Positions 1 to 55,737 of a DNA stretch of 55,737 nt are shown piece after piece. Source of the DNA: Oscillospiraceae bacterium (GTDB taxonomy: Bacteria > Bacillota > Clostridia > Oscillospirales > Oscillospiraceae); the NCBI GenBank assembly GCA_017444665.1, contig JAFSWC010000088.1, forward strand, positions 1-55,737, in the 5' to 3' direction. Position numbers and translations under genes: made by a program. Numbering within the stretch: position 1 is the first letter of the stretch; each line of letters begins with the position of its first letter. The notes below the pieces were generated by a model. It did not search any database. It was given only the letters and a program-made list of their open reading frames with translations, and was not told the origin of the DNA.

Positions 1-427
1 CGGCGAGCGCTATATGAAGAACCGCGAGCGCGCGATGCACATCCTGCAGGAGGAAAGCGAGCTGCAGGAGATCGTCCGTCTGGTCGGCCAGGACGCGCTG
101 TCGCCAAGCGACCGTCTGACGATGGAGACCGCCAAAATGATCCGCGAGGACTTTTTGCAGCAGAACGCCTTTGTCGACGAGGACGCGTATTCGTCCTATA
201 AAAAGCAGTTCCGTCTGCTGGACATCATCCTGCACTATGACGCGCTCTGCCGCGAGGCGCTGGAGAAGAAGGCCAACATGAACACGCTCTTCGCCATCGA
301 CGCGCGCGAAAAGATCGGCCGCGCCAAGATGGCCGATCCCAACGGCTTTGAGAGCATCTATGACGCGATTGACGAAGAGATGAAGCTGGAGATCGACGCG
401 GTGATCGCAGGAGGTGAAGACGCATGA
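1..427 (+). CDS. ntpA: V-type ATP synthase subunit A, C-terminal part (5' end outside window)
   Basis: The reading frame is open from the window edge, so only the last ~141 residues are visible. They form the alpha-helical C-terminal domain of the catalytic A subunit, with the typical stretch of [20 protein letters not shown] followed by a YKKQFRLLD segment. The A subunit hydrolyses or makes ATP in the V1 head; the Walker A region lies upstream of the window. The stop codon overlaps the start of the B subunit gene in an ATGA junction, as usual in translationally coupled V-ATPase operons. Identification rests on this C-terminal similarity together with the B and D genes that follow. Confidence 0.93.
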
Positions 428-1797
428 TCAAGGAATATAAAACCATTAAAGAGATCGCGAGCCCGCTGATGATCGTGGACGGCGTCGAGGGCGTCACCTA
501 CGACGAACTGGGCGAGTTGGAGCTTCCCAACGGCCAGATCCGCCGCTGCAAGGTGCTGGAGGTCGAGGGCAATCGCGCTGTCGTCCAGCTGTTTGAAAGC
601 GCGCAGGGCATCAACCTGGCCGAGACGAAGGTCCGCTTCCTCGGCCATCCGCAGCAGCTTGCCGTCAGCGAGGACATGCTCGGCCGCGTCTTCAACGGTA
701 TGGGCATGCCGATCGACGGCGGCCCCGAGATCCTGCCCGACGCGTATATGGACATCAACGGTCTGCCGATGAACCCGGCGGCCCGCGCCTATCCGGCCGA
801 ATTCATCCAGACCGGCGTTTCCACGATCGACGGGCTCAACACCCTGGTCCGCGGCCAGAAGCTTCCGATCTTCTCCGGCTCGGGTCTGCCCCACGCCGCG
901 CTTGCCGCGCAGATCGCGCGCCAGGCCCGCGTTCTGGGCGACAACGAGACCTTTGCCGTCGTCTTTGCCGCCATCGGCATCACGTTTGAGGAGTCCGAGT
1001 ACTTCATCAGCGACTTCCGCCGCACCGGCGCCATCGACCGTACGGTCGTCTTTTCAAACCTGGCCCACGACCCCGCCGTCGAGCGTATCGCCACGCCGCG
1101 TATGGCGCTGACCGCGGCCGAGTATCTGGCCTTTGAAAAGGATATGCAGGTCCTGGTCATCCTGACGGATATCACCAACTACGCCGAAGCGCTGCGCGAG
1201 GTTTCCGCCGCGAAGAAGGAAGTCCCCGGCCGCCGCGGCTATCCCGGCTATCTCTACACCGACCTTGCGACGATGTACGAGCGCGCCGGCCGCCGCCAGG
1301 GCAAGAAGGGCTCGATCACGATGATCCCGATCCTGACGATGCCCGAGGACGACAAAACCCACCCGATCCCCGACCTGACCGGCTATATCACCGAGGGACA
1401 GATCATCCTCTCCCGCGATTTGCACCGCAAGGGCATCGTCCCGCCCGTGGACGTGCTGCCTTCGCTGAGCCGTCTGAAGGACAAGGGCATTGGCGTCGGC
1501 AAGACCCGCGAGGACCACGCCGGCACGATGAACCAGCTCTTTGCCGCCTATTCCCGCGGCAAGGACGCCAAGGAACTGATGACCATTCTCGGCGAGGCAG
1601 CGCTGAGCGAGGACGACAAGCTCTTTGCCAAATTCGCCGACGAGTTTGAGCGCCGCTACGTCTCACAGGGCAACACGACCAACCGCACGATCCAGGAGAC
1701 GCTGGATCTGGGCTGGGAGCTCTTGAAGATCCTGCCGCGGCGCGAGCTGAAGCGTATCAAGCCCGAGATGATCGACAAGTACATGCCGAAAGACTGA
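424..1797 (+). CDS. ntpB: V-type ATP synthase subunit B
   Basis: 457 residues, the normal length for the non-catalytic B subunit of a V/A-type ATPase. It begins with the beta-barrel domain ([21 protein letters not shown]). The nucleotide-binding fold follows, with the [20 protein letters not shown] region, which replaces the Walker A lysine motif of A subunits, then [37 protein letters not shown]. The C-terminal helical domain ends in [17 protein letters not shown]. The GAGGTG ribosome site lies inside the end of ntpA and the start codon is in the ATGA overlap. With A and D it forms the V1 head, which couples ion movement across the membrane to ATP synthesis or hydrolysis. Confidence 0.96.
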
Positions 1798-1834
1798 GCG
1801 TCTTTTGATGATTTCGATCAGGAGGTGATGCTTT

Positions 1835-2488
1835 TTGGCAAGTACGACCATAACCCCGACCCGCATGGTGCTCAATCAGCTCAAGGGCAGATTGAAAACC
1901 GCCCGCCGCGGGCATAAGCTGCTGAAGGACAAGCGCGACGAGCTGATGCGCCAGTTTATGGACGTCGTCAAGCAAAACAAGGCGCTGCGCATCCGCGTGG
2001 AGGAGGGGCTGACCCAGGCCTTTGCCTCGCTGCAGGTGGCAAGCTCGATCATGTCCCCCGAAATGCTGGAGCAGGCGCTGCTCTATCCGCGCCAGAGCGT
2101 CGAGCTGGGGATGGACTTCAAAAATATCATGAGCGTCAACGTGCCGCTCTACCACTTTACGACGAAGAACAACGATCCCTCGGAGATCTATCCCTACGGC
2201 TTTGCCCAGACCTCGGGCGAGCTGGACGACGCGCTGGACAAGCTCGCGCGCGTGTTTGAGGATATGCTGGAGCTGGCCCAGGTCGAAAAGACCATGCAGC
2301 TTCTGGCGGAGGAGATCGAAAAGACCCGCCGCCGCGTCAACGCGCTGGAGTACGTTATGATCCCCGAGCTGGAGGGGAACATCAAGTATATCTCCATGAA
2401 GCTGGAAGAGAACGAAAACGCCACAAAGGTCCGTCTGCTGAAGGTCAAAGAAATGGTGCTGCAGGACGCGCATCATTACGAGCGGTAA
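1835..2488 (+). CDS. ntpD: V-type ATP synthase subunit D (central stalk)
   Basis: 217 residues, the usual length. The start is a TTG at 1835, chosen because GGAGGTG (1821-1827) sits at ideal distance and the protein then begins MASTTITPTRMVLNQLKGRL, the hallmark N-terminus of subunit D. The first and last thirds are long amphipathic helices (for example KTARRGHKLLKDKRDELMRQ), which pair as the antiparallel coiled coil of the rotor shaft turning inside the A3B3 head. It lies 37 bp after ntpB and is the last gene of the operon, followed at once by a strong terminator hairpin. Confidence 0.95.
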   Translation: MASTTITPTRMVLNQLKGRLKTARRGHKLLKDKRDELMRQFMDVVKQNKALRIRVEEGLTQAFASLQVASSIMSPEMLEQALLYPRQSVELGMDFKNIMSVNVPLYHFTTKNNDPSEIYPYGFAQTSGELDDALDKLARVFEDMLELAQVEKTMQLLAEEIEKTRRRVNALEYVMIPELEGNIKYISMKLEENENATKVRLLKVKEMVLQDAHHYER

Positions 2489-2492
2489 AACG

Positions 2493-2525
2493 AAAAGCAC
2501 TCCGTCTGGGACGGAGTGCTTTTAT
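2493..2525 (+). terminator. Intrinsic terminator of the V-ATPase operon
   Basis: A perfect 14-bp inverted repeat (2493-2506 with 2510-2523) with a 3-base loop runs into a T-rich end. It starts 5 bp after the ntpD stop codon. Confidence 0.9.
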
Positions 2526-2542
2526 CATATGGCGCCTTTCGG

Positions 2543-2578
2543 GAAAACAAAAGGGAACGGATAAAACCGTTCCCTTTC
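2543..2578 (-). terminator. Terminator of the GNAT/DUF2156/UDG/CCA reverse operon
   Basis: The inverted repeat AAAGGGAACGG / CCGTTCCCTTT (2550-2560 with 2567-2577) is followed on the reverse strand by TTGTTTT. It lies about 120 bp beyond the last reverse gene. The bases between (2579-2695) hold nothing else I can recognise. Confidence 0.75.
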
Positions 2579-2695
2579 GTTATATGGATGAGGACAAAAT
2601 GAAAAAGATGAGTCACATTTGAGCTTGGTATCATCATAGCCCTCAGATGTTACGTAAACAAGATGAAAATTGTTTCAAGAATGTAAAATGGCGGT

Positions 2696-3502
2696 TTAAT
2701 CCAGCGTAAGATCCCAGACCGTGCCCGGTATGAGCGGCGCGTCCGCGGTGACATAGGGCTCACCCCCGTCCACTGCGGGGAGCGTGTAGACCGCCCTTGT
2801 GCAGCCGAGCGAAGCGGCCGCGGAAGCGGCAGATACGGCCGGATCCCCTCTCGCACAAAGGATCTCGCGCACGATCAGTTCCTCGCCGTCGCGGTAGGCG
2901 GCAAGCACGCCGTCCTCGGTGGCGTACAGACCGCCGCCGTAGGCCTCGCACAGCGCGCGCTGCGCTTCGAGCATCGGATAGGACAGGCGTACAAAGCTTT
3001 TCCCCCGCAGCAGGTTTTCGCGCCAGAGCATGTATTCCGTCCCGGTCAGCTTCATTATGTCAACCGTTTTGCGCGCGTCGACCGTGCGGGCTTCCCGGCG
3101 GAGCAGATACTTTGTGCCGATCGCCTTTTCATACCAGGCGTAGAGCGGCGTCTCGGCCGGCAGCGTCGTGACGATCACGGACTCGCGTCGGCGGCATAGC
3201 TCCGCCGCCGCCTTGGAGAGCGCGGCGCCGATCCCCTGTCCGCGCGCGGCCTCATGCACGGCCACGGCATAGAGATAGCCGAGCTGGGCGCGCGTGCCGT
3301 CGGGCCGCTGCCATTCAAAGCCCGTCAGCGCGTAGGCCGCGCCGAGCAGCTCCCCCGTCTCGTCCGCCGCGACGACGGCGCCGCCGATATCGGGCAGGAG
3401 GCGGAAGAAGGCGTCAAGAAAGATCTCGCTCTCGTCAAAGACGCGCCGCCACAGCGCGCGCATGGCCGGCACGTCGGCGGGGGTATAGTCGCGGATCATC
3501 AT
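2696..3502 (-). CDS. GNAT family N-acetyltransferase
   Basis: 268 residues. The N-terminal half (about 1-150) is a GNAT domain. It starts MIRDYTPADVPAMRALWRRV, has the LYAVAVHEAARGQGIGAALS acetyl-CoA loop (R/Q-x-x-G-x-G/A pattern, QGIGAAL) and ends near PLYAWYEKAIG. The C-terminal ~110 residues resemble the sterol-carrier-like tail of two-domain GNAT proteins (Eis-like); this part is less sure. The substrate cannot be told from sequence. The start overlaps the stop of the DUF2156 gene by 4 bp (ATGA), so the two are translationally coupled. Confidence 0.8.
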   Translation of the reverse strand: MMIRDYTPADVPAMRALWRRVFDESEIFLDAFFRLLPDIGGAVVAADETGELLGAAYALTGFEWQRPDGTRAQLGYLYAVAVHEAARGQGIGAALSKAAAELCRRRESVIVTTLPAETPLYAWYEKAIGTKYLLRREARTVDARKTVDIMKLTGTEYMLWRENLLRGKSFVRLSYPMLEAQRALCEAYGGGLYATEDGVLAAYRDGEELIVREILCARGDPAVSAASAAASLGCTRAVYTLPAVDGGEPYVTADAPLIPGTVWDLTLD

Positions 3503-4404
3503 ATCACGCTCCAGGTGGCGGTGTACTTTTTCAGCAGATATGCCGGTTTGTACGATTCCTTTGAGCGGCGCAGCGCCTCGATGCCCATGTCGTCCTCGCG
3601 GTTGATGTAGCGCAGGGACGGATGCTTTTCCATCAGCATCCTGGTCAGCTCGCGGCAGGTCATGGGGTAGGCGCCGTTCAGGCTGCCCTCGGCCTTTTCA
3701 AAGTGGACGTCAAAAGTGTCCTCGCAGGCCATTTCTCCCAGCGTAAAGCCCACGATCTTACCGTTTGCGTACAGCACGCCGCCCTCGAGCCCCAGCTTTT
3801 CAAAGGCCGCGAAGGCGCGGACGATGGCCGTGTGCTCGTAGACGATGCTCTTCTCCAGCCGCTCGGCGTTTTCCTCTGACCAGACGTCCAGCATGTCGAG
3901 AGAGTCCGGAATCAGCTGGCGCGTCAGCGGCACGAAGCGCCAGTCGTTTTCCGCCTCAAAGCGGTTGCAGTGGTTCTTTTTGCCGTGCAGCGCCTTGCCG
4001 GCATAGGTGGCAAGCTTTTCCGCCTCGTAGATATAATCGGCGTTGTCGCCATCCTCGCTGAAGGCGAAGCAGCCGGGATACTCCTGCTCGAGCAGGGCGC
4101 GGTGCTCCTCGGTGATGCCGCGCAGACAGAACGGCTCGTAGCCGTGGACGCAGGCGTATTCGCGCAGCGCCTCGATCGCGGGGCGCAGCGGGCCCGTGCC
4201 GATCGGGAAAACAAAGGTCGGCTTGCCGGCATAGCGCAGCTTGGTCAGCATGCGGTCGCCGCTGCGGGCGACAAGCTGTTTGTAGCGGTTGTCCCAGATG
4301 TAGATGTTGCCGAAGTTGTAGTCCGCGCTGCGGCTGCCCTCGGCCATGACGATCTCGTCGATCCAGTGCTTGTCACAGAGCGTGACGGTTTTGAAGGGTA
4401 TCAT
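3499..4404 (-). CDS. DUF2156 (phosphatidylglycerol lysyltransferase C-domain-like) protein
   Basis: 301 residues from the ATG at 4404, preferred over an in-frame upstream ATG because AAAGGA sits just before it and the upstream start would run into the preceding gene. The protein belongs to the DUF2156 family, a double-GNAT fold related to the aminoacyl-transferase domain of MprF. Visible features are SADYNFGNIYIWDN near the N-terminus, GKKNHCNRFEAEN in the middle and the C-terminal YINREDDMGIEALRRSKESY. Members without membrane segments, like this one, are soluble and of uncertain substrate; aminoacyl or acyl transfer is inferred. It sits 17 bp after the uracil-DNA glycosylase gene. Confidence 0.82.
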   Translation of the reverse strand: MIPFKTVTLCDKHWIDEIVMAEGSRSADYNFGNIYIWDNRYKQLVARSGDRMLTKLRYAGKPTFVFPIGTGPLRPAIEALREYACVHGYEPFCLRGITEEHRALLEQEYPGCFAFSEDGDNADYIYEAEKLATYAGKALHGKKNHCNRFEAENDWRFVPLTRQLIPDSLDMLDVWSEENAERLEKSIVYEHTAIVRAFAAFEKLGLEGGVLYANGKIVGFTLGEMACEDTFDVHFEKAEGSLNGAYPMTCRELTRMLMEKHPSLRYINREDDMGIEALRRSKESYKPAYLLKKYTATWSVI

Positions 4405-4421
4405 AAATTTTCCTTTGCTGT

Positions 4422-4994
4422 TTATTCCGAATAGATGCTGCACTCCCGGCGGATCACGCTTCTGAGCTCGCGCAGATCCGCAAAGGTCTCCGGCCGCTTG
4501 GACACGTCGCGCAGCAGGGCGGATGGGTGGTAAATGGCCATATATTTCACGCCGTCTTTTTCAAACCACTGTCCGTGCTCGCGCGTGATGCGAAAGTCCT
4601 TTCGGATCAGCTCACCCGCGGCGATCCGGCCGAGGCACACAATGATCTTCGGGCGCACAAGGGCGATCTGCTCGTCGAGCCAATGACGGCATGCCGCCAT
4701 CTCCTCGGGCGCGGGATCGCGGTTCATCGGCGGACGGCACTTGACGGTGTTGGCAATATAGATCTTCGTCCGGTCAAGGCCGATCATCTCCAGCATGTCG
4801 TCCAGCAGTTTTCCCGCCGGGCCGACAAAGGGCTCGCCCTGCAGGTCTTCCTGCTCGCCGGGGCCCTCGCCGATGAACATGACCTCGCTCGGCGCTCTCC
4901 CCACGCCGAACACCAGCTTGCGGCGCGTGCCGCCCAGTGGGCAGTTCATGCAGCCGGCGCAGCGCCGGGCCAGGTTTTCCATTTCGTTTGGCAT
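4422..4994 (-). CDS. Type 4 uracil-DNA glycosylase (4Fe-4S)
   Basis: 190 residues from the ATG at 4994, which follows the CCA-enzyme stop by one base and has GAGGAAA in front; a start at 5021 would overlap that gene by 26 bp. Cysteines 12, 15 and 18 (CAGCMNCPL) and later cysteines (VKCRPP, ACRHWL) are the family's iron-sulphur ligand candidates. The active-site loop is GEGPGEQED (residues 42-50), then [13 protein letters not shown]. The C-terminal uracil-recognition segment is YHPSALLR. It removes uracil from DNA in base excision repair. The second residue of the motif is E rather than the commoner A (GEAPG), a tolerated variant. Confidence 0.93.
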
Positions 4995-4995
4995 A

Positions 4996-6192
4996 TCAGT
5001 TTTCCTCGGTCCCGCGGACAAGCTGCAGCAGCAGCTCGCGCCGGTTGTTTTCGGGATAGTCCATCACATAGTCGAGCAGAAAGTTCAGCATCTCGCCAAG
5101 CTCTTTGCCGCGCAGCCCAAGCTCGACCAGATCGTCGCCGGTGACGGCAAGATGCCGGACGGAGAAGCACTCGCCGCTCTTCAGCACGGCGCGCAGCGCG
5201 TCGCGGCTTCTGCCGCCGATCAGCGCGTCATAGCACTGGGCGGCGCAGGAGGCCGTGTCGACGCCATAGCGGTTGAGCAGCTTTTTCCACTCCTTCGTCG
5301 TGCGGGGCGGGGAGGTGTGCAGCAGCTCGCAGCATTCGCTGCAGCAGCGCACCGTGCGCCCGTCGAGACGCAGAGCGGTCAGGAAATCATGCGCGGAATC
5401 GATCCAGCCCCGCCGCTCGAGGATCGCGCAGAGCGCGGCCCAGCGCGGCAGCGCTTTTTTCGGCATGGCCGTGATGCGGATCAGCTCGGAGCAGGGGTCG
5501 TCCTTGCGCCGGATCAGATACCGGTCGAGAAGACCGGCCTCGATCGCCGTGAGCAGGATCTGCGGCCGGCTTGTCAGCAGCATTTTTTCGATTTCGTCCC
5601 GCACGCGCTCCGCCGAAAGGGATGCCGCAAGCGGCGCTTTGGAATAAATGGCGGAAAGGGTTTTCTCCTCCAGCGCGAAGCCGAGCCTGGCCGAGAAGCG
5701 CAGCGCGCGGAACATGCGCAGCGCGTCCTCCTCATAGCGGCGTTCCGGCTCGCCCACACAGCGGATGATCCCCTTTTCGATGTCCTCGACGCCGCCGAAG
5801 GGGTCCGCGATCAGGCCGTCCGGCGGGAGGGCGATCGCGTTCATCGTGAAGTCGCGCCGGGCCAGATCCGAGGTCAGGTCGCCCACAAAGCTGACCGCCT
5901 CGGGATGGCGGTGGTCGGCATAGCTCCCGTCGGAGCGGAAGGTCGTGACCTCGACGCTGTGGGAGTGGATCAGCACCGTGACGGTCCCGTGGCGGATCCC
6001 CGTCGGCGCGGTGTGGGGGAAAAGCCCTCGCACCTCGTCGGGCAGGGCGCTGGTGCACACGTCCCAATCCTGCGGATGCACGCCAAGGATCATATCCCGC
6101 ACGCAGCCGCCGACAAGATAGGCGAGAAAGCCCCGCGACTGCAGGGTGATCAGCACTTGTTTGACATACCGGGGCGGTGTGATGTTGGCCAT
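4996..6192 (-). CDS. cca: CCA tRNA nucleotidyltransferase
   Basis: 398 residues from the ATG at 6192, which has GAGG six bases upstream; the TTG at 6198 has no such spacing. The N-terminal nucleotidyltransferase head carries YLVGGCVRD (GGCVRD at 28-33) and the two metal-binding aspartates in DWD (42-44), then [10 protein letters not shown]. The RNA/nucleotide binding neck has [20 protein letters not shown]. The rest is the helical body and tail with an HD-like remnant region. It adds or repairs the 3'-CCA of tRNAs using CTP and ATP without a template. It is the first gene of a tight reverse operon; the next gene starts one base after its stop. Confidence 0.94.
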
Positions 6193-6233
6193 GGTCAACC
6201 TCGTTTCCGTACTTGCATAAAAAGTGAGGGCGT

Positions 6234-6239
6234 ATTATA
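6234..6239 (-). promoter_or_regulatory. Possible -10 box for the cca operon
   Basis: A perfect TATAAT on the reverse strand lies 42 bp before the cca start. I could not find a good -35 box at 16-18 bp, so this is tentative. No clear promoter for murC was seen in the same 200-bp divergent gap. Confidence 0.35.
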
Positions 6240-6392
6240 ATGACTATCGCGCAAAGGATTCATCGAATCATTCTCCGCGCGATCATCATCGTACAATACG
6301 GTACATAGTAAAGACCGAACACTTTTTCCTTGCTTGTATTTTACCATTCCGCCAATGCAACATCAATACTCTTTTTCGGAGCGCGATTGAAC

Positions 6393-7772
6393 ATGATCGA
6401 ATTTGACAACTTCCTCTCCCCCGGCCGCAAGGGCCATCTCATCGGTATCGGCGGCGTTTCGATGTCCTCTCTGGCCGAGGTGTTAAAGGGCATGGGCATC
6501 ACCGTCACCGGCTCGGACATCAACGAAAGCCGCAACGTCGCCGAGCTGCGCGCCCACGGCTTTACCATTCACATCGGCCATCGGGCGGAGAATATCACCG
6601 ACGACATTGAATTTGTCGTCCGCACGGCCGCGGCCCATGACGACAATCCCGAGATCATCGCTGCGCACGAGCGGGGCATCCCCGTCTTTGAGCGGACTCA
6701 GGCCTGGGGCGCGATTTCGAAGGACTATCGGAACGCGCTGTGCATCGCCGGCACCCACGGCAAGACCACGACGACCTCGATGTGCACACACATCAACATG
6801 GCCGCCGATCGCGACCCTACCGTGATGATCGGCGGCACGCTGCCGCTGCTGCACTCCGGCCACCGCGTGGGCCACGGCAACACGATCATCATGGAGGCCT
6901 GCGAATATTACAACTCCTTCCTCTCCTTCCACCCGACGATCGCCGTGATTTTGAACATTGAGGCCGACCATCTGGACTTTTTCAAAGACCTTGATGACAT
7001 CAAGGCCTCATTCCGCGCCTTTGCCGAGCGTGTGCCGGTGGACGGTTCTATCATCGTCAACTTCGACGACGTCAACGCCATGGACGCCGTCAAGGGGATC
7101 GACCGCCACATTATGACCTTTGGGCTGAGTCCGTGGGCGGACGTGCACGCAGAGAACATCTCCTATCTCGGAGAAAACAGCTGCTTTGACATCATCTACC
7201 ACGGCCGGAAATACACCGATGTGACGCTGCACGTCCCGGGCGAGCACAATATCAAAAACGCGCTTGCGGCCACGGCTGCCTCGATCTGTCTCGGCATCCG
7301 GCCGAACGCCGTGAAATACGGGCTTGCGGGCTTCAACGGCGCGGGCCGCCGCTTTGAGTTCAAGGGCAAGTTCAACGGCGCGGACGTATATGACGACTAC
7401 GCCCACCACCCCGGCGAGCTGCGCGCGCTGCTGGACATGGTGGAAGGGCTGAACTACAAGCGCACGGTCGTGGTCTTTCAGCCGCATACCTACACGCGCA
7501 CCGCGGCGCTGTTTGACGATTTTGTCACCCAGCTCCGCCGCCCCGACGTCGTGCTGCTGGCCGAGATCTTCGCCGCGCGCGAGAAGAACACGATCGGCAT
7601 CTCCTCGTCCCAGCTGGCCGAGCAGATCCCCGGCGCGAACTTCTATCCCGGCTTCGACGGGCTGGAAAACGCGCTGCGCTCGCTGGCCCAGCCCGGCGAC
7701 ATCATCCTGACCGTCGGCGCGGGCGACGTTTACCGCGTCGGAGAGAGACTGGTCGCGGAAGCAAAAGAATAA
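6393..7772 (+). CDS. murC: UDP-N-acetylmuramate--L-alanine ligase
   Basis: 459 residues from the ATG at 6393, chosen because the protein then starts directly before the Rossmann motif HLIGIGGVSMSSLAEVL; the open frame upstream is not MurC-like. The ATP P-loop is AGTHGKTTTTS (about 119-129). The central domain has EACEYYNSFLSFHPTIAVIL and NIEADHLDFF, and the C-terminal domain has YDDYAHHPGELRA, the substrate-binding signature. It adds L-alanine to UDP-MurNAc in the cytoplasmic stage of peptidoglycan synthesis. The residues TTTTSM after the P-loop and the YYNSF motif match the clostridial branch of MurC. It stands alone, followed by a strong terminator shared with the convergent operon. Confidence 0.93.
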   Translation: MIEFDNFLSPGRKGHLIGIGGVSMSSLAEVLKGMGITVTGSDINESRNVAELRAHGFTIHIGHRAENITDDIEFVVRTAAAHDDNPEIIAAHERGIPVFERTQAWGAISKDYRNALCIAGTHGKTTTTSMCTHINMAADRDPTVMIGGTLPLLHSGHRVGHGNTIIMEACEYYNSFLSFHPTIAVILNIEADHLDFFKDLDDIKASFRAFAERVPVDGSIIVNFDDVNAMDAVKGIDRHIMTFGLSPWADVHAENISYLGENSCFDIIYHGRKYTDVTLHVPGEHNIKNALAATAASICLGIRPNAVKYGLAGFNGAGRRFEFKGKFNGADVYDDYAHHPGELRALLDMVEGLNYKRTVVVFQPHTYTRTAALFDDFVTQLRRPDVVLLAEIFAAREKNTIGISSSQLAEQIPGANFYPGFDGLENALRSLAQPGDIILTVGAGDVYRVGERLVAEAKE

Positions 7773-7781
7773 TCGCAAGGT

Positions 7782-7820
7782 AAAATCGCCCCGATGCAAA
7801 AGCATCGGGGCGATTTTTGT
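7782..7820. terminator. Bidirectional terminator between murC and the surface-protein operon
   Basis: A perfect 16-bp stem (7782-7797 with 7802-7817) with an AAAA loop is flanked by A and T runs on both sides, so it can end transcription of murC and of the convergent six-gene operon. Confidence 0.9.
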
Positions 7821-7827
7821 TTGCCGA

Positions 7828-9213
7828 TCAATCGAAGGCCGACATCGACGCGGCGCGCCAGGTCGTGCCGTCGTGGATAAAGACCATCTTATAGCCGTCG
7901 CGCATGGCGTAGGTGTTTTGTGTGTACCAGGATTTTGCCGTAAAGTCCGCCTTGTAGAGGATCGTGCAGGTAAAGCAGTTGCTGCCGACACGGCGGAAGT
8001 TGTCAAAGCTCAGCTCATCATACTTCACTTCGGTCGCGGAGGCCCAGATCATCGCGTCATACGAGTTGCGCGCATAGCTGTCAAGCTCCGTCCCCGGCAG
8101 GATGTGCTCCAGCAGATTGTTCAGCGCCGCACCGTTGTACTTGTAGTTGGCATAGCTCATATAGGCGTCAAAGAAGCCCTCGGCCGCGTTGCGCATCAGC
8201 TGCGTGATGTCCTCGCCGTCGGGATAGAAGAAATAGATCTTCCCGTCCTCTCCCACGATGGGGGAAAGCTCCCTGCCCTCATAGGCCGCGTGGATATCCG
8301 GCACGGTATAGAGCCCGTCGGCGGCGTAGACCAGCGTCTCATAGCCGCTGTCCGTCATGCGCTCGTCGAGGCCGCGGAACATGTTTCTGTCGCGCTTTGC
8401 GATCTCCTCCTCGCCGAGTTCAGCGCCGTTTACCGTAACAACGATGCCCTCGGGCGCCTCGATGCGGAAGGAATAGGTCGTTTCGGGCTTGACGACGTAT
8501 GAGACGCGGCCGTTTTCCACCGCGCCGCTCGGCGCGACCTCGTTGCCGGCCCCGTCGGTCACGGTGATCTCGCCGTAGAGGGGGCTGATCTCATAGCGGA
8601 CCATGCGGATCCGCGTGTCCATGCGCGCTTCCAGCGGAGTGAGCTCGGTAAGCGGAACGGAGGGATCGATGATCTGCTCCTCGCGCAGGGGTACGCCGTT
8701 GATGCGCACATCCATCCCGTCCGGCGCGTCGATCTGGACGGTGATCGCCGCCAGGTTGTCCGTCAGCGACGCGGCGCTGATCGAATCCAGCCGCCAGTCC
8801 GTCCGGCCGAAGCCGTAGTTGGGGCTGTTTTCATCGGGCACCAGTCTGACTTCGCCGAGGCGGGCCGGGCCGGCGTACAGGAAGAACACCGTCTGGGAGG
8901 CGTCGCTGCGGGACATGTCGCGCCGGAAGCTGATCTTTTTGCCCTGGACCGAGTGGTCGAAGAAGTTTTCAAACAGCGTGCGGGCGTCCTCGTATTCGCT
9001 GACGCCGCCGGCGCTTTCGGCAAGGGCGTCGTGCAGCTCCTTCTCGCTCATGGAGGCGAGTATGTCGTCCATCGCCTTCTCGGGGCGCGTCTGCTCGTAG
9101 ATCGAGGCGTATTTATAGAAAAACACGCAGGCGAGGAAGCCAAGCAGCAGCAGGAGCATCGTCCAGAACAGAAGGAACAGGCCCCAGCCGTCGCGTTTCT
9201 TTTTCTCAGCCAT
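7828..9213 (-). CDS. Membrane-anchored protein with repeated PEGA/TcaA-like beta domains
   Basis: 461 residues from the ATG at 9213 (GAGGAGGA upstream, 8-bp overlap with the preceding gene). A basic N-terminus (MAEKKKRDGW) leads into one membrane helix (about 11-34), so most of the chain is probably outside. Two segments share the pattern of small beta-sandwich repeats: APDGMDVRINGVPL and APEGIVVTVNGAEL, each with an ING/VNG turn, as in PEGA or TcaA-like domains. The last ~130 residues resemble NTF2-like or TcaA C-terminal folds (YDAMIWASATEVKYDELSF, then a strand-rich end with GTTWRAASM). There is no zinc ribbon at the N-terminus, unlike TcaA proper. It is the last gene of the operon; its exact role is unknown. 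Confidence 0.7.
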   Translation of the reverse strand: MAEKKKRDGWGLFLLFWTMLLLLLGFLACVFFYKYASIYEQTRPEKAMDDILASMSEKELHDALAESAGGVSEYEDARTLFENFFDHSVQGKKISFRRDMSRSDASQTVFFLYAGPARLGEVRLVPDENSPNYGFGRTDWRLDSISAASLTDNLAAITVQIDAPDGMDVRINGVPLREEQIIDPSVPLTELTPLEARMDTRIRMVRYEISPLYGEITVTDGAGNEVAPSGAVENGRVSYVVKPETTYSFRIEAPEGIVVTVNGAELGEEEIAKRDRNMFRGLDERMTDSGYETLVYAADGLYTVPDIHAAYEGRELSPIVGEDGKIYFFYPDGEDITQLMRNAAEGFFDAYMSYANYKYNGAALNNLLEHILPGTELDSYARNSYDAMIWASATEVKYDELSFDNFRRVGSNCFTCTILYKADFTAKSWYTQNTYAMRDGYKMVFIHDGTTWRAASMSAFD

Positions 9214-10264
9214 TGGCGTCATCCTCCTCTGCAAGCACGATAAAGCCTGTGGGGATGCTGCGCGGGCCGGTAACGGAGGCGCAGTTGTTGATGATCTCGC
9301 CGTCGTAGACCATGACGGAAGACGAGCCGCCGTCAAGGTTGCCGGCGTTGATCGCGCCGTATTGCAGCATGATGTCCACGATGTTCTCCACCGTCGCGCC
9401 CAGCGTCTTGCTGCTCCGCCCGTCGAGGACGAGCAGCAGCAGCGCGCCGTCCTCGCGCTGGCCGATGGCTGTTCGCGGGTTGACGCCGACGCCGAGATTC
9501 TGGGTCTGGATCTCGCCGTTGATGATCAGCGACGAGGCGATGCCGTCGTGCGTAACGAAGCTGACGCCCCATTTCAGTCCTCTGTCAAGCGCCTTCTGCC
9601 CCTTCATCGTGCCGACGATCAGCTTGCCGTCGCCGTCAAGACCGACGATATTATAGCGCGTGTTGGCGTCGCCGTGGAGGATCTTTCCATCGCTTACGAC
9701 CAGGCCGAGCGGTGTGCTGCCGTTGCTCAGACCGTTGTTGTCCACAAAGCCGCCGGCGTTGATGCCGGCGATGCCGTCGTACTTTTTCACCATGTCGGTC
9801 AGCTGCAGGCCGGGGTCCACGCCGAATTTTCCCGACACGCCCAGGACCACGCGCCACGGGTCGCGCACGATCAGCAGCTTGCCCTTGCAGGTGCCGTAGG
9901 AGATGTCGATCAGTTCAAGATACGGCGTTTCGTCGTCCTTGTCTTTTTTCTCCTCCGGCGAGGCGATGTGGATCAGCGAGGTGTTGACCTGCTCGGTCTC
10001 CAGATCCTCGGTGCTTTTGAGGATATAGGGCTCCAGCTCTTCCTCGGACAGATAGATTCGGCTCATCCAGCGCAGGATGCTCGTCTCGCGCACCGAGTTG
10101 CAGAAAATGCCCGTCAGCGTCGGCGAGGGGCCCTTTTCAAAGACCCAGACGATACCCAGCAGCGTCAGCACGAGGCAAAGCAGCGTGATCCCCAGCAGGG
10201 CCATGGCCCGGCCGAAGGCGCGCCCTCTGCGCGGTTTTCCGTTTGTTGCCTTGTTTTCATCCAT
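9206..10264 (-). CDS. Phosphodiester glycosidase (NAGPA/DUF2233) family protein, copy 1
   Basis: 352 residues. One membrane helix near the N-terminus (about 19-43, LLGITLLCLVLTLLGIVWVF) without a lipobox suggests an anchored extracellular enzyme. The NAGPA domain covers about 130-345, with KYDGIAGINAGGFVDNNG, GVNPRTAIGQREDGALLLLV and AGNLDGGSSSVMVYDGE; the GINAGG and NLDGG motifs are those of the family named after the human uncovering enzyme, which cleaves GlcNAc from a phosphodiester. Known bacterial members act on sugar-phosphodiesters or similar bonds in the envelope; the substrate here is not known. It overlaps the downstream gene by 8 bp and sits 9 bp after the LRR lipoprotein gene. A second homologue lies two genes upstream. 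Confidence 0.88.
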   Translation of the reverse strand: MDENKATNGKPRRGRAFGRAMALLGITLLCLVLTLLGIVWVFEKGPSPTLTGIFCNSVRETSILRWMSRIYLSEEELEPYILKSTEDLETEQVNTSLIHIASPEEKKDKDDETPYLELIDISYGTCKGKLLIVRDPWRVVLGVSGKFGVDPGLQLTDMVKKYDGIAGINAGGFVDNNGLSNGSTPLGLVVSDGKILHGDANTRYNIVGLDGDGKLIVGTMKGQKALDRGLKWGVSFVTHDGIASSLIINGEIQTQNLGVGVNPRTAIGQREDGALLLLVLDGRSSKTLGATVENIVDIMLQYGAINAGNLDGGSSSVMVYDGEIINNCASVTGPRSIPTGFIVLAEEDDANG

Positions 10265-10273
10265 TTTGGGGGA

Positions 10274-11665
10274 TCACCCTTCCTCTCTCGAAGGTGAATT
10301 CGACAGCCGAAGCTGCCAGTTGAGATCATAGAGCATCTGCTGGCGCAGCAGGGCGTAGCGCTCGGTGGGGTCCTGCTTGTTTCCGGGCGTGTTGTAGCGC
10401 CACTTGCCCGAGCTGTTCGGGTCTCCGCCGTAGTCGCTGACGAAGGTGTTCGGCAGCTTTTCCTTGAGCAGGGCGACGTCCTCCTCGCTGATGTGCGTAA
10501 AGGTCGAGCCGCAGATGCGGACGATGATCAGATCCGTCAGGCCGTACAGCGGCGAGAGATCGCGCAGATTCGGCAGATTGGCGATATTGAGGTAGCGCAG
10601 GTTCACCTTGTCCGCAAGCGGGCTGAGATCGCCGATCCCGCAGGAATGGCATTCGATGAATTCCAGATCCGGGCAGTTTTCCAGCGGCGAGATATCGGCG
10701 ATATTCGTCAGCGTCAGGATCACGACCTGCAGCTTGGGAAAGCTGCGGGCAAATTCGATATTCGTCAGATGCGCGTTATGGCCTATATCGAGATAGAGCA
10801 CGTCGTGCATATAGTTGAGCAGACGCGCGTTTTCGTCGGTGAGGATGTGCGTGTCTCCGTCGTTGATCAGCGTCGTGTCCGTCATAAAGGTATAGCCCGC
10901 GATCTTGATGCTCCAGACGACGCCCTTGTCCGGGAAATCGCTGCGAAGCGCGTCCATCGCGTCATAATCGGTGATGCCGCAGTTTTCAAGCCGCAGCAGC
11001 TTCAGCGCGCGCAGATACGGCAGCGCGGCGCGAAAGGTCTCGATCCCCTCGTCGCCGATCTGCACCTTGGTGTAGCGCAGCTCCTCCGTCGTCCAGTCGG
11101 CGGTGCGGCCGAACAGCTCAAAGCGGCAGCACAGCTCCGCCTCCGGCGCGGCTTCGGCAAGCGCGCCGAGACTTTCGAACGAAAGCGTCGTCACCCCGTC
11201 CTCCGGCGCAAGGTGAAGCGTTTTTACCTCCGGCAGGACGGCAAGCGCCGCCACGACGGCGGGGACGTCTTCGTCCCGCGCGGCAGAGAGATCAAGCTCC
11301 TCGCTGGTGCTGTCGACGGCCGTGCCCAGCACGTCCGCCTTCCATGTCACCTCGGCGTCCGGAAAGGCTTTGCAAACGGCTTCCAGCTGGGGCAGCGTGG
11401 CGCCGGTCACGCCGAGGGAAACGCGCTTCACGCCGCCGAGACGGTCGCTTGCGCGCATCAGATCTTCGATCGTCGCGCCCGCTTCTTCCAGATCGATCGT
11501 ATCGGTCCCGGGCGTGATCGTCAGCGAGCCGAGCGTTACTTTCTCCGGCGTCGGTTCCGGCGTCGGCTCGGCCGGCGCCGCGGGCGTTTCAGCCGCGCCG
11601 CAGCCGGCAAACAGCAAAACGAAAGCGGAAAGGACCGCGATCAAAATCGCTCTTTTGCCCTTCAT
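10274..11665 (-). CDS. Leucine-rich-repeat lipoprotein
   Basis: 463 residues from the ATG at 11665, which has AAGGAAGGA nine bases upstream; the ATG at 11674 overlaps the previous stop but lacks spacing. The signal peptide ends in a lipobox, LLFAGC, so it is probably a surface lipoprotein. A Pro/Thr/Glu linker (PAAPAEPTPEPTPEK) follows. The body holds irregular leucine-rich repeats, clearest near the C-terminus: DISPLENCPDLEFIE, DLSPLADKVNLRYLNI and DLSPLYGLTDLIIVRI, an internalin-like pattern. Such domains bind proteins or glycans. It ends with a tail including GGDPNSSGKWRYNTPGNK. It is in the middle of the six-gene operon, overlapping a 63-aa membrane protein gene at its start. Confidence 0.85.
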   Translation of the reverse strand: MKGKRAILIAVLSAFVLLFAGCGAAETPAAPAEPTPEPTPEKVTLGSLTITPGTDTIDLEEAGATIEDLMRASDRLGGVKRVSLGVTGATLPQLEAVCKAFPDAEVTWKADVLGTAVDSTSEELDLSAARDEDVPAVVAALAVLPEVKTLHLAPEDGVTTLSFESLGALAEAAPEAELCCRFELFGRTADWTTEELRYTKVQIGDEGIETFRAALPYLRALKLLRLENCGITDYDAMDALRSDFPDKGVVWSIKIAGYTFMTDTTLINDGDTHILTDENARLLNYMHDVLYLDIGHNAHLTNIEFARSFPKLQVVILTLTNIADISPLENCPDLEFIECHSCGIGDLSPLADKVNLRYLNIANLPNLRDLSPLYGLTDLIIVRICGSTFTHISEEDVALLKEKLPNTFVSDYGGDPNSSGKWRYNTPGNKQDPTERYALLRQQMLYDLNWQLRLSNSPSREEG

Positions 11666-11670
11666 CACGT

Positions 11671-11862
11671 TCATTCCTTCCTTTGGTAGAGGATCAGGAT
11701 CACCGATTCCGCGATCACAAGGATCAGAAAGATCAGAAACGGGATCTTGAACACGTCGCGCGAGAGAAAATGCATCGCCTCGTTGAAGCGGTCGAGTACC
11801 CACAGCACCAGAAAGATCACGGCGGTGTCAATGCAGATATGGGGAAGTATTTTTTTGAACAA
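11671..11862 (-). CDS. 63-residue two-helix membrane protein
   Basis: It starts with TTG at 11862, three bases after the stop of the preceding gene and with GGAGGAGGG about ten bases upstream; its stop overlaps the possible ATG at 11674 of the next gene. Two hydrophobic helices are seen (about 9-25, IDTAVIFLVLWVL, and about 41-59, IPFLIFLILVIAESVILIL) with a short basic end. The tight spacing on both sides and the coding-like composition argue that it is real. I do not recognise a family; a small membrane partner or anchor for the operon's exported proteins is a guess from context. Confidence 0.72.
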   Translation of the reverse strand: MFKKILPHICIDTAVIFLVLWVLDRFNEAMHFLSRDVFKIPFLIFLILVIAESVILILYQRKE

Positions 11863-11865
11863 CGC

Positions 11866-12960
11866 TCAGCCCTCCTCCGGTGCTTCCGTCTCCGCTTCCG
11901 CGTCAAGGTCGGTGTCGGTGATGTAAATGATATCGGGAATGCTGCGGCCGTAGAGGAAGCTGATCCGCTCGCCCATCCAGGTCATGCCGACGCTGCGGCC
12001 GCCGTCGAGGTTGTAGGCGCTCTGGCAGCCCAGCGATTCAAAGAGATCGGCCAGCTGCTGCATCGTCATGCCGCGTGAGCCGCTCCACGCCCCGCCGCGG
12101 CTGCCCTCAACCTCAAGAAGATAATAGTGCCCGGGCTCGACATAGCCGATCGCCGAGCGCGGATTGGCCGGGAGCACCGTGCTGTTGAAGCGTGTCAGCG
12201 CCTTGCCCTCGTCGTCAAGCAGCTCCGGTCCGAAGCTCCATACCTGCCAGGGGGACGCGGCCTTGAGGTCGTCCAGGTTCAGTTCCTTGTTCGTCATCGT
12301 GACCATCGTGCCGTCCGACAACAGCACGCACACGTCCTGAAAACGTGTTTCCCGGTAGAGCACGCCGTCGCGCACGACGATGCCCTCTCCGCGGCCGGCG
12401 TAATGGTCGCCGGAAATGGCGACGATCGCGTTCGTCTCCGCCGCCAATTTATCGATCATCTGAAAACCGCCGTTGAACTTGCCGTTGGCAAAGCCGCTGC
12501 GCAGATACTTCAGATCTCTGACGTAGACGTCCGCCAGGTAATAGATGACGCTGTTTTCTTCCACGCGCGTGACCGTCACGTTGACGTTGGCGCTTTGATA
12601 GGTGTTTTCGGTCTGGATGATCTCGCCGTCGGTAAATTTATCGGCAAATTTCTCGCCCCACATGCCGGTGTAGACCGGTTCTTCCTCCACAGCGGGCTGT
12701 TCCTCCTGCTGTTCCTCCGGCGGAAGTTCCTCCGGCAAAAGCGTTGCGGGCGTCGGCTGCGGTGCGAGCGTGACGAGCGCCACCGGCTCGCTCTTTTCGA
12801 CAAGAAGGCCGTAGTGCGGCAGCACATGGTGGAACAGGGCGAACACGTTCAGCCCGACAGCGATCGCCAGCAGATCGTAAAAGATCATCCTGCCGACGCT
12901 CATCTGTTTTTTCTTTTTCGGCCGCTCCCGGGCGGGGGCGGCGTTTTCGTTCTCCATCAT
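11866..12960 (-). CDS. Phosphodiester glycosidase (NAGPA/DUF2233) family protein, copy 2
   Basis: 364 residues. A lysine-rich N-terminus (RPKKKKQMSVGR) precedes one membrane helix (about 26-46), then a Pro/Glu-rich linker (ELPPEEQQEEQPAVEEEPVY), placing the enzyme domain outside. The NAGPA domain covers about 130-350 with AIVAISGDHYAGRGEG, LPANPRSAIGYVEPGHYYLL and YNLDGGRSVGMTW. It is more diverged from copy 1 than a recent duplicate would be: copy 1 has GINAGGF where this one has AISGDHY, so the two may act on different bonds. The start is two bases after the CotH stop and GAGG is in place. Hydrolysis of an envelope sugar-phosphodiester is inferred from the family. Confidence 0.87.
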   Translation of the reverse strand: MMENENAAPARERPKKKKQMSVGRMIFYDLLAIAVGLNVFALFHHVLPHYGLLVEKSEPVALVTLAPQPTPATLLPEELPPEEQQEEQPAVEEEPVYTGMWGEKFADKFTDGEIIQTENTYQSANVNVTVTRVEENSVIYYLADVYVRDLKYLRSGFANGKFNGGFQMIDKLAAETNAIVAISGDHYAGRGEGIVVRDGVLYRETRFQDVCVLLSDGTMVTMTNKELNLDDLKAASPWQVWSFGPELLDDEGKALTRFNSTVLPANPRSAIGYVEPGHYYLLEVEGSRGGAWSGSRGMTMQQLADLFESLGCQSAYNLDGGRSVGMTWMGERISFLYGRSIPDIIYITDTDLDAEAETEAPEEG

Positions 12961-12961
12961 T

Positions 12962-15409
12962 TTATCCTCTTTCAGGGAAGTATTCCTTCATGGTCTCGTC
13001 GCTGGCGCCGGTCACCGACTGGACGATCTCCAGCCAGCTGTCGTCGCGGTGCTGGCCGAACACGCGGCGCTGCGACTTCAGGCTGTTTTCCATCAGCACC
13101 CTGCTCTCGCCCCAGCGGCTGAGATTGCGGGTCATCTCCGGCTCAAGCTCGTCCACCATGCGGTTGAGGATCTCCAGCGCCAGCTCGTGGCCGAGCCCGT
13201 TTTTATACATGCCTGAGGCTGTTTCCAGCATGACCTGTTTGAACTCGCTGCTGCGCATCAGCTTGGACAGGATGCGGCCGATCTGCGATTCGCCGGGATC
13301 GACGATCTCCCAGATATAAGCGTTCGGGTTTTCCATCGAGATATCCAGATCGAAGAACATCGTGCGCCACTTTGAATCGGGCTGGACGCCGCGGAAATAG
13401 CGGATATTGCCCGCCGTGTCGCGGTTGTTGAAATAGGCCTCCAGCAGCAGCCACTGGGCAAAGGACTGCACATCGATGCGGTCGGCGACGTACTGATAGC
13501 ATTCGGGATCGGTCAGGTCGTGGCCGGTGATGTAGTTATACAGCTTGTACAGCTGCGGCTGATACTGGATCTTGATCGGCGCGCGGCTGATCGTGTTCAT
13601 ATCCTCGGGCGAGCCGGTGTGGCTTTCGATATATTTTCTCGAATACGCCTCGCGCAGGCTGTAAATGCCGTAGTAATTGCCGTTGACGTACACCAGGCAG
13701 AAGCGCGAGTCGAGCGCGTAGGGATCCGTCACGGCGACGCGCTCGGCAAATTCGGCGGCAAGCGGCTCGCGGTAGGTCTTCATAAAGACGGTGTCGCCGC
13801 CGCGCAGGTTCAGCGAATGGAATTCGGTGATGCCCTGGCCGAAGAGGTCATAGTTGATATCTCCGCCGTAGCGGTCGCGGAACACGACCTTGAAGCTCTT
13901 CTTGTCCCAGACGGTGCGCGACGCCGCGCCGTGCATCGTGATCATGCAGTCGGAGGCAAAGCTGCCGCCGTCGACGTCGTAAAACTCGGTGTGCGAGTCA
14001 TACTCCATCTTGCCGTTGCGGTAATAGAGAATGTTGAATTTCGAAGGTTCAAGCGCCAGGCAGACGACCGGCAGCGTGTGGTTTTCGTTGATGACGTATG
14101 TATAGGTGGCCGTCTCGCTTCTCAGCTTGCCGCCCACGACCGAGATCGCCCGGATCGCCGTCGTCTTCGTCAGATGGATCGGGCCGGAATAGACGTTGGA
14201 ATCCTTGTCGGGCAGGTTGCCGTTGAGGGTGTAGTAGATCGTTCCCTCGCCGGAAAGCTCGACGTCCACGCCCTCGACGCCGTTGTAAATGCCGGGGCGC
14301 GTCACGCTCTCGGGCCGTTTGGCCAGGAACCGGCCGTAGGCGCCGGTGTTCTGCACGCCGGGCGTGGGCGCGGGATAATAATAAAAGCCGTCGGCGCCGT
14401 CTACGCGGCCCTTGCTGTGGTTCAGCGGCATGCCGTAAAGGCTGATGCGGTCCGAAAGACTTCCGTCGGCGCCATAGAGAAAGACGCCTTCGCCCGCGGA
14501 GGAGAGCTTGAACGGCGCGTGGCACGCGGCAGTCTCCAGCAGCGGTTCGCCGCAGTGGACAAGAAATATCTCGCCCGGCTTGATCTTTTTGTCGGGAAGC
14601 TGAAAGCGCGTCGGCTCGTCCGCATCGTCGGTCAGATAATAGTCGCTGAGCGTGATCGTCTTGCCGGAGACGTTTTTCAGCTCGACCCAGTCGTAGCAGC
14701 CGCCGGCGTGGGCGTTGTAGCTGTCGTTATAGGCCATGGCCTCGTTGATGACAAGGCCGCCGTGGACGTCGTTTTCCCGCGCAAAGCTCTCATAGCCGTC
14801 CTCGGTGTTGGGCAGGCCGGGCGTGGGATACCAGCTTTCGCTGACCGTGTCGCCTTCGACGCGCAGCACGCTGTCCTCCTTGCAGGTCTCATAGCTCACC
14901 TGCCGCAGCACGGTGCCCGAGGGAGAGGAGAGATAGAGCGTGTCTCCGTCCCTGGACAGGGCAAAATTTGTGTGCAGTTCTCCGTCGGCGCGGTCCTTTT
15001 TCGAGCAGAAGACGACGCGGTATTCCCCGCTCTCGAGCGTCAGGGACGGAATCTGCCATTTACAGGGTTCCTTGTCGCTGTCCGAAAGCCAGCAGCCCGT
15101 CAGATCCGCACTCTCCGCGCCGGGGTTGTAAAGTTCGATCCAATCGGAGTAATCGCCGTCGGCGTCCCGCATCGTGACCTTGTTGGAAGGCTGCAGCTCG
15201 CTGATGACGACCTCAGTTTGGAACGGGTCGGGCGTCGGCTCGGCCATATCCTCCGGTGTCGGCCTGCTCTCCGCCTTTTCGGGCGAGGCGTCGACGTCAT
15301 GCAGGATTTCCTCGACATCCGGCATGCCGCACGCTGTCAGAAGCATGGCCATCAGCAGGATGACCGCTGTCACGGCTCTTATTTTTTTATGGGAAAGTTT
15401 CTCGGTCAT
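12962..15409 (-). CDS. CotH kinase family lipoprotein with two lamin-tail domains, copy 1
   Basis: 815 residues. The signal peptide ends in a lipobox (LLTAC, Cys27). Order of domains: lamin-tail domain (about 68-180, VVISELQPSNKVTMRDADGD); second lamin-tail domain (about 218-345, LVINEAMAYNDSYNAHAGG); chitobiase-type C-terminal beta domain (about 375-440, GTIYYTLNGNLPDKDSNVYS); CotH kinase-like domain from about 447 to the end. The CotH part shows NGNYYGIYSLREAYSRKYIE, a RGGDTVFMKTYREPL segment and the metal-binding FFDLDISM motif (about 685). Bacillus CotH is an atypical kinase that phosphorylates spore coat proteins; here a lipid-anchored extracellular form is inferred. It is the first gene of the six-gene operon. 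AAAGGAG lies ten bases before the ATG. Confidence 0.9.
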   Translation of the reverse strand: MTEKLSHKKIRAVTAVILLMAMLLTACGMPDVEEILHDVDASPEKAESRPTPEDMAEPTPDPFQTEVVISELQPSNKVTMRDADGDYSDWIELYNPGAESADLTGCWLSDSDKEPCKWQIPSLTLESGEYRVVFCSKKDRADGELHTNFALSRDGDTLYLSSPSGTVLRQVSYETCKEDSVLRVEGDTVSESWYPTPGLPNTEDGYESFARENDVHGGLVINEAMAYNDSYNAHAGGCYDWVELKNVSGKTITLSDYYLTDDADEPTRFQLPDKKIKPGEIFLVHCGEPLLETAACHAPFKLSSAGEGVFLYGADGSLSDRISLYGMPLNHSKGRVDGADGFYYYPAPTPGVQNTGAYGRFLAKRPESVTRPGIYNGVEGVDVELSGEGTIYYTLNGNLPDKDSNVYSGPIHLTKTTAIRAISVVGGKLRSETATYTYVINENHTLPVVCLALEPSKFNILYYRNGKMEYDSHTEFYDVDGGSFASDCMITMHGAASRTVWDKKSFKVVFRDRYGGDINYDLFGQGITEFHSLNLRGGDTVFMKTYREPLAAEFAERVAVTDPYALDSRFCLVYVNGNYYGIYSLREAYSRKYIESHTGSPEDMNTISRAPIKIQYQPQLYKLYNYITGHDLTDPECYQYVADRIDVQSFAQWLLLEAYFNNRDTAGNIRYFRGVQPDSKWRTMFFDLDISMENPNAYIWEIVDPGESQIGRILSKLMRSSEFKQVMLETASGMYKNGLGHELALEILNRMVDELEPEMTRNLSRWGESRVLMENSLKSQRRVFGQHRDDSWLEIVQSVTGASDETMKEYFPERG

Positions 15410-15463
15410 CCTCTTGGTTCTCCTTTAAAATCCGGGATAAGCCCGCACATAGTTTTTCATGTT

Positions 15464-15492
15464 AGTTTACCATTTCCCCCCTGCGGTGTCAA
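15464..15492 (-). promoter_or_regulatory. Promoter of the six-gene surface operon
   Basis: A perfect TTGACA (-35, 15487-15492) is followed after exactly 17 bp by TAAACT (-10, 15464-15469) with an extended TGG before it. It lies about 50 bp before the CotH start. No other good promoter was seen inside the operon. Confidence 0.85.
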
Positions 15493-15595
15493 GTTTCGCC
15501 CCTCTTCCGCAGGGCTGCCGGCAGCGGGACGGCAAGGCTCCGTTTTCCCTTCTTTTTTTAACGATTTTACATTTCCGAAATACTATTTTCCTTAT

Positions 15596-15652
15596 TTACG
15601 AAACAAATTGCTGGTATCTTATACTCGAAAGCATAGAAAGAATCTTTTTCAT
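15596..15652 (-). CDS. Possible 18-residue leader peptide upstream of the surface operon
   Basis: An ATG with an excellent AAGGAG site seven bases upstream opens an 18-codon frame (MKKILSMLSSIRYQQFVS) ending in TAA. The frame points toward the CotH operon promoter but stops 104 bp before it. TATAAA lies upstream of it at the edge of the hairpin, with no convincing -35. It may be a leader peptide, the remains of a secreted protein start, or chance. Within the 407-bp gap 15410-15816 the other items are the CotH promoter, a strong forward terminator and the polymerase promoter. Confidence 0.3.
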   Translation of the reverse strand: MKKILSMLSSIRYQQFVS

Positions 15653-15680
15653 TTTTCTCCTTTTTTCCTCTCATTTATAC

Positions 15681-15727
15681 AAGATCAAGGCGAAGCGGTC
15701 CCCCGCTTCGCCTTGATCTTTTTTTGT
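15681..15727 (+). terminator. Strong forward intrinsic terminator with no forward gene before it
   Basis: A perfect 18-bp stem (15681-15698 with 15703-15720), loop TCCC, ends in seven T. There is no forward gene upstream; it may stop antisense transcription through the CotH operon, end a small RNA, or shield the polymerase promoter that follows. Confidence 0.85.
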
Positions 15728-15763
15728 GGGACGCATATCGGACAGTTTGCGTGCGCGTATGGC

Positions 15764-15792
15764 TTGAAAACGTCGGGGCATACTGATAAGAT
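15764..15792 (+). promoter_or_regulatory. Promoter of the Y-family polymerase operon
   Basis: TTGAAA (15764-15769), 17 bp, TAAGAT (15787-15792), 24 bp before the start codon. I looked for a LexA box of the GAAC-N4-GTTC type and saw none. Confidence 0.7.
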
Positions 15793-15816
15793 AGGATCAG
15801 AAAAGCATCGCGGGAG

Positions 15817-17346
15817 GTGAGGGAAACGGAGGAGAGGACTTATATTGCGATCGACCTGAAGAGCTTTTACGCCTCGGTCGAATGCCGTGAGCGCGGCCTT
15901 GATCCGCTGGACGCCAATCTTGTCGTCGCGGACCCGACGCGCACGGAAAAGACGATCTGCCTTGCCGTCTCCCCCGCGCTCAAGGCCTATGGCATTTCCG
16001 GGCGCGCGCGGCTGTTCGAGGCGGTCGAGCGCATCCGCGAGGTCAACGCCCTGCGCCGCAGCCGTGCGCCGGGCCGCAGCTTTTCCGGCCGATCGTATCT
16101 CGACCACGAGCTGAAGGCCGACCCCGCGCTGGAGCTTGACTATGTCGTCGCGCCGCCGCGCATGGCCCTGTACATCGAATACAGCACCCGCATCTATCAG
16201 ATCTATCTCAAATACGCCGCGCCGGAGGATATCCACGTCTATTCCATCGACGAGATCTTTCTCGACGCGACCGACTATATCCGCACCCGGGGCCAGAGCG
16301 CGCGCGAATACGCGATGACGATCGTGCGCGACGTGCTTGCCGCGACGGGCATCACCGCCACCGTCGGCATCGGCACAAACCTGTATCTGGCCAAGGTCGC
16401 AATGGATATCGTGGCCAAGCACATCCCCGCCGACCGCGACGGCGTGCGCATCGCCGCGCTTGACGAGATGCGCTACCGCCGCGAGCTGTGGGATCACCGG
16501 CCGCTGACCGACTTCTGGCGCGTCGGCCGCGGGATCGCCAAAAAGCTGGAGGAAAACGGGCTGTATACGATGGGCGACGTGGCGCGCTGCTCGCTCGGCA
16601 AGGCGGGCGAGGCGCACAATGAAGAGCTGCTCTACCGGCTCTTCGGCGTCAACGCCGAGCTGCTGATCGACCACGCCTGGGGCTGGGAGAGCTGCCGTAT
16701 GTCAGACATCAAGGCGTATCGCCCCTCCTCGCACAGCATCAGCACCGGGCAGGTACTGATGTCGCCCTATGACTTTCAAAAGGCGCGGCTGATCGTGCGC
16801 GAGATGACCGAGCTGATGGTGCTGGAGCTGGTGGCCAAGGCGCTGGTGACCGATCTTGTAGAGCTTTCGATCAACTATGACCGTGGGAGCGTGGCCGACG
16901 CGGCGATGGCGCGGGAATACAGCGGCAGCATGGAGCGCGACTATTACGGCCGCAGCGTACCGAAGAGCGCGCACGGCTCGGCGAGGCTCCGGCGCTATAC
17001 CTCTTCGACGAAGCAGATCCTGGAGGCGATGCTGCGCCTGTACGACGAGATCGTCGACCCGGCGCTGAGCGTAAGGCGCGTCACGATCGCCGTATGCAAC
17101 GTAGCCGACGAGCGCTATGCCGGAAAGGAGAGCGAGCGGCAGCTGGATCTCTTCACCGATTACGCGGCGGAGGAAAAGAACCGCGCGGAAGAGGACGCGG
17201 CGCTGCAGACCGAGCGCAAACAGCAGCGCGTGATGCTGGACATCAAGAAGAAATACGGCAAAAACGCGATCTTAAAGGGCATGAATCTGGAAAAGGGCGC
17301 GACGACGATCGAGCGCAACCGTCAGATCGGAGGGCATAAGGCATAA
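15817..17346 (+). CDS. Y-family DNA polymerase (UmuC/UvrX-like)
   Basis: 509 residues, GTG start at 15817; the next residues lead straight into TYIAIDLKSFYASVECRERG, the first catalytic motif with its metal-binding Asp and steric-gate region. The second motif is VYSIDEIFLDATDY. The thumb and little-finger parts follow, with DFWRVGRGIAKKLEENGLYT as the helix-hairpin-helix segment and a C-terminal tail ending KNAILKGMNLEKGATTIERN, typical of the Firmicutes UvrX/YqjW branch rather than DinB itself. It bypasses DNA lesions with low fidelity. It shares one base with the YolD-like gene after it, a pairing common in Firmicutes and their plasmids and phages. GGGAGG lies almost at the GTG, so the exact start is not certain. 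Confidence 0.9.
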   Translation: MRETEERTYIAIDLKSFYASVECRERGLDPLDANLVVADPTRTEKTICLAVSPALKAYGISGRARLFEAVERIREVNALRRSRAPGRSFSGRSYLDHELKADPALELDYVVAPPRMALYIEYSTRIYQIYLKYAAPEDIHVYSIDEIFLDATDYIRTRGQSAREYAMTIVRDVLAATGITATVGIGTNLYLAKVAMDIVAKHIPADRDGVRIAALDEMRYRRELWDHRPLTDFWRVGRGIAKKLEENGLYTMGDVARCSLGKAGEAHNEELLYRLFGVNAELLIDHAWGWESCRMSDIKAYRPSSHSISTGQVLMSPYDFQKARLIVREMTELMVLELVAKALVTDLVELSINYDRGSVADAAMAREYSGSMERDYYGRSVPKSAHGSARLRRYTSSTKQILEAMLRLYDEIVDPALSVRRVTIAVCNVADERYAGKESERQLDLFTDYAAEEKNRAEEDAALQTERKQQRVMLDIKKKYGKNAILKGMNLEKGATTIERNRQIGGHKA

Positions 17347-17753
17347 TGGGAAAATACGACGACATCATCCATCTGCCCCGCCACGTTTCACAGAAGCACG
17401 CGCAGATGCCGCTTGCCTCGCGCGCGGCACAGTTTTCCTCCTTTGCCGCGCTGACCGGCTTTGAGGCCGCGGTAAGCGAGGCCGCGCGGCTGACCGAGAC
17501 GCGCGCGGAGCTTGACCGCGACGCGCTGGAGGCGATGGACGAAACGCTGCGCGCGATCGCCGGGCTGCTTGAAGAGGGCGCGGCGCCGGAGGCACAGATC
17601 CTGCTGTTTGTCCCCGATGAGCGCAAGGACGGCGGCCGCTATGAGACGCTGCGCGGCACGGTGGAAAAAATCGAGCCGTATGAAAGGCTGCTTGTTCTCT
17701 CAGACGGCCGGAAGATCCCGCTCAAGGACATCGACGCGATCGAGCTTGTATAA
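17346..17753 (+). CDS. YolD-like protein
   Basis: 135 residues, starting within the last base of the polymerase stop (TAATG). The N-terminus KYDDIIHLPRHVSQKHAQMP is the family signature for YolD-like proteins coded beside UvrX-type polymerases, and the C-terminus has the short beta barrel (GTVEKIEPYERLLVLSDGRKIPLKDIDAIE). By analogy with UmuD it is thought to assist the polymerase, but without a protease-type processing site. The genomic pair and the family match make the call firm; the biochemical role is not established. Confidence 0.85.
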   Translation: MGKYDDIIHLPRHVSQKHAQMPLASRAAQFSSFAALTGFEAAVSEAARLTETRAELDRDALEAMDETLRAIAGLLEEGAAPEAQILLFVPDERKDGGRYETLRGTVEKIEPYERLLVLSDGRKIPLKDIDAIELV

Positions 17754-17761
17754 TGGGCATG

Positions 17762-17790
17762 AAAAAGGACCGGTCAACCGGTCCTTTTTC
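17762..17790 (+). terminator. Terminator of the polymerase/yolD operon
   Basis: A 12-bp perfect stem (17762-17773 with 17778-17789), loop TCAA, ends in TTTTT nine bases after the yolD stop codon. Confidence 0.88.
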
Positions 17791-17799
17791 TTTGCGGCT

Positions 17800-17952
17800 T
17801 CAGTGGTCGGATTTAAGGCCCGCGCCGCACATGGTGAAGAGGCAGTCCTCCGCCGCGCCGAAGCGGGCGCCCCCGGAGGTATTGCCGGATAAACGTTTTC
17901 TGTCGCTGCCTCCTGTATGCTTCGGTAAGAAAAGAATACAATACCGACGCAC
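17800..17952 (-). CDS. Doubtful 50-codon reverse frame after the APC permease
   Basis: A GTG-started frame runs on the reverse strand and ends ...GAAEDCLFTMCGAGLKSDH with TGA. The residues look more like coding than random sequence, and AGGAGG occurs inside it, but no good start with a ribosome site is present. It could be the end of a decayed gene. Low confidence. Confidence 0.15.
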   Translation of the reverse strand: MRRYCILFLPKHTGGSDRKRLSGNTSGGARFGAAEDCLFTMCGAGLKSDH

Positions 17953-17963
17953 AGGCCGTCAAG

Positions 17964-17993
17964 AAGAGCCGGGTCGTAAACGGCCCGGCTCTT
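17964..17993 (-). terminator. Hairpin after the APC permease gene
   Basis: AAGAGCCGGG / CCCGGCTCTT (17964-17973 with 17984-17993), 10-base loop, six bases from the permease stop. On the reverse strand no clear T run follows, so termination may be weak or factor-dependent. Confidence 0.5.
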
Positions 17994-17998
17994 CAGGA

Positions 17999-19444
17999 TT
18001 ATTTATTGTTTCCTCGCGTGACGCTGTTTTTGAACAGCGCGCCGACGAGCAGCACGACAGCCAGGAAAATCAGGTAGCCGAAGATCTGCTTGTAGCCCTT
18101 GCCGACCCAGCAGCAGTAGCACATGAACAAACAGCACAGGATGCCGAGCACCGGCAGAATGAAGCGCTTGAAGAAGCCGAACTCCTTGCAGCGGAACATG
18201 ATCGCGGCAAACATCGGGATGTACATCGCGTAGAGGTTGATGATCGAGATCTCATCCGGTTCCCAGGCCAGCCATTCGCAGTTGTGCAGGCCTCCCATGA
18301 AGTCGGGTCCGTACATCCACAAAATCGAGGTCCAGGCATACCAGAAGCCGCCCATCATCATGCCGATCACGGCGGACTTGATGACAAAGTTGTTCTGGTG
18401 GTCGATATCGCCGTAGAATGCGGGCCGCGGGCCGAGCTTGCGGGCGGAGAGCGCGTACATGCCGCGACACGAGCCCATGATCAGCCCGTTCATGACGCCC
18501 AGGCAGCCGATCGTGATGAACGCATAGACGACCGTGCCGATGACGTTGCCGAAGATCTTGGAGAACGCGATGCGGGGCAGTGCCTCGCCCAGGGGCCAGG
18601 TGCCAATGATGGTCTGCACGTCGCCGACCGAGCTCATCGCGAAGATATACAGGCAGTAAAGCACCGTGCAGAACAGCGAGCCGATGATCAGCGCGATCGG
18701 CAGATTGCGCTTGGCGTCCTTGAGCTCGGCGTTGATCGAGGTGGCGATGATCCAGCCCTCATAGGCAAAGGCAAAGGAGGCCACGCCCGAGAACACGCCC
18801 GAAAACGCGGACTTGCCCGCCGTGGCGGCGGCGTATTCCGCGGTGTTGACATAGTCGAGCACGCGCATCGTCGCGCCGGAGGACAGCCCGGCGATGATGC
18901 CGACGACCGCCATCAGCACCAGCGGGACGAGCTTGATGACCGTCATGCTGACCTGCAGCTTGCCGGCAAGCTTGGGGCTGAGCATGTTGATGCCGTAGCC
19001 GATCATCAGAAAGCCCGCTCCGAGGCCCAGCGCCTCGGAGCTGACGGTGCCGGTGACGAAAAAGTCCATGGCCGGGATGCCGCACAGCTCACAGAAGAAC
19101 ACGGCCGAGAAAAAGGCCAGCATCGCCGCAAGGCAGGGGTAATAGATCGTCGTCATGAACCAGCCGACGTAATAGGCGTAATTCTTGCCCAGCGCGACCT
19201 CGGCATAATCGACCACGCCGTTGACCTTTTCAAACTTGGAGCCGAGCTCGGCAAATACGAGCGAGCAGATGATGCAGATGATGCCGACGAGCGCAACGAC
19301 CAGCACGCCCTGCAGCATATTGCCGTTCGTCAGGGCCAGGACCTTGCCGCCCTTGATAAACACGCCGGAGCCGATAACGATGCCGATGACCATCGAAATC
19401 GCGGTCGGCAGGCCGTAGCGTTTTTCCATCGAGTTGTTGTCCAT
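17999..19444 (-). CDS. APC superfamily amino acid permease
   Basis: 481 residues with about 12 membrane helices. The start MEKRYGLPTAISMVIGIVIG SGVF carries the first-helix glycine motif (GIVIGSGVFI) that binds the substrate carboxylate and amine in APC transporters. Further family features are FAELGSKFEKVNGVVDYAEVALG in helix 2-3 and FAYEGWIIATSINAELKDAKRNLP near helix 6, with the E/ELKD segment. It imports or exchanges amino acids, with specificity unresolved. AAAGGAGAG precedes the ATG, and a TTGACA promoter lies just upstream. It is monocistronic. Confidence 0.9.
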   Translation of the reverse strand: MDNNSMEKRYGLPTAISMVIGIVIGSGVFIKGGKVLALTNGNMLQGVLVVALVGIICIICSLVFAELGSKFEKVNGVVDYAEVALGKNYAYYVGWFMTTIYYPCLAAMLAFFSAVFFCELCGIPAMDFFVTGTVSSEALGLGAGFLMIGYGINMLSPKLAGKLQVSMTVIKLVPLVLMAVVGIIAGLSSGATMRVLDYVNTAEYAAATAGKSAFSGVFSGVASFAFAYEGWIIATSINAELKDAKRNLPIALIIGSLFCTVLYCLYIFAMSSVGDVQTIIGTWPLGEALPRIAFSKIFGNVIGTVVYAFITIGCLGVMNGLIMGSCRGMYALSARKLGPRPAFYGDIDHQNNFVIKSAVIGMMMGGFWYAWTSILWMYGPDFMGGLHNCEWLAWEPDEISIINLYAMYIPMFAAIMFRCKEFGFFKRFILPVLGILCCLFMCYCCWVGKGYKQIFGYLIFLAVVLLVGALFKNSVTRGNNK

Positions 19445-19476
19445 TCCGTCTCTCTCCTTTGCAAGATGATATTTAC

Positions 19477-19504
19477 AGAATAACAGATTTTACCCCGATG
19501 TCAA
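19477..19504 (-). promoter_or_regulatory. Promoter of the APC permease gene
   Basis: Perfect TTGACA (19499-19504), 16 bp, TATTCT (19477-19482). The -35 directly follows the T run of the terminator that ends the AraC gene. Confidence 0.65.
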
Positions 19505-19551
19505 CAAAAAAGGGGGATCTGCGGCGGATAACCGTCTGCAAATCCCCTTTT
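19505..19551 (-). terminator. Terminator of the AraC regulator gene
   Basis: An imperfect long hairpin with outer stem AAAAGGGG / CCCC(C)TTTTTT ends on the reverse strand in six T. It separates the regulator from the permease gene. Confidence 0.75.
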
Positions 19552-19586
19552 GTCTGCCGATTGAATCGCGTTTCTGCTAACGCTGC

Positions 19587-20471
19587 TTACCCCCGCTGTC
19601 GTTTGTTACGATAGTCACGGGGAGAAAGACCGAAATGGTTTTTAAAAGCCCGGCTGAAATAAGCAGGTGACTCAAAGCCGCACTGTTCTGAAACAGAAGA
19701 AACGGAATAATCGGTGTTTAGCAGAAGATGTTCGGCTCTGTGAAGACGGATCTGGTTCAAAGCCGCAATTGGCGTAACACCATATTCCGCTTTAAAAAGG
19801 CGCACAATGTGAGCGGGATGGAAGCTGAAGAGCTCCGAGAGGAGAGCCAGATCTATCGGCTTCTGATAATTCTGCCGGATATAATCCATTATGTTTTCGG
19901 CAGAACGAGATGCGCGTGATGCACTTTCTCGAATTTGAAGGATGTCCAGCATCTGCAATAAAAGTTGCTGGGATGACAAGGCAGATTGCCACTGGCGATT
20001 GAGCGGAATCAGACTGTGCTGATAATTGTCGAAGAGGAGGGAGGAAAGAGCCTTGTGGATCTCGAGAAGCCTCTTCTCACGCTCTTCATCCAAATGTTCG
20101 TAAACCGGTATGGACAAACTGCTCTTGGAGGCAACATATAGAGACGGACTTTTACGGCTGAAATGCTGAACCTGGTCGGACACATTGTATTCGCCGTCAT
20201 GCATGAAATGCAGCCAATGATAAAGAGTTTCTGTTGTAACGGCTTTTCGGGAATAATGCTTCCCGGTTGGATTTAATATCAGGTAATCTCCCGCAGAAAC
20301 CCGATAGTCTGTGTTGTTGTCCGTCAGGTACAGCTCACCGTACTCGACAAAGATCAAGTCGAAAACACCGATCGAGGAGCGGCTTCTGTGAAGATCACCG
20401 GGACGATAGAGCGCAGAACCAGCTGTAACAAAGTATGGGAATGGGGGGACGACGAGATTGATTACATCCAT
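19587..20471 (-). CDS. AraC family transcriptional regulator
   Basis: 294 residues. The N-terminal half is a cupin-type sugar-sensing domain (VFDLIFVEYGELYLTDNNTD and SAGDYLILNPTGKHYSR). The C-terminal ~100 residues are two helix-turn-helix motifs: PIDLALLSELFSFHPAHIVRLFK and YSVSSVSEQCGFESPAYFSRAFKNHFGLSPRDYR, the last being the AraC signature. It is divergent from an ABC sugar importer and a glycosidase, so it most likely activates them in response to the sugar. Base composition is visibly richer in A and T than the flanking genes. Confidence 0.92.
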   Translation of the reverse strand: MDVINLVVPPFPYFVTAGSALYRPGDLHRSRSSIGVFDLIFVEYGELYLTDNNTDYRVSAGDYLILNPTGKHYSRKAVTTETLYHWLHFMHDGEYNVSDQVQHFSRKSPSLYVASKSSLSIPVYEHLDEEREKRLLEIHKALSSLLFDNYQHSLIPLNRQWQSALSSQQLLLQMLDILQIRESASRASRSAENIMDYIRQNYQKPIDLALLSELFSFHPAHIVRLFKAEYGVTPIAALNQIRLHRAEHLLLNTDYSVSSVSEQCGFESPAYFSRAFKNHFGLSPRDYRNKRQRG

Positions 20472-20601
20472 AAAAAACGCTTCTTTCTTTACATCAACAT
20501 AAGGAAAATAAGCAGCGTGATGGGAGAAGGCAAAAACGTTGAAATCAAATATTTTTTATTGTTAATCGGCGCATAACACCTTATAATAATTGTCGCATAT
20601 T

Positions 20602-20635
20602 TGCAAATAAAAGTCAAATAAAAATGCAAAGAAAA
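20602..20635 (+). promoter_or_regulatory. Three imperfect 11-bp tandem repeats, candidate AraC-family binding site
   Basis: TGCAAATAAAA, GTCAAATAAAA and TGCAAAGAAAA follow one another at 11-12 bp steps, about one helical turn. They lie in the 267-bp divergent gap between the AraC gene and the importer operon. AraC-type proteins commonly bind direct repeats. No clear -35/-10 pair for the importer was found in this AT-rich gap. Confidence 0.4.
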
Positions 20636-20738
20636 GATAAATTGCTGTCGAAGCTATCCATTCCTTTATTTCAAATTATCATATATTCTGATCATGGTAG
20701 TTTGAACGTGTGGTGGAACAGCAATAAGGTGAGGGATT

Positions 20739-21629
20739 ATGAATCACAAGCTATCCAAAAAAGATAATTTCTACGGGCATCTTTTTGTCGCGCCTCAAAT
20801 TATCGGGTTGGTTCTGTTTGTACTGATACCGCTATTTTTCGCGCTGTATCTGTGTTTCTGCGATTGGAATCTGTTTGGAGCGCCTAAATGGGTGGGGTTC
20901 AAGAATTTCCGTCTTGTGTTCGGTTTTGACGGCGATATTTTTTCAAAAACGATCCGGAACACCGCTGTCCTGATGTTGGGAATAGTGCCGCTGACCATGA
21001 TCTGTTCGCTTGCGCTGGCACTTCTGGCAAATCGAAAACTGAAATTTCTCGACTTCTATAAGGGCGCGTTGTTCATGCCCATGGTGACCTCTTCTGTCGC
21101 GATCGCGATGGTTTGGTATTGGCTGTTCGCACCGGATCTGGGACTTATCAACTTCATGCTTGGCAATTTGGGTTTGCCGGAATTGGGCTGGCTGACCGAT
21201 CCAAAATGGTCCAAGCTCGCGGTAATCATTATGACCGTGTGGCAGAAGACAGGCTATTATTTCATCATTTTTCTTGCCGGTCTCAAAGGGGTCTCACGTG
21301 TATATTACGAAGCGGCTGAGTTGGATGGAGCTTCCTCGCTGCAGAGATTTGTCCACATTACGCTGCCGCAGATTTCGCCTGTGACTTTCTTTGTATTCGT
21401 TATGCTGGTAATTGATGTGTTCAATCTGTTTGGAGAAGCATATGTACTGACACGCGGCGGCCCGGTTTACTCCACCTACACCCTGATGATGTATATCTAC
21501 AACGAGGGGATGCACTACTTCAACCTGGGTAAAGCTTCGGTAGCAAGCATCGTTTTGATCTTGCTGGCTGGCTCTATCAGTGCCTTGCAGTTTTCGCTCT
21601 CCAGAAAGTGGGTGCATTATGAAACGTAA
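20739..21629 (+). CDS. Sugar ABC transporter permease (MalF/UgpA type)
   Basis: 296 residues with six predicted membrane helices; AAGGTGAGGG precedes the ATG. The protein starts with LFVAPQIIGLVLFVLIPLFF, usual for the first permease of CUT1 importers. The EAA loop that contacts the ATPase is YYEAAELDGASSLQRFVHIT LPQISP. It is the first gene of the importer operon, overlapping the second permease gene by 11 bp. CUT1 importers take up oligosaccharides or glycosides. No ATPase gene is present here; such systems often use a shared MsmX-type ATPase coded elsewhere. Confidence 0.93.
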   Translation: MNHKLSKKDNFYGHLFVAPQIIGLVLFVLIPLFFALYLCFCDWNLFGAPKWVGFKNFRLVFGFDGDIFSKTIRNTAVLMLGIVPLTMICSLALALLANRKLKFLDFYKGALFMPMVTSSVAIAMVWYWLFAPDLGLINFMLGNLGLPELGWLTDPKWSKLAVIIMTVWQKTGYYFIIFLAGLKGVSRVYYEAAELDGASSLQRFVHITLPQISPVTFFVFVMLVIDVFNLFGEAYVLTRGGPVYSTYTLMMYIYNEGMHYFNLGKASVASIVLILLAGSISALQFSLSRKWVHYET

Positions 21630-22455
21630 AACACGTTCCCGTATAGGGAATTTGCTTTCAGGAATAGTGCTTTTTGCAGCGTCAATCAGCATGCTGTTTC
21701 CTTTTTTCTGGATGGTAAAGACGGCGCTGATGCCTAATAAAGTTACGTTGAACTATCCACCCAAGCTTTTGGAGTTGCCGATCGTTATTGATAATTTCGT
21801 CAAGGTACTGCGGTCAGAAGGGATGACCAGAAGCATTTTCAACAGCTTTTTCATTGCCGTTGTATCAACGGCAGGGGTGCTGTTCTTCTGCTCCATCGCA
21901 GCATATGCGTTTTCAAAGATCCGTTTTCGGCATTCAGGGTTTCTGTTCGGCGCGATATTCGCCACAATGCTGATCCCATCACAAATTCTTCTGATACCGA
22001 TGTATGTGATCTTTGCAAAAATCCACTGGGTAGACACCTTCCTGCCGCTGATCGTTCCTCAAATACTGATTAACGGTTACGGCGTGTTTCTGCTCAGGCA
22101 GTTCATGGTGGGCATCCCGGATTCCTACATTGAGGCGGCGAAGCTCGATGGACTTGGTCATTTTGGGATCTACGCCCGCATCATGCTGCCGCTCTGTAAG
22201 CCGCCGATAATCACGCTCGGTGTTTTTACCTTTATCGGAAACTGGAATAATTTTTTCGGCGCGCTGATTTATCTGGATTCAGAGAAAAACTTTACGCTTC
22301 CTCTGGTGATGAATGTGTTCCGTACGCAGTATACCGTAGAATGGGGAACCATGATGGCTGGCGCGACGCTTACCGTGCTGCCGCTGATCGTAATTTACCT
22401 TTTTGCCCAGAAATCGTTTATTGAAGGCATCGCGATGACGGGCGTAAAAGGATAA
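21619..22455 (+). CDS. Sugar ABC transporter permease (MalG/UgpE type)
   Basis: 278 residues from the ATG at 21619, chosen because it starts MKRKTRSRIG before the first helix; a start at 21580 would give an unlikely N-terminus and a larger overlap. The EAA motif is YIEAAKLDGLGHFGIYARIMLP. Typical MalG-like features are ASISMLFPFFWMVKTALMPN in helix 1 and a C-terminus ending in QKSFIEGIAMTGVKG. It pairs with the preceding permease to form the membrane channel. Confidence 0.93.
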   Translation: MKRKTRSRIGNLLSGIVLFAASISMLFPFFWMVKTALMPNKVTLNYPPKLLELPIVIDNFVKVLRSEGMTRSIFNSFFIAVVSTAGVLFFCSIAAYAFSKIRFRHSGFLFGAIFATMLIPSQILLIPMYVIFAKIHWVDTFLPLIVPQILINGYGVFLLRQFMVGIPDSYIEAAKLDGLGHFGIYARIMLPLCKPPIITLGVFTFIGNWNNFFGALIYLDSEKNFTLPLVMNVFRTQYTVEWGTMMAGATLTVLPLIVIYLFAQKSFIEGIAMTGVKG

Positions 22456-22485
22456 AAAAACAAAAAATGAAAGAAGGAGAAGACC

Positions 22486-23835
22486 ATGAAGAAAACCTTG
22501 GCACTGATTCTTGCACTGGTACTGGCCCTGAGCATCTTGACCGGCTGCGGGCAGGCGGGCAGCAGCCCTTCCACACCTGCCGGCGCTGACAAGGAAGATG
22601 GCCCAGTCACCATCCGGATCGCGATGATGAACAGTGAATCGGAAATAGCAGGCTGGGAGGCGATGATCCAGGCTGCCAATGAAAAGCTTGCGGCCGTCGG
22701 TGAACAGATCACCATCGAGATCCAGAAAATCAATGCAAGCGACTGGCCGGAATATTACCAGAAGGTCGCAGCAGAGATGGCAGCGGGAAATGCCCCTGAT
22801 CTTGGTAGAGTTGCAGAATCCTTTATGCCGACGCTCATTGACAGAGGCCAGGTCATCGACTTGACCGAGCACGTGCAGAAAGACCTTGATCAGAGCCAGT
22901 ATTTTATGAAGACCTTTGAAAATGCAGCCTTTGTGGACGGAAAGTATTTCGGCCTGCCGTCTGGACTTTACAACTATGTGCTGTATTACAACAAGGATCT
23001 GTTTGATGCTGCAGGTGTGGCCTATCCCTCGTCGGATTGGAACAATCCCAGCTCTTTCGAAGAAATCGAGGAAATGGCTGCGAAGCTTTCCATGGATGTA
23101 GAGGGCGGAAGACAGTATGGTTTCTTTGCCGGACCGTATATGGCTGAGGTCGGAATGTTCAGCAAAGCGCTTGGCGGCAGCAGCGTGTTTGACGATGAAG
23201 GCAATCCGATCATGAATAGTGCGATTACGAAACAGGTGTATAATTGGTTTGACAGAATGCTGAAAGCGGGCTCTATGCCAACACCTGCTGCGACGGATAT
23301 CATGGACTCGATGACAATGTTTACGAATGACCGCTTGGCCATGACTGTAGACGGAACGTGGTTCCTCGGAATGATGGGCGGGTTAGCTGACAGCATGAAT
23401 ATCGGCATTGCGGCGGTCCCCGGCGCAAAGGGAAGCCCTGCGTACACCAGCCAGTTTGTTGACTCCTTTGTCATGTTCACCGGAACTCCTCACCAAGAGG
23501 CGGCGTGGAAAGCACTTGCCGCCATTATCAGCCGCGAGGGCTTTGAGGCACTGGCCGCTACCGGCGTTGGCGGTATTCCGGTACAGAGAGAAGTTTCCAA
23601 TCAGGTTACGGACAATCTTCTCGGCGAGAAGTTCAGCGAAGAAGGCAAAAACTGCGCAAAGAACTCTTTGGACTTCACGTTGAAGGTGCCCTACAACGCT
23701 TATTACCAGCAGGCCGATGAGCGTGTGAATAACATGATGGGTGAATGGATGCTGGGACAGATTTCTCCCGATGATTTTGCCGAACAGGTTCAGCAGATTT
23801 TGCTCGACTTCAAGGCGGAATCGGAAAAAGGCTAA
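22486..23835 (+). CDS. Extracellular sugar-binding lipoprotein of the ABC importer
   Basis: 449 residues with GAAGGAGAAG before the ATG. The signal peptide ends LSILTGC (lipobox Cys). The body is a family 1 solute-binding protein: ITIEIQKINASDWPEYYQKV, GNAPDLGRV, a VDGKYFGLPSGLYNYVLYYN ligand-cleft segment and YYNKDLFDAAGV. Placed after the two permeases, it captures the substrate outside the membrane. The ligand cannot be fixed from sequence; the adjacent glycosidase suggests a glycoside or short oligosaccharide. Confidence 0.93.
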   Translation: MKKTLALILALVLALSILTGCGQAGSSPSTPAGADKEDGPVTIRIAMMNSESEIAGWEAMIQAANEKLAAVGEQITIEIQKINASDWPEYYQKVAAEMAAGNAPDLGRVAESFMPTLIDRGQVIDLTEHVQKDLDQSQYFMKTFENAAFVDGKYFGLPSGLYNYVLYYNKDLFDAAGVAYPSSDWNNPSSFEEIEEMAAKLSMDVEGGRQYGFFAGPYMAEVGMFSKALGGSSVFDDEGNPIMNSAITKQVYNWFDRMLKAGSMPTPAATDIMDSMTMFTNDRLAMTVDGTWFLGMMGGLADSMNIGIAAVPGAKGSPAYTSQFVDSFVMFTGTPHQEAAWKALAAIISREGFEALAATGVGGIPVQREVSNQVTDNLLGEKFSEEGKNCAKNSLDFTLKVPYNAYYQQADERVNNMMGEWMLGQISPDDFAEQVQQILLDFKAESEKG

Positions 23836-23842
23836 TCAAAAC

Positions 23843-23877
23843 GGCCTGCCGGATGAACACATTTTATCCGGCAGGCC
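23843..23877 (+). other. Intercistronic hairpin between binding protein and glycosidase
   Basis: A perfect 12-bp inverted repeat (23843-23854 with 23866-23877) has no T run. Hairpins placed right after a binding-protein gene often protect that part of the mRNA and raise its yield over downstream genes, or act as weak attenuators. Confidence 0.6.
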
Positions 23878-23895
23878 AGACATAGGAGAACTTCT

Positions 23896-25527
23896 ATGCA
23901 GGATTTGAGTTATACTTTTCTAAACAAGCATTTGACTTTAGAATGCTGTGATTTGGAATTGACGGCATATTCGTTTAATAACGTGTATTCGATCGACCCT
24001 GCCTGTTCTTCTATTGTGGAAAGCGAGCACGTTGTTCTGCTTAAAGCTTCTGGCCTGCTGACTGACGGCGGTCAAACGAAAGTTCAGGGCAGTGCGGAGG
24101 TTCGTGTTCAGAAGCAGGATGGTGCTTTTACCGTATCCAGCCGTTTTGCTATAAAGGATTGTCTGGAAGAGTTTCGTTCGGTCAAACTGACCGTCAGAGG
24201 TTTTCCCTGCGGGAAAATACTGGGGCTAAATGATGCAAGACCGAGGACGATTCCAGAAGAGGGTCTGATCCTGAATTACCCGGAGGGTTGGCGCGATTTG
24301 GGTACCCCACTTACTGTTCTGACCCAGAGCGGGGAAAAGGTTCTGTATTTCCGTTCCTTGGATGATACGGTGAGGAGAAAGATTTTTGCCTTCAACCGCC
24401 AGGGAGATAGCCTAATAGCAGAACTTGTGTTTGAAGAGCTCGCAGGCAAAATGGACAGCACGATTCAAAGCCCCGATTGGGAGTTCGGTTTTGCTGCCAG
24501 TGCAGAAGAAATCTATGAACGGCACGAGGCCTATGTGACAAAAACGTTTGCATTGCCAACGTGGGAAGAACGTAAGGATGTGCCGATATGGGCAAGAGAT
24601 ATCTCCCTGATTGCCGCTATTCACGGGCAACACTGGACTGGGTATATTTTCAATGATTACGCTGGCATACTCGAGAATATCAAGCGGTTAGCTGATAAGA
24701 TTGAGCCCAAACGGATTCTTGCCTATCTGCCCGGTTGGGAGGGCCGTTATTATTGGAAATACGGTGCCTATGGCCCGGATGAGAGAATGGGTGGCGCAGA
24801 AGGGCTGCACCGTCTCGCAGAGGAGAGTCGAAAGATCGGTGTGCATTTATGCCCCATGTACGGTATAAATGTCGCAGGTATTCACGTAGACGGCTTCATG
24901 GAGTGGGGCGATGTATCCGAGGCGAGATCTGCATCCGGCAACATCCGTCGCGGAAGCGTGGATTGGGATGCATCCCGTCACTATGATCATGGCTCAGGAA
25001 GGACGCTGAACCCCGGCGCGCCAAAATGGCAAAACCGCCTTGTCCGACAAATTGTCGCGTTATCAAAAGAGTACGGTTTTGACGCTGCATTCCTGGACAT
25101 TGCGGCATACTGGGAAAACGATCCGAATCACGCTGTTTATGATGGCGTCGTAAACCTGACTGCCCGGCTTCACAGCGAACTGGATGATTTTCTGATCGCC
25201 GGCGAGGCATGGTATGATGCGCTTGGGGCGGCGATCCCGCTGTTGCAGTGCGGGCATACGGATGGCAGGTTGAATTGGCATGATGAAGCTTATCCGCCGC
25301 GGATTGAAAACCACGTTCGGGAGTTTGGCCACCTCTGCCTCGGAGATCCTGCCGAGGAAAGTACAGGCGTGCATGAGCTTGGCAGAAATCCGATATGGAG
25401 ATGCCCTTTGAGGAAAAGCATTATTCCGACGCTGACGATAACTGATGGGACGTTGTTAAAAGCTGAAAAAGAAGTCGATCTTGTTATCTCCGATGCAAAA
25501 GAATACGCGGTCCGATTTCTGAAATGA
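23896..25527 (+). CDS. Putative TIM-barrel glycoside hydrolase, family not recognised
   Basis: 543 residues, no signal peptide, so cytoplasmic. The N-terminal ~220 residues look like a beta-sandwich (YSFNNVYSIDPACSS; VKLTVRGFPCGKILGLNDAR). The rest resembles an (alpha/beta)8 barrel of the retaining alpha-galactosidase clan: RILAYLPGWEGRYYWKYGAY, GVHLCPMYGINVAGIH, FDAAFLDIAAYWENDP (candidate nucleophile Asp) and FLIAGEAWYD (candidate acid/base Glu). A short C-terminal beta domain ends the chain. It lies in the importer operon and probably cleaves the imported glycoside. It is near DUF6259-like uncharacterised hydrolases, but I am not sure of the family. AT-richer than its surroundings. Confidence 0.65.
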   Translation: MQDLSYTFLNKHLTLECCDLELTAYSFNNVYSIDPACSSIVESEHVVLLKASGLLTDGGQTKVQGSAEVRVQKQDGAFTVSSRFAIKDCLEEFRSVKLTVRGFPCGKILGLNDARPRTIPEEGLILNYPEGWRDLGTPLTVLTQSGEKVLYFRSLDDTVRRKIFAFNRQGDSLIAELVFEELAGKMDSTIQSPDWEFGFAASAEEIYERHEAYVTKTFALPTWEERKDVPIWARDISLIAAIHGQHWTGYIFNDYAGILENIKRLADKIEPKRILAYLPGWEGRYYWKYGAYGPDERMGGAEGLHRLAEESRKIGVHLCPMYGINVAGIHVDGFMEWGDVSEARSASGNIRRGSVDWDASRHYDHGSGRTLNPGAPKWQNRLVRQIVALSKEYGFDAAFLDIAAYWENDPNHAVYDGVVNLTARLHSELDDFLIAGEAWYDALGAAIPLLQCGHTDGRLNWHDEAYPPRIENHVREFGHLCLGDPAEESTGVHELGRNPIWRCPLRKSIIPTLTITDGTLLKAEKEVDLVISDAKEYAVRFLK

Positions 25528-25550
25528 TAAAGTCGGAAGATAAATAGAAA

Positions 25551-25584
25551 GGGAGGCAACGCAAGCGTTGTCTCCCTGTTTTTC
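25551..25584 (+). terminator. Terminator of the importer/glycosidase operon
   Basis: Stem GGGAGGCAACGC with GCGTTGTCTCCC (25551-25562 with 25565-25576, one G-T pair), then GTTTTT. It lies just before the end of the convergent kinase gene. Confidence 0.8.
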
Positions 25585-25587
25585 CCT

Positions 25588-27732
25588 TTATTTTTCGAAC
25601 CCGAGCGTCACCTTGAAAAGATCTCCGTCCACCGTAACGGCAAGGCTGCCGCCCTGCAGTTCGGCAAGACTGCGGGCAATCGAAAGGCCGAGACCGCTCC
25701 CCTCGGATGAGCGCGAGGCCTCGCCACGCACAAAGCGCTCGGTCAATTCGTCCGCGTTGAGCGCAAGCTCGCTGCGCGAGGTGTTGCGGAAAATGACGGC
25801 CGGACCGGTTTCGTCCGCGGCCAGCTCGAGATAGACCCGCGTGCCGGCAAGCGCGTATTTCAAAATGTTGCCCATCAGATTGTCAAAGATCCGCTGAGTA
25901 TGCCGCACGTCGGCCCGCACGGGAACGCTGCCCTCGCCCTTGCGGACGACAAGCGTCAATCCCTTTTCCGCCAGCTTTTCGCCGTACTCCCCCGCCGTCT
26001 GGTCAAGCATGACGGCCAGGTCGCAGTCCTCGATCGTGACCGGCAACACGCCGGATGAAGCCTTGGATGCCTCGACAAGGTCGTCTGTCAGCTTTTTCAG
26101 CCGCGCGCTCTGGCGCTGCAGCACCTCGATATACTCCCGCGCCGTTTCGTTTTCGATCTCTTCCTTTGAGAGCAGGTCGACATAGCTGATGATCGAGGTC
26201 AGCGGGGTTTTGATGTCGTGAGAAACGTTGGTAATGAGCTCGGTCTTCATGCGCTCGCTGCGCAGCCGCGCCTCCACCGCGCGGAAAATGCCGCTTTGGA
26301 TCGCGTTGAGATCCTCGGCGTGGCGGCGGAACTCGCCGAAAAGATACTTTGTGTCGACGCGGTAGGCTGTGTTCCCGTTTGCCATCTCCTTGGCCCCGAT
26401 GCGCAGCTTTTTCGCGCTGACAAGCGCCCAGAGCGCCAGCGGGAAGAAGACGAACAGATTGATAAAGAAACCGACCGGGCCAGCGCGGCGGTCGTTCATG
26501 GCAAGGATCAGAAAGCCGATGAATTCCGCGCCGCAGAGAATCAGCATGCCCCGCCAGACAAGCGGGATGGAGGTGACGATCTTTTTTCCCCAGCCCCACA
26601 CGGCTCTGGCGGCGCGAAGGAGGAAGCGAAGGAGCTTATAGCAGAGCGTGCCGCGGATAAGCCCTCCCATCTTGACGCGCACGGCAAGACTCATGCACCA
26701 CCACAGCGCCAGCAGCCCGGCGGCGCAAAGCTGCAGCGCGGCGAGGATGAGCAAAAGCACAATGTCGTAAGACCGGGACGCGCGCTCCATCGTGTCAAAA
26801 AACCAAGCCAAAACGGCAAATCCGGCGAGGGCGACCGCCGCCGTGAAGAGATCGAAGGGGATCTTTTCGGTGAGGCGCGGCGTGATCGCGTCGGTGCCCT
26901 TTCGGTGACCGGCGGCGGCCATAAGAAAGGCAAAGAGCAGGATCACGAGCAGCAGGCTGCAGATCGCAGTGATCATCAGCTCGCGGCTGTGAGCCGAAGC
27001 GAAATCGAAGCAGCGTACCTGGAAAGCGGCGTTGTCCCGCGCTTTCATGTCGCGCAGCAGATAGCAGGTAACGGTGAAGTTCACCGTCCGCCCGCGCGAG
27101 TAGACGTCGCCGGGGGTCGTCACATGCGGTGTGGGTATGGGGGCGGGCGTCAAGGCAAGGATCGGCTTGGCGGGCTGCATATCCGTCGGCGTGTCTTCGA
27201 TGTTCGAAAGCCCGGTATCTTCATCGGCGGGCTCTGTCGGAACGGGCACGGGCGTTACCCCGGCCGGCAGCGGCGTAGGCAGCGGCTCGGTGATTTCGGC
27301 GTCCGCGTTTTTTCCGTCAAACACGGCGTTCTCCTCGCCCCACAGCTTGCCCTCTGGGAATTCATAGTAGGGATACCAGAGGCTGTTCGGCACGGTGACG
27401 GTGCAGAGCGTCTCCTCCCCTTCATATGTTGATATCCGGAGCGTGCCGCTGTCGTCATAGATCTCATAGCGGTAATTGTCGTCTGTGGCAAGGTAGGCGT
27501 TTGGTTCTCCGTCGTCGTTGATGGGGAGCAAACGGTCTGCGATCTGCCAGGCCTCGTTTTGGCAGAGGTTTTCCGCAAGCTTCTCCCGCGCCGCCTCCGC
27601 GCCGCGGCTGTACCAGCCCGCGGAATAGAGCATCCCGACGCTCAGCGCGCCGGCGGCAAAGCTCAGACACAGCGCGAGGAAGAGGACGACCGCGAGGGTC
27701 TTGCAAAGCGTGCTTCCTTTGAGGTTTTTCAT
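25588..27732 (-). CDS. Membrane sensor histidine kinase with long extracellular region
   Basis: 714 residues. Helix 1 (about 10-34) is followed by a ~225-residue outside domain with Pro-rich stretches (EPLPTPLPAGVTPVPVPTEP), then several more helices between about 262 and 445. A HAMP-like segment (AKKLRIGAKEMANGNTAYRV) leads to the H box TNVSHDIKTPLTSI (His about 504). The N box is QRIFDNLMGNILKYA and the G box is GSGLGLSIARSLAELQGG. It autophosphorylates and passes the phosphate to the response regulator gene in front, whose stop overlaps its start (ATGA). The multi-helix middle, beyond the usual two helices, is unusual and may sense an envelope or membrane signal. Confidence 0.93.
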   Translation of the reverse strand: MKNLKGSTLCKTLAVVLFLALCLSFAAGALSVGMLYSAGWYSRGAEAAREKLAENLCQNEAWQIADRLLPINDDGEPNAYLATDDNYRYEIYDDSGTLRISTYEGEETLCTVTVPNSLWYPYYEFPEGKLWGEENAVFDGKNADAEITEPLPTPLPAGVTPVPVPTEPADEDTGLSNIEDTPTDMQPAKPILALTPAPIPTPHVTTPGDVYSRGRTVNFTVTCYLLRDMKARDNAAFQVRCFDFASAHSRELMITAICSLLLVILLFAFLMAAAGHRKGTDAITPRLTEKIPFDLFTAAVALAGFAVLAWFFDTMERASRSYDIVLLLILAALQLCAAGLLALWWCMSLAVRVKMGGLIRGTLCYKLLRFLLRAARAVWGWGKKIVTSIPLVWRGMLILCGAEFIGFLILAMNDRRAGPVGFFINLFVFFPLALWALVSAKKLRIGAKEMANGNTAYRVDTKYLFGEFRRHAEDLNAIQSGIFRAVEARLRSERMKTELITNVSHDIKTPLTSIISYVDLLSKEEIENETAREYIEVLQRQSARLKKLTDDLVEASKASSGVLPVTIEDCDLAVMLDQTAGEYGEKLAEKGLTLVVRKGEGSVPVRADVRHTQRIFDNLMGNILKYALAGTRVYLELAADETGPAVIFRNTSRSELALNADELTERFVRGEASRSSEGSGLGLSIARSLAELQGGSLAVTVDGDLFKVTLGFEK

Positions 27733-28433
27733 GTCCCGCTCCTTTCCGGCTTTTCAAACTTATAGCCCTGGCCCCAGACGGCCTTGATGAAGCGCGGCCC
27801 GGCCGGGTTTATTTCGAGCTTCTCGCGCAAATGGCGGATGTGGACGGAAACGGTGTTTTCCGCGCCATAGGGCTCGCCGTTCCAGACGCGGCGATAGAGC
27901 TCTTTGGGCGAAAAGACCTCGCCCGCATGGCGCATCAGAAAACGCAGGATCTCATACTCCGTCGGCGTAAGGGCGATCCCTTCGCCGTCGCGCGTGACCT
28001 CCTTGGCCTTTTCATCGAGGCTGATCGGGCCGATCGTGAGGCTGTCCTCCTCCGCCTTTCCGCCGCCGAGGAGCATATAGCGCCGCAGCTGCGAGCGCAC
28101 GCGGGCGCAGAGCTCGACGGGGTTGAAGGGCTTGGTCACATAATCGTCCGCCCCGACGTTGAGCCCCAGCACCTTGTCGGTGTCTTCGCTCTTCGCCGTA
28201 AGCAGGATGACGGGCACGTTGCTCTCCTCCCGCAGGCGGGAGAGGGCGGATATCCCGTCCAGCTCCGGCATCATCACGTCCAGCAGCGCCAGATGGATCT
28301 TTTCGCGCCGCAGCACATCCAGCGCCTCAAGCCCGTTGCCGGCCGTAAAGGTCGTATAGCCCTCGGCCTCGAGATAGATCTTCAGCGCCGTGACGATGTC
28401 TTTTTCGTCGTCGCAGATCAGGATGTTGTACAT
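27729..28433 (-). CDS. OmpR-family response regulator
   Basis: 234 residues. Receiver domain 1-120 with the acidic pair DDE (8-10), phospho-acceptor Asp52 (LALLDVMMPELDG), Thr/Lys switch residues (LLTAKSED and DDYVTKPF). The C-terminal winged helix shows LTPTEYEILRFLMRHAGEVF and the wing-proximal ENTVSVHIRHLREKLEINP, the OmpR/PhoB pattern. It controls genes in response to the partner kinase coded immediately after it with a 4-bp overlap. An inverted repeat upstream of its promoter may be an autoregulatory site. Confidence 0.95.
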   Translation of the reverse strand: MYNILICDDEKDIVTALKIYLEAEGYTTFTAGNGLEALDVLRREKIHLALLDVMMPELDGISALSRLREESNVPVILLTAKSEDTDKVLGLNVGADDYVTKPFNPVELCARVRSQLRRYMLLGGGKAEEDSLTIGPISLDEKAKEVTRDGEGIALTPTEYEILRFLMRHAGEVFSPKELYRRVWNGEPYGAENTVSVHIRHLREKLEINPAGPRFIKAVWGQGYKFEKPERSGT

Positions 28434-28455
28434 GTCCTCTCACCTCTCGCGTCCC

Positions 28456-28484
28456 ATTGTACGATAAAAGAGTTTAAGTTCCAA
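28456..28484 (-). promoter_or_regulatory. Promoter of the two-component operon
   Basis: TTGGAA (28479-28484), 17 bp, TACAAT (28456-28461), 23 bp before the response regulator start. Confidence 0.65.
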
Positions 28485-28496
28485 GGTGGCAAGCCA

Positions 28497-28511
28497 TTAA
28501 GAATTTCTTAA
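28497..28511. promoter_or_regulatory. Inverted repeat TTAAGAA-T-TTCTTAA upstream of the two-component promoter
   Basis: A perfect 7-bp inverted repeat around one base lies 12 bp upstream of the -35 box, a usual place for an OmpR-type activator site. Autoregulation is inference. Confidence 0.4.
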
Positions 28512-28563
28512 GACAAGAACCGCCCTTCTCCGCTTCCCGTGAACAGGCAGCCTTGACGCCCTC

Positions 28564-28648
28564 TGTCATTCTGAGGCGCGACGCGACGAAGAATCTCAGC
28601 TTCCATTGCTGTGCTTTTATAAGATCCTTCGCTCCGCTCAGGATGACA
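28564..28648. repeat. Palindromic intergenic repeat (TGTCATTCTGAG...CTCAGGATGACA type)
   Basis: The ends TGTCATTCTGAG (28564-28575) and CTCAGGATGACA (28637-28648) are inverted copies with one mismatch. Inside lie GAAGAATCTCAG and AAGATCCTTCGCTCCGCTCAG. Elements with these ends (GTCATTCTGAG..GAAGAATC) are scattered between genes in many unrelated bacterial genomes. It carries no gene. It may be a non-autonomous mobile element or a transcript-stabilising structure. Confidence 0.65.
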
Positions 28649-28672
28649 GAAAAGGAGCTAATTGCAGCAAAG

Positions 28673-28694
28673 CGCCTCCGGAAAACCGGAGGCG
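28673..28694 (-). terminator. Hairpin after the phosphoribosyltransferase gene
   Basis: CGCCTCCGG / CCGGAGGCG with a 4-base loop, 22 bp after the stop. The following T run on the reverse strand is short (CTTTG). Confidence 0.6.
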
Positions 28695-28716
28695 TTTTAC
28701 TAAAAACTAAAAACGA

Positions 28717-29271
28717 TTACTCTTTCACGGTGCCGTCGGCGTTGAACAGCGGCAGCGGGGCGAGAACGATGATGTCGTCGCGGTTGATGGCGTCGCCCTC
28801 GGCCAGGACGGCCATTCTTCCGGCCACGATGCCGCCCGCGGCGGTGACCAGCTCTTCCATCGCACGCAGGCTTTCGCCCGTGGAGATCACGTCGTCAAGG
28901 ATCAGCATGCGCTTGCCGCGGATCTGCTCGGCGTCGGCGCTGTCGATGATCAGACGCTGCACGGCGGCGGTGGTGATGGACTTGACGTTCACCTCGAACA
29001 CGCCGGACATATAGGCCTTTGCGTTTTTGCGGGCAAGGAAGTACTTTTCCGCGCCGCTCTGGCGGGCCATTTCATACAGCAGAGGGATCGCTTTGGCTTC
29101 GGGCGCGATCAGATAGTCGTATTCCGGCGCGCGCTTTAAAAGCTCGGCCGCGCAGTGGACCGTCAGCTCGACGTCGCCGAACATGACGAAGGCGCCGATG
29201 TACAGATCGTCCGTGACCTTGCAGATCGGGAGATCCCGCTTGAGGCCGGCAATATCCATCTCGTAAGTCAT
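28717..29271 (-). CDS. Adenine-phosphoribosyltransferase-like PRTase
   Basis: 184 residues with GGGAGG nine bases before the ATG. The PRPP-binding motif is MLILDDVISTGESLRAMEEL (about 121-140), and LIAPEAKAIPLLYEMARQSG matches the pyrophosphate loop region of Apt/Xpt enzymes, as does the ARKNAKAYM flexible loop. It is likely to salvage a purine base, or to act as a regulator of purine genes like PurR relatives, although no DNA-binding domain is present. Monocistronic, divergent from the second CotH gene. Confidence 0.85.
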   Translation of the reverse strand: MTYEMDIAGLKRDLPICKVTDDLYIGAFVMFGDVELTVHCAAELLKRAPEYDYLIAPEAKAIPLLYEMARQSGAEKYFLARKNAKAYMSGVFEVNVKSITTAAVQRLIIDSADAEQIRGKRMLILDDVISTGESLRAMEELVTAAGGIVAGRMAVLAEGDAINRDDIIVLAPLPLFNADGTVKE

Positions 29272-29314
29272 TCTTATATCCTCCCGGTAAGTTTTTTCAG
29301 TTCAAACACTTTGT

Positions 29315-29342
29315 ATTTTACAGAAAGCGCGGGAAAAATCAA
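29315..29342 (-). promoter_or_regulatory. Promoter of the phosphoribosyltransferase gene
   Basis: TTGATT (29337-29342), 16 bp, TAAAAT (29315-29320). Confidence 0.6.
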
Positions 29343-29377
29343 GTGCCAATCTCATTTTTCCGTCCCGGATTTGAGGA

Positions 29378-29406
29378 TTGCGGAAAAGGGCGGATTATGG
29401 TATAGT
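29378..29406 (+). promoter_or_regulatory. Promoter of the second CotH lipoprotein gene
   Basis: TTGCGG (29378-29383), 17 bp, TATAGT (29401-29406) with the extended TGG in front, 45 bp before the start codon. Confidence 0.75.
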
Positions 29407-29451
29407 AATGAGGTTAAACGTACCTTATTTGGAAAGGATCGGAGCGCACAC

Positions 29452-31914
29452 ATGAAACGATTTGTCCGCGTTCTCTTTTCTCTTCTTTTGCTTGTCGGCA
29501 TGCTGCTGGAGCTGGCGGCCTGCGGTCTTCCCGCGCCCCACGGCGGCGAGACGAGCGCCGACGCCGTGCCCGCAGATGCCGAGCCTGCCGCCGTCGAGCC
29601 CGTCGCCGAGCCAACGCCGGAGCCCTATGAGGTGCCGGCCGACCTGCCGCTGCGCATCAGCGAGGTCATGCCCTCGAACAAGGCGACGATCGCCGCGGAC
29701 GACCTGTTCTCCGACTGGGTCGAGCTGTACAACGCCGGCACGGAAAGTCTTTCGCTCAGGGGCGTTTCGCTCTGCTGCGACGGGGAGAGCGCTCTCCTCG
29801 GCGAGGGCGAGCTTGCCCCCGGCGCATATCTGCTTGTTTTTTGCGACGACAGCGGCCTTCCGGGTCACGCCCCCTTCGTCATTCCCAAGGAAGGCGCGAC
29901 ACTTACCCTGCGTGCCGACGGCACCGATCTTGTGCTTGACGAGTTTGCGCTTCCCGCCTGCGAGGCCGACCGCAGCGCCATCCGTCTTGACGACGGCAGC
30001 GTCTTTGTCACGACGATGACCACGCCCGGCTTTGAAAACAGCGGCGCGGGCTTTGAGCAGCGCCAGCAGGCAAACGTCTGCGATTCGCCGCTGCAGATCA
30101 GCGAGGTCATGGTCTTCGAGCTGAAGGCCGGCGACTGGGTCGAGCTGCACAACGTCGGCGCCGATGCGCTGAATCTTTCCGACTATTATCTCTCCGACAG
30201 CGGCAAGGACCGCATGGCCTTCCGTCTGCCCGACCGGGTGCTCGGCCCCGGCGAATACACGCAGATCCGCTGCACCAAGTCCCAGGAGGGCGAGGACGCC
30301 CCCTTCAAGCTCAACTCCCAGTATGAGCATCTTTATCTCAGCCGCGCCGACGGCACGCTGGCCGACTATGCGCTGCTGCAGAACATCCCCTATAAGGGCA
30401 CCTTCGGGCGCGTCGAGGGCGAAAACGGCTTTTTCTATTTCACCGCCGGCACTCCCGGCGAGCCGAATCCCGTCGGCGAGGGCTTCCGCCGTTATGCCGA
30501 CAAGCCCGTTCTGATCGGGCGGGACGGGATCTTTGACGACGTTGATTCCGTCGAGGTCGTGCTCAGCGCGCCGGGCGAGATCCACTATACCACCGACGGC
30601 TCCGTGCCGACGGAAGACTCGCCGCTCTATACCGAGCCGCTGCATCTCACCTCCACCTCGGTGCTGCGCGCGGTCAATATCGAGCCCGGCTGTCTTGCGG
30701 ACAGCCCTCTGAATCTGAGCTTTATCATCAACGAGCATCACACGCTGCCCGTGGTCAGCCTGCTGGCCGATCCGGACCGGCTGCTTGGCAGAGAGGGCAT
30801 CTATTACGAATACAAGCACAAGTATGAAATGCCCGGCGCAGTCGAGGTCTTCGAGCAGGACGGCGGCAGCTTTTCCATCGCCTGCGGCATCAAGCTGCAC
30901 GGCGCCGTGTCCAAAAAGGTCTCCGACAAGAAGAGTCTCAAGCTCTGCTTCCGTTCCCGCTACGACGGTCAGCTGCATTATGACCTTTTCGGCAACGGCG
31001 TGACCGACTTCGGTTCGATCCTGCTGCGCCATCCCGCCGAGGACCATATGTCCACCTATCTGCGCGACATTCTGATCCATGATATGGCGATGCAGTGCTT
31101 CCCCTCGCTGCCCTCGATGGACTACAAGTTCTCCGTTTTGTATATCAACGGCAACTACTGGGGCATCTACGGCATCCGCGAAGCCCACTCGAAGGATCAC
31201 TATGCCAACCACTTCGGCTATGATCCCGACAGCAGCGTTGCCTGGCAGCGTCTGTGGAACAAGGAGACCCCGGTCGGTCAGGCCTGCGAGTTTGTGATGG
31301 CCAACGATATGACCGACGAGAAAAACTATGAATACGCCTGCCGGTACATCGACGTTGACAGCGTCATCGCCTGGACGATCCTGCAGGCCTGGTGCGGCAA
31401 CATCGACTGCTATCCCTCCAACGTGCGCTATTATTACTCCAAGGAAGATGACGTGCTGCGCTTTGCGCTCTCCGACCTTGACCTGGGCATGTTCTCCTAT
31501 GACCTTCTCGACGTGCCGCTGTACGGCTCATCCAACGGCGGCAAGCGCAGCAGCTATGATTACAACGTCGTCGCGCGCAAGCTTTTCTCCAACCGCGAGT
31601 ATCAGCGGCGCATGGCCGAGATGCTTGCCAACGCGCTGCGCGGCGCGATGCGGGACGAGAATGTCAGAGACATGCTAAACGGCTATCGGGACGAGATCGC
31701 GCCCGAGGTGCCGCGCGATCTCAAGCGCTGGTTCCCCGGCATGTCCGAAAAAGACGCGATGAACAGCTGGAACCATCTGGTCGACCAGCTGTGCGATTAT
31801 GCCACGCGAAACGAGGGCCGTTCGCAGCAGCTGATCAATTCGTTCCTCAACCACCTCAGTCCGCGCTTCACGCAGGACGAGATCGACTATTACTTCGGCG
31901 ATCTGCTTTCGTAA
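29452..31914 (+). CDS. CotH kinase family lipoprotein with two lamin-tail domains, copy 2
   Basis: 820 residues from the ATG at 29452, which begins a clean signal peptide with lipobox LAAC (Cys24); the open frame continues upstream but overlaps the divergent gene. The order matches copy 1: acidic Pro/Ala linker, lamin-tail domain (about 67-185, LPLRISEVMPSNKATIAADD), second lamin-tail domain (about 214-330), chitobiase-type beta domain (about 363-425, GEIHYTTDGSVPTEDSPLYT), CotH domain from about 428. The CotH part shows NGNYWGIYGIREAHSKDHYA, a RHPAEDHMSTYLRDIL segment and the DLDLGM metal motif (about 676). Lipid-anchored extracellular kinase-like function is inferred. Monocistronic with its own promoter and terminator, unlike copy 1. 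Confidence 0.9.
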   Translation: MKRFVRVLFSLLLLVGMLLELAACGLPAPHGGETSADAVPADAEPAAVEPVAEPTPEPYEVPADLPLRISEVMPSNKATIAADDLFSDWVELYNAGTESLSLRGVSLCCDGESALLGEGELAPGAYLLVFCDDSGLPGHAPFVIPKEGATLTLRADGTDLVLDEFALPACEADRSAIRLDDGSVFVTTMTTPGFENSGAGFEQRQQANVCDSPLQISEVMVFELKAGDWVELHNVGADALNLSDYYLSDSGKDRMAFRLPDRVLGPGEYTQIRCTKSQEGEDAPFKLNSQYEHLYLSRADGTLADYALLQNIPYKGTFGRVEGENGFFYFTAGTPGEPNPVGEGFRRYADKPVLIGRDGIFDDVDSVEVVLSAPGEIHYTTDGSVPTEDSPLYTEPLHLTSTSVLRAVNIEPGCLADSPLNLSFIINEHHTLPVVSLLADPDRLLGREGIYYEYKHKYEMPGAVEVFEQDGGSFSIACGIKLHGAVSKKVSDKKSLKLCFRSRYDGQLHYDLFGNGVTDFGSILLRHPAEDHMSTYLRDILIHDMAMQCFPSLPSMDYKFSVLYINGNYWGIYGIREAHSKDHYANHFGYDPDSSVAWQRLWNKETPVGQACEFVMANDMTDEKNYEYACRYIDVDSVIAWTILQAWCGNIDCYPSNVRYYYSKEDDVLRFALSDLDLGMFSYDLLDVPLYGSSNGGKRSSYDYNVVARKLFSNREYQRRMAEMLANALRGAMRDENVRDMLNGYRDEIAPEVPRDLKRWFPGMSEKDAMNSWNHLVDQLCDYATRNEGRSQQLINSFLNHLSPRFTQDEIDYYFGDLLS

Positions 31915-31933
31915 GCGGACCACACGACAACAA

Positions 31934-31970
31934 GAAAACACCCGCCCTGGGGGGCGGGTGTTTTCTTTTG
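31934..31970. terminator. Bidirectional terminator between CotH copy 2 and the membrane protein gene
   Basis: AAAACACCCGCC with GGCGGGTGTTTTC, T-rich on one side and A-rich on the other, between convergent genes. Confidence 0.85.
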
Positions 31971-31979
31971 AAAGAGTAT

Positions 31980-32594
31980 TCATTCCAGCTTCAGCTCGCG
32001 CAGTCCGGCGCGATGAAGCTTTACGACGCCGAAGAGCAGCAGCGCCTGGCCCAGGGTGTTGACGCCCTGCTCGGCCCAGTTCATGGCCGCGCTGTTTCCC
32101 TCGCGCGAGGCGAGATAGCCCATCGCCATATAGCACAGAAACGTCAGAGCGAATATCACGATCAGGCCTTTTTTCTTTATCTTCGCCGCAAGCACCGAAA
32201 GGCAGGCGCACATCGCGCCAAGGCCCGCGACCATCATCGCGATGAACACGAAGGTCCCGGCAAAGACCGGCGGGGCGGCGGCGAGCGCCGCCCTTTTCCC
32301 GGCCGTCAGCATCAGGATCAGACCGAAGCCCGTCAGCAGCAGACCGATGGACTGGACCGGAAGGAACATCGTGTTGAGCACATGGAAATCACAGACGTTC
32401 ATGGCGTAAAGCAGCTTCCACGCGGCCTTGAGAAAGCCGGCCAGAAACACGTTGACGCAGCCCGCGGCAAAGCAGGCGAAGGCGTACTTGGGCATTTTAC
32501 TGTAGAGATCACGCTGCATCAGCACGGCGGCGACGCCGAAAAGAAAGACGGGGATGAAATCGGTAAGCGCCATGGGGACGGAAAACTCGTACAT
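31980..32594 (-). CDS. Uncharacterised membrane protein, about six helices
   Basis: 204 residues, nearly all hydrophobic: helices near 10-25, 37-55, 75-98, 107-135, 140-160 and a final amphipathic stretch. Short basic loops (AGKRAAL, AAKIKKKGL) suggest the orientation. It starts 34 bp after the flavin reductase-like gene and is probably co-transcribed with it. I do not recognise a family and propose no function. Confidence 0.75.
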   Translation of the reverse strand: MYEFSVPMALTDFIPVFLFGVAAVLMQRDLYSKMPKYAFACFAAGCVNVFLAGFLKAAWKLLYAMNVCDFHVLNTMFLPVQSIGLLLTGFGLILMLTAGKRAALAAAPPVFAGTFVFIAMMVAGLGAMCACLSVLAAKIKKKGLIVIFALTFLCYMAMGYLASREGNSAAMNWAEQGVNTLGQALLLFGVVKLHRAGLRELKLE

Positions 32595-32628
32595 GCCTTT
32601 ATCCTCCCGTATCTTTATCCCTTGTCTC

Positions 32629-33567
32629 TCAGCCCTTGCCCTTTTCCTTGGCGCGCTTGTCGTTGATGATCTTCATCTCGGCGGCCGTAACCTCGGTGAC
32701 GCCGTGCTCCTTGGCCCAGGCGACACAGCCCTTGAGCACCGTCGGCAGGAAGATGCGCGGGACGTTGAGCAGCATCTCCAGCGCGTCGTCGGTGAAGTGG
32801 ACGTCCGGGTCGGTGCGGTCGGCGGCGTAGCGGACGGACGAGAGCGTGGCGTTGCGGATGGGCAGCAGCTCCGGCACCAGACGCGGGGTCTTGGCAAACC
32901 AGAAGTTTTTGCTGTCGCGGTAGCCGTGGCAGATCAGCACGTTGGGCCACAGTCTGCCCTTGACGCCATTGATGATGTTGTCATAGAACTTTGGCTTCAT
33001 CAGCACCTTGTCGATGCGCAGGATGAAGTGGGCGCCGTACTGGCTGGTGATGCCGTTGAAGTTTTTGTAGGGAGGCGGATAGCAGCCGTCGACAAGCTGG
33101 CGGCCGATGTCTTCGTCGGCGTTCTCCAGCTCGCTGACCCAGGTGCACTCGAAGACCTGATAGGCCTCGGCCACTACCTTCGGACGCGGCGTGGAGGGAT
33201 CGGCCGCAATGCACAGGCCGTCCTCGAGCGTGAAGCCGAAGTTTTTCATCTTCTCCGCCGGGGTGTCGCCGGGCCAGCTCTGGGCGACGATCTTCTTGTG
33301 GTAGCCGCGGCCCTCGGGCATGAAGTTGATGGCGACCTGCCTGCGTCCGGCGAGCAAATGCTGGGCGGTGTTGGAGGAGTTGCGCGCCTCGAGGATCATG
33401 GCGTAGTAGCCCTTGCCCGCAATATAGTACGGGAAGCAGAGCGAATACGATCCGACGGAGGTGCTGCCGTCCTCGGCCAGCGTCGAGAGCATGACGGTCG
33501 GCATGGGGATGTAGGAACTGGTCTGGTAGAAGTTGTCGACGATGCGGAGATCTTTGAAGCTGCTCAT
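32629..33567 (-). CDS. Flavin reductase-like (FMN-binding split barrel) protein
   Basis: 312 residues, about 100 longer than a plain flavoredoxin. The N-terminal half has the split-barrel pattern MPTVMLSTLAEDGSTSVGSY and YYAMILEARNSSNTAQHLLA, then VAINFMP, which line the FMN site in the flavin reductase/flavoredoxin family. The C-terminal ~100 residues (from about TDPDVHFTDDALEMLLNVPR) form a helical extension with AAEMKIINDKRAKEKGKG. It likely binds FMN and takes part in electron transfer; partner unknown. A GAGGAAA site precedes the ATG. Confidence 0.78.
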   Translation of the reverse strand: MSSFKDLRIVDNFYQTSSYIPMPTVMLSTLAEDGSTSVGSYSLCFPYYIAGKGYYAMILEARNSSNTAQHLLAGRRQVAINFMPEGRGYHKKIVAQSWPGDTPAEKMKNFGFTLEDGLCIAADPSTPRPKVVAEAYQVFECTWVSELENADEDIGRQLVDGCYPPPYKNFNGITSQYGAHFILRIDKVLMKPKFYDNIINGVKGRLWPNVLICHGYRDSKNFWFAKTPRLVPELLPIRNATLSSVRYAADRTDPDVHFTDDALEMLLNVPRIFLPTVLKGCVAWAKEHGVTEVTAAEMKIINDKRAKEKGKG

Positions 33568-33753
33568 GGGGTTTCCTCACTTTCCGGTTTTTTAATTATC
33601 CTTTTCACATACAGTCGGTCGAATAGGCCCTGCGTCAAGGCGGTCTTCTTGTGTGTTTTCCATAATTGCAAAGAAAGGCTCCGTGTTTTTTTGCAGCAAA
33701 TATTATAATTCCCATCCCCCGGATTGTCAACAAAACCCAGTTTGTTTGCGCGC

Positions 33754-33782
33754 TTTACAGCCGGAGGCGACTTTGTTATAAT
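33754..33782 (+). promoter_or_regulatory. Promoter of the aldo/keto reductase gene
   Basis: TTTACA (33754-33759), exactly 17 bp, perfect TATAAT (33777-33782), 36 bp before the start codon. The rest of the 250-bp gap (33568-33753) holds nothing I can name. Confidence 0.85.
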
Positions 33783-33817
33783 AAAGAAAAAAACGCAAAA
33801 AAACAGGAGGAAGCAAC

Positions 33818-34846
33818 ATGAAAACGATCCCGCTCGGCTCGACGGGGCTTACCGTCACCAAGACCGCGATGGGCTGTCTGCCCGTGCAGCGCTGCGACAT
33901 GGATTACGGCGTAAAGTTGATCCGCGCTGCCTATGAGGGCGGCATCCGCTATTTTGACACGGCCAACGCCTATACCGACAGCGAGGAAAAGCTCGGTCTT
34001 GCGCTCGCGGACGTACGGGATCAGGTCGTGATCTCCACCAAGAGCCAGGCGCGCGACAAGGCGGGTGTGCTGGCGCATATCGAAAACAGCTTGAAAATGC
34101 TGCGGACCGACCATATCGATCTTTTCCAGTTTCACAACGTGCCCGAGATGCCCGATCCGAACGACCCCGAGGGCGCTTATGCCGGCGCGCTGGAGGCCAA
34201 GAGCCGCGGCTGGATCGACCATATCGGCGTGACGACCCACCGCGTGGGCGTGGCGGAGGCGTGCATCGAATCCGGTCTGTTTGAAACGCTGCAGTTCCCC
34301 TTCAGCTATATCTCGTCCGAGCGCGATCTGGCTCTTGCCGGCAAGTGCAAAGAAAAAGGCATGGGCTATATTGCGATGAAGGGGCTTGCGGGCGGCCTTC
34401 TGCAGAATCCCCGCGCCTGCCACGCCTTTATGAAGGGCTTTGACAACGTCGTGCCGATCTGGGGCATCCAGAAGTTCGAGGAGCTGGAGCAGTGGCTCGC
34501 CGTGGCCGAGGAGGACCCGGACATGGACGAGGAGCTTGCCGCCTTCATCAAGAAAGAGCGTCAGGAGCTCTCCGGCACCTTCTGCCGCAGCTGCGGCTAT
34601 TGCATGCCCTGCCCCGTCGGGATCGAGATCCGCAACTGCGCGCGCATGAACATGCTGCTGCGCCGCTCCCCCTGGCAGCAGTATATGACGCCGGAGTGGC
34701 AGGAAAAGATGAACAGGATCGAAGACTGTCTCGGCTGCCGACGCTGCGCCTCGCGCTGCCCGTATCAGCTGGACACGCCCAATCTGCTCAAGTACATGCT
34801 CAAGGACTACCGCGAATTCTACGAGACGCACAAGGATCAGCTTTAA
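33818..34846 (+). CDS. Aldo/keto reductase with C-terminal ferredoxin-like Cys clusters
   Basis: 342 residues with AGGAGG before the ATG. The TIM-barrel part (about 1-240) has the tetrad Asp and Tyr in IRYFDTANAYTDSEEKLG, Lys in VISTKSQ and His in LFQFHNV. The C-terminal part has two Cys groups, CRSCGYCMPCPVGIEI and CLGCRRCASRCPYQLDTP, as in the 4Fe-4S-bearing aldo/keto reductases of anaerobes. It probably reduces a carbonyl or works in reverse with ferredoxin-linked electron transfer; the substrate is unknown. Monocistronic. Confidence 0.92.
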   Translation: MKTIPLGSTGLTVTKTAMGCLPVQRCDMDYGVKLIRAAYEGGIRYFDTANAYTDSEEKLGLALADVRDQVVISTKSQARDKAGVLAHIENSLKMLRTDHIDLFQFHNVPEMPDPNDPEGAYAGALEAKSRGWIDHIGVTTHRVGVAEACIESGLFETLQFPFSYISSERDLALAGKCKEKGMGYIAMKGLAGGLLQNPRACHAFMKGFDNVVPIWGIQKFEELEQWLAVAEEDPDMDEELAAFIKKERQELSGTFCRSCGYCMPCPVGIEIRNCARMNMLLRRSPWQQYMTPEWQEKMNRIEDCLGCRRCASRCPYQLDTPNLLKYMLKDYREFYETHKDQL

Positions 34847-34851
34847 GTGAA

Positions 34852-34894
34852 GAAAACGAGGCCGGCGGATGGCCCGCCGGCCTCGTTTTCTTTT
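34852..34894. terminator. Bidirectional terminator between aldo/keto reductase and carbonic anhydrase
   Basis: A perfect 17-bp stem (34852-34868 with 34874-34890) with a 5-base loop, T run on the forward side. Confidence 0.9.
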
Positions 34895-35427
34895 CAGTCA
34901 AGAAATCGTACCGATCCGTCCAGCACGTCGTACACCGCGCCGCGGACCGTGACGTTTTTGATTTCCGGGTGTTCGGCAAACTCGCCGCGGATGCGCTCCA
35001 CCGCATACAGGACGTTTTTCTCGCAGGCGCGCAGCGGATCGCGCTCTTCTCCGATGGCCTCAAGGATCTCGTCGGTGATGGTTTTGATAAAGCCGTCGCT
35101 CTCGCCGTGCAGCGCCGCGCCGACAGCGCCGCAGCGCGTGTGGCCCAGCACGATCACAAGCGGGCAGCCCAGGTGAGCCGCCGCGTATTCCACGCTGCCC
35201 AGCTGGTGGTTGTCCAGCACGTTGCCCGCGACGCGGATCACGAACAGCTCGCCGAGCGTGACATTGAAGATCTCCTCCGGGATCACGCGCGAGTCCGAGC
35301 AGGCGATCACGATCGCCCAGGGGTGCTGGCCGTTCTGCGCCGTTTCCGCGCGCAGCAGGGCGTCGGACAGCTCGCGATAGCGGCGATTGCCCGCGAGGAG
35401 GCGTTCGATCCGCTCGTCGTTTTTCAT
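34894..35427 (-). CDS. Beta-class carbonic anhydrase
   Basis: 177 residues with AAAGGAG before the ATG. Zinc ligands are in IACSDSRV (Cys, and the Asp/Arg dyad) and LGHTRCGAV (His, Cys). The segment GELFVIRVAGNVLDNHQLGS VEYAA is diagnostic. It interconverts CO2 and bicarbonate. The usual N-terminal extension is short, as in small clostridial enzymes. Monocistronic with its own promoter. Confidence 0.95.
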   Translation of the reverse strand: MKNDERIERLLAGNRRYRELSDALLRAETAQNGQHPWAIVIACSDSRVIPEEIFNVTLGELFVIRVAGNVLDNHQLGSVEYAAAHLGCPLVIVLGHTRCGAVGAALHGESDGFIKTITDEILEAIGEERDPLRACEKNVLYAVERIRGEFAEHPEIKNVTVRGAVYDVLDGSVRFLD

Positions 35428-35456
35428 CTTCGCTCAGCTCCTTTTGTTTTTTCTGT

Positions 35457-35485
35457 ATTATAGCACGTTCCTTTCCCGTTGGGAA
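35457..35485 (-). promoter_or_regulatory. Promoter of the carbonic anhydrase gene
   Basis: TTCCCA (35480-35485), 17 bp, perfect TATAAT (35457-35462) with extended TGC before it. Confidence 0.65.
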
Positions 35486-35522
35486 GAAGCGGCGCGGCTT
35501 TGCGCGCCTTGAAAAAAAGAAG

Positions 35523-35551
35523 TTTACAGTCCGTCGATTGTTTGGTAAAAT
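35523..35551 (+). promoter_or_regulatory. Promoter of kup-proC
   Basis: TTTACA (35523-35528), 17 bp, TAAAAT (35546-35551) with extended TGG. About 90 bases of leader follow, with a small hairpin CGCTGCG/CGCAGCG (35578-35597). I could not fit it to a c-di-AMP (ydaO) riboswitch, which sometimes precedes potassium transporter genes. Confidence 0.75.
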
Positions 35552-35650
35552 ATATAAATGTTGTTGATTAATTCCTCCGCTGCGTCTTTTCGCAGCGCCG
35601 CTTTATCCCGTCGCGTTTAGACCGACACGACAAGGAGGCATTCCTTTACG

Positions 35651-37645
35651 ATGAAGAAAAAACAGGGCTTTCGCTTCGGCCTGTTTCTGGTGACGATCGG
35701 CATCGTCTACGGCGACATCGGCACCTCGCCGCTGTACGTTATGAAGTCGATCCTCGAGGGCAACGGCGGCATCGCTGCCGTGGACGACGCGTTTATCATC
35801 GGCGCGCTTTCGCTCGTGATCTGGACGATCACGCTGCTTACCACGGTCAAATACGTGCTGATCGCCATGAAGGCCGACAACCACGGCGAGGGCGGCATCT
35901 TTTCGCTTTACTCGCTGGTCAAGGACTGCGGCAAATGGCTGATCTTGCCCGCCATGCTCGGCGGCGCGGCGCTGCTGGCCGACGGCGTGCTGACCCCCGC
36001 CGTTACCGTGACGACCGCGGTGGAGGGCCTTCGCTCGATCCCGAGCATGGACCGTTTCCTGGGCGCAGGGCAGTGGAAGGTCGTGCTCATCACGCTTTTG
36101 ATCATCACGGCGCTGTTCTCGGTCCAGCACGCCGGCACCAGCCGCATCGGCAAGGCCTTCGGCCCGGTCATGCTGCTGTGGTTCAGTTTCTTGGGCGTGA
36201 CGGGGCTGGTACATATCACGGAGCTGCCCCTTGTCCTGCGTGCGTTCAACCCGCTCTACGCCGTTCGCATCCTCTTCAGCCCGGCGAACAAGCTCGGCTT
36301 TATGATTCTCGGCAGCGTGTTCCTCGCCACCACCGGCGCGGAGGCGCTGTATTCCGACATGGGCCACGTCGGCAAGGAAAACATCTATTTCTCCTGGCCG
36401 TTCGTCAAGCTGTGCCTGATTCTCAACTATCTCGGCCAGGGCGCCTGGATTCTGCAGAGCCGCGGCAACGCCGCGCTTTTGAGCGTGGAGGATCTCAACC
36501 CCTTCTTTCTGATGCTGCCCGAGGTCATGCGTCCCTTTGCCGTCGTGCTCGGCGCGGCCGCCGCGATCATCGCCTCCCAGGCGCTGATCACCGGCTCCTA
36601 CACGCTGGTGTCCGAGGCGATTTTGCTTGACCTGCTGCCGCATCTGGAGATCCGCTATCCCTCCGACACCAAGGGCCAGCTCTACATCGGCAAGGTCAAC
36701 AACCTGCTGTGGATCGGATGCAGCCTCGTCGTGCTCTACTTCCGCTCCGGCGCGCGGATCGAATCGGCCTACGGCCTTGCCATCACGCTGACGATGCTGA
36801 TGACGACGCTGCTGCTGGCGGTGTATCTGTTCAAGCTGCGGCGCAAGCACATCCTCTCCGTGCTGGTGCTGATAATCTTCGGCGCGATCGAGTCGATCTT
36901 CTTTATCTCCTCTCTCGGCAAATTCATGCACGGCGGCTATGTCACGGTGCTGCTGACGCTGCTGCTGCTCTTTATCATGATCATCTGGTACCGCGGCACC
37001 CAGCTGGAAAAGCAGTACAGCACCCAGCTGCGCGTGCGCGAGCATGTGCCGAGCCTTGTCGCGCTCCACGACGACACCGAGGTCCCGCTGCTGGCACACA
37101 ACCTCGTCTATCTCGTCAACGGCAGCGACCCGGAGCTGATGGACCGCGACGTGCTGTACTCCATCCTTGACAAGGACACCAAACGCGCCCAGGCCTACTG
37201 GTTCGTCTCGATCCACACGCTCAACGAGCCGAGCACGATGAACTATGAGCTTGAGCGCTACGGGACCGACTGCATTTTCCGCATCCGCATCAATCTGGGC
37301 TTCAAGTGCGCACCGCGTGTCAACGTCTATCTGCGCCAGATCGTCCAGGATATGCAGGAGCGCGGCGAGCTGCCCCATCAGGACAAGAAGTATTCCATCT
37401 ACGGCAAATCCAACGTCGGTACCTTCAAATTCTGCATGATCCTCAAGTCCGTCACCACCAAGACGGAGCTGAGCGATTTTGATGAATTCGTGCTGAACGC
37501 GAAATACTCGATCCGCCGTCTCGCGGGCTCCAAGGTCCGCTGGTACGGATTGGACACCTCGTCGCTGATCATGGAGCTCGTGCCGCTGATCACCGGCGGC
37601 GGCAGCGTGAGCGGCAGGATCACCCGCATGGAAGAGGAGGATTGA
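35651..37645 (+). CDS. kup: Kup-type potassium uptake protein
   Basis: 664 residues, usual length. About 12 membrane helices occupy 1-450. The first helix region has GIVYGDIGTSPLYVMKSILE, the family signature, followed by ADNHGEGGIFSLYSLV and ALLADGVLTPAVTVTTAVEG. The C-terminal ~200 residues are the soluble domain. It imports K+ with protons in the KUP/HAK/KT family. AAGGAGG lies 11 bases before the ATG. It is followed by proC two bases later, so the two form an operon; linking K+ uptake with proline synthesis fits a role in osmotic adaptation, but that is inference. Confidence 0.95.
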   Translation: MKKKQGFRFGLFLVTIGIVYGDIGTSPLYVMKSILEGNGGIAAVDDAFIIGALSLVIWTITLLTTVKYVLIAMKADNHGEGGIFSLYSLVKDCGKWLILPAMLGGAALLADGVLTPAVTVTTAVEGLRSIPSMDRFLGAGQWKVVLITLLIITALFSVQHAGTSRIGKAFGPVMLLWFSFLGVTGLVHITELPLVLRAFNPLYAVRILFSPANKLGFMILGSVFLATTGAEALYSDMGHVGKENIYFSWPFVKLCLILNYLGQGAWILQSRGNAALLSVEDLNPFFLMLPEVMRPFAVVLGAAAAIIASQALITGSYTLVSEAILLDLLPHLEIRYPSDTKGQLYIGKVNNLLWIGCSLVVLYFRSGARIESAYGLAITLTMLMTTLLLAVYLFKLRRKHILSVLVLIIFGAIESIFFISSLGKFMHGGYVTVLLTLLLLFIMIIWYRGTQLEKQYSTQLRVREHVPSLVALHDDTEVPLLAHNLVYLVNGSDPELMDRDVLYSILDKDTKRAQAYWFVSIHTLNEPSTMNYELERYGTDCIFRIRINLGFKCAPRVNVYLRQIVQDMQERGELPHQDKKYSIYGKSNVGTFKFCMILKSVTTKTELSDFDEFVLNAKYSIRRLAGSKVRWYGLDTSSLIMELVPLITGGGSVSGRITRMEEED

Positions 37646-37647
37646 CG

Positions 37648-38433
37648 ATGGCCATTGTCGGTTTTATCGGCACCGGCAACATGGGCGGCGCGCTGGCAAG
37701 AGCCGCGGCAAAGAGCCCGCTGACCGAGCGGTTGCTGCTGGCAAACCGCAGCGCGGAAAAGGCCCGCCGCCTGGCCGATGAGCTTGGCGCCGAGGTCTGT
37801 GACAACCGCGCCGCGGCGCGGGAGGCGGACGTGCTCTTCCTTGCCGTCAAGCCCCAGGGGCTGGAGGCAATGGTCAAGGGCATCCGTGACGAACTGCAGT
37901 CGCGCGATCGCGTGCTGATCGTCTCGATGGCCGCCGGCTGGACGGTAGAGAAATTGACGGCGCTTCTCGGCTCTCATCCCGTCGTGCGCATCATGCCGAA
38001 CATTCCCGTCGCGGTCGGCGGCGGCGTAACGATGCTGTGCGCCTCCGACGAGGTGACGGCGGAGGAAAAAGCCCTGGTCAAAGAGCTGCTTGCCGCCTCC
38101 GGCATGGTGTCGGAGCTTTCAGAGCCGCTGATGGAGGCCGCCTCGGGCGTTACGGGCTGCGGCCCGGCCTTTGCGGCGATGTTCGTCGACGCGCTGGCCG
38201 ACGGGGCGGTCGCCTGCGGGCTGCCGCGCCGAGAGGCTATCGCCTATGCCGCGCAGATGATGAAGGGCACGGCCGAGCTGCTGCTTGCAGGCGGCGAGCA
38301 CCCCGACGCGCTGCGCGACCGGGTCTGCTCTCCGGGCGGGAGCACGATCCAGGGTGTGCGCAAGCTGGAGGAGGGCGCGTTCCGCGCCGCGGTGATGAAC
38401 GCCGTGATCGCCGCCTGGGAAAAGGAATTTTGA
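37648..38433 (+). CDS. proC: Pyrroline-5-carboxylate reductase
   Basis: 261 residues from the ATG at 37648 (GAGGAGGA upstream; the TTG six bases earlier overlaps the kup stop). The Rossmann motif is IVGFIGTGNMGGALARAA. Other family parts are LFLAVKPQG, VVRIMPNIPVAVGGGVTMLC and, near the end, the ProC signature MMKGTAELLLAGGEHPDALR DRVCSPGGSTIQGV. It makes proline from pyrroline-5-carboxylate with NAD(P)H. Confidence 0.95.
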   Translation: MAIVGFIGTGNMGGALARAAAKSPLTERLLLANRSAEKARRLADELGAEVCDNRAAAREADVLFLAVKPQGLEAMVKGIRDELQSRDRVLIVSMAAGWTVEKLTALLGSHPVVRIMPNIPVAVGGGVTMLCASDEVTAEEKALVKELLAASGMVSELSEPLMEAASGVTGCGPAFAAMFVDALADGAVACGLPRREAIAYAAQMMKGTAELLLAGGEHPDALRDRVCSPGGSTIQGVRKLEEGAFRAAVMNAVIAAWEKEF

Positions 38434-38440
38434 GATATAA

Positions 38441-38476
38441 AAAGCTGCCGTACCTGATGGTACGGCAGCTTTTTGG
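38441..38476. terminator. Bidirectional terminator between proC and the guanylate-kinase-like gene
   Basis: A perfect 14-bp stem (38441-38454 with 38459-38472), loop TGAT, then TTTT. Confidence 0.9.
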
Positions 38477-38484
38477 TTTCTTCG

Positions 38485-39024
38485 TTATCCGATCAGATCG
38501 CTCAGCTCTTTTGCGGCGGCTTTGAGATCGTCGCTGCTGATACGCGCATCGCAGAAGGAGGAAGCCCCGCGCTGCTGCGCGGCGGTCTGCATACGGAGGG
38601 ATAGCTCCAGCTCGCTGCGGCAGATCGCGCGATAGCGCTCTTCCAGCACGCGCTCCGACGGCTCGATATACACGCACAGCGCCTCGGGCATGTTCCGCTT
38701 TACCTGCGCGGCGCGGTCGACCGAGCGGTCGATCATCACGTTAAAGCCCTTGTCCAGCAGCTCCTTCACGAGCCTGCGTGAGGTGCCGTAATCGTTGCCG
38801 GCAAATTCGGTCGTCTCGATCAGGTCGCCGGATTCCTTCAGGGCGTTCCAGCCGTCGAGATCATAGAAATAAAAGCCGACGCCGTCTTTTTCCCCCTCTT
38901 TCATTTTGCGCGCCGTGACCGGCACGACGGGGACGACGTCCTGCCTTTCGGCAAAGACCGCCGCGGCGATATCGCCGAGACCCGCGCCGGACGGGCCGGA
39001 GAGAACGATCAGCTTTTTCCTCAT
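38485..39024 (-). CDS. Guanylate-kinase-like protein lacking the P-loop lysine
   Basis: 179 residues. The fold is that of guanylate kinase: KKLIVLSGPSGAG at the start, TARKMKEGEKDGVGFYFYDL for the GMP-binding region, and FAGNDYGTSRRLVKELLDKG. But the Walker A stretch reads GPSGAGLGD, with Leu at 16 and Asp at 18 where active enzymes have Lys and Thr, and the lid region with its catalytic arginine pattern (R-G-T/R-x-x-E) is replaced by ERYRAICRSELELSLRMQ. So it is probably not an active guanylate kinase; a nucleotide-binding or regulatory role is possible. GGGAGG precedes the ATG. It is divergent from larB and shares a G/C palindrome with the cbiM promoter. Confidence 0.82.
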   Translation of the reverse strand: MRKKLIVLSGPSGAGLGDIAAAVFAERQDVVPVVPVTARKMKEGEKDGVGFYFYDLDGWNALKESGDLIETTEFAGNDYGTSRRLVKELLDKGFNVMIDRSVDRAAQVKRNMPEALCVYIEPSERVLEERYRAICRSELELSLRMQTAAQQRGASSFCDARISSDDLKAAAKELSDLIG

Positions 39025-39055
39025 AATACGATGACCTCCCTGTCGGAATGAATCC

Positions 39056-39085
39056 AGTATATCACGCCCCTCTCCCCTTCGGCAA
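39056..39085 (-). promoter_or_regulatory. Promoter of the guanylate-kinase-like gene
   Basis: TTGCCG (39080-39085), 18 bp, TATACT (39056-39061), about 30 bp before the start. The G/C palindrome abuts the -35. Confidence 0.7.
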
Positions 39086-39100
39086 GCCCCCGAGGGGGAT
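39086..39100. promoter_or_regulatory. G/C-tract palindrome, candidate metal-regulator operator (site 1)
   Basis: On the reverse strand it reads ATCCCCCTCGGGGGC and runs one base later into the -35 TTGCCG of the guanylate-kinase-like gene. It also lies 18 bp upstream of the larB -35 box. Site 2 before cbiM is nearly identical in sequence and position. Paired G/C tracts are the operator type of CsoR/RcnR-family metal repressors; assignment to that family is inference. Confidence 0.6.
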
Positions 39101-39117
39101 TTCGTTTTTGCTGCGTC

Positions 39118-39146
39118 TTGCCAAACGGCGTGTTTTTGGATATACT
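39118..39146 (+). promoter_or_regulatory. Promoter of larBEC
   Basis: TTGCCA (39118-39123), 17 bp, TATACT (39141-39146), about 46 bp before the larB start. Confidence 0.75.
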
Positions 39147-39191
39147 GGGCGCATGAAAAATTCCCTCAAAGGGCAAGGAGATGCAATCGAA

Positions 39192-39944
39192 ATGGACAAA
39201 ACGGAGCTGACAGGGCTGCTGCAGGCCGTGGCGGAGGGCTCGCTGAGCCCGGAGGACGCCGCGCTGAAGCTCAAGACCCAGCCCTTTGAAGAGATCGGCA
39301 GCTTTGCCAAGGTGGACTTTCATCGCGGCATCCGCCAGGGCGTGCCGGAGATCATCTACGGCGCAGGCAAGGCCAACGAGCATATCCTGGGCATCGCACG
39401 TAGGATGCACGAGCGCGGCCAGTCCCCGATCCTGATCACCCGTCTGACGCAGGAGGCGGCGGATCTTGTTGCCGCCGAGCTGCCGCTGCGCTACGATGCT
39501 CTGTCTAAGGTCGGCATCGTCGGCGACATGCCCGTCCCGACCGGAAAAGGGACGGTTCTTGTCGCGACCGGCGGCACCAGCGACATCCCCGTGGCCGAGG
39601 AGGCCGCGCTGACGGCCGAGGTGCTGGGTAATAAAGTCGTGCGGCTGTACGACGTGGGCGTGTCCGGCATCCACCGGCTGCTGTCCCACATGGAGGATAT
39701 CATGTCCGCGCGCGTGATCGTCGCCGTCGCGGGGATGGAGGGGGCGCTGCCCTCGGTCGTCGGCGGGCTGGCCGACTGCCCGGTCATCGCCGTTCCGACC
39801 AGCGTCGGCTACGGGGCCAGTCTCGGCGGCGTGGCGGCGCTGCTGTCGATGCTCAACTCCTGCGCCAGCGGCGTGGCGGTCGTGAATATCGACAACGGCT
39901 TCGGCGCAGGCTATATGGCCAGCGTCATCAACCATCTGGACTGA
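39192..39944 (+). CDS. larB: Nickel-pincer cofactor biosynthesis protein LarB
   Basis: 250 residues from the ATG at 39192, preferred because AAGGAGA lies upstream and the promoter lies 46 bp before it; an ATG at 39153 would leave almost no leader. The N-terminal helical region (LTGLLQAVAEGSLSPEDAAL) is followed by a PurE-like fold with DFHRGIRQGVPEIIYGAGKA, VATGGTSDIPVAEEAALTAE and the conserved VAGMEGALPSVVGGLADCPV IAVPTSVGYGA. LarB carboxylates and hydrolyses nicotinic acid adenine dinucleotide, the first step to the nickel-pincer cofactor. It is the first gene of the tight larBEC operon. Confidence 0.95.
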   Translation: MDKTELTGLLQAVAEGSLSPEDAALKLKTQPFEEIGSFAKVDFHRGIRQGVPEIIYGAGKANEHILGIARRMHERGQSPILITRLTQEAADLVAAELPLRYDALSKVGIVGDMPVPTGKGTVLVATGGTSDIPVAEEAALTAEVLGNKVVRLYDVGVSGIHRLLSHMEDIMSARVIVAVAGMEGALPSVVGGLADCPVIAVPTSVGYGASLGGVAALLSMLNSCASGVAVVNIDNGFGAGYMASVINHLD

Positions 39945-40699
39945 TGGAGCTGCGGGTTTTTTTCGCGGCGCATCCGCGCGTGGCGATCGCCTTTTCCGGC
40001 GGGGTCGACTCCTCCTATCTGCTGTATGCCGCGCTGCAAAAGGCCGAGAGCGTGGGCGTGTACTACGTCCGCTCCGCCTTTCAGCCGGAATTTGAAGCTG
40101 ACGACGCGCTGCGTCTGGCGCGGGAGCTTGGCGCCTCTGTCACGGTGCTGCGCGCCGACGTGCTTGCCGATGCGCGCGTGGCGGCCAATCCCGCCGAGCG
40201 CTGCTATTATTGCAAAAAGATCATCCTTGCCGCGATCCGCGCGCAGGCGGAGAAGGACGGCTATACCGTGCTGCTCGACGGCACCAACGCAAGCGACGAC
40301 ATCGCCGACCGTCCCGGCTGGCGGGCGCTGCGGGAGGAGGGCGTTTTGAGCCCGCTGCGCCTCTGCGGTCTGACAAAGGCGGAGATCCGCCGTCTGTCAC
40401 AGGAGGCGGGGCTCTTTACCGCGTCCAAGCCCGCCTACGCCTGTCTTGCCACGCGCATCCCCTGCGGCGAGCAGATCACGCGGGAAAAGCTTGCCGCCGT
40501 CGAAGCGGCTGAGAGCGCGCTGTTTGCGATGGGCTTTCGCGACTTTCGCGTGCGGACGCCCGGCGGTGCGGCGCTTGTGCAGGTCACAGCCGACCAGACG
40601 GCGTTGGCGCGCGAGAAATGGGACGCGATCCGCGCCGCGCTCTCGCCGCTCTTTACGCGCGTGGAGCTGGACGCTAAGGAAAGGAACAGAAGCTTATGA
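39944..40699 (+). CDS. larE: Nickel-pincer cofactor biosynthesis sulfur transferase LarE
   Basis: 251 residues, starting within the last base of the larB stop (TGATG). The PP-loop is AFSGGVDSSYLLYAAL (about 11-26). Further motifs: NPAERCYYCKKIILAAIR, LLDGTNASDD and ASKPAYACLATRIPCGEQIT, whose cysteine is in the position of the sacrificial sulfur donor or iron-sulphur ligand in LarE proteins. A second Cys follows six residues later (RIPC), where many have Tyr, so an Fe-S-bound LarE is possible. It adenylates the carboxylates of the LarB product and converts them to thiocarboxylates. Confidence 0.94.
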   Translation: MELRVFFAAHPRVAIAFSGGVDSSYLLYAALQKAESVGVYYVRSAFQPEFEADDALRLARELGASVTVLRADVLADARVAANPAERCYYCKKIILAAIRAQAEKDGYTVLLDGTNASDDIADRPGWRALREEGVLSPLRLCGLTKAEIRRLSQEAGLFTASKPAYACLATRIPCGEQITREKLAAVEAAESALFAMGFRDFRVRTPGGAALVQVTADQTALAREKWDAIRAALSPLFTRVELDAKERNRSL

Positions 40700-41859
40700 A
40701 AACGCTTTATCTCGACTGCGGCATGGGCGCGGCCGGCGATATGCTGTCCGCGGCGCTGCTGGGTCTGATGCCCGATCGCGCGGCCGTGCTGGAGGAGCTG
40801 AACCGCGCGCTCGGCGGTCTTGCCGTCGTCACGGCTGAGGAAGTAACACGCTGCGGCGTGTGCGGCCTGCATGTCAAGGTCGATATCGCGGGCGACGAGG
40901 AGGGCGAAGCGATCCGTCACCCCCACGCCAACACCTCGATCGGCGCGCTGCGCGCCCTTCTTGCCGCCGCGCCGGTGTCGGACAAGGTGCGCGCCGACGC
41001 GACCGCGGTCTTTGACCTGCTGGCGCAGGCCGAGGCGGATGTGCACGGCGTGGAAATGGAAAACGTGCATTTTCACGAGGTCGGCAGCATCGACGCCGTC
41101 GCGGACGTGCTGGGCGTGTGCCTGCTTGTCGAAAAGCTGGCGCCCGAACGCATTCTGGCCTCCCCCGTCTGCGTCGGCGGCGGGACGGTGAAGTGCGCGC
41201 ACGGTGTTCTGCCCGTCCCCGCCCCGGCGACGGAGCGGCTGCTGCGCGGCATTCCCTGGTATGCCGGTTCGATCGAAAGCGAGCTGTGCACGCCCACCGG
41301 CGCGGCGCTGCTGCGGCATTTCGTCGGCGAGTTTGCGGCGATGCCGCCGATGCTTATCGAGGGCTGCGGCTACGGCATGGGCAAAAAGGAATTCCCGCGG
41401 CTCAACGCGCTGCGCGCCTTTTGGGGCGAGAGCGAGGGCGAGACGGAGGAGCTGTGCGAGCTTGCCTGCAATCTCGACGACATGACCGGCGAGGAGATCG
41501 GCTTCGCGCTGGATCGGCTGTTTGCCGCCGGCGCGCTCGACGCCTGGACAAGTCCGATCGGCATGAAGAAAAGCCGCCCCGGCGTGCTGCTCAGCTGCCT
41601 GTGCCGCGAGGAGAAGCGCGAGGCGCTGCTGCGCTGCTTCTTCCGGCACACGACGACGCTGGGCGTGCGCGAGCGGCGATGCCTGCGCACCTCTCTCGGC
41701 CGGATGACGGAGACGGCGCATACGCCCTACGGCGAGGTGCGCGTCAAGGTCTCGCAGGGCTGGGGCGTGGAGCGCCGCAAGGCTGAGTTTGACGATCTCG
41801 CCGCGCTGGCAAGAGAAAACGGTCTTTCGCTGCGCGAGATAAAGGATTCGATCGAATAA
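40696..41859 (+). CDS. larC: Nickel-pincer cofactor biosynthesis protein LarC
   Basis: 387 residues, start in an ATGA overlap with larE. The N-terminus LYLDCGMGAAGDMLSAALLG and VHFHEVGSIDAVADVLGVCL are LarC hallmarks, as are CTPTGAALLRHFV and ACNLDDMTGEEIGFALDRLF in the C-terminal part. It uses CTP to insert nickel and close the pincer ring. In Lactobacillus plantarum larC is split and joined by programmed frameshifting; here the frame is continuous. No lactate racemase gene (larA) or other pincer enzyme is in the window. Confidence 0.94.
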   Translation: MKTLYLDCGMGAAGDMLSAALLGLMPDRAAVLEELNRALGGLAVVTAEEVTRCGVCGLHVKVDIAGDEEGEAIRHPHANTSIGALRALLAAAPVSDKVRADATAVFDLLAQAEADVHGVEMENVHFHEVGSIDAVADVLGVCLLVEKLAPERILASPVCVGGGTVKCAHGVLPVPAPATERLLRGIPWYAGSIESELCTPTGAALLRHFVGEFAAMPPMLIEGCGYGMGKKEFPRLNALRAFWGESEGETEELCELACNLDDMTGEEIGFALDRLFAAGALDAWTSPIGMKKSRPGVLLSCLCREEKREALLRCFFRHTTTLGVRERRCLRTSLGRMTETAHTPYGEVRVKVSQGWGVERRKAEFDDLAALARENGLSLREIKDSIE

Positions 41860-41866
41860 GCAGATA

Positions 41867-41904
41867 AAAAGGACGCCTGTTCCGAACGGAACAGGCGTCC
41901 TTTT
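41867..41904. terminator. Bidirectional terminator between larC and cbiO
   Basis: An 18-bp inverted repeat (41867-41884 with 41887-41904), with A run before and TTTT after, between the convergent operons. Confidence 0.9.
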
Positions 41905-41908
41905 GCTT

Positions 41909-42631
<723 letters not shown>

Positions 42632-42637
42632 GTTCTC

Positions 42638-43441
42638 TCACCTCACAAAGACGCCGCCCAGGAGCTGCGCCACGTCCACGAACCGCAGCAGCGCGAACAG
42701 CAGAAGACTGCCGGCCAGGAAAACCGCGTCTTTTTTCCCAAAGGGCTTTTGCGGCGCATAGTGGAAATGCTGATGATAGCCGCGCAGCAGCATGCTGGCG
42801 TACAGCTCCTGCGCGCGGTCCATGCTGCGCAGCAGCAGCTGCCCGAGGAAGGAGCCCCAGGCCGAGACGTGGATCCCCTTCTGCCCCGGCGCGCGCAGAT
42901 GGTAGGCGTCGGTCATGACGGCAAGCTCCTCGGTCATCACGCCGACATAGCGATAGGTCAGCAGCAGGAGCGTAACGAGCGTTTTGGGAACGTGAAACTT
43001 GCGCAGCGCGGCGCAGATGCTGTCAAACGGCGTGGTCGCCACCAGCAAAAACGAGGCCATCAGGCACAGCACGCCTTTGAGCATCAAGGTCAGCATGCTG
43101 ACGACGCCGCCCGAGACGGCGATCGTGCCGAGCCGCAGGATGATATGCCGGTCAAAGAAGGGGTTGAACAGCCCCACCGCCATCACCAGCGGCAGCACGA
43201 TGCGCAGCTTGTAAAAGCAGGTGCGGACAGGGATGCCGCTGATCTGAAAGAGCAGCACCGGCCAGAGCAGCAGCGGCGCCAGGCCGCTGAGATCGTACTT
43301 GTCAAAGGACACGACCGTGACAATGTATGCAATTGTCGAGAGCAGCTTCGCCGTCGCGCTTAAGTTGTGGATCGGCGAGGAGCGCGCCGCGAGCTCGTCC
43401 ATTTCGCCGATCTCCTGCAGCGCCTTGTCCATTTTGTTCAT
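42638..43441 (-). CDS. cbiQ: ECF Ni/Co transporter transmembrane coupling protein CbiQ
   Basis: 267 residues, AAAGGA before the ATG. Several membrane helices and the two coupling motifs with Ala-Arg-Gly-like pattern: ARSSPIHNLSATAKLLSTIA at the start, and LRAPGQKG and YASMLLRGYHQHF near the C-terminus, fit the EcfT/CbiQ family. It links the ATPase to the metal-binding subunits. The gap to cbiM is about 150 bp with a hairpin, so the pair may be partly uncoupled in expression. Confidence 0.92.
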   Translation of the reverse strand: MNKMDKALQEIGEMDELAARSSPIHNLSATAKLLSTIAYIVTVVSFDKYDLSGLAPLLLWPVLLFQISGIPVRTCFYKLRIVLPLVMAVGLFNPFFDRHIILRLGTIAVSGGVVSMLTLMLKGVLCLMASFLLVATTPFDSICAALRKFHVPKTLVTLLLLTYRYVGVMTEELAVMTDAYHLRAPGQKGIHVSAWGSFLGQLLLRSMDRAQELYASMLLRGYHQHFHYAPQKPFGKKDAVFLAGSLLLFALLRFVDVAQLLGGVFVR

Positions 43442-43533
43442 GCGGGCAGTCCTTTTTTTTGAAAATACGTCACGGGCAGACTGTGTTATTTTCGCACAAA
43501 AGCGGCGTTCTGTCTACCCTTAAACAACACGAC

Positions 43534-43559
43534 AAGAGGCGTCTTTGCAGACGCCTCTT
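43534..43559 (-). other. Hairpin between cbiM and cbiQ
   Basis: AAGAGGCGTC / GACGCCTCTT (43534-43543 with 43550-43559), 6-base loop, no T run. It may tune cbiQO expression. Next to it, at 43569-43576, lies a single GGGGGGTA tract. Confidence 0.5.
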
Positions 43560-43594
43560 ATCGCTCAAGGGGGGTAGGGATTAAAAAGAGGGGT

Positions 43595-44647
43595 TCAAGT
43601 GTTCTTTTTCTTGCGGAAGAAGCCGCCGGCCAGACAGATCAGCACGGCCACACCGGCGACCATGGCCGAGCCGACAACGCCGGACACCGTGGTGCCGACG
43701 GGCGTGTCGCTGTCGGCAAAGGCGTAGTCCGGCAGGAAGGAGGTGGCCTCCTGGATGCCCGCGGCCGTATCGGCCGCTTTGCTGGACACGCCGAAATCGT
43801 CCTCATCCAGACCCATGTTCTCGGCATAGCCCTCCTCGGCGTTGCCGAAGAGCGCCCACTCGAGCCCGTCGGGGTTGGAGCTGGCCAGCAGGCTCAGCCC
43901 GCCGCCGACCACGAGCGCCACGACAGCCAGGATCGCGATCGTCGCCTTGAGCGAGCGCTTGGCGCCCAGACCCTCGCCCGCCGCGTCGACGTCGCGCAGC
44001 AGCTCGGGACGGGATTCAAACACAAAGGTCAGCACCGCCGCGGTGATCAGGCCCTCGACCAGGCCGATGGCCAGGTGGATCGGCTGCATCAGCGCGACGA
44101 AGGCGCCGAAGGGCAGCTCGGTGATGCCGGAAAGACTGGTTTCCAGCACAACGGAGAAGGCGCCGAGCTGCAGCGTGACCACGCAGCCGATGATCGAGGC
44201 CGCGATGATGCGCGCGCGGATCGCACCCTTGCCCGTGCCGAACCAGTTGCTGCGGATGATCGGCCGCCAGATCAGATAATAACCGACAAAGCAGCCGTAA
44301 AAGGCCATGTTCCAGATATTCGCGCCCAGTGCCATCAATCCGCCGTCGGCAAAGAAGAGACACTGGATCGCCAGGATCACGATCATGGACAGGAAGCCGG
44401 CCTGCGGCCCGAGCAGCGCGGAGAGCAGCATGCCGCCGCACATATGACCAGAAGAGCCCGTGCCGGGGATGGTATAGTTGATCATCTGGCCCGCAAAGAC
44501 CAGAGCGGCGGTAACGGCCATCGTCGGAAGCTTCTGGGGCTCGTCATCGCGCTTGAGCTTGTGGATGGAAATGCCGGCCGTCGTGCCGGAGGCCACGTAC
44601 ATCGTCGCGGCTACCGCGGGCGCCAGCAGAGCGTCTGCCATATGCAT
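43595..44647 (-). CDS. cbiM: ECF Ni/Co transporter substrate subunit CbiM fused to a CbiN/PDGLE domain
   Basis: 350 residues from the ATG at 44647, chosen because CbiM proteins start M-H-M-A-D-A-L (MHMADALLAPAVAATMYVAS); the N-terminal His2 is the metal ligand. AGAGAGGTG lies before it. The CbiM domain (about 1-215) has several helices and YTIPGTGSSGHMCGGMLLSA LLGPQAG, with GSSGH typical for it. The C-terminal part has two helices and the PDGLE-motif (SNPDGLEWALFGNAEEGY) of CbiN-like proteins. So the separate M and N subunits are fused. It takes up Ni2+ or Co2+. Confidence 0.93.
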   Translation of the reverse strand: MHMADALLAPAVAATMYVASGTTAGISIHKLKRDDEPQKLPTMAVTAALVFAGQMINYTIPGTGSSGHMCGGMLLSALLGPQAGFLSMIVILAIQCLFFADGGLMALGANIWNMAFYGCFVGYYLIWRPIIRSNWFGTGKGAIRARIIAASIIGCVVTLQLGAFSVVLETSLSGITELPFGAFVALMQPIHLAIGLVEGLITAAVLTFVFESRPELLRDVDAAGEGLGAKRSLKATIAILAVVALVVGGGLSLLASSNPDGLEWALFGNAEEGYAENMGLDEDDFGVSSKAADTAAGIQEATSFLPDYAFADSDTPVGTTVSGVVGSAMVAGVAVLICLAGGFFRKKKNT

Positions 44648-44686
44648 GGAATACACCTCTCTCGTATTGCTTGATGCATCGACTGT

Positions 44687-44715
44687 AGTATAAAGCAGCC
44701 CTTTTTCCCGCACAA
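44687..44715 (-). promoter_or_regulatory. Promoter of the cbiMQO genes
   Basis: TTGTGC (44710-44715), exactly 17 bp, TATACT (44687-44692), 40 bp before the start codon. Confidence 0.75.
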
Positions 44716-44730
44716 GCCCCCCGGGGGGAT
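44716..44730. promoter_or_regulatory. G/C-tract palindrome, candidate metal-regulator operator (site 2)
   Basis: On the reverse strand ATCCCCCCGGGGGGC runs into the -35 TTGTGC, the same one-base spacing as site 1. The core is a perfect 12-bp palindrome. The two sites agree at 16 of 18 positions over AT...CTTG. Confidence 0.6.
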
Positions 44731-44771
44731 AGAATTTTCATGTTTTTTCGGTTTCTTTTCTGCGCAGAGGC

Positions 44772-44800
44772 AAAAAAACGGGAGGCGCACGGCCTCCGCG
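44772..44800 (-). terminator. Terminator of bioY-birA
   Basis: GGAGGC / GCCTCC stem with CGTGC loop, followed on the reverse strand by seven T. Confidence 0.8.
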
Positions 44801-44812
44801 TTTTCTTTCTCT

Positions 44813-45781
44813 TTATTTTGCCCGGACGCTGACCTCGCCGGAGCTGAGGATCTTTTCCGTCCCGTCCGCCAGACGCACGCGCAGAGAAAAGTCCGGCTCG
44901 ACGTCGATCGCCGTGGCGGGGATCGGCTCAGAGCCCAGCGGCAGGATGTTGATCGCCCGGCCGAGCAGGCACGAGCGGCCCCTGTACGCCTCATAGCAGT
45001 CCTCGCCGGGGAGCTTGTCGTAAAAGTCCATCAGCCGGTCAAGCACCGCCGCGGCCAGCCGGCAGCGCAGATCCTTGCCCGAGGCGGCGGGAAGCGCCCC
45101 CGCGATGGGCCGCAGCTCCTCCGGAAAATCGCCCTCGGGCGGGCGGATGTTGATGCCGATGCCGACGATGGCATAGTGCAGCAGGCCCGTTTCGCAGTCG
45201 ATCGAGCCCTCGGTCAGGATTCCGCAGACCTTTTTGCCGTCCACCAGCACGTCGTTGACCCATTTGATCTCCGCCCTTGCGCCGGTCAGCTCTTCGACCG
45301 CCTCGGCCACCGCGACGGCGGCACAGGCCGTGATGCGCGTCGAGATCTGCGCGCTCAGGCGCGGGCGCAGCAGGACGCTCATATAAAGGCCGGAGCGCGG
45401 CGGCGAGAAAAAGCTGCGGCTCATCCTCCCCCGTCCGGCGGTCTGTTCCTCGGCCAGCAGCACCGTGCCCTCCGGCGCGCCGCCTTCGGCCATCTGCTTG
45501 AGCACCGTGTTGGTCGAACTGATGCTTTTATAGACCTTTACGTCCAGTTCGCCGCGGCGCAGATACAGCCGCACGCCGCTTTCGCTCAGCGCGTCGCCGC
45601 CCGCCAGCAGGCGATAGCCCTTCTTTGGCGCGGATTCGATCACAAAGCCGTCCGCGCGCAGCTGCCCGACCGCCTTCCACACGGCTGTGCGGCTGAGCGA
45701 CAGCTCCGCCGAGAGCGTACCGCCCGAGACATAGTCTCCCCCGCTGCGGCGCAGGCGCTGCAGTACCAGGTCCTTTGTCAT
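44813..45781 (-). CDS. birA: Biotin protein ligase / biotin operon repressor
   Basis: 322 residues from the ATG at 45781 in an ATGA overlap with bioY. The N-terminal winged helix (about 1-60, GGTLSAELSLSRTAVWKAVG QLRADGF) marks it as a group II, DNA-binding BirA. The ligase domain starts with YKSISSTNTVLKQM, then the biotinyl-AMP loop TAGRGRMSRSFFSPPRSGLY, KWVNDVLVDGKKVCGILTE and YAIVGIGINIR. A small SH3-like C-terminal domain ends the chain. It attaches biotin to carboxylase subunits and represses its own operon when biotin is plentiful. Confidence 0.94.
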   Translation of the reverse strand: MTKDLVLQRLRRSGGDYVSGGTLSAELSLSRTAVWKAVGQLRADGFVIESAPKKGYRLLAGGDALSESGVRLYLRRGELDVKVYKSISSTNTVLKQMAEGGAPEGTVLLAEEQTAGRGRMSRSFFSPPRSGLYMSVLLRPRLSAQISTRITACAAVAVAEAVEELTGARAEIKWVNDVLVDGKKVCGILTEGSIDCETGLLHYAIVGIGINIRPPEGDFPEELRPIAGALPAASGKDLRCRLAAAVLDRLMDFYDKLPGEDCYEAYRGRSCLLGRAINILPLGSEPIPATAIDVEPDFSLRVRLADGTEKILSSGEVSVRAK

Positions 45782-46356
45782 GTCGTGGGCCTCCTCCCGA
45801 CAAGCGGATAAAGCCGCACCGCAAGCAGGCTTGCCAGCAAAAGCTTGACCGCGTCCGCCGGGATATAGGGCAGCACGCACCAGGCAAGCGCCGTGCCGAC
45901 GCCGATAGCCCCGCTGTTTTTGGTGTAAACCAGCACAAACCAGGCCGTGCCGAAAATATAGCAGAGCAGGATACCGACGATCATCGCCGGGATCAGCACC
46001 TTGAGCTTGCGCCCCCGGCGTTCCGCCGCCAGCCCCACGACCAGCGCCGTGAACAGAAAGCCGACGATATAGCCGCCCGTGACGCCGAGCAAAGCCCCGA
46101 AGCCGCCCTTGAACCCCGCAAAGAGGGGCGCGCCGACCGCGCCGAGCAGGATATAGCAGCCCACGGTCCACAGCCCGCGTCGAAGGCCGAACAGCGCCGC
46201 GATCAGGCAGACGGCGAAGGTCTGCAGCGTAAAGGGCACCGTCAGCGGGATCGAGATCCACGAGCAGACCGCGATCAGCGCGATGCCAAGGCCCATGATC
46301 GCAAGATCCCAGGCGTCGAAGAGGCGTGTTTTCTTTTCTTTTTCGGGTGTGCTCAT
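45778..46356 (-). CDS. bioY: Biotin ECF transporter S component BioY
   Basis: 192 residues from the ATG at 46356 (GGGAGGG eight bases before it). Six membrane helices; the BioY signature lies in WISIPLTVPFTLQTFAVCLI ALFGLRRG and LGAVGAPLFAGFKGGFGALLGVTGGYIVGF. It captures biotin and works with shared ECF energising proteins, which are not coded beside it. Forms an operon with birA under the BirA operator. Confidence 0.93.
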   Translation of the reverse strand: MSTPEKEKKTRLFDAWDLAIMGLGIALIAVCSWISIPLTVPFTLQTFAVCLIAALFGLRRGLWTVGCYILLGAVGAPLFAGFKGGFGALLGVTGGYIVGFLFTALVVGLAAERRGRKLKVLIPAMIVGILLCYIFGTAWFVLVYTKNSGAIGVGTALAWCVLPYIPADAVKLLLASLLAVRLYPLVGRRPTT

Positions 46357-46384
46357 GGTCGGAACCCTCCCTGCTTTTTTCAAA

Positions 46385-46413
46385 AGCGTAGCACGGAAAG
46401 CGCCCATTGTCAA
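46385..46413 (-). promoter_or_regulatory. Promoter of bioY-birA
   Basis: Perfect TTGACA (46408-46413), 17 bp, TACGCT (46385-46390); the -35 lies inside one half of the BirA operator. Confidence 0.65.
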
Positions 46414-46439
46414 CCTTATCGAATAAAACGGTTGACAAT
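46406..46439. promoter_or_regulatory. BirA operator
   Basis: A perfect inverted repeat, ATTGTCAACC and GGTTGACAAT, 14 bp apart. This matches the well-known biotin operator pattern (TTGTnAACC-N14/16-GGTTnACAA). It overlaps the -35 of bioY-birA and is upstream of the divergent DUF2130 promoter. Confidence 0.9.
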
Positions 46440-46450
46440 AAGGCTGCGTC

Positions 46451-46479
46451 TTGATTTCCGCCCGGCAAACCGCTAAAAT
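46451..46479 (+). promoter_or_regulatory. Promoter of the DUF2130 gene cluster
   Basis: TTGATT (46451-46456), 17 bp, TAAAAT (46474-46479). Confidence 0.65.
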
Positions 46480-46512
46480 AGCGATAAGAAGAAAAGCAAA
46501 GGAGCGCTCGAA

Positions 46513-47745
46513 ATGCAGGAGATCAAATGTCCGCACTGCGGAAAGGTGTTTCAGGTGGACGAGAGCGGCTATGACCAGATCGTCCGCCAGGTGAGAGACA
46601 GGGAATTTGACAAAGAGCTTGCCCGCCGCGAGCAGGAGATGGCGCGCGTGCGCGAGCATGACCGCGACGTGGCGCGCATGGAGCGCGAGCGGCAGCAGAG
46701 CGAGCTGGCGGCCGAAAAGGAGCGCGCGCTGTTTGAAAAGGAGCGCGAGATCGAGGCGCTGCGCGCGCAGCTTTCCGGCGCGGATACGGCGCGGCAGCTT
46801 GCCGTGACGCAGGCCGTGCAGGAAAAGGAGCGCGAGCTTTCCCAGCGCGCCACGCGCATCGCGGAGCTGGAGGGCCAGCTCGTCGGCAAGGAGAACGAAA
46901 ACAAATACAAGGAGGCCTCGCTGCGCCAGCGCTATGAGGAGCAGCTGCGTCTCAAGGACGACCAGATCGAATATTACAAGGACTTCAAGGCGCGCCAGTC
47001 GACCAAGATGGTGGGCGAAAGCCTTGAACAGCACTGCCAGACCCAGTTCAACGCGATCCGCACGACGGCCTTTCCCAACGCGTATTTTGAAAAGGACAAC
47101 GACGCGCGCACCGGCAGCAAGGGTGACTTTATCTTCCGCGACTATGACGGCGAGCACACGGAATTCATCTCGATCATGTTCGAGATGAAAAACGAGATGG
47201 ACACGACCGCGACAAAGCACAAAAACGAAGACTTTTTCAAAGAACTCGACAAGGACCGGCGCGAAAAGGGCTGCGAGTACGCGGTGCTGGTCTCGCTGCT
47301 GGAGATGGACAGCGAGCTTTACAACGGCATCACCGACGTGTCGTACCGGTATGAGAAAATGTACGTCGTCCGCCCGCAGTTCTTCATCCCGATCATCACG
47401 CTGCTGCGCAACGCGGCGCTCAATTCCCTGCAGTACCAGCGCGAGCTGCAGGTCGTGAAGAACCAGCAGCTTGATCTTTTGCACTTTGAGGAAAACATGC
47501 AGGCCTTCAAGGACGGCTTTGCGCGCAACTACCGGCTGGCCAGCGAGAAGTTTTCCGCCGCCATTGACGAGATCGACAAGACGATCGCCCATCTGCAGAA
47601 GACGAAGGAGGCGCTGCTCTCGTCCGAGAACAATCTGCGTCTGGCCAACAGCAAGGCAGAGGATCTGTCGATCAAAAAGCTGACGAAAAACGCGCCGTCG
47701 GTCAAGGCCATGTTCGACGCGCAGCACGGCGAAGAAACGAGATGA
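46513..47745 (+). CDS. DUF2130 protein: zinc-finger-like start, coiled coil, nuclease-like domain
   Basis: 410 residues, AAAGGAG before the ATG. A short N-terminal Cys pair (IKCPHCGKVFQVDESGYDQI) is followed by a long charged coiled coil (about 30-170). The DUF2130 domain follows, with the spaced acidic and E-x-K residues of a PD-(D/E)xK fold: SKGDFIFRDYDG and IMFEMKNE. The family has been predicted to be restriction-nuclease-like; an actual nuclease role here is inference. It is the first of three forward genes with short gaps. Confidence 0.88.
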   Translation: MQEIKCPHCGKVFQVDESGYDQIVRQVRDREFDKELARREQEMARVREHDRDVARMERERQQSELAAEKERALFEKEREIEALRAQLSGADTARQLAVTQAVQEKERELSQRATRIAELEGQLVGKENENKYKEASLRQRYEEQLRLKDDQIEYYKDFKARQSTKMVGESLEQHCQTQFNAIRTTAFPNAYFEKDNDARTGSKGDFIFRDYDGEHTEFISIMFEMKNEMDTTATKHKNEDFFKELDKDRREKGCEYAVLVSLLEMDSELYNGITDVSYRYEKMYVVRPQFFIPIITLLRNAALNSLQYQRELQVVKNQQLDLLHFEENMQAFKDGFARNYRLASEKFSAAIDEIDKTIAHLQKTKEALLSSENNLRLANSKAEDLSIKKLTKNAPSVKAMFDAQHGEETR

Positions 47746-47791
47746 TCCGAAAAGGGCAAAGATAAACCTTCCTGCGCACGGAGGAACGCAT

Positions 47792-48502
47792 ATGAAAAAA
47801 GTGATCATTCTGATCGGAAATTACGGCTCCGGCAAGACGGAAATCGCGCTGAACATGGCCGTCAAAGCGGCGGCGGAGGGCAAGCGGACCCAGGTCATCG
47901 ACCTTGACCGCATCAACGACTATTTCCGCATGTCCGACCACGTCAAGCTGCTTGACGAGCGAAAGATCGACCTCGTCTCCCCCACCTTTGTCGGTGCGGG
48001 GCTCACCCAGACGAACATGCCCGCCGCGGTCGGTTCGGCCTTTGACCGCGACTGGGATCTGGTGATCTTCGACGTCGGCGGCGATCCGGCCGGGGCGCTG
48101 TCGCTGGCGCGCTATCATATGGATTTTGCCGCGCTTGAGCCGGGGCAGCTGGAGGTCTATGACATCATCAACATCCGCCGCCCGATGTCCGAGACCGCAG
48201 AAAAGATCCTGAAGCTGAAAGGCGACATGGAGGGCTTTGCCCGCCAGGCGGTGACGGGCTTTATCCACAACTCCAACCTGCAGGACTGGGCCAGCGCGCA
48301 GGATTTGCGCGACGGCTATCCGGTGGTGAAAGAGGCCAGCGAGAGGAGCGGCATCCCGGTCGTTTACACGACAGGCAAACCGCCGTTTTTGGAGGAGTTT
48401 TTGCGGGACGAAGGGCTGGAGCGGCGTTTTGTCGGCACGCCGCTGGCTCTTGACATTTATATGAAACGCAGTTGGGACAACTTTGCCCACGGCAGGCTTT
48501 GA
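47792..48502 (+). CDS. P-loop NTPase, ParA/CobQ-like
   Basis: 236 residues with ACGGAGG before the ATG. The Walker A motif is LIGNYGSGKTEIALNMAV (GNYGSGKT at about 9-16) and the next strand ends in VIDLDRINDYFR, in the position of the deviant Walker region of ParA/MinD-like proteins. DLVIFDVGGDPAGA is Walker B. No transmembrane part. I do not recognise a function. It is probably co-transcribed with DUF2130 and the nitroreductase. Confidence 0.75.
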   Translation: MKKVIILIGNYGSGKTEIALNMAVKAAAEGKRTQVIDLDRINDYFRMSDHVKLLDERKIDLVSPTFVGAGLTQTNMPAAVGSAFDRDWDLVIFDVGGDPAGALSLARYHMDFAALEPGQLEVYDIINIRRPMSETAEKILKLKGDMEGFARQAVTGFIHNSNLQDWASAQDLRDGYPVVKEASERSGIPVVYTTGKPPFLEEFLRDEGLERRFVGTPLALDIYMKRSWDNFAHGRL

Positions 48503-48560
48503 AGCATACGCCGCACAAAGCGGCCCGGAAGACCCTTGATTTTAGGAAAGGAAGGATCGC

Positions 48561-49373
48561 ATGAACACAATGGAACTGATCCGCAGCCGCAGGAGCGTAC
48601 GCAGCTTTGACGGGGCGGCGCCGGACAGAGAGCAGCTCGACGAGCTGCTGCGCTATGCCGCCGCGGTGGAGACGCCCTACGCGCTCCCCATCGAATGGCG
48701 CATCCTGGATGCAAAGGCGCAAAAGCTCTCCTGCCCGGTCATCACCGGGACGGACACTTTTATCGCCGGCAAGCTGCGCCGTGCGCCGCACGCCGAGGAA
48801 GCCTTCGGCTTTGCCTTTGAGCGCGTGCTCCTCTGCGCCGTGTCAAAAGGGCTCGGCACCACCTGGATCGCCGGCACGCTGGACCGGCCGGCCTTCGAGC
48901 GCGCCATGGAACTAAAGCCGGACGAGGTGATGCCCTGCGTCAGCCCGCTCGGCCGCCCGGCGGCAAAGATGTCGCTGCGAGAGAGCATGATGCGCAAGGG
49001 CGCAAAGGCCGACAGCCGCCTGCCCTTTGAGGAGCTGTTTTTCTCGGGCGGGTTTGACACGCCGCTCACGCCCGACAAGGCCGGCGCGCTGAAGGATGCG
49101 CTGGAGATGGTGCGCCTTGCCCCCTCGGCCGTGAACAAGCAGCCGTGGCGCGCGGTCGTCTGCGGCGATACGGTCCACTTTTACGAAAAGCAGGGCAAGG
49201 GCTTTGTCGCCGCAAACGGCTGGGACATCCAGAAGGTCGACATGGGCATCGCCCTGTGCCACTTCGTCTGCGGCATGGAGGAGATCGGCCGCCGGAACAC
49301 CGTGGAGATCTGCGATCCCGCGCTTCCCCACCCGGCCGACACGGTTTATCTGGCAAGCGTCCGGCTCGGCTGA
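48561..49373 (+). CDS. Nitroreductase family protein
   Basis: 270 residues, GGAAAGGAAGG before the ATG. The start MELIRSRRSVRSFDGAAPDR EQL is the FMN-contact region of nitroreductases. FAFERVLLCAVSKGLGTTWI AGTLDR and the C-terminal MVRLAPSAVNKQPWRAVV follow, so the two family halves are arranged in the order found in the TM-nitroreductase (two-repeat) subgroup. It reduces a substrate with NAD(P)H and FMN; the substrate is unknown. Confidence 0.85.
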   Translation: MNTMELIRSRRSVRSFDGAAPDREQLDELLRYAAAVETPYALPIEWRILDAKAQKLSCPVITGTDTFIAGKLRRAPHAEEAFGFAFERVLLCAVSKGLGTTWIAGTLDRPAFERAMELKPDEVMPCVSPLGRPAAKMSLRESMMRKGAKADSRLPFEELFFSGGFDTPLTPDKAGALKDALEMVRLAPSAVNKQPWRAVVCGDTVHFYEKQGKGFVAANGWDIQKVDMGIALCHFVCGMEEIGRRNTVEICDPALPHPADTVYLASVRLG

Positions 49374-49416
49374 CTTTTCTTGCGCCGTGCGCGGCAAAGC
49401 AGCCTCGGAAAAGAGA

Positions 49417-49457
49417 AAAAGCGGCGTCTGTCCGATTGACGGGCGCTGCTTTTCTTA
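49417..49457 (+). terminator. Terminator after the nitroreductase gene
   Basis: An imperfect 16-bp stem (AAAAGC..GCGTCTGTC with GACGGGCGC..GCTTTT, one G-T mismatch) ends in TTTTC. The rest of the 284-bp gap up to 49657 holds the next promoter and a leader with the hairpin CATCCGCCG/CGGCGGATG; it does not fit a c-di-GMP riboswitch. Confidence 0.7.
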
Positions 49458-49534
49458 TCGCTAAAAACGCTTTGCCAAAGCACGTGGAAGGGCGGACTTG
49501 TTCGTCGGGCAAGGCGTTTCTGCCAAATTCAAGA

Positions 49535-49563
49535 TTGAACAAGCGCAGCTCTTGTGGTTTAAT
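49535..49563 (+). promoter_or_regulatory. Promoter of the c-di-GMP protein gene
   Basis: TTGAAC (49535-49540), 17 bp, TTTAAT (49558-49563) with extended TGG. About 90 bases of leader follow. Confidence 0.7.
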
Positions 49564-49657
49564 AAAATAAATGGATTTTATAGATTCAGCAAAGCGTCTG
49601 TCCATCCGCCGTTCGGCGGATGCGGATGGAGAACCGGGAAGGGGATGAGTCGGAAAG

Positions 49658-52600
49658 ATGCTGAAAAGCCATGAAAAATTTCACTCCGCGAACGGGAAAC
49701 GGCAGATCCTGATCGCGGACGACGAAATGATCAACCGGGAAATACTCGGCGAGATCCTGAAAACCGACTATGAGGTGCTTTTCGCCTCGGACGGCCGGGA
49801 AACGATGGACATGATCCGCACGCACAGCGCCACGCTCTCTCTGGTGCTGCTGGACATCATGATGCCCGTGATGACGGGTCTGGAGATCTTAAAGGCCATA
49901 AAGGCGGACGCGGAGCTCTCCCGCATTCCCGTGATCGTTATGACGTCGGAAAAGGACACAGAGGTGGAAAGCCTGCTTCTGGGCGCGACGGACTTTATTC
50001 CCAAGCCCTACCCCGACGTCAACGTGATCCACGCCCGCGTGCTGCGCACCATCGAGCTGTTTGAGGACCGCGACATCATCCAGTCCACGGAGCGCGACTC
50101 GCTGACGGGGCTTTACAACCGGGAGTATTTCTTCCGCTATGCCGAACAGTACGACCAGTTCCACCCGGACGTTGAAACCGACGCCGTGATCGTGGATATC
50201 AACCATTTCCGCATGATCAACGAGCGCTACGGCAAGGCCTACGGCGACGAGGTCCTGCGGCGGATCGCGCTGCAGCTGCGCGAATCGATCGGTGCGAGCG
50301 GCGGTATCGTCTCGCGTCTGGAGGCGGACACCTTTATGGCCTACTGTCCGCACCGCAGCGACTATGAGGCGATCCTGGACGGTGCCTCCGCCAGTCTGAC
50401 GGAGGAGGACGCCTCGGAAAACCGCGTGCGTCTGCGCATGGGCATCTATCCGTGTACCGACAAGCAGATCGATATGGAGCGCCGCGTCGACCGCGCCAAG
50501 ATGGCCGCCGACACAACGAAAAACTCCTTCTCAAAGTCGATCGGCTTCTACGACAACAACCTGCACGAGCGCGAGCTCTACGCCGAAAAGCTCATTGAGG
50601 ACTTTTCGACAGCGATCCGTGAAAAGCAGTTCAAGGTATTCTACCAGCCGAAGTTCGACGTGCGGCCCGATACCCCCCTTCTTTCGAGCGCTGAAGCGCT
50701 GGTGAGGTGGGTCCATCCGGAGCTGGGCATGATCAGCCCCGGCGTGTTCATCCCGCTGTTTGAGGAAAACGGTCTGATCCAGCGTCTGGACACCTACGTC
50801 TGGGAGGAGGCCGCCAGACAGATCCGCGATTGGAAGGACCGTCTCGGCTATGCGGTCCCGGTTTCCGTCAACGTATCCCGGATCGACATGTATGATCCGC
50901 GCCTGCCTGAAACGCTGCTGGAGATCATCCGCGCACACGGCCTTACCGGACGGGATTTTCTGCTTGAGGTGACGGAGTCCGCCTATACGCAGGATTCCAT
51001 GCAGATCATTTCCACCGTGGAAACGCTGCGCAAAAACGGGTTTCAGATCGAGATGGACGATTTCGGCACCGGGTATTCCTCGCTGAACATGATCTCCAAC
51101 CTGCCGATCGACGCGCTGAAGCTGGATATGCAGTTTATCCGCGACGCCTTTAAGGAGGGCGGCAGCACCCACATGCTGGAGGTCATCATCGGCATTTCAG
51201 ATTATCTGTCCGTTCCGGTCATCGCCGAGGGCGTGGAGACCGAGGAGCAGCTGCATGTGCTCAAAAGTCTCGGCTGCGACATCGTGCAGGGCTATTTCTT
51301 CTCCAAGCCCGTTCCGGCGGAAAAATTTGAGCCCTTTATCCTGCAGAAGAAAGAAGCGGATCTTGCCGCCGGCGCTTCCTCCGGCGGCGAAGCCGAGCTT
51401 GACTCCGTTGCCGACCAGATTGCGCGCAGCGCCAAGCTGGATCTTTTGCGAGACAAGGCGGAGGTGAAGGAAGAACCCCTTCCTCTGCAGGCCGAAGAAC
51501 CTGCCGTAAAGGAGCACACCGGCATCCAGCTGAAGACGGCCTCGCTCTTCTTCGTCATACTGGCCTTTCTCGCCGCTATCGCCCTGCTGGTCTCGGACAT
51601 TGCCGTCTCACAGGGCTACCAGCGTATGGAGTCCGCCAGCGATCGCTATATTGCCTCGCAGATGGCCGCTTCGGACATGGAATCCGGCTCGGACTATCTG
51701 ACGGACCGCGTGCGCTGCTTCGTCGTGACCGGCGAGATCGACTATCTCAACGACTTCATCGAAGAGGTCGAGCAGACCAGGCGGCGGGACAGGGCCGTTG
51801 AAAGGCTTGCGGTCCTGCTTGATGAAAACGACAACAGCGCCATCAACAGCCTCAACGCCGCGCTGTCGCTCTCCAATGAGCTGGTCGAGGTCGAAAACAG
51901 GGCCATGCGTCTGATGCTGCAGGCCGAACACCACGATCTTGCGGGAATCCCCGCGGATATCGCCGGCATCCCGCTTACGGATTCCGAGCGTGCCATGTCG
52001 GATGAGGAGCTGAAGGATCGGGCACAGTCGCTTGTCTTTAATAACAACTATATGCACTATAAGGATCGCATCCGGGAAAACGTGAACCTGTGCACACAGG
52101 CGCTGATCCGCTCTGCGAGCCAGGAGCTGGAGGCGGCCTCGACCAGTCTTTCGCTGCTGGTCCGAATTCAGACGGCCATGACGATCATTTTCTTCCTGAT
52201 CACGCTGGGGATCGTCACGATCATCACGATGATGGTGCGCAGGCCGCTGACAAAGATGGTATTGAAGATGCAGGAGCAGGAGGAGATCACCCCGACGGGC
52301 GTGGAAGAACTGCGCTTCGTCACCCGCATCTACAACCGTATCCTGCAGGAAAACCGCAGCGTGCGCGAAAAGCTGAGCCACGAGGCGTCACACGACGCGC
52401 TGACGGGGCTGTTCAACCGCGGCGCCTATGACCTGCTGATGGAGAGCACGGACAAACGCCACATGGCGCTGATTTTGATCGACGTGGACTATTTCAAGAC
52501 CGTGAACGACACCTACGGCCACGCCGTGGGCGACCGGGTGCTCAAGCGCGTGGCGGATCTGATGCGTGCGAGCTTCCGTTCCGTCGATATCCTCTGCCGC

Positions 52601-52858
52601 ACCGGCGGCGATGAATTTGTGGTCGTTATGACCCGTGTCAACAGTTCGATGAGCCAACTGGTGCGCAGCAAGATCGGCCGCATGAACGACCTTCTGCAGC
52701 ATCCCAAGGACGACCTGCCGCCCGTTTCGCTGAGCGTCGGCGTGGCGTTTTCCGATCGGGAGAACCCCCAGGGTGATATCTTCCGGGACGCCGACGCGGC
52801 GCTGTACGAGGTGAAGAAGGCGGGCAGGAGGGGCTGCAGGATCTTCGGTGAAGGCTAA
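49658..52858 (+). CDS. REC-GGDEF(degenerate)-EAL-membrane sensor-GGDEF c-di-GMP protein
   Basis: 1066 residues, GGGAAGGGGATG before the ATG. Receiver domain about 15-130 with Asp66 as acceptor (LVLLDIMMP), DDE at 21-23 and Lys in FIPKPY. Then a GGDEF-like domain (about 145-300) whose signature is RLEADTF in place of GGDEF, so not catalytic. The EAL domain (about 315-565) is complete: EALVRW (near 345), VNVSRID, LEVTESAY, MDDFGTGYSSL, LKLDMQFI, IAEGVETEE and QGYFFSKP. Two membrane helices (about 626-648 and 837-857) flank a ~190-residue outside region. The last domain has an intact GGDEF (982-986, CRTGGDEFVVV). Thus it can break down and make c-di-GMP. Confidence 0.92.
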   Translation: MLKSHEKFHSANGKRQILIADDEMINREILGEILKTDYEVLFASDGRETMDMIRTHSATLSLVLLDIMMPVMTGLEILKAIKADAELSRIPVIVMTSEKDTEVESLLLGATDFIPKPYPDVNVIHARVLRTIELFEDRDIIQSTERDSLTGLYNREYFFRYAEQYDQFHPDVETDAVIVDINHFRMINERYGKAYGDEVLRRIALQLRESIGASGGIVSRLEADTFMAYCPHRSDYEAILDGASASLTEEDASENRVRLRMGIYPCTDKQIDMERRVDRAKMAADTTKNSFSKSIGFYDNNLHERELYAEKLIEDFSTAIREKQFKVFYQPKFDVRPDTPLLSSAEALVRWVHPELGMISPGVFIPLFEENGLIQRLDTYVWEEAARQIRDWKDRLGYAVPVSVNVSRIDMYDPRLPETLLEIIRAHGLTGRDFLLEVTESAYTQDSMQIISTVETLRKNGFQIEMDDFGTGYSSLNMISNLPIDALKLDMQFIRDAFKEGGSTHMLEVIIGISDYLSVPVIAEGVETEEQLHVLKSLGCDIVQGYFFSKPVPAEKFEPFILQKKEADLAAGASSGGEAELDSVADQIARSAKLDLLRDKAEVKEEPLPLQAEEPAVKEHTGIQLKTASLFFVILAFLAAIALLVSDIAVSQGYQRMESASDRYIASQMAASDMESGSDYLTDRVRCFVVTGEIDYLNDFIEEVEQTRRRDRAVERLAVLLDENDNSAINSLNAALSLSNELVEVENRAMRLMLQAEHHDLAGIPADIAGIPLTDSERAMSDEELKDRAQSLVFNNNYMHYKDRIRENVNLCTQALIRSASQELEAASTSLSLLVRIQTAMTIIFFLITLGIVTIITMMVRRPLTKMVLKMQEQEEITPTGVEELRFVTRIYNRILQENRSVREKLSHEASHDALTGLFNRGAYDLLMESTDKRHMALILIDVDYFKTVNDTYGHAVGDRVLKRVADLMRASFRSVDILCRTGGDEFVVVMTRVNSSMSQLVRSKIGRMNDLLQHPKDDLPPVSLSVGVAFSDRENPQGDIFRDADAALYEVKKAGRRGCRIFGEG

Positions 52859-52987
52859 GGATCCGGCAGCAAGTTCGGCAAACACCTTGAACTGAAAGGC
52901 GCTGTGCGCCGGGCGGACGGCCATCCGACCGGGCCCTCTGACATCGACAGGATGATGAAAACGCTCTCGCAGATCCTGTCACAATAA
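52859..52987 (+). pseudogene. 42-codon coding-like tail in frame after the c-di-GMP protein's stop
   Basis: Right after the TAA the same frame continues 42 codons (KFGKHLELKGAVRRADGHPT and on to MMKTLSQILSQ) to a second TAA. The residues look like the C-terminus of a globular protein, perhaps flavodoxin-like, and have no start or ribosome site of their own. It may be a leftover gene fragment. Confidence 0.3.
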
Positions 52988-52998
52988 CGCCGATAAGC

Positions 52999-53040
52999 AA
53001 ACAGCCTCCCCGGACGTTTCCGTCCGGGGAGGCTGTTTAT
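52999..53040. terminator. Bidirectional terminator between the c-di-GMP protein and the GH32-like gene
   Basis: An 18-bp perfect stem (52999-53016 with 53021-53038), loop TTTC, between convergent genes. Confidence 0.9.
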
Positions 53041-53056
53041 GTTTTGTCCCTCTTTT

Positions 53057-54643
53057 TCATCCGGGGATCTTCATGCTGATGTTTTCAAAGCTTGCGCTGC
53101 AGCCGTCGGCAAAGACGCCGATGTGCGCGCCGTCGATCGAATGGGTGATGCGGGAGGACAGGGCCTTATAATCGTCGACGTACATCACGACGATCTCGTT
53201 TTCACAGACCAGCTTCACATGGTGCGTGTCGCTGAGGGAGAAGTCGAACTTGGTGATCGCGCTGGGTTCGTAGGTGCGGAGATCCGCGATCTCATAGCCC
53301 TCGTAGTGCAGCAGATTCTGCCTTCCGTCCAAACAGAGCGTGGTCCAGGTTTCGTCCCTGTCGCTGCCGCCGAAGGTAAAGCCCACGACGCCCTCGCCGT
53401 CAAAGCGCAGGTCGCATTCCAGCGTCATGGTCGCAGGGCGGGTGCCCATGTCGGCCTGGGCATAGCCATCCTCTTCCGCCGTGAGGGAGATATTGCTGCC
53501 GTTGATCTCCACGCCGTCCGTCAGCGGGACCGCCGGCACGATCTTGTCCATCGTGAAGTAATCGGCAAACGTGTCGGGCGCCTTGACGCCGAGCGTCTTG
53601 TCCTCGCGCTGGACAAGCTGATGGTTCATCACGCTGCCGGCCCACCTGTACATGCCGGAGTCTGAACTCATGCCCATGCGGCCAAGCCAGCCGCAGAGAT
53701 ATGTATTGCCGTCGATCTCCGCCGTCTTGGCTGCGTAGAAGATAAAGCCGTTGCCATCCGTCAGACCCTTGCCGTCAAGGATATTGTCGCGCGGCGCGAC
53801 GAAGGGGCCGTCCATGGAATCGCCGATGGCATAATAGGTGACGCAGTCCCAGCTGTAAGTGAGATACCAGGTGCCATTGATGCAGAACAGATCCGGGCAT
53901 TCGCACATGTACTGCTTCAAGGGCGCGAAGATCGGGCCGACAAGCTCCCAGTGCTTCAGATCGGTCGAAGTGTATTTCAACACCACGCCGCCCAGGGTCG
54001 GCTCGTTCGCCGCGATCAGCAGCCAGTAGCACTGATCCCGCTCGACCCAGAAGACCTCCGGATCGCGGAAGTCGACGGAAGAATAGCCCTCGGGTGCGTT
54101 GAACAGGACCTCCGTGTCCTTGACCCAGTTTTCGCGGTCGGTGCTGGTGGCGTGCATGACGCACTCGGTCCCCTTGCCGCTGTTGCCGAGACTGGAGTGC
54201 CCGGTGTAGAACAGGTGGTACAGTCCGTCCGGATCCTGCAGGACGGAACCTGTGCCGAGCGCGGGGTCGGGATCAGACATCTGGCCGTAATTGAGCACCA
54301 TGCCGTGATCCTTGAATTCATACAGGTTTTTCGTGCTGTATTTGTAGATTGGGTGGTAGCCCTGGCCGTTGTGATCCGTATCGTAAAGATAGTACAGCTC
54401 CAGTGTGCCGTCGTCGGTCACGAAGGGCATGACGTCGCCCACATAACCACCCTCCGGCGCGGGGTACAGGGCGTATTCGACCGCCTCATAGGCCTCGTCG
54501 GGCAGTCGCTCATACGTACCGGCCGCGGCGCTCCCTTCCTGCGTCTCCGCAAGATTGCCCGCAGGGGCCGCCGCCGAGCCGCAGGCGGACAGAAGCAGTG
54601 CCAGGACCAGGAACAACGCGATCACATAGTGCTTATTTTGCAT
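53057..54643 (-). CDS. GH32-like fructan-active lipoprotein
   Basis: 528 residues from the ATG at 54643 (AAAGG about ten bases before it; the in-frame GTG at 54652 is too near that site). The signal peptide ends LLLSAC (lipobox). The five-bladed propeller (about 55-340) has the GH32 triad in order: Asp in YVGDVMPFVTDDG, Asp in DFRDPEVFW, and Glu in CECPDLFCI. The C-terminal beta-sandwich domain (about 345-525) resembles the second domain of GH32 enzymes. The first motif is GDVMPF rather than the usual NDPNG, as in a subgroup of GH32 proteins. Hydrolysis of beta-fructosides or a related glycan outside the cell is inferred. Confidence 0.85.
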   Translation of the reverse strand: MQNKHYVIALFLVLALLLSACGSAAAPAGNLAETQEGSAAAGTYERLPDEAYEAVEYALYPAPEGGYVGDVMPFVTDDGTLELYYLYDTDHNGQGYHPIYKYSTKNLYEFKDHGMVLNYGQMSDPDPALGTGSVLQDPDGLYHLFYTGHSSLGNSGKGTECVMHATSTDRENWVKDTEVLFNAPEGYSSVDFRDPEVFWVERDQCYWLLIAANEPTLGGVVLKYTSTDLKHWELVGPIFAPLKQYMCECPDLFCINGTWYLTYSWDCVTYYAIGDSMDGPFVAPRDNILDGKGLTDGNGFIFYAAKTAEIDGNTYLCGWLGRMGMSSDSGMYRWAGSVMNHQLVQREDKTLGVKAPDTFADYFTMDKIVPAVPLTDGVEINGSNISLTAEEDGYAQADMGTRPATMTLECDLRFDGEGVVGFTFGGSDRDETWTTLCLDGRQNLLHYEGYEIADLRTYEPSAITKFDFSLSDTHHVKLVCENEIVVMYVDDYKALSSRITHSIDGAHIGVFADGCSASFENISMKIPG

Positions 54644-54697
54644 AAAACACACGCCTTTCTTTCTCTGAGCATCCGGCTTTTCCTTTCAGCCGTTTGT

Positions 54698-55366
54698 TTA
54701 GAAGGTATAGATCGTATCCGAAACCAGCTCGATCGCGCCGGCCTTTTCGACCTTGACGTTGCTGAGTACGATGCTGTTCGGAGCGCTGCAGTTGCCGAGG
54801 GAGAGCTGGATCACAAGCTGCGTGTCCTCTTTGGCATAGGTGATGTATTCCACATGCTGTCCGGCAGGCGTGGAGATCAGCCCAAAGATCGCGCCGAGCC
54901 CTTTTTCGACGCCGCCGTTGTTGAAGCAGACCTCAAACGGGGCCGGGATGATGGACTTGACGTCCATGCTGATGAGGTATTTCTGCTCGGGTCTGAGCGT
55001 CACGCCGGTTTCGACGAAGAGCTTGCTCTTCCAGGCCTCGCGCCCGGAGGCGGGCGTCTTTTCAATGCGGACCGTGGCCTTGTCGCGGGTCTTTTCCAGC
55101 TGTTCTTCATAGCCGTTCTGCGTGACAAGGGTGGTGACCGCCTTGACCTCGGGCGTATCGGTGTAGCGGAAGGTGACCTCTTCGATCTTCAGGTTGCTGA
55201 AGGTGTAGGTGTTGCCGTCGGTGCCGTTGGTTTTGCCGCAGCGCAGCTGCAGCACGAGCTCGCCCTTGCTCTCGCCGGGCATGATGGTGTAGGAAACAGT
55301 CTTCTTGCCGGCCGGCAGCGAGGTGCTTGTCGCGCCGTAGGCCTGTGCCGCTGTTTCATTGATCGT
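54698..55366 (-). pseudogene. 5'-truncated carbohydrate-binding-like protein gene
   Basis: The reading frame is open from 55366 down to the stop at 54698. The first ATG is at 55282, but the 28 codons before it (INETAAQAYGATSTSLPAGK KTVSYTI) are clearly coding: they form the start of a beta-sandwich of the CBM4/9 type. Just upstream a TAA and the hairpin element (55367-55527) interrupt the frame. Two CBM-like repeats are seen, with YTFSNLKIEEVTF and IVLSNVKVEKAGAIELV as the typical last strands. No signal peptide remains. So it is probably a disrupted gene whose N-terminal part was lost; a short product from the internal ATG cannot be excluded. Confidence 0.7.
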
Positions 55367-55527
55367 TTATACCAGACTTCGATTAAAAGTAGACAAAAAC
55401 TACTTTTAATAGCGCGCGAGCGCGTCGAAGTCTGTATGAGACGTCATCTGTGCTTTTGCACAGATGGGCGACGCGTTAAGCGGCGCCTTTCTGATTAAAA
55501 GTGTCTGCTTTTAATCAGAAAACAGTA
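55367..55527. repeat. 160-bp multi-hairpin element between the truncated gene and rhaD
   Basis: Outer arms 55369-55382 and 55425-55437 (CAGACTTCGA / TCGAAGTCTG) enclose a hairpin ATTAAAAGTAG / CTACTTTTAAT (55382-55392 with 55400-55410) and a short GCGC-GCGA-GCGC hairpin. Then come ATCTGTGC / GCACAGAT (55446-55453 with 55458-55465) and a 14-bp stem TTTCTGATTAAAAG / CTTTTAATCAGAAA (55488-55501 with 55508-55521). GATTAAAAGT recurs in the first and last hairpins. No coding frame. I do not recognise the element; a small non-autonomous mobile element is possible. Confidence 0.6.
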
Positions 55528-55737
55528 TTAATTCAAATAGCCTTCCCGGCCTTTGACGCCGAAGCGCGCTTCCAGCTGATGCATCATCTCGTCGGTGATG
55601 GTGTTGACGCGGGGCAGATGCGCGATCTTCATGTAGATCTCGGCTGCCTTCTCGGCGGTCTCGATAAGGCCGAAGGTCTCGTCGAGGTCCTTGCCCGCGC
55701 CGTAGATGCCGTGGAGACTCCAGACCACGAGCCGCGC
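55528..55737 (-). CDS. rhaD: Rhamnulose-1-phosphate aldolase, C-terminal part (5' end outside window)
   Basis: The last 69 codons are visible, open to the window edge. They read VVWSLHGIYGAGKDLDETFG LIETAEKAAEIYMKI, with the zinc His in WSLHG and the aldolase class II signature, and end VKGREGYLN. The enzyme splits L-rhamnulose-1-phosphate to dihydroxyacetone phosphate and lactaldehyde. The stop is followed at once by the hairpin element. Confidence 0.88.
   Translation of the reverse strand, partial: ARLVVWSLHGIYGAGKDLDETFGLIETAEKAAEIYMKIAHLPRVNTITDEMMHQLEARFGVKGREGYLN

Follow-up and report, generated by a model that had tools for sequence, protein, structure and literature searches.

Dyads of a C-tract and a G-tract are the usual type of binding site for the CsoR/RcnR family of metal regulators, which is known mainly for derepressing metal export. 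In E. coli, RcnR regulates an exporter; its operator contains a G-tract (TACT-G6-N-AGTA) and its final Cys is replaced by His (excerpts of PMC7055735). InrS of Synechocystis is chiefly known as the regulator of the exporter NrsD. It is also described as binding in front of the organism's nik operon and enhancing import, and NikR and Nur are described as exerting nickel-dependent control of import (excerpts of PMC7055735). NikR and Nur perform the task that is proposed here for the candidate regulator and are unrelated proteins. Our candidate regulator shares the PF02583 domain with RcnR and resembles InrS, with which its Cys and its His/Cys pair align (structure 5fmn) and with which it has in common histidines near the N-terminus. 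It differs from InrS in that its putative sites precede importers, are held rigidly near -42, and occur in Clostridia. The copper regulator CsoR belongs to the same family as the candidate.

We put the probability of our overall model, a nickel-uptake regulon without NikR that is governed by an InrS-like regulator acting as a nickel-free activator, at roughly 70%. If the model is right, the CsoR/RcnR family would include an uptake regulator, and NikR-less Clostridia of gut and rumen gain a nickel regulon that is open to test, for which operator, promoter geometry and candidate sensor are named.

The two palindromes and their neighbors

The window, by which we mean the whole 55,737-nucleotide stretch analyzed, carries two operator-like palindromes, sites A and B (Table 1). 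The initial annotation had described them as nearly identical, each adjoining a -35 box that is followed by TATACT, and had placed site A between divergent promoters. This description was borne out: the sites agree at 16 of 18 positions, including the trailing TTG, both occupy the minus strand where they had been located, the boxes are TTGCCG and TTGTGC, respectively, and site A has a guanylate-kinase-like (GK-like) gene on one side and larB on the other. The GK-like gene is a second, divergent guanylate kinase with an altered P-loop (GPSGAGLGD) from which the Lys is absent; the P-loop is intact in the guanylate kinase at G000:C49. No Rfam family matched the window at cut-off, and therefore no cobalamin riboswitch is present there at that cut-off.

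Table 1. Positions of features in the window and of the candidate regulator gene
Feature	Position	Strand	Evidence or remark
GK-like gene, putative site A target	38485-39024	minus	PF00625, 87.3 bits
-10 TATACT, GK-like gene promoter	39056-39061	minus	offset 39 from motif start; spacer from TTGCCG 18
-35-like TTGCCG, GK-like gene promoter	39080-39085	minus	geometry matches the 108 sites
Site A, operator-like palindrome ATCCCCCTCGGGGGC(TT)	39086-39100 (core 39087-39098)	minus	matrix score 25.7
larB promoter, TTGCCA (39118-39123), N17, TATACT (39141-39146)	39118-39146	plus	
larB	39192-39944	plus	NF033503, 285.7 bits
larE	39944-40699	plus	TIGR00268, 233.7 bits
larC	40696-41859	plus	TIGR00299, NF052512
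CbiO-like ECF ATPase	41909-42631	minus	profile matches
CbiQ, ECF transmembrane subunit	42638-43441	minus	TIGR02454, 125.3 bits
CbiM + PDGLE, substrate-binding subunit of ECF Ni/Co importer	43595-44647	minus	PF01891, PF13190; start codon at MHMADALL is our choice
cbiM promoter, TTGTGC (44715-44710), TATACT (44692-44687)	44687-44715	minus	spacer 17, offset 38
Site B, operator-like palindrome ATCCCCCCGGGGGGC(TT), cbiMQO promoter	44716-44730	minus	matrix score 37.4
Candidate regulator, CsoR/RcnR family	own genome, C42:25123-25467		PF02583, 93.2 bits (cut-off 22.8)

In their own genome (1.63 Mb, 69% complete), sites A and B are the only exact matches to ATCCCCCNNGGGGGC; there are four matches with one mismatch, none of which (0/4) continues with CTT. 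With up to two mismatches the window holds 5 matches, two of them being sites A and B again on the opposite strand, against 2.12 expected, and 9 of 100 shuffles reach 5; the window alone is therefore insufficient as proof. When the window was scanned with a 22-position matrix built from 108 sites, sites A and B themselves among them, these two came out on top and the next score was 8.9.

The promoter element in relatives

The 15-mer is present in 93 of 102 genomes of the genus, compared with 3 matches in total for a reversed-pattern control. From fetched loci or hand-chosen regions among the matches listed, and with identical 80-base contexts merged, we examined 119 distinct sites in 90 loci, of which 108 extend to ATCCCCCNNGGGGGCTT (CTT) and 11 lack the CTT, 9 of the latter lying inside ORFs. 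Among the 108 extended sites listed, TAnnnT follows at an offset of 37-39 in 107 and TTGACA serves as -35 in none. Given this offset, the center of the dyad falls near -42 relative to a start site that we infer, and the arrangement has the geometry of a class II activator site, with a center near -41/-42, fixed spacing and a poor -35.

The genes behind the sites were called by codon scoring, as calling by length only gave many false overlapping ORFs. When CbiM loci were fetched by protein, a site was found in all 30, our own included (matrix score above 15; lowest 18.3, in L290), some of these sites having also been used to build the matrix. In a second set drawn from named genomes, 67 of 78 CbiM loci have a site and 11 have none, after exclusion of two (L363 and L364) in which the start was not located; several contigs are common to both sets, which therefore overlap. 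A cbiM site is also present in Lachnospiraceae bacterium G11, which we take to be a cultured strain. Other genes downstream of sites encode NikA/NikB-like and FecCD/FecB-like proteins, methyltransferases, and a regulator of the CsoR/RcnR family; the best match of the NikA-like protein is Opp5A_nikA, with a score of 291.5 that falls short of the cut-off, 600. The FecCD/FecB-like importers and the methyltransferases, like the AstE/AspA-like enzymes that also occur, are putative nickel genes at most.

By motif, geometry and gene classes, the palindromes are copies of a promoter element that precedes metal-uptake genes, nickel being the likeliest metal. That they arose by chance in a G+C-rich genome could draw on the ordinary two-mismatch count in the window and on the 11 genus sites without CTT; against this, the 108 listed sites share promoter geometry and gene classes and every one of the 30 CbiM loci has a site, and together with the presence of the 15-mer across the genus and its constant geometry these results lead us to reject chance repeats, which we regard as extremely improbable.

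The initial annotation had gone further and assigned both metal import and cofactor synthesis to one regulator coded elsewhere, with conservation of the palindromes expected upstream of lar and cbi genes in relatives. The part concerning import stands, with a metal-import motif, a candidate of the CsoR/RcnR family coded elsewhere and conservation at cbiM (30/30), but the part concerning cofactor synthesis finds no general support. Of 40 loci fetched from relatives, larB was located in 32 (one of them, L071, ends at a contig edge), and a strong site lies near it in a single locus, that of the closest relative (G032), where the 15-mer of site A is identical and its orientation points away from larB. 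We attribute weak scores near larB in three further loci (L047, 10.1; L048, 8.2; L058, 8.9) to chance, as they fall far under those of real sites, and, in a scan of representatives drawn from the main gene clusters, no larA was recognized as the gene directly behind any of the 108 listed sites. On the evidence of the larB loci, we reject the lar genes as general members of the regulon. Site A, whose center is at about -60 relative to the inferred start of larB, might still control larBEC in our genome and in G032, since in both it lies between the two promoters; yet its orientation and spacing suit the GK-like gene in both genomes, and the other 31 loci with larB lack a strong site nearby, so we think such control unlikely.

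A histidine-rich candidate regulator

All 42 regulators that were read, from 46 loci, contain C-x24-H-x3-C, of which the search pattern itself demands the Cys, and all 42 have 6-14 histidines within the 35 residues preceding helix 1, which places N-terminal His near the C-H-C site as in InrS (aligned with 5fmn). In the scan for upstream sites given below, the pattern did not pick up the regulators of L250, L259, L261 and L263, and L116 dropped out through a wrong start. The nearest solved structures are 6ahx (1.8e-23) and InrS (5fmn, 3.8e-21), with CsoR behind (1.2e-11), and the NCBIfam equivalog model for RcnR gives the regulator 36.7 bits against a cut-off of 138. NikR (PF08753), the regulator family searched besides CsoR/RcnR, has no match in the 102 genus genomes, and on this ground we reject a NikR regulon.

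A site lies upstream of the regulator gene in 19 of 30 genus genes read, and additionally in G047 by coordinates, an autoregulatory placement computed for this part of the genus. In other genera, coordinates put a site just upstream of the regulator gene in G440, G234 and G229, and a matrix scan of nine regulator loci outside the genus found one in L248 only. Our own regulator gene, its closest orthologues (L108-L115), and L121 and L123 have no upstream site. Across a family sample of 400 genomes, the regulator is found in 79 of 85 genomes with the motif and in 172 overall, 93 genomes having the regulator without an exact motif and 6 the motif without a regulator match. All 32 genera with the motif fall within the 52 with the regulator (106 genera; chance 1e-13), cross-family figures that are inflated by common ancestry. 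Inside the genus itself the association fails to reach significance (Fisher p 0.09; 102 genomes): the motif occurs in 10 of the 13 genomes that lack a strong regulator match (E above 1e-18), and the regulator in 6 of 9 without an exact motif. Regulator genes may be missing from those 10 genomes because their assemblies are 68-84% complete.

This histidine-rich protein, akin to the nickel sensor InrS, is probably what reads the palindrome. Another transcription factor might read it, the histidine-rich protein being a mere member of the regulon, as would accord with the lack of a site at our own regulator gene, with the 10 genus genomes noted above and with the 6 of 85 motif genomes in which the regulator is absent. 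The nesting of all motif genera inside the regulator genera argues against a different reader, as does the form of the site: C-tract/G-tract dyads are usual for the CsoR/RcnR family and occur also at a second gene of our genome, on contig C35, which is of CsoR type (ATACCCC..GGGTAT and ATACCCCC..GGGGTAT, from the spacer downstream); we consider a different factor quite unlikely. The C35 promoter differs from the motif promoters in having TTGACA and another dyad placement, and the gene adjoins a P-type-ATPase-like ORF (labelled by eye).

Proposed mechanism and a structured RNA

In the model that we favor, the nickel-free regulator would bind the C5-NN-G5 dyad (ATCCCCCCGGGGGGCTTG), which adjoins a weak -35 and has its center some 42 bp ahead of the start, and would aid RNA polymerase in transcribing importer genes. 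Nickel binding would free it from the dyad (ATCCCCCNNGGGGGCTTG), and import would therefore drop when nickel is plentiful. Its targets in the window would be cbiMQO and the GK-like gene beside larBEC, the GK-like gene being a target in our own species and in the relative closest to it. Among the relatives, this promoter would drive ABC importers of other kinds, in many cases the gene for the regulator, and a structured RNA. Near-constant spacing together with a poor -35 is more typical of activator-dependent promoters, and the fixed position near -42 with a weak -35 suggests that the regulator acts by activation.

Repression of the importers by a nickel-bound regulator that covers the -35, which would combine NikR-like logic with inverted CsoR allostery, appears rather unlikely. 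The site does adjoin the -35, and NikR and Nur as import repressors bind DNA when metal-loaded, but the nickel sensors of the CsoR/RcnR family that are reviewed let go of DNA in that state (excerpts of PMC7055735), and the near-constant spacing at 107 of 108 listed sites accompanies a poor -35. With nickel as the signal we likewise go beyond computation. The protein families by themselves do not settle the metal, and CbiM/CbiQ transporters can carry cobalt; nevertheless, the InrS-like ligand spacing and His-rich N-terminus of the regulator, the best match of the NikA-like protein (although under cut-off), the presence after some RNA loci of a gene with a CobW/HypB/UreG domain and, at 52% identity, of one LarC-like gene, and the window's lack of a cobalamin riboswitch at cut-off make cobalt or another metal an improbable signal.

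The structured RNA that often lies behind the motif promoter in relatives is new: no Rfam family matched it in the nine loci scanned, and a search of open-licence literature found no account of such a regulon or RNA. Searches with a stricter filter gave 25 copies downstream of a motif promoter. The RNA is closed by a hairpin; L187, which has the RNA promoter and no clear closing hairpin, entered alignment A1 but neither A2 nor model R1, and short forms (L141, L160, L166 and L178_18034) were left out of the RNA model. Tentatively, a CsoR-family protein may be the master nickel regulator in a large clade of Clostridia from the gut that, when nickel-free, activates from its rigid -42 site the importers, its own gene (in many species) and this RNA, which would act in trans to spare nickel, its exposed CCCUC, CACCUCUC and UCUCUCU boxes pairing with the RBSs of nickel-using proteins; we regard this extension as possible yet doubtful. 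Its proposed counterpart is the Fur-RyhB/FsrA circuit, and the conserved RNA could be the nickel equivalent of iron-sparing RNAs. NikR controls the small RNA NikS in H. pylori. NikS and the sodF 3'UTR RNA of Streptomyces are small RNAs tied to nickel regulation, as is proposed for the RNA described here. Alternatively, this RNA might serve the following gene as its 5' leader or attenuator, and a same-strand gene is indeed called within 500 bases after 16 of the 25 sites. None is called after the other 9, the genes that follow are spread over many clusters and a hairpin ends the RNA, all of which speaks against a leader, a reading that we consider unlikely. Outside the genus four weak matches to the RNA were found, of which L308-L310 are without a site and L307 has one.

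Distribution and promoter geometry of the motif

Both palindromes described in the initial annotation are present on the minus strand of the window with the -35 and -10 elements attributed to them, and an Rfam scan of the window returned no family at or above cut-off. Beyond these two sites, the 1.63 Mb assembly that holds the window (69% complete) contains no exact match to ATCCCCCNNGGGGGC, and none of its four one-mismatch matches has the CTT continuation. The exact 15-mer is found in 93 of 102 same-genus genomes, with three matches in total for a reversed-pattern control. From 90 loci, representing part of the sites listed, we examined 119 distinct sites, of which 108 extend to ATCCCCCNNGGGGGCTT; nine of the other 11 lie inside ORFs, and two extended sites overlap a called ORF, each close to the ORF end.

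A TAnnnT element begins 38 bases from the motif start at 93 of the 108 extended sites (39 bases at nine, 37 at five, absent at one). The -35 hexamer is most often TTCCGC or TTGCGG, and at none of the 108 is it TTGACA. With transcription starting about 7 bases past the -10, the dyad centre would fall near -42, the position of class II activators. Across the 108 sites, an A/T-rich stretch at -17 to -3 relative to the motif, ahead of the palindrome, resembles an UP element.

Features in the window and in fetched loci (L numbers) of relatives
Feature	Location	Strand	Setting
Site A	39086-39100	-	upstream of the guanylate-kinase-like gene, between it and larB-larE-larC
Guanylate-kinase-like gene	38485-39024		downstream of site A
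Site B	44716-44730	-	upstream of cbiM(PDGLE)-cbiQ-cbiO
Structured RNA	L138:3021-3144	-	
Structured RNA	L172:8065-8189	-	
Structured RNA	L145:1738-1861	+	
Second CsoR-like paralogue	L145:1167-1367	-	variant palindrome upstream
Second CsoR-like paralogue	L159:1830-2033	-	variant palindrome upstream
Second CsoR-like paralogue	L174:672-866	+	variant palindrome upstream
Second CsoR-like paralogue	L140, L150		
pemK RNA match	L140:6674-6766		about 400 bases from the structured RNA

Genes under the motif

The first feature downstream of the 108 sites is a structured RNA (25), CbiM (23), a FecCD permease (11), a methyltransferase of one of two groups (10 and 3), a CsoR/RcnR-family regulator (7), a NikA-like SBP family 5 protein (6), an AstE/AspA-like protein (6), a FecB-like protein (5), a NikB-like BPD permease (4), the guanylate-kinase-like protein (2) or an ABC ATPase (1), with none called at five; names come from scanned cluster representatives and BLAST to window proteins, other clusters being named by eye or left unnamed. 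One methyltransferase family recurs under the motif alongside NikB-like and FecCD-type importers (L093, L095 and others), and a metallophore-like role for the motif-linked methyltransferases is possible.

Fetching CbiM loci by protein provided a test independent of motif choice, though some of the sites had also trained the 22-position scoring matrix. A CbiM protein match is found in 51 of the 102 genus genomes, and all 30 loci returned, own gene included, carry the site 74-88 bases upstream. Among 80 named CbiM loci fetched, a set that shares some contigs with the genus set, 78 were readable; the site is present at 67, including that of Lachnospiraceae bacterium G11, and absent at 11. The half of the initial proposal that ties the motif to metal import, most likely of nickel, is strongly supported. 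The extension to lar cofactor synthesis finds no such support as a general rule, because among the 32 of 40 relatives' lar loci in which larB was found, a strong site lies near larB only in G032, the closest relative, where it is the same site and faces the guanylate-kinase-like gene. In the window, that gene encodes a protein whose P-loop no longer contains the lysine (GPSGAGLGD); elsewhere the genome also encodes a guanylate kinase in which the P-loop is intact.

The candidate regulator and its proposed mode of action

No NikR match was found in any of the 102 genus genomes. Two genes of the CsoR/RcnR family are present in the own genome, on contigs C35 and C42. The C35 gene (locus L007) looks like a copper CsoR; it adjoins a P-type-ATPase-like ORF, and its promoter has TTGACA and two C-run/G-run dyads of the ATACCC..GGGTAT type, which differ in form from the motif, a contrast inside one genome. 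The C42 regulator has a His-rich N-terminus, its closest solved chains are 6ahx and InrS, and strong relatives (best E <= 1e-18) occur in 89 of the 102 genomes; C-x24-H-x3-C and a His-rich start are present in all 42 regulators read. Of 30 regulator genes from the genus, 19 have the site upstream when scored by matrix, and one more (G047) has it by coordinates; the C42 gene itself and its closest orthologues have no site upstream. Outside the genus, the matrix places a site at one of nine regulator loci read, and coordinates place one at three regulator genes (G440, G234 and a second copy in G229).

In a 400-genome family sample, the motif occurs in 85 genomes and the regulator in 172 (both 79, motif alone 6, regulator alone 93, neither 222), a co-occurrence that is inflated by ancestry and scored with an exact pattern that overlooks variant sites. 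All 32 motif genera fall within the 52 regulator genera, of 106 in the sample. Within the genus the figures are 83, 10, 6 and 3, respectively (p 0.09), both being near-universal there and the 10 motif-alone genomes being incomplete assemblies.

Import genes are expected to be on under metal scarcity. According to the review PMC7055735, nickel sensors of this family are DNA-bound without metal and released with metal, and InrS is said to enhance import in Synechocystis. Activation of the importer genes by the nickel-free regulator would reconcile metal-free DNA binding with import under scarcity, and we give it a probability of about 60%. It is favoured over repression by the nickel-loaded regulator, which seems less likely, because the dyad has a fixed place near -42 beside a poor -35, and because of the import enhancement described for InrS.

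A structured RNA downstream of the motif

The RNA is conserved in sequence; its copies begin with AGATCAGATG or nearly so, and 22 of the 25 reach a closing GC-rich hairpin (length 73-134 nt). Folded one at a time, five copies give lower energies than shuffled controls do (z -2.3 to -4.1), two-sided changes occur at 11 of 19 predicted pairs in a 20-sequence alignment, and an Rfam scan of nine RNA loci matched no family to it. With a covariance model, the RNA is detected in 47 of the 102 genomes of the genus, the own incomplete genome not being among them, and in six of the 400 family genomes, where four of the matches are weak and come from other genera. Each of the 30 loci that the model returned, 17 of them outside the training set, has a site upstream, including variants with one changed base (L199, L212, L217) or one extra base (L223). 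A variant RNA from another genus (L307) also has the site, and the matches at L308-L310 have none.

Unpaired C/U-rich boxes in the RNA suggest pairing with ribosome-binding sites. Alternatively, the RNA may be a leader of the next gene, since at 16 of the 25 RNA sites a gene is called on the same strand no more than 500 bases away.

Near the RNA, some loci encode a second CsoR-like paralogue in which the Cys is kept and the His and Cys ligand positions are lost; the variant palindromes upstream of it are of the C-run/G-run type. One RNA locus also carries an Rfam match to pemK RNA (RF02913, 44.1 bits).
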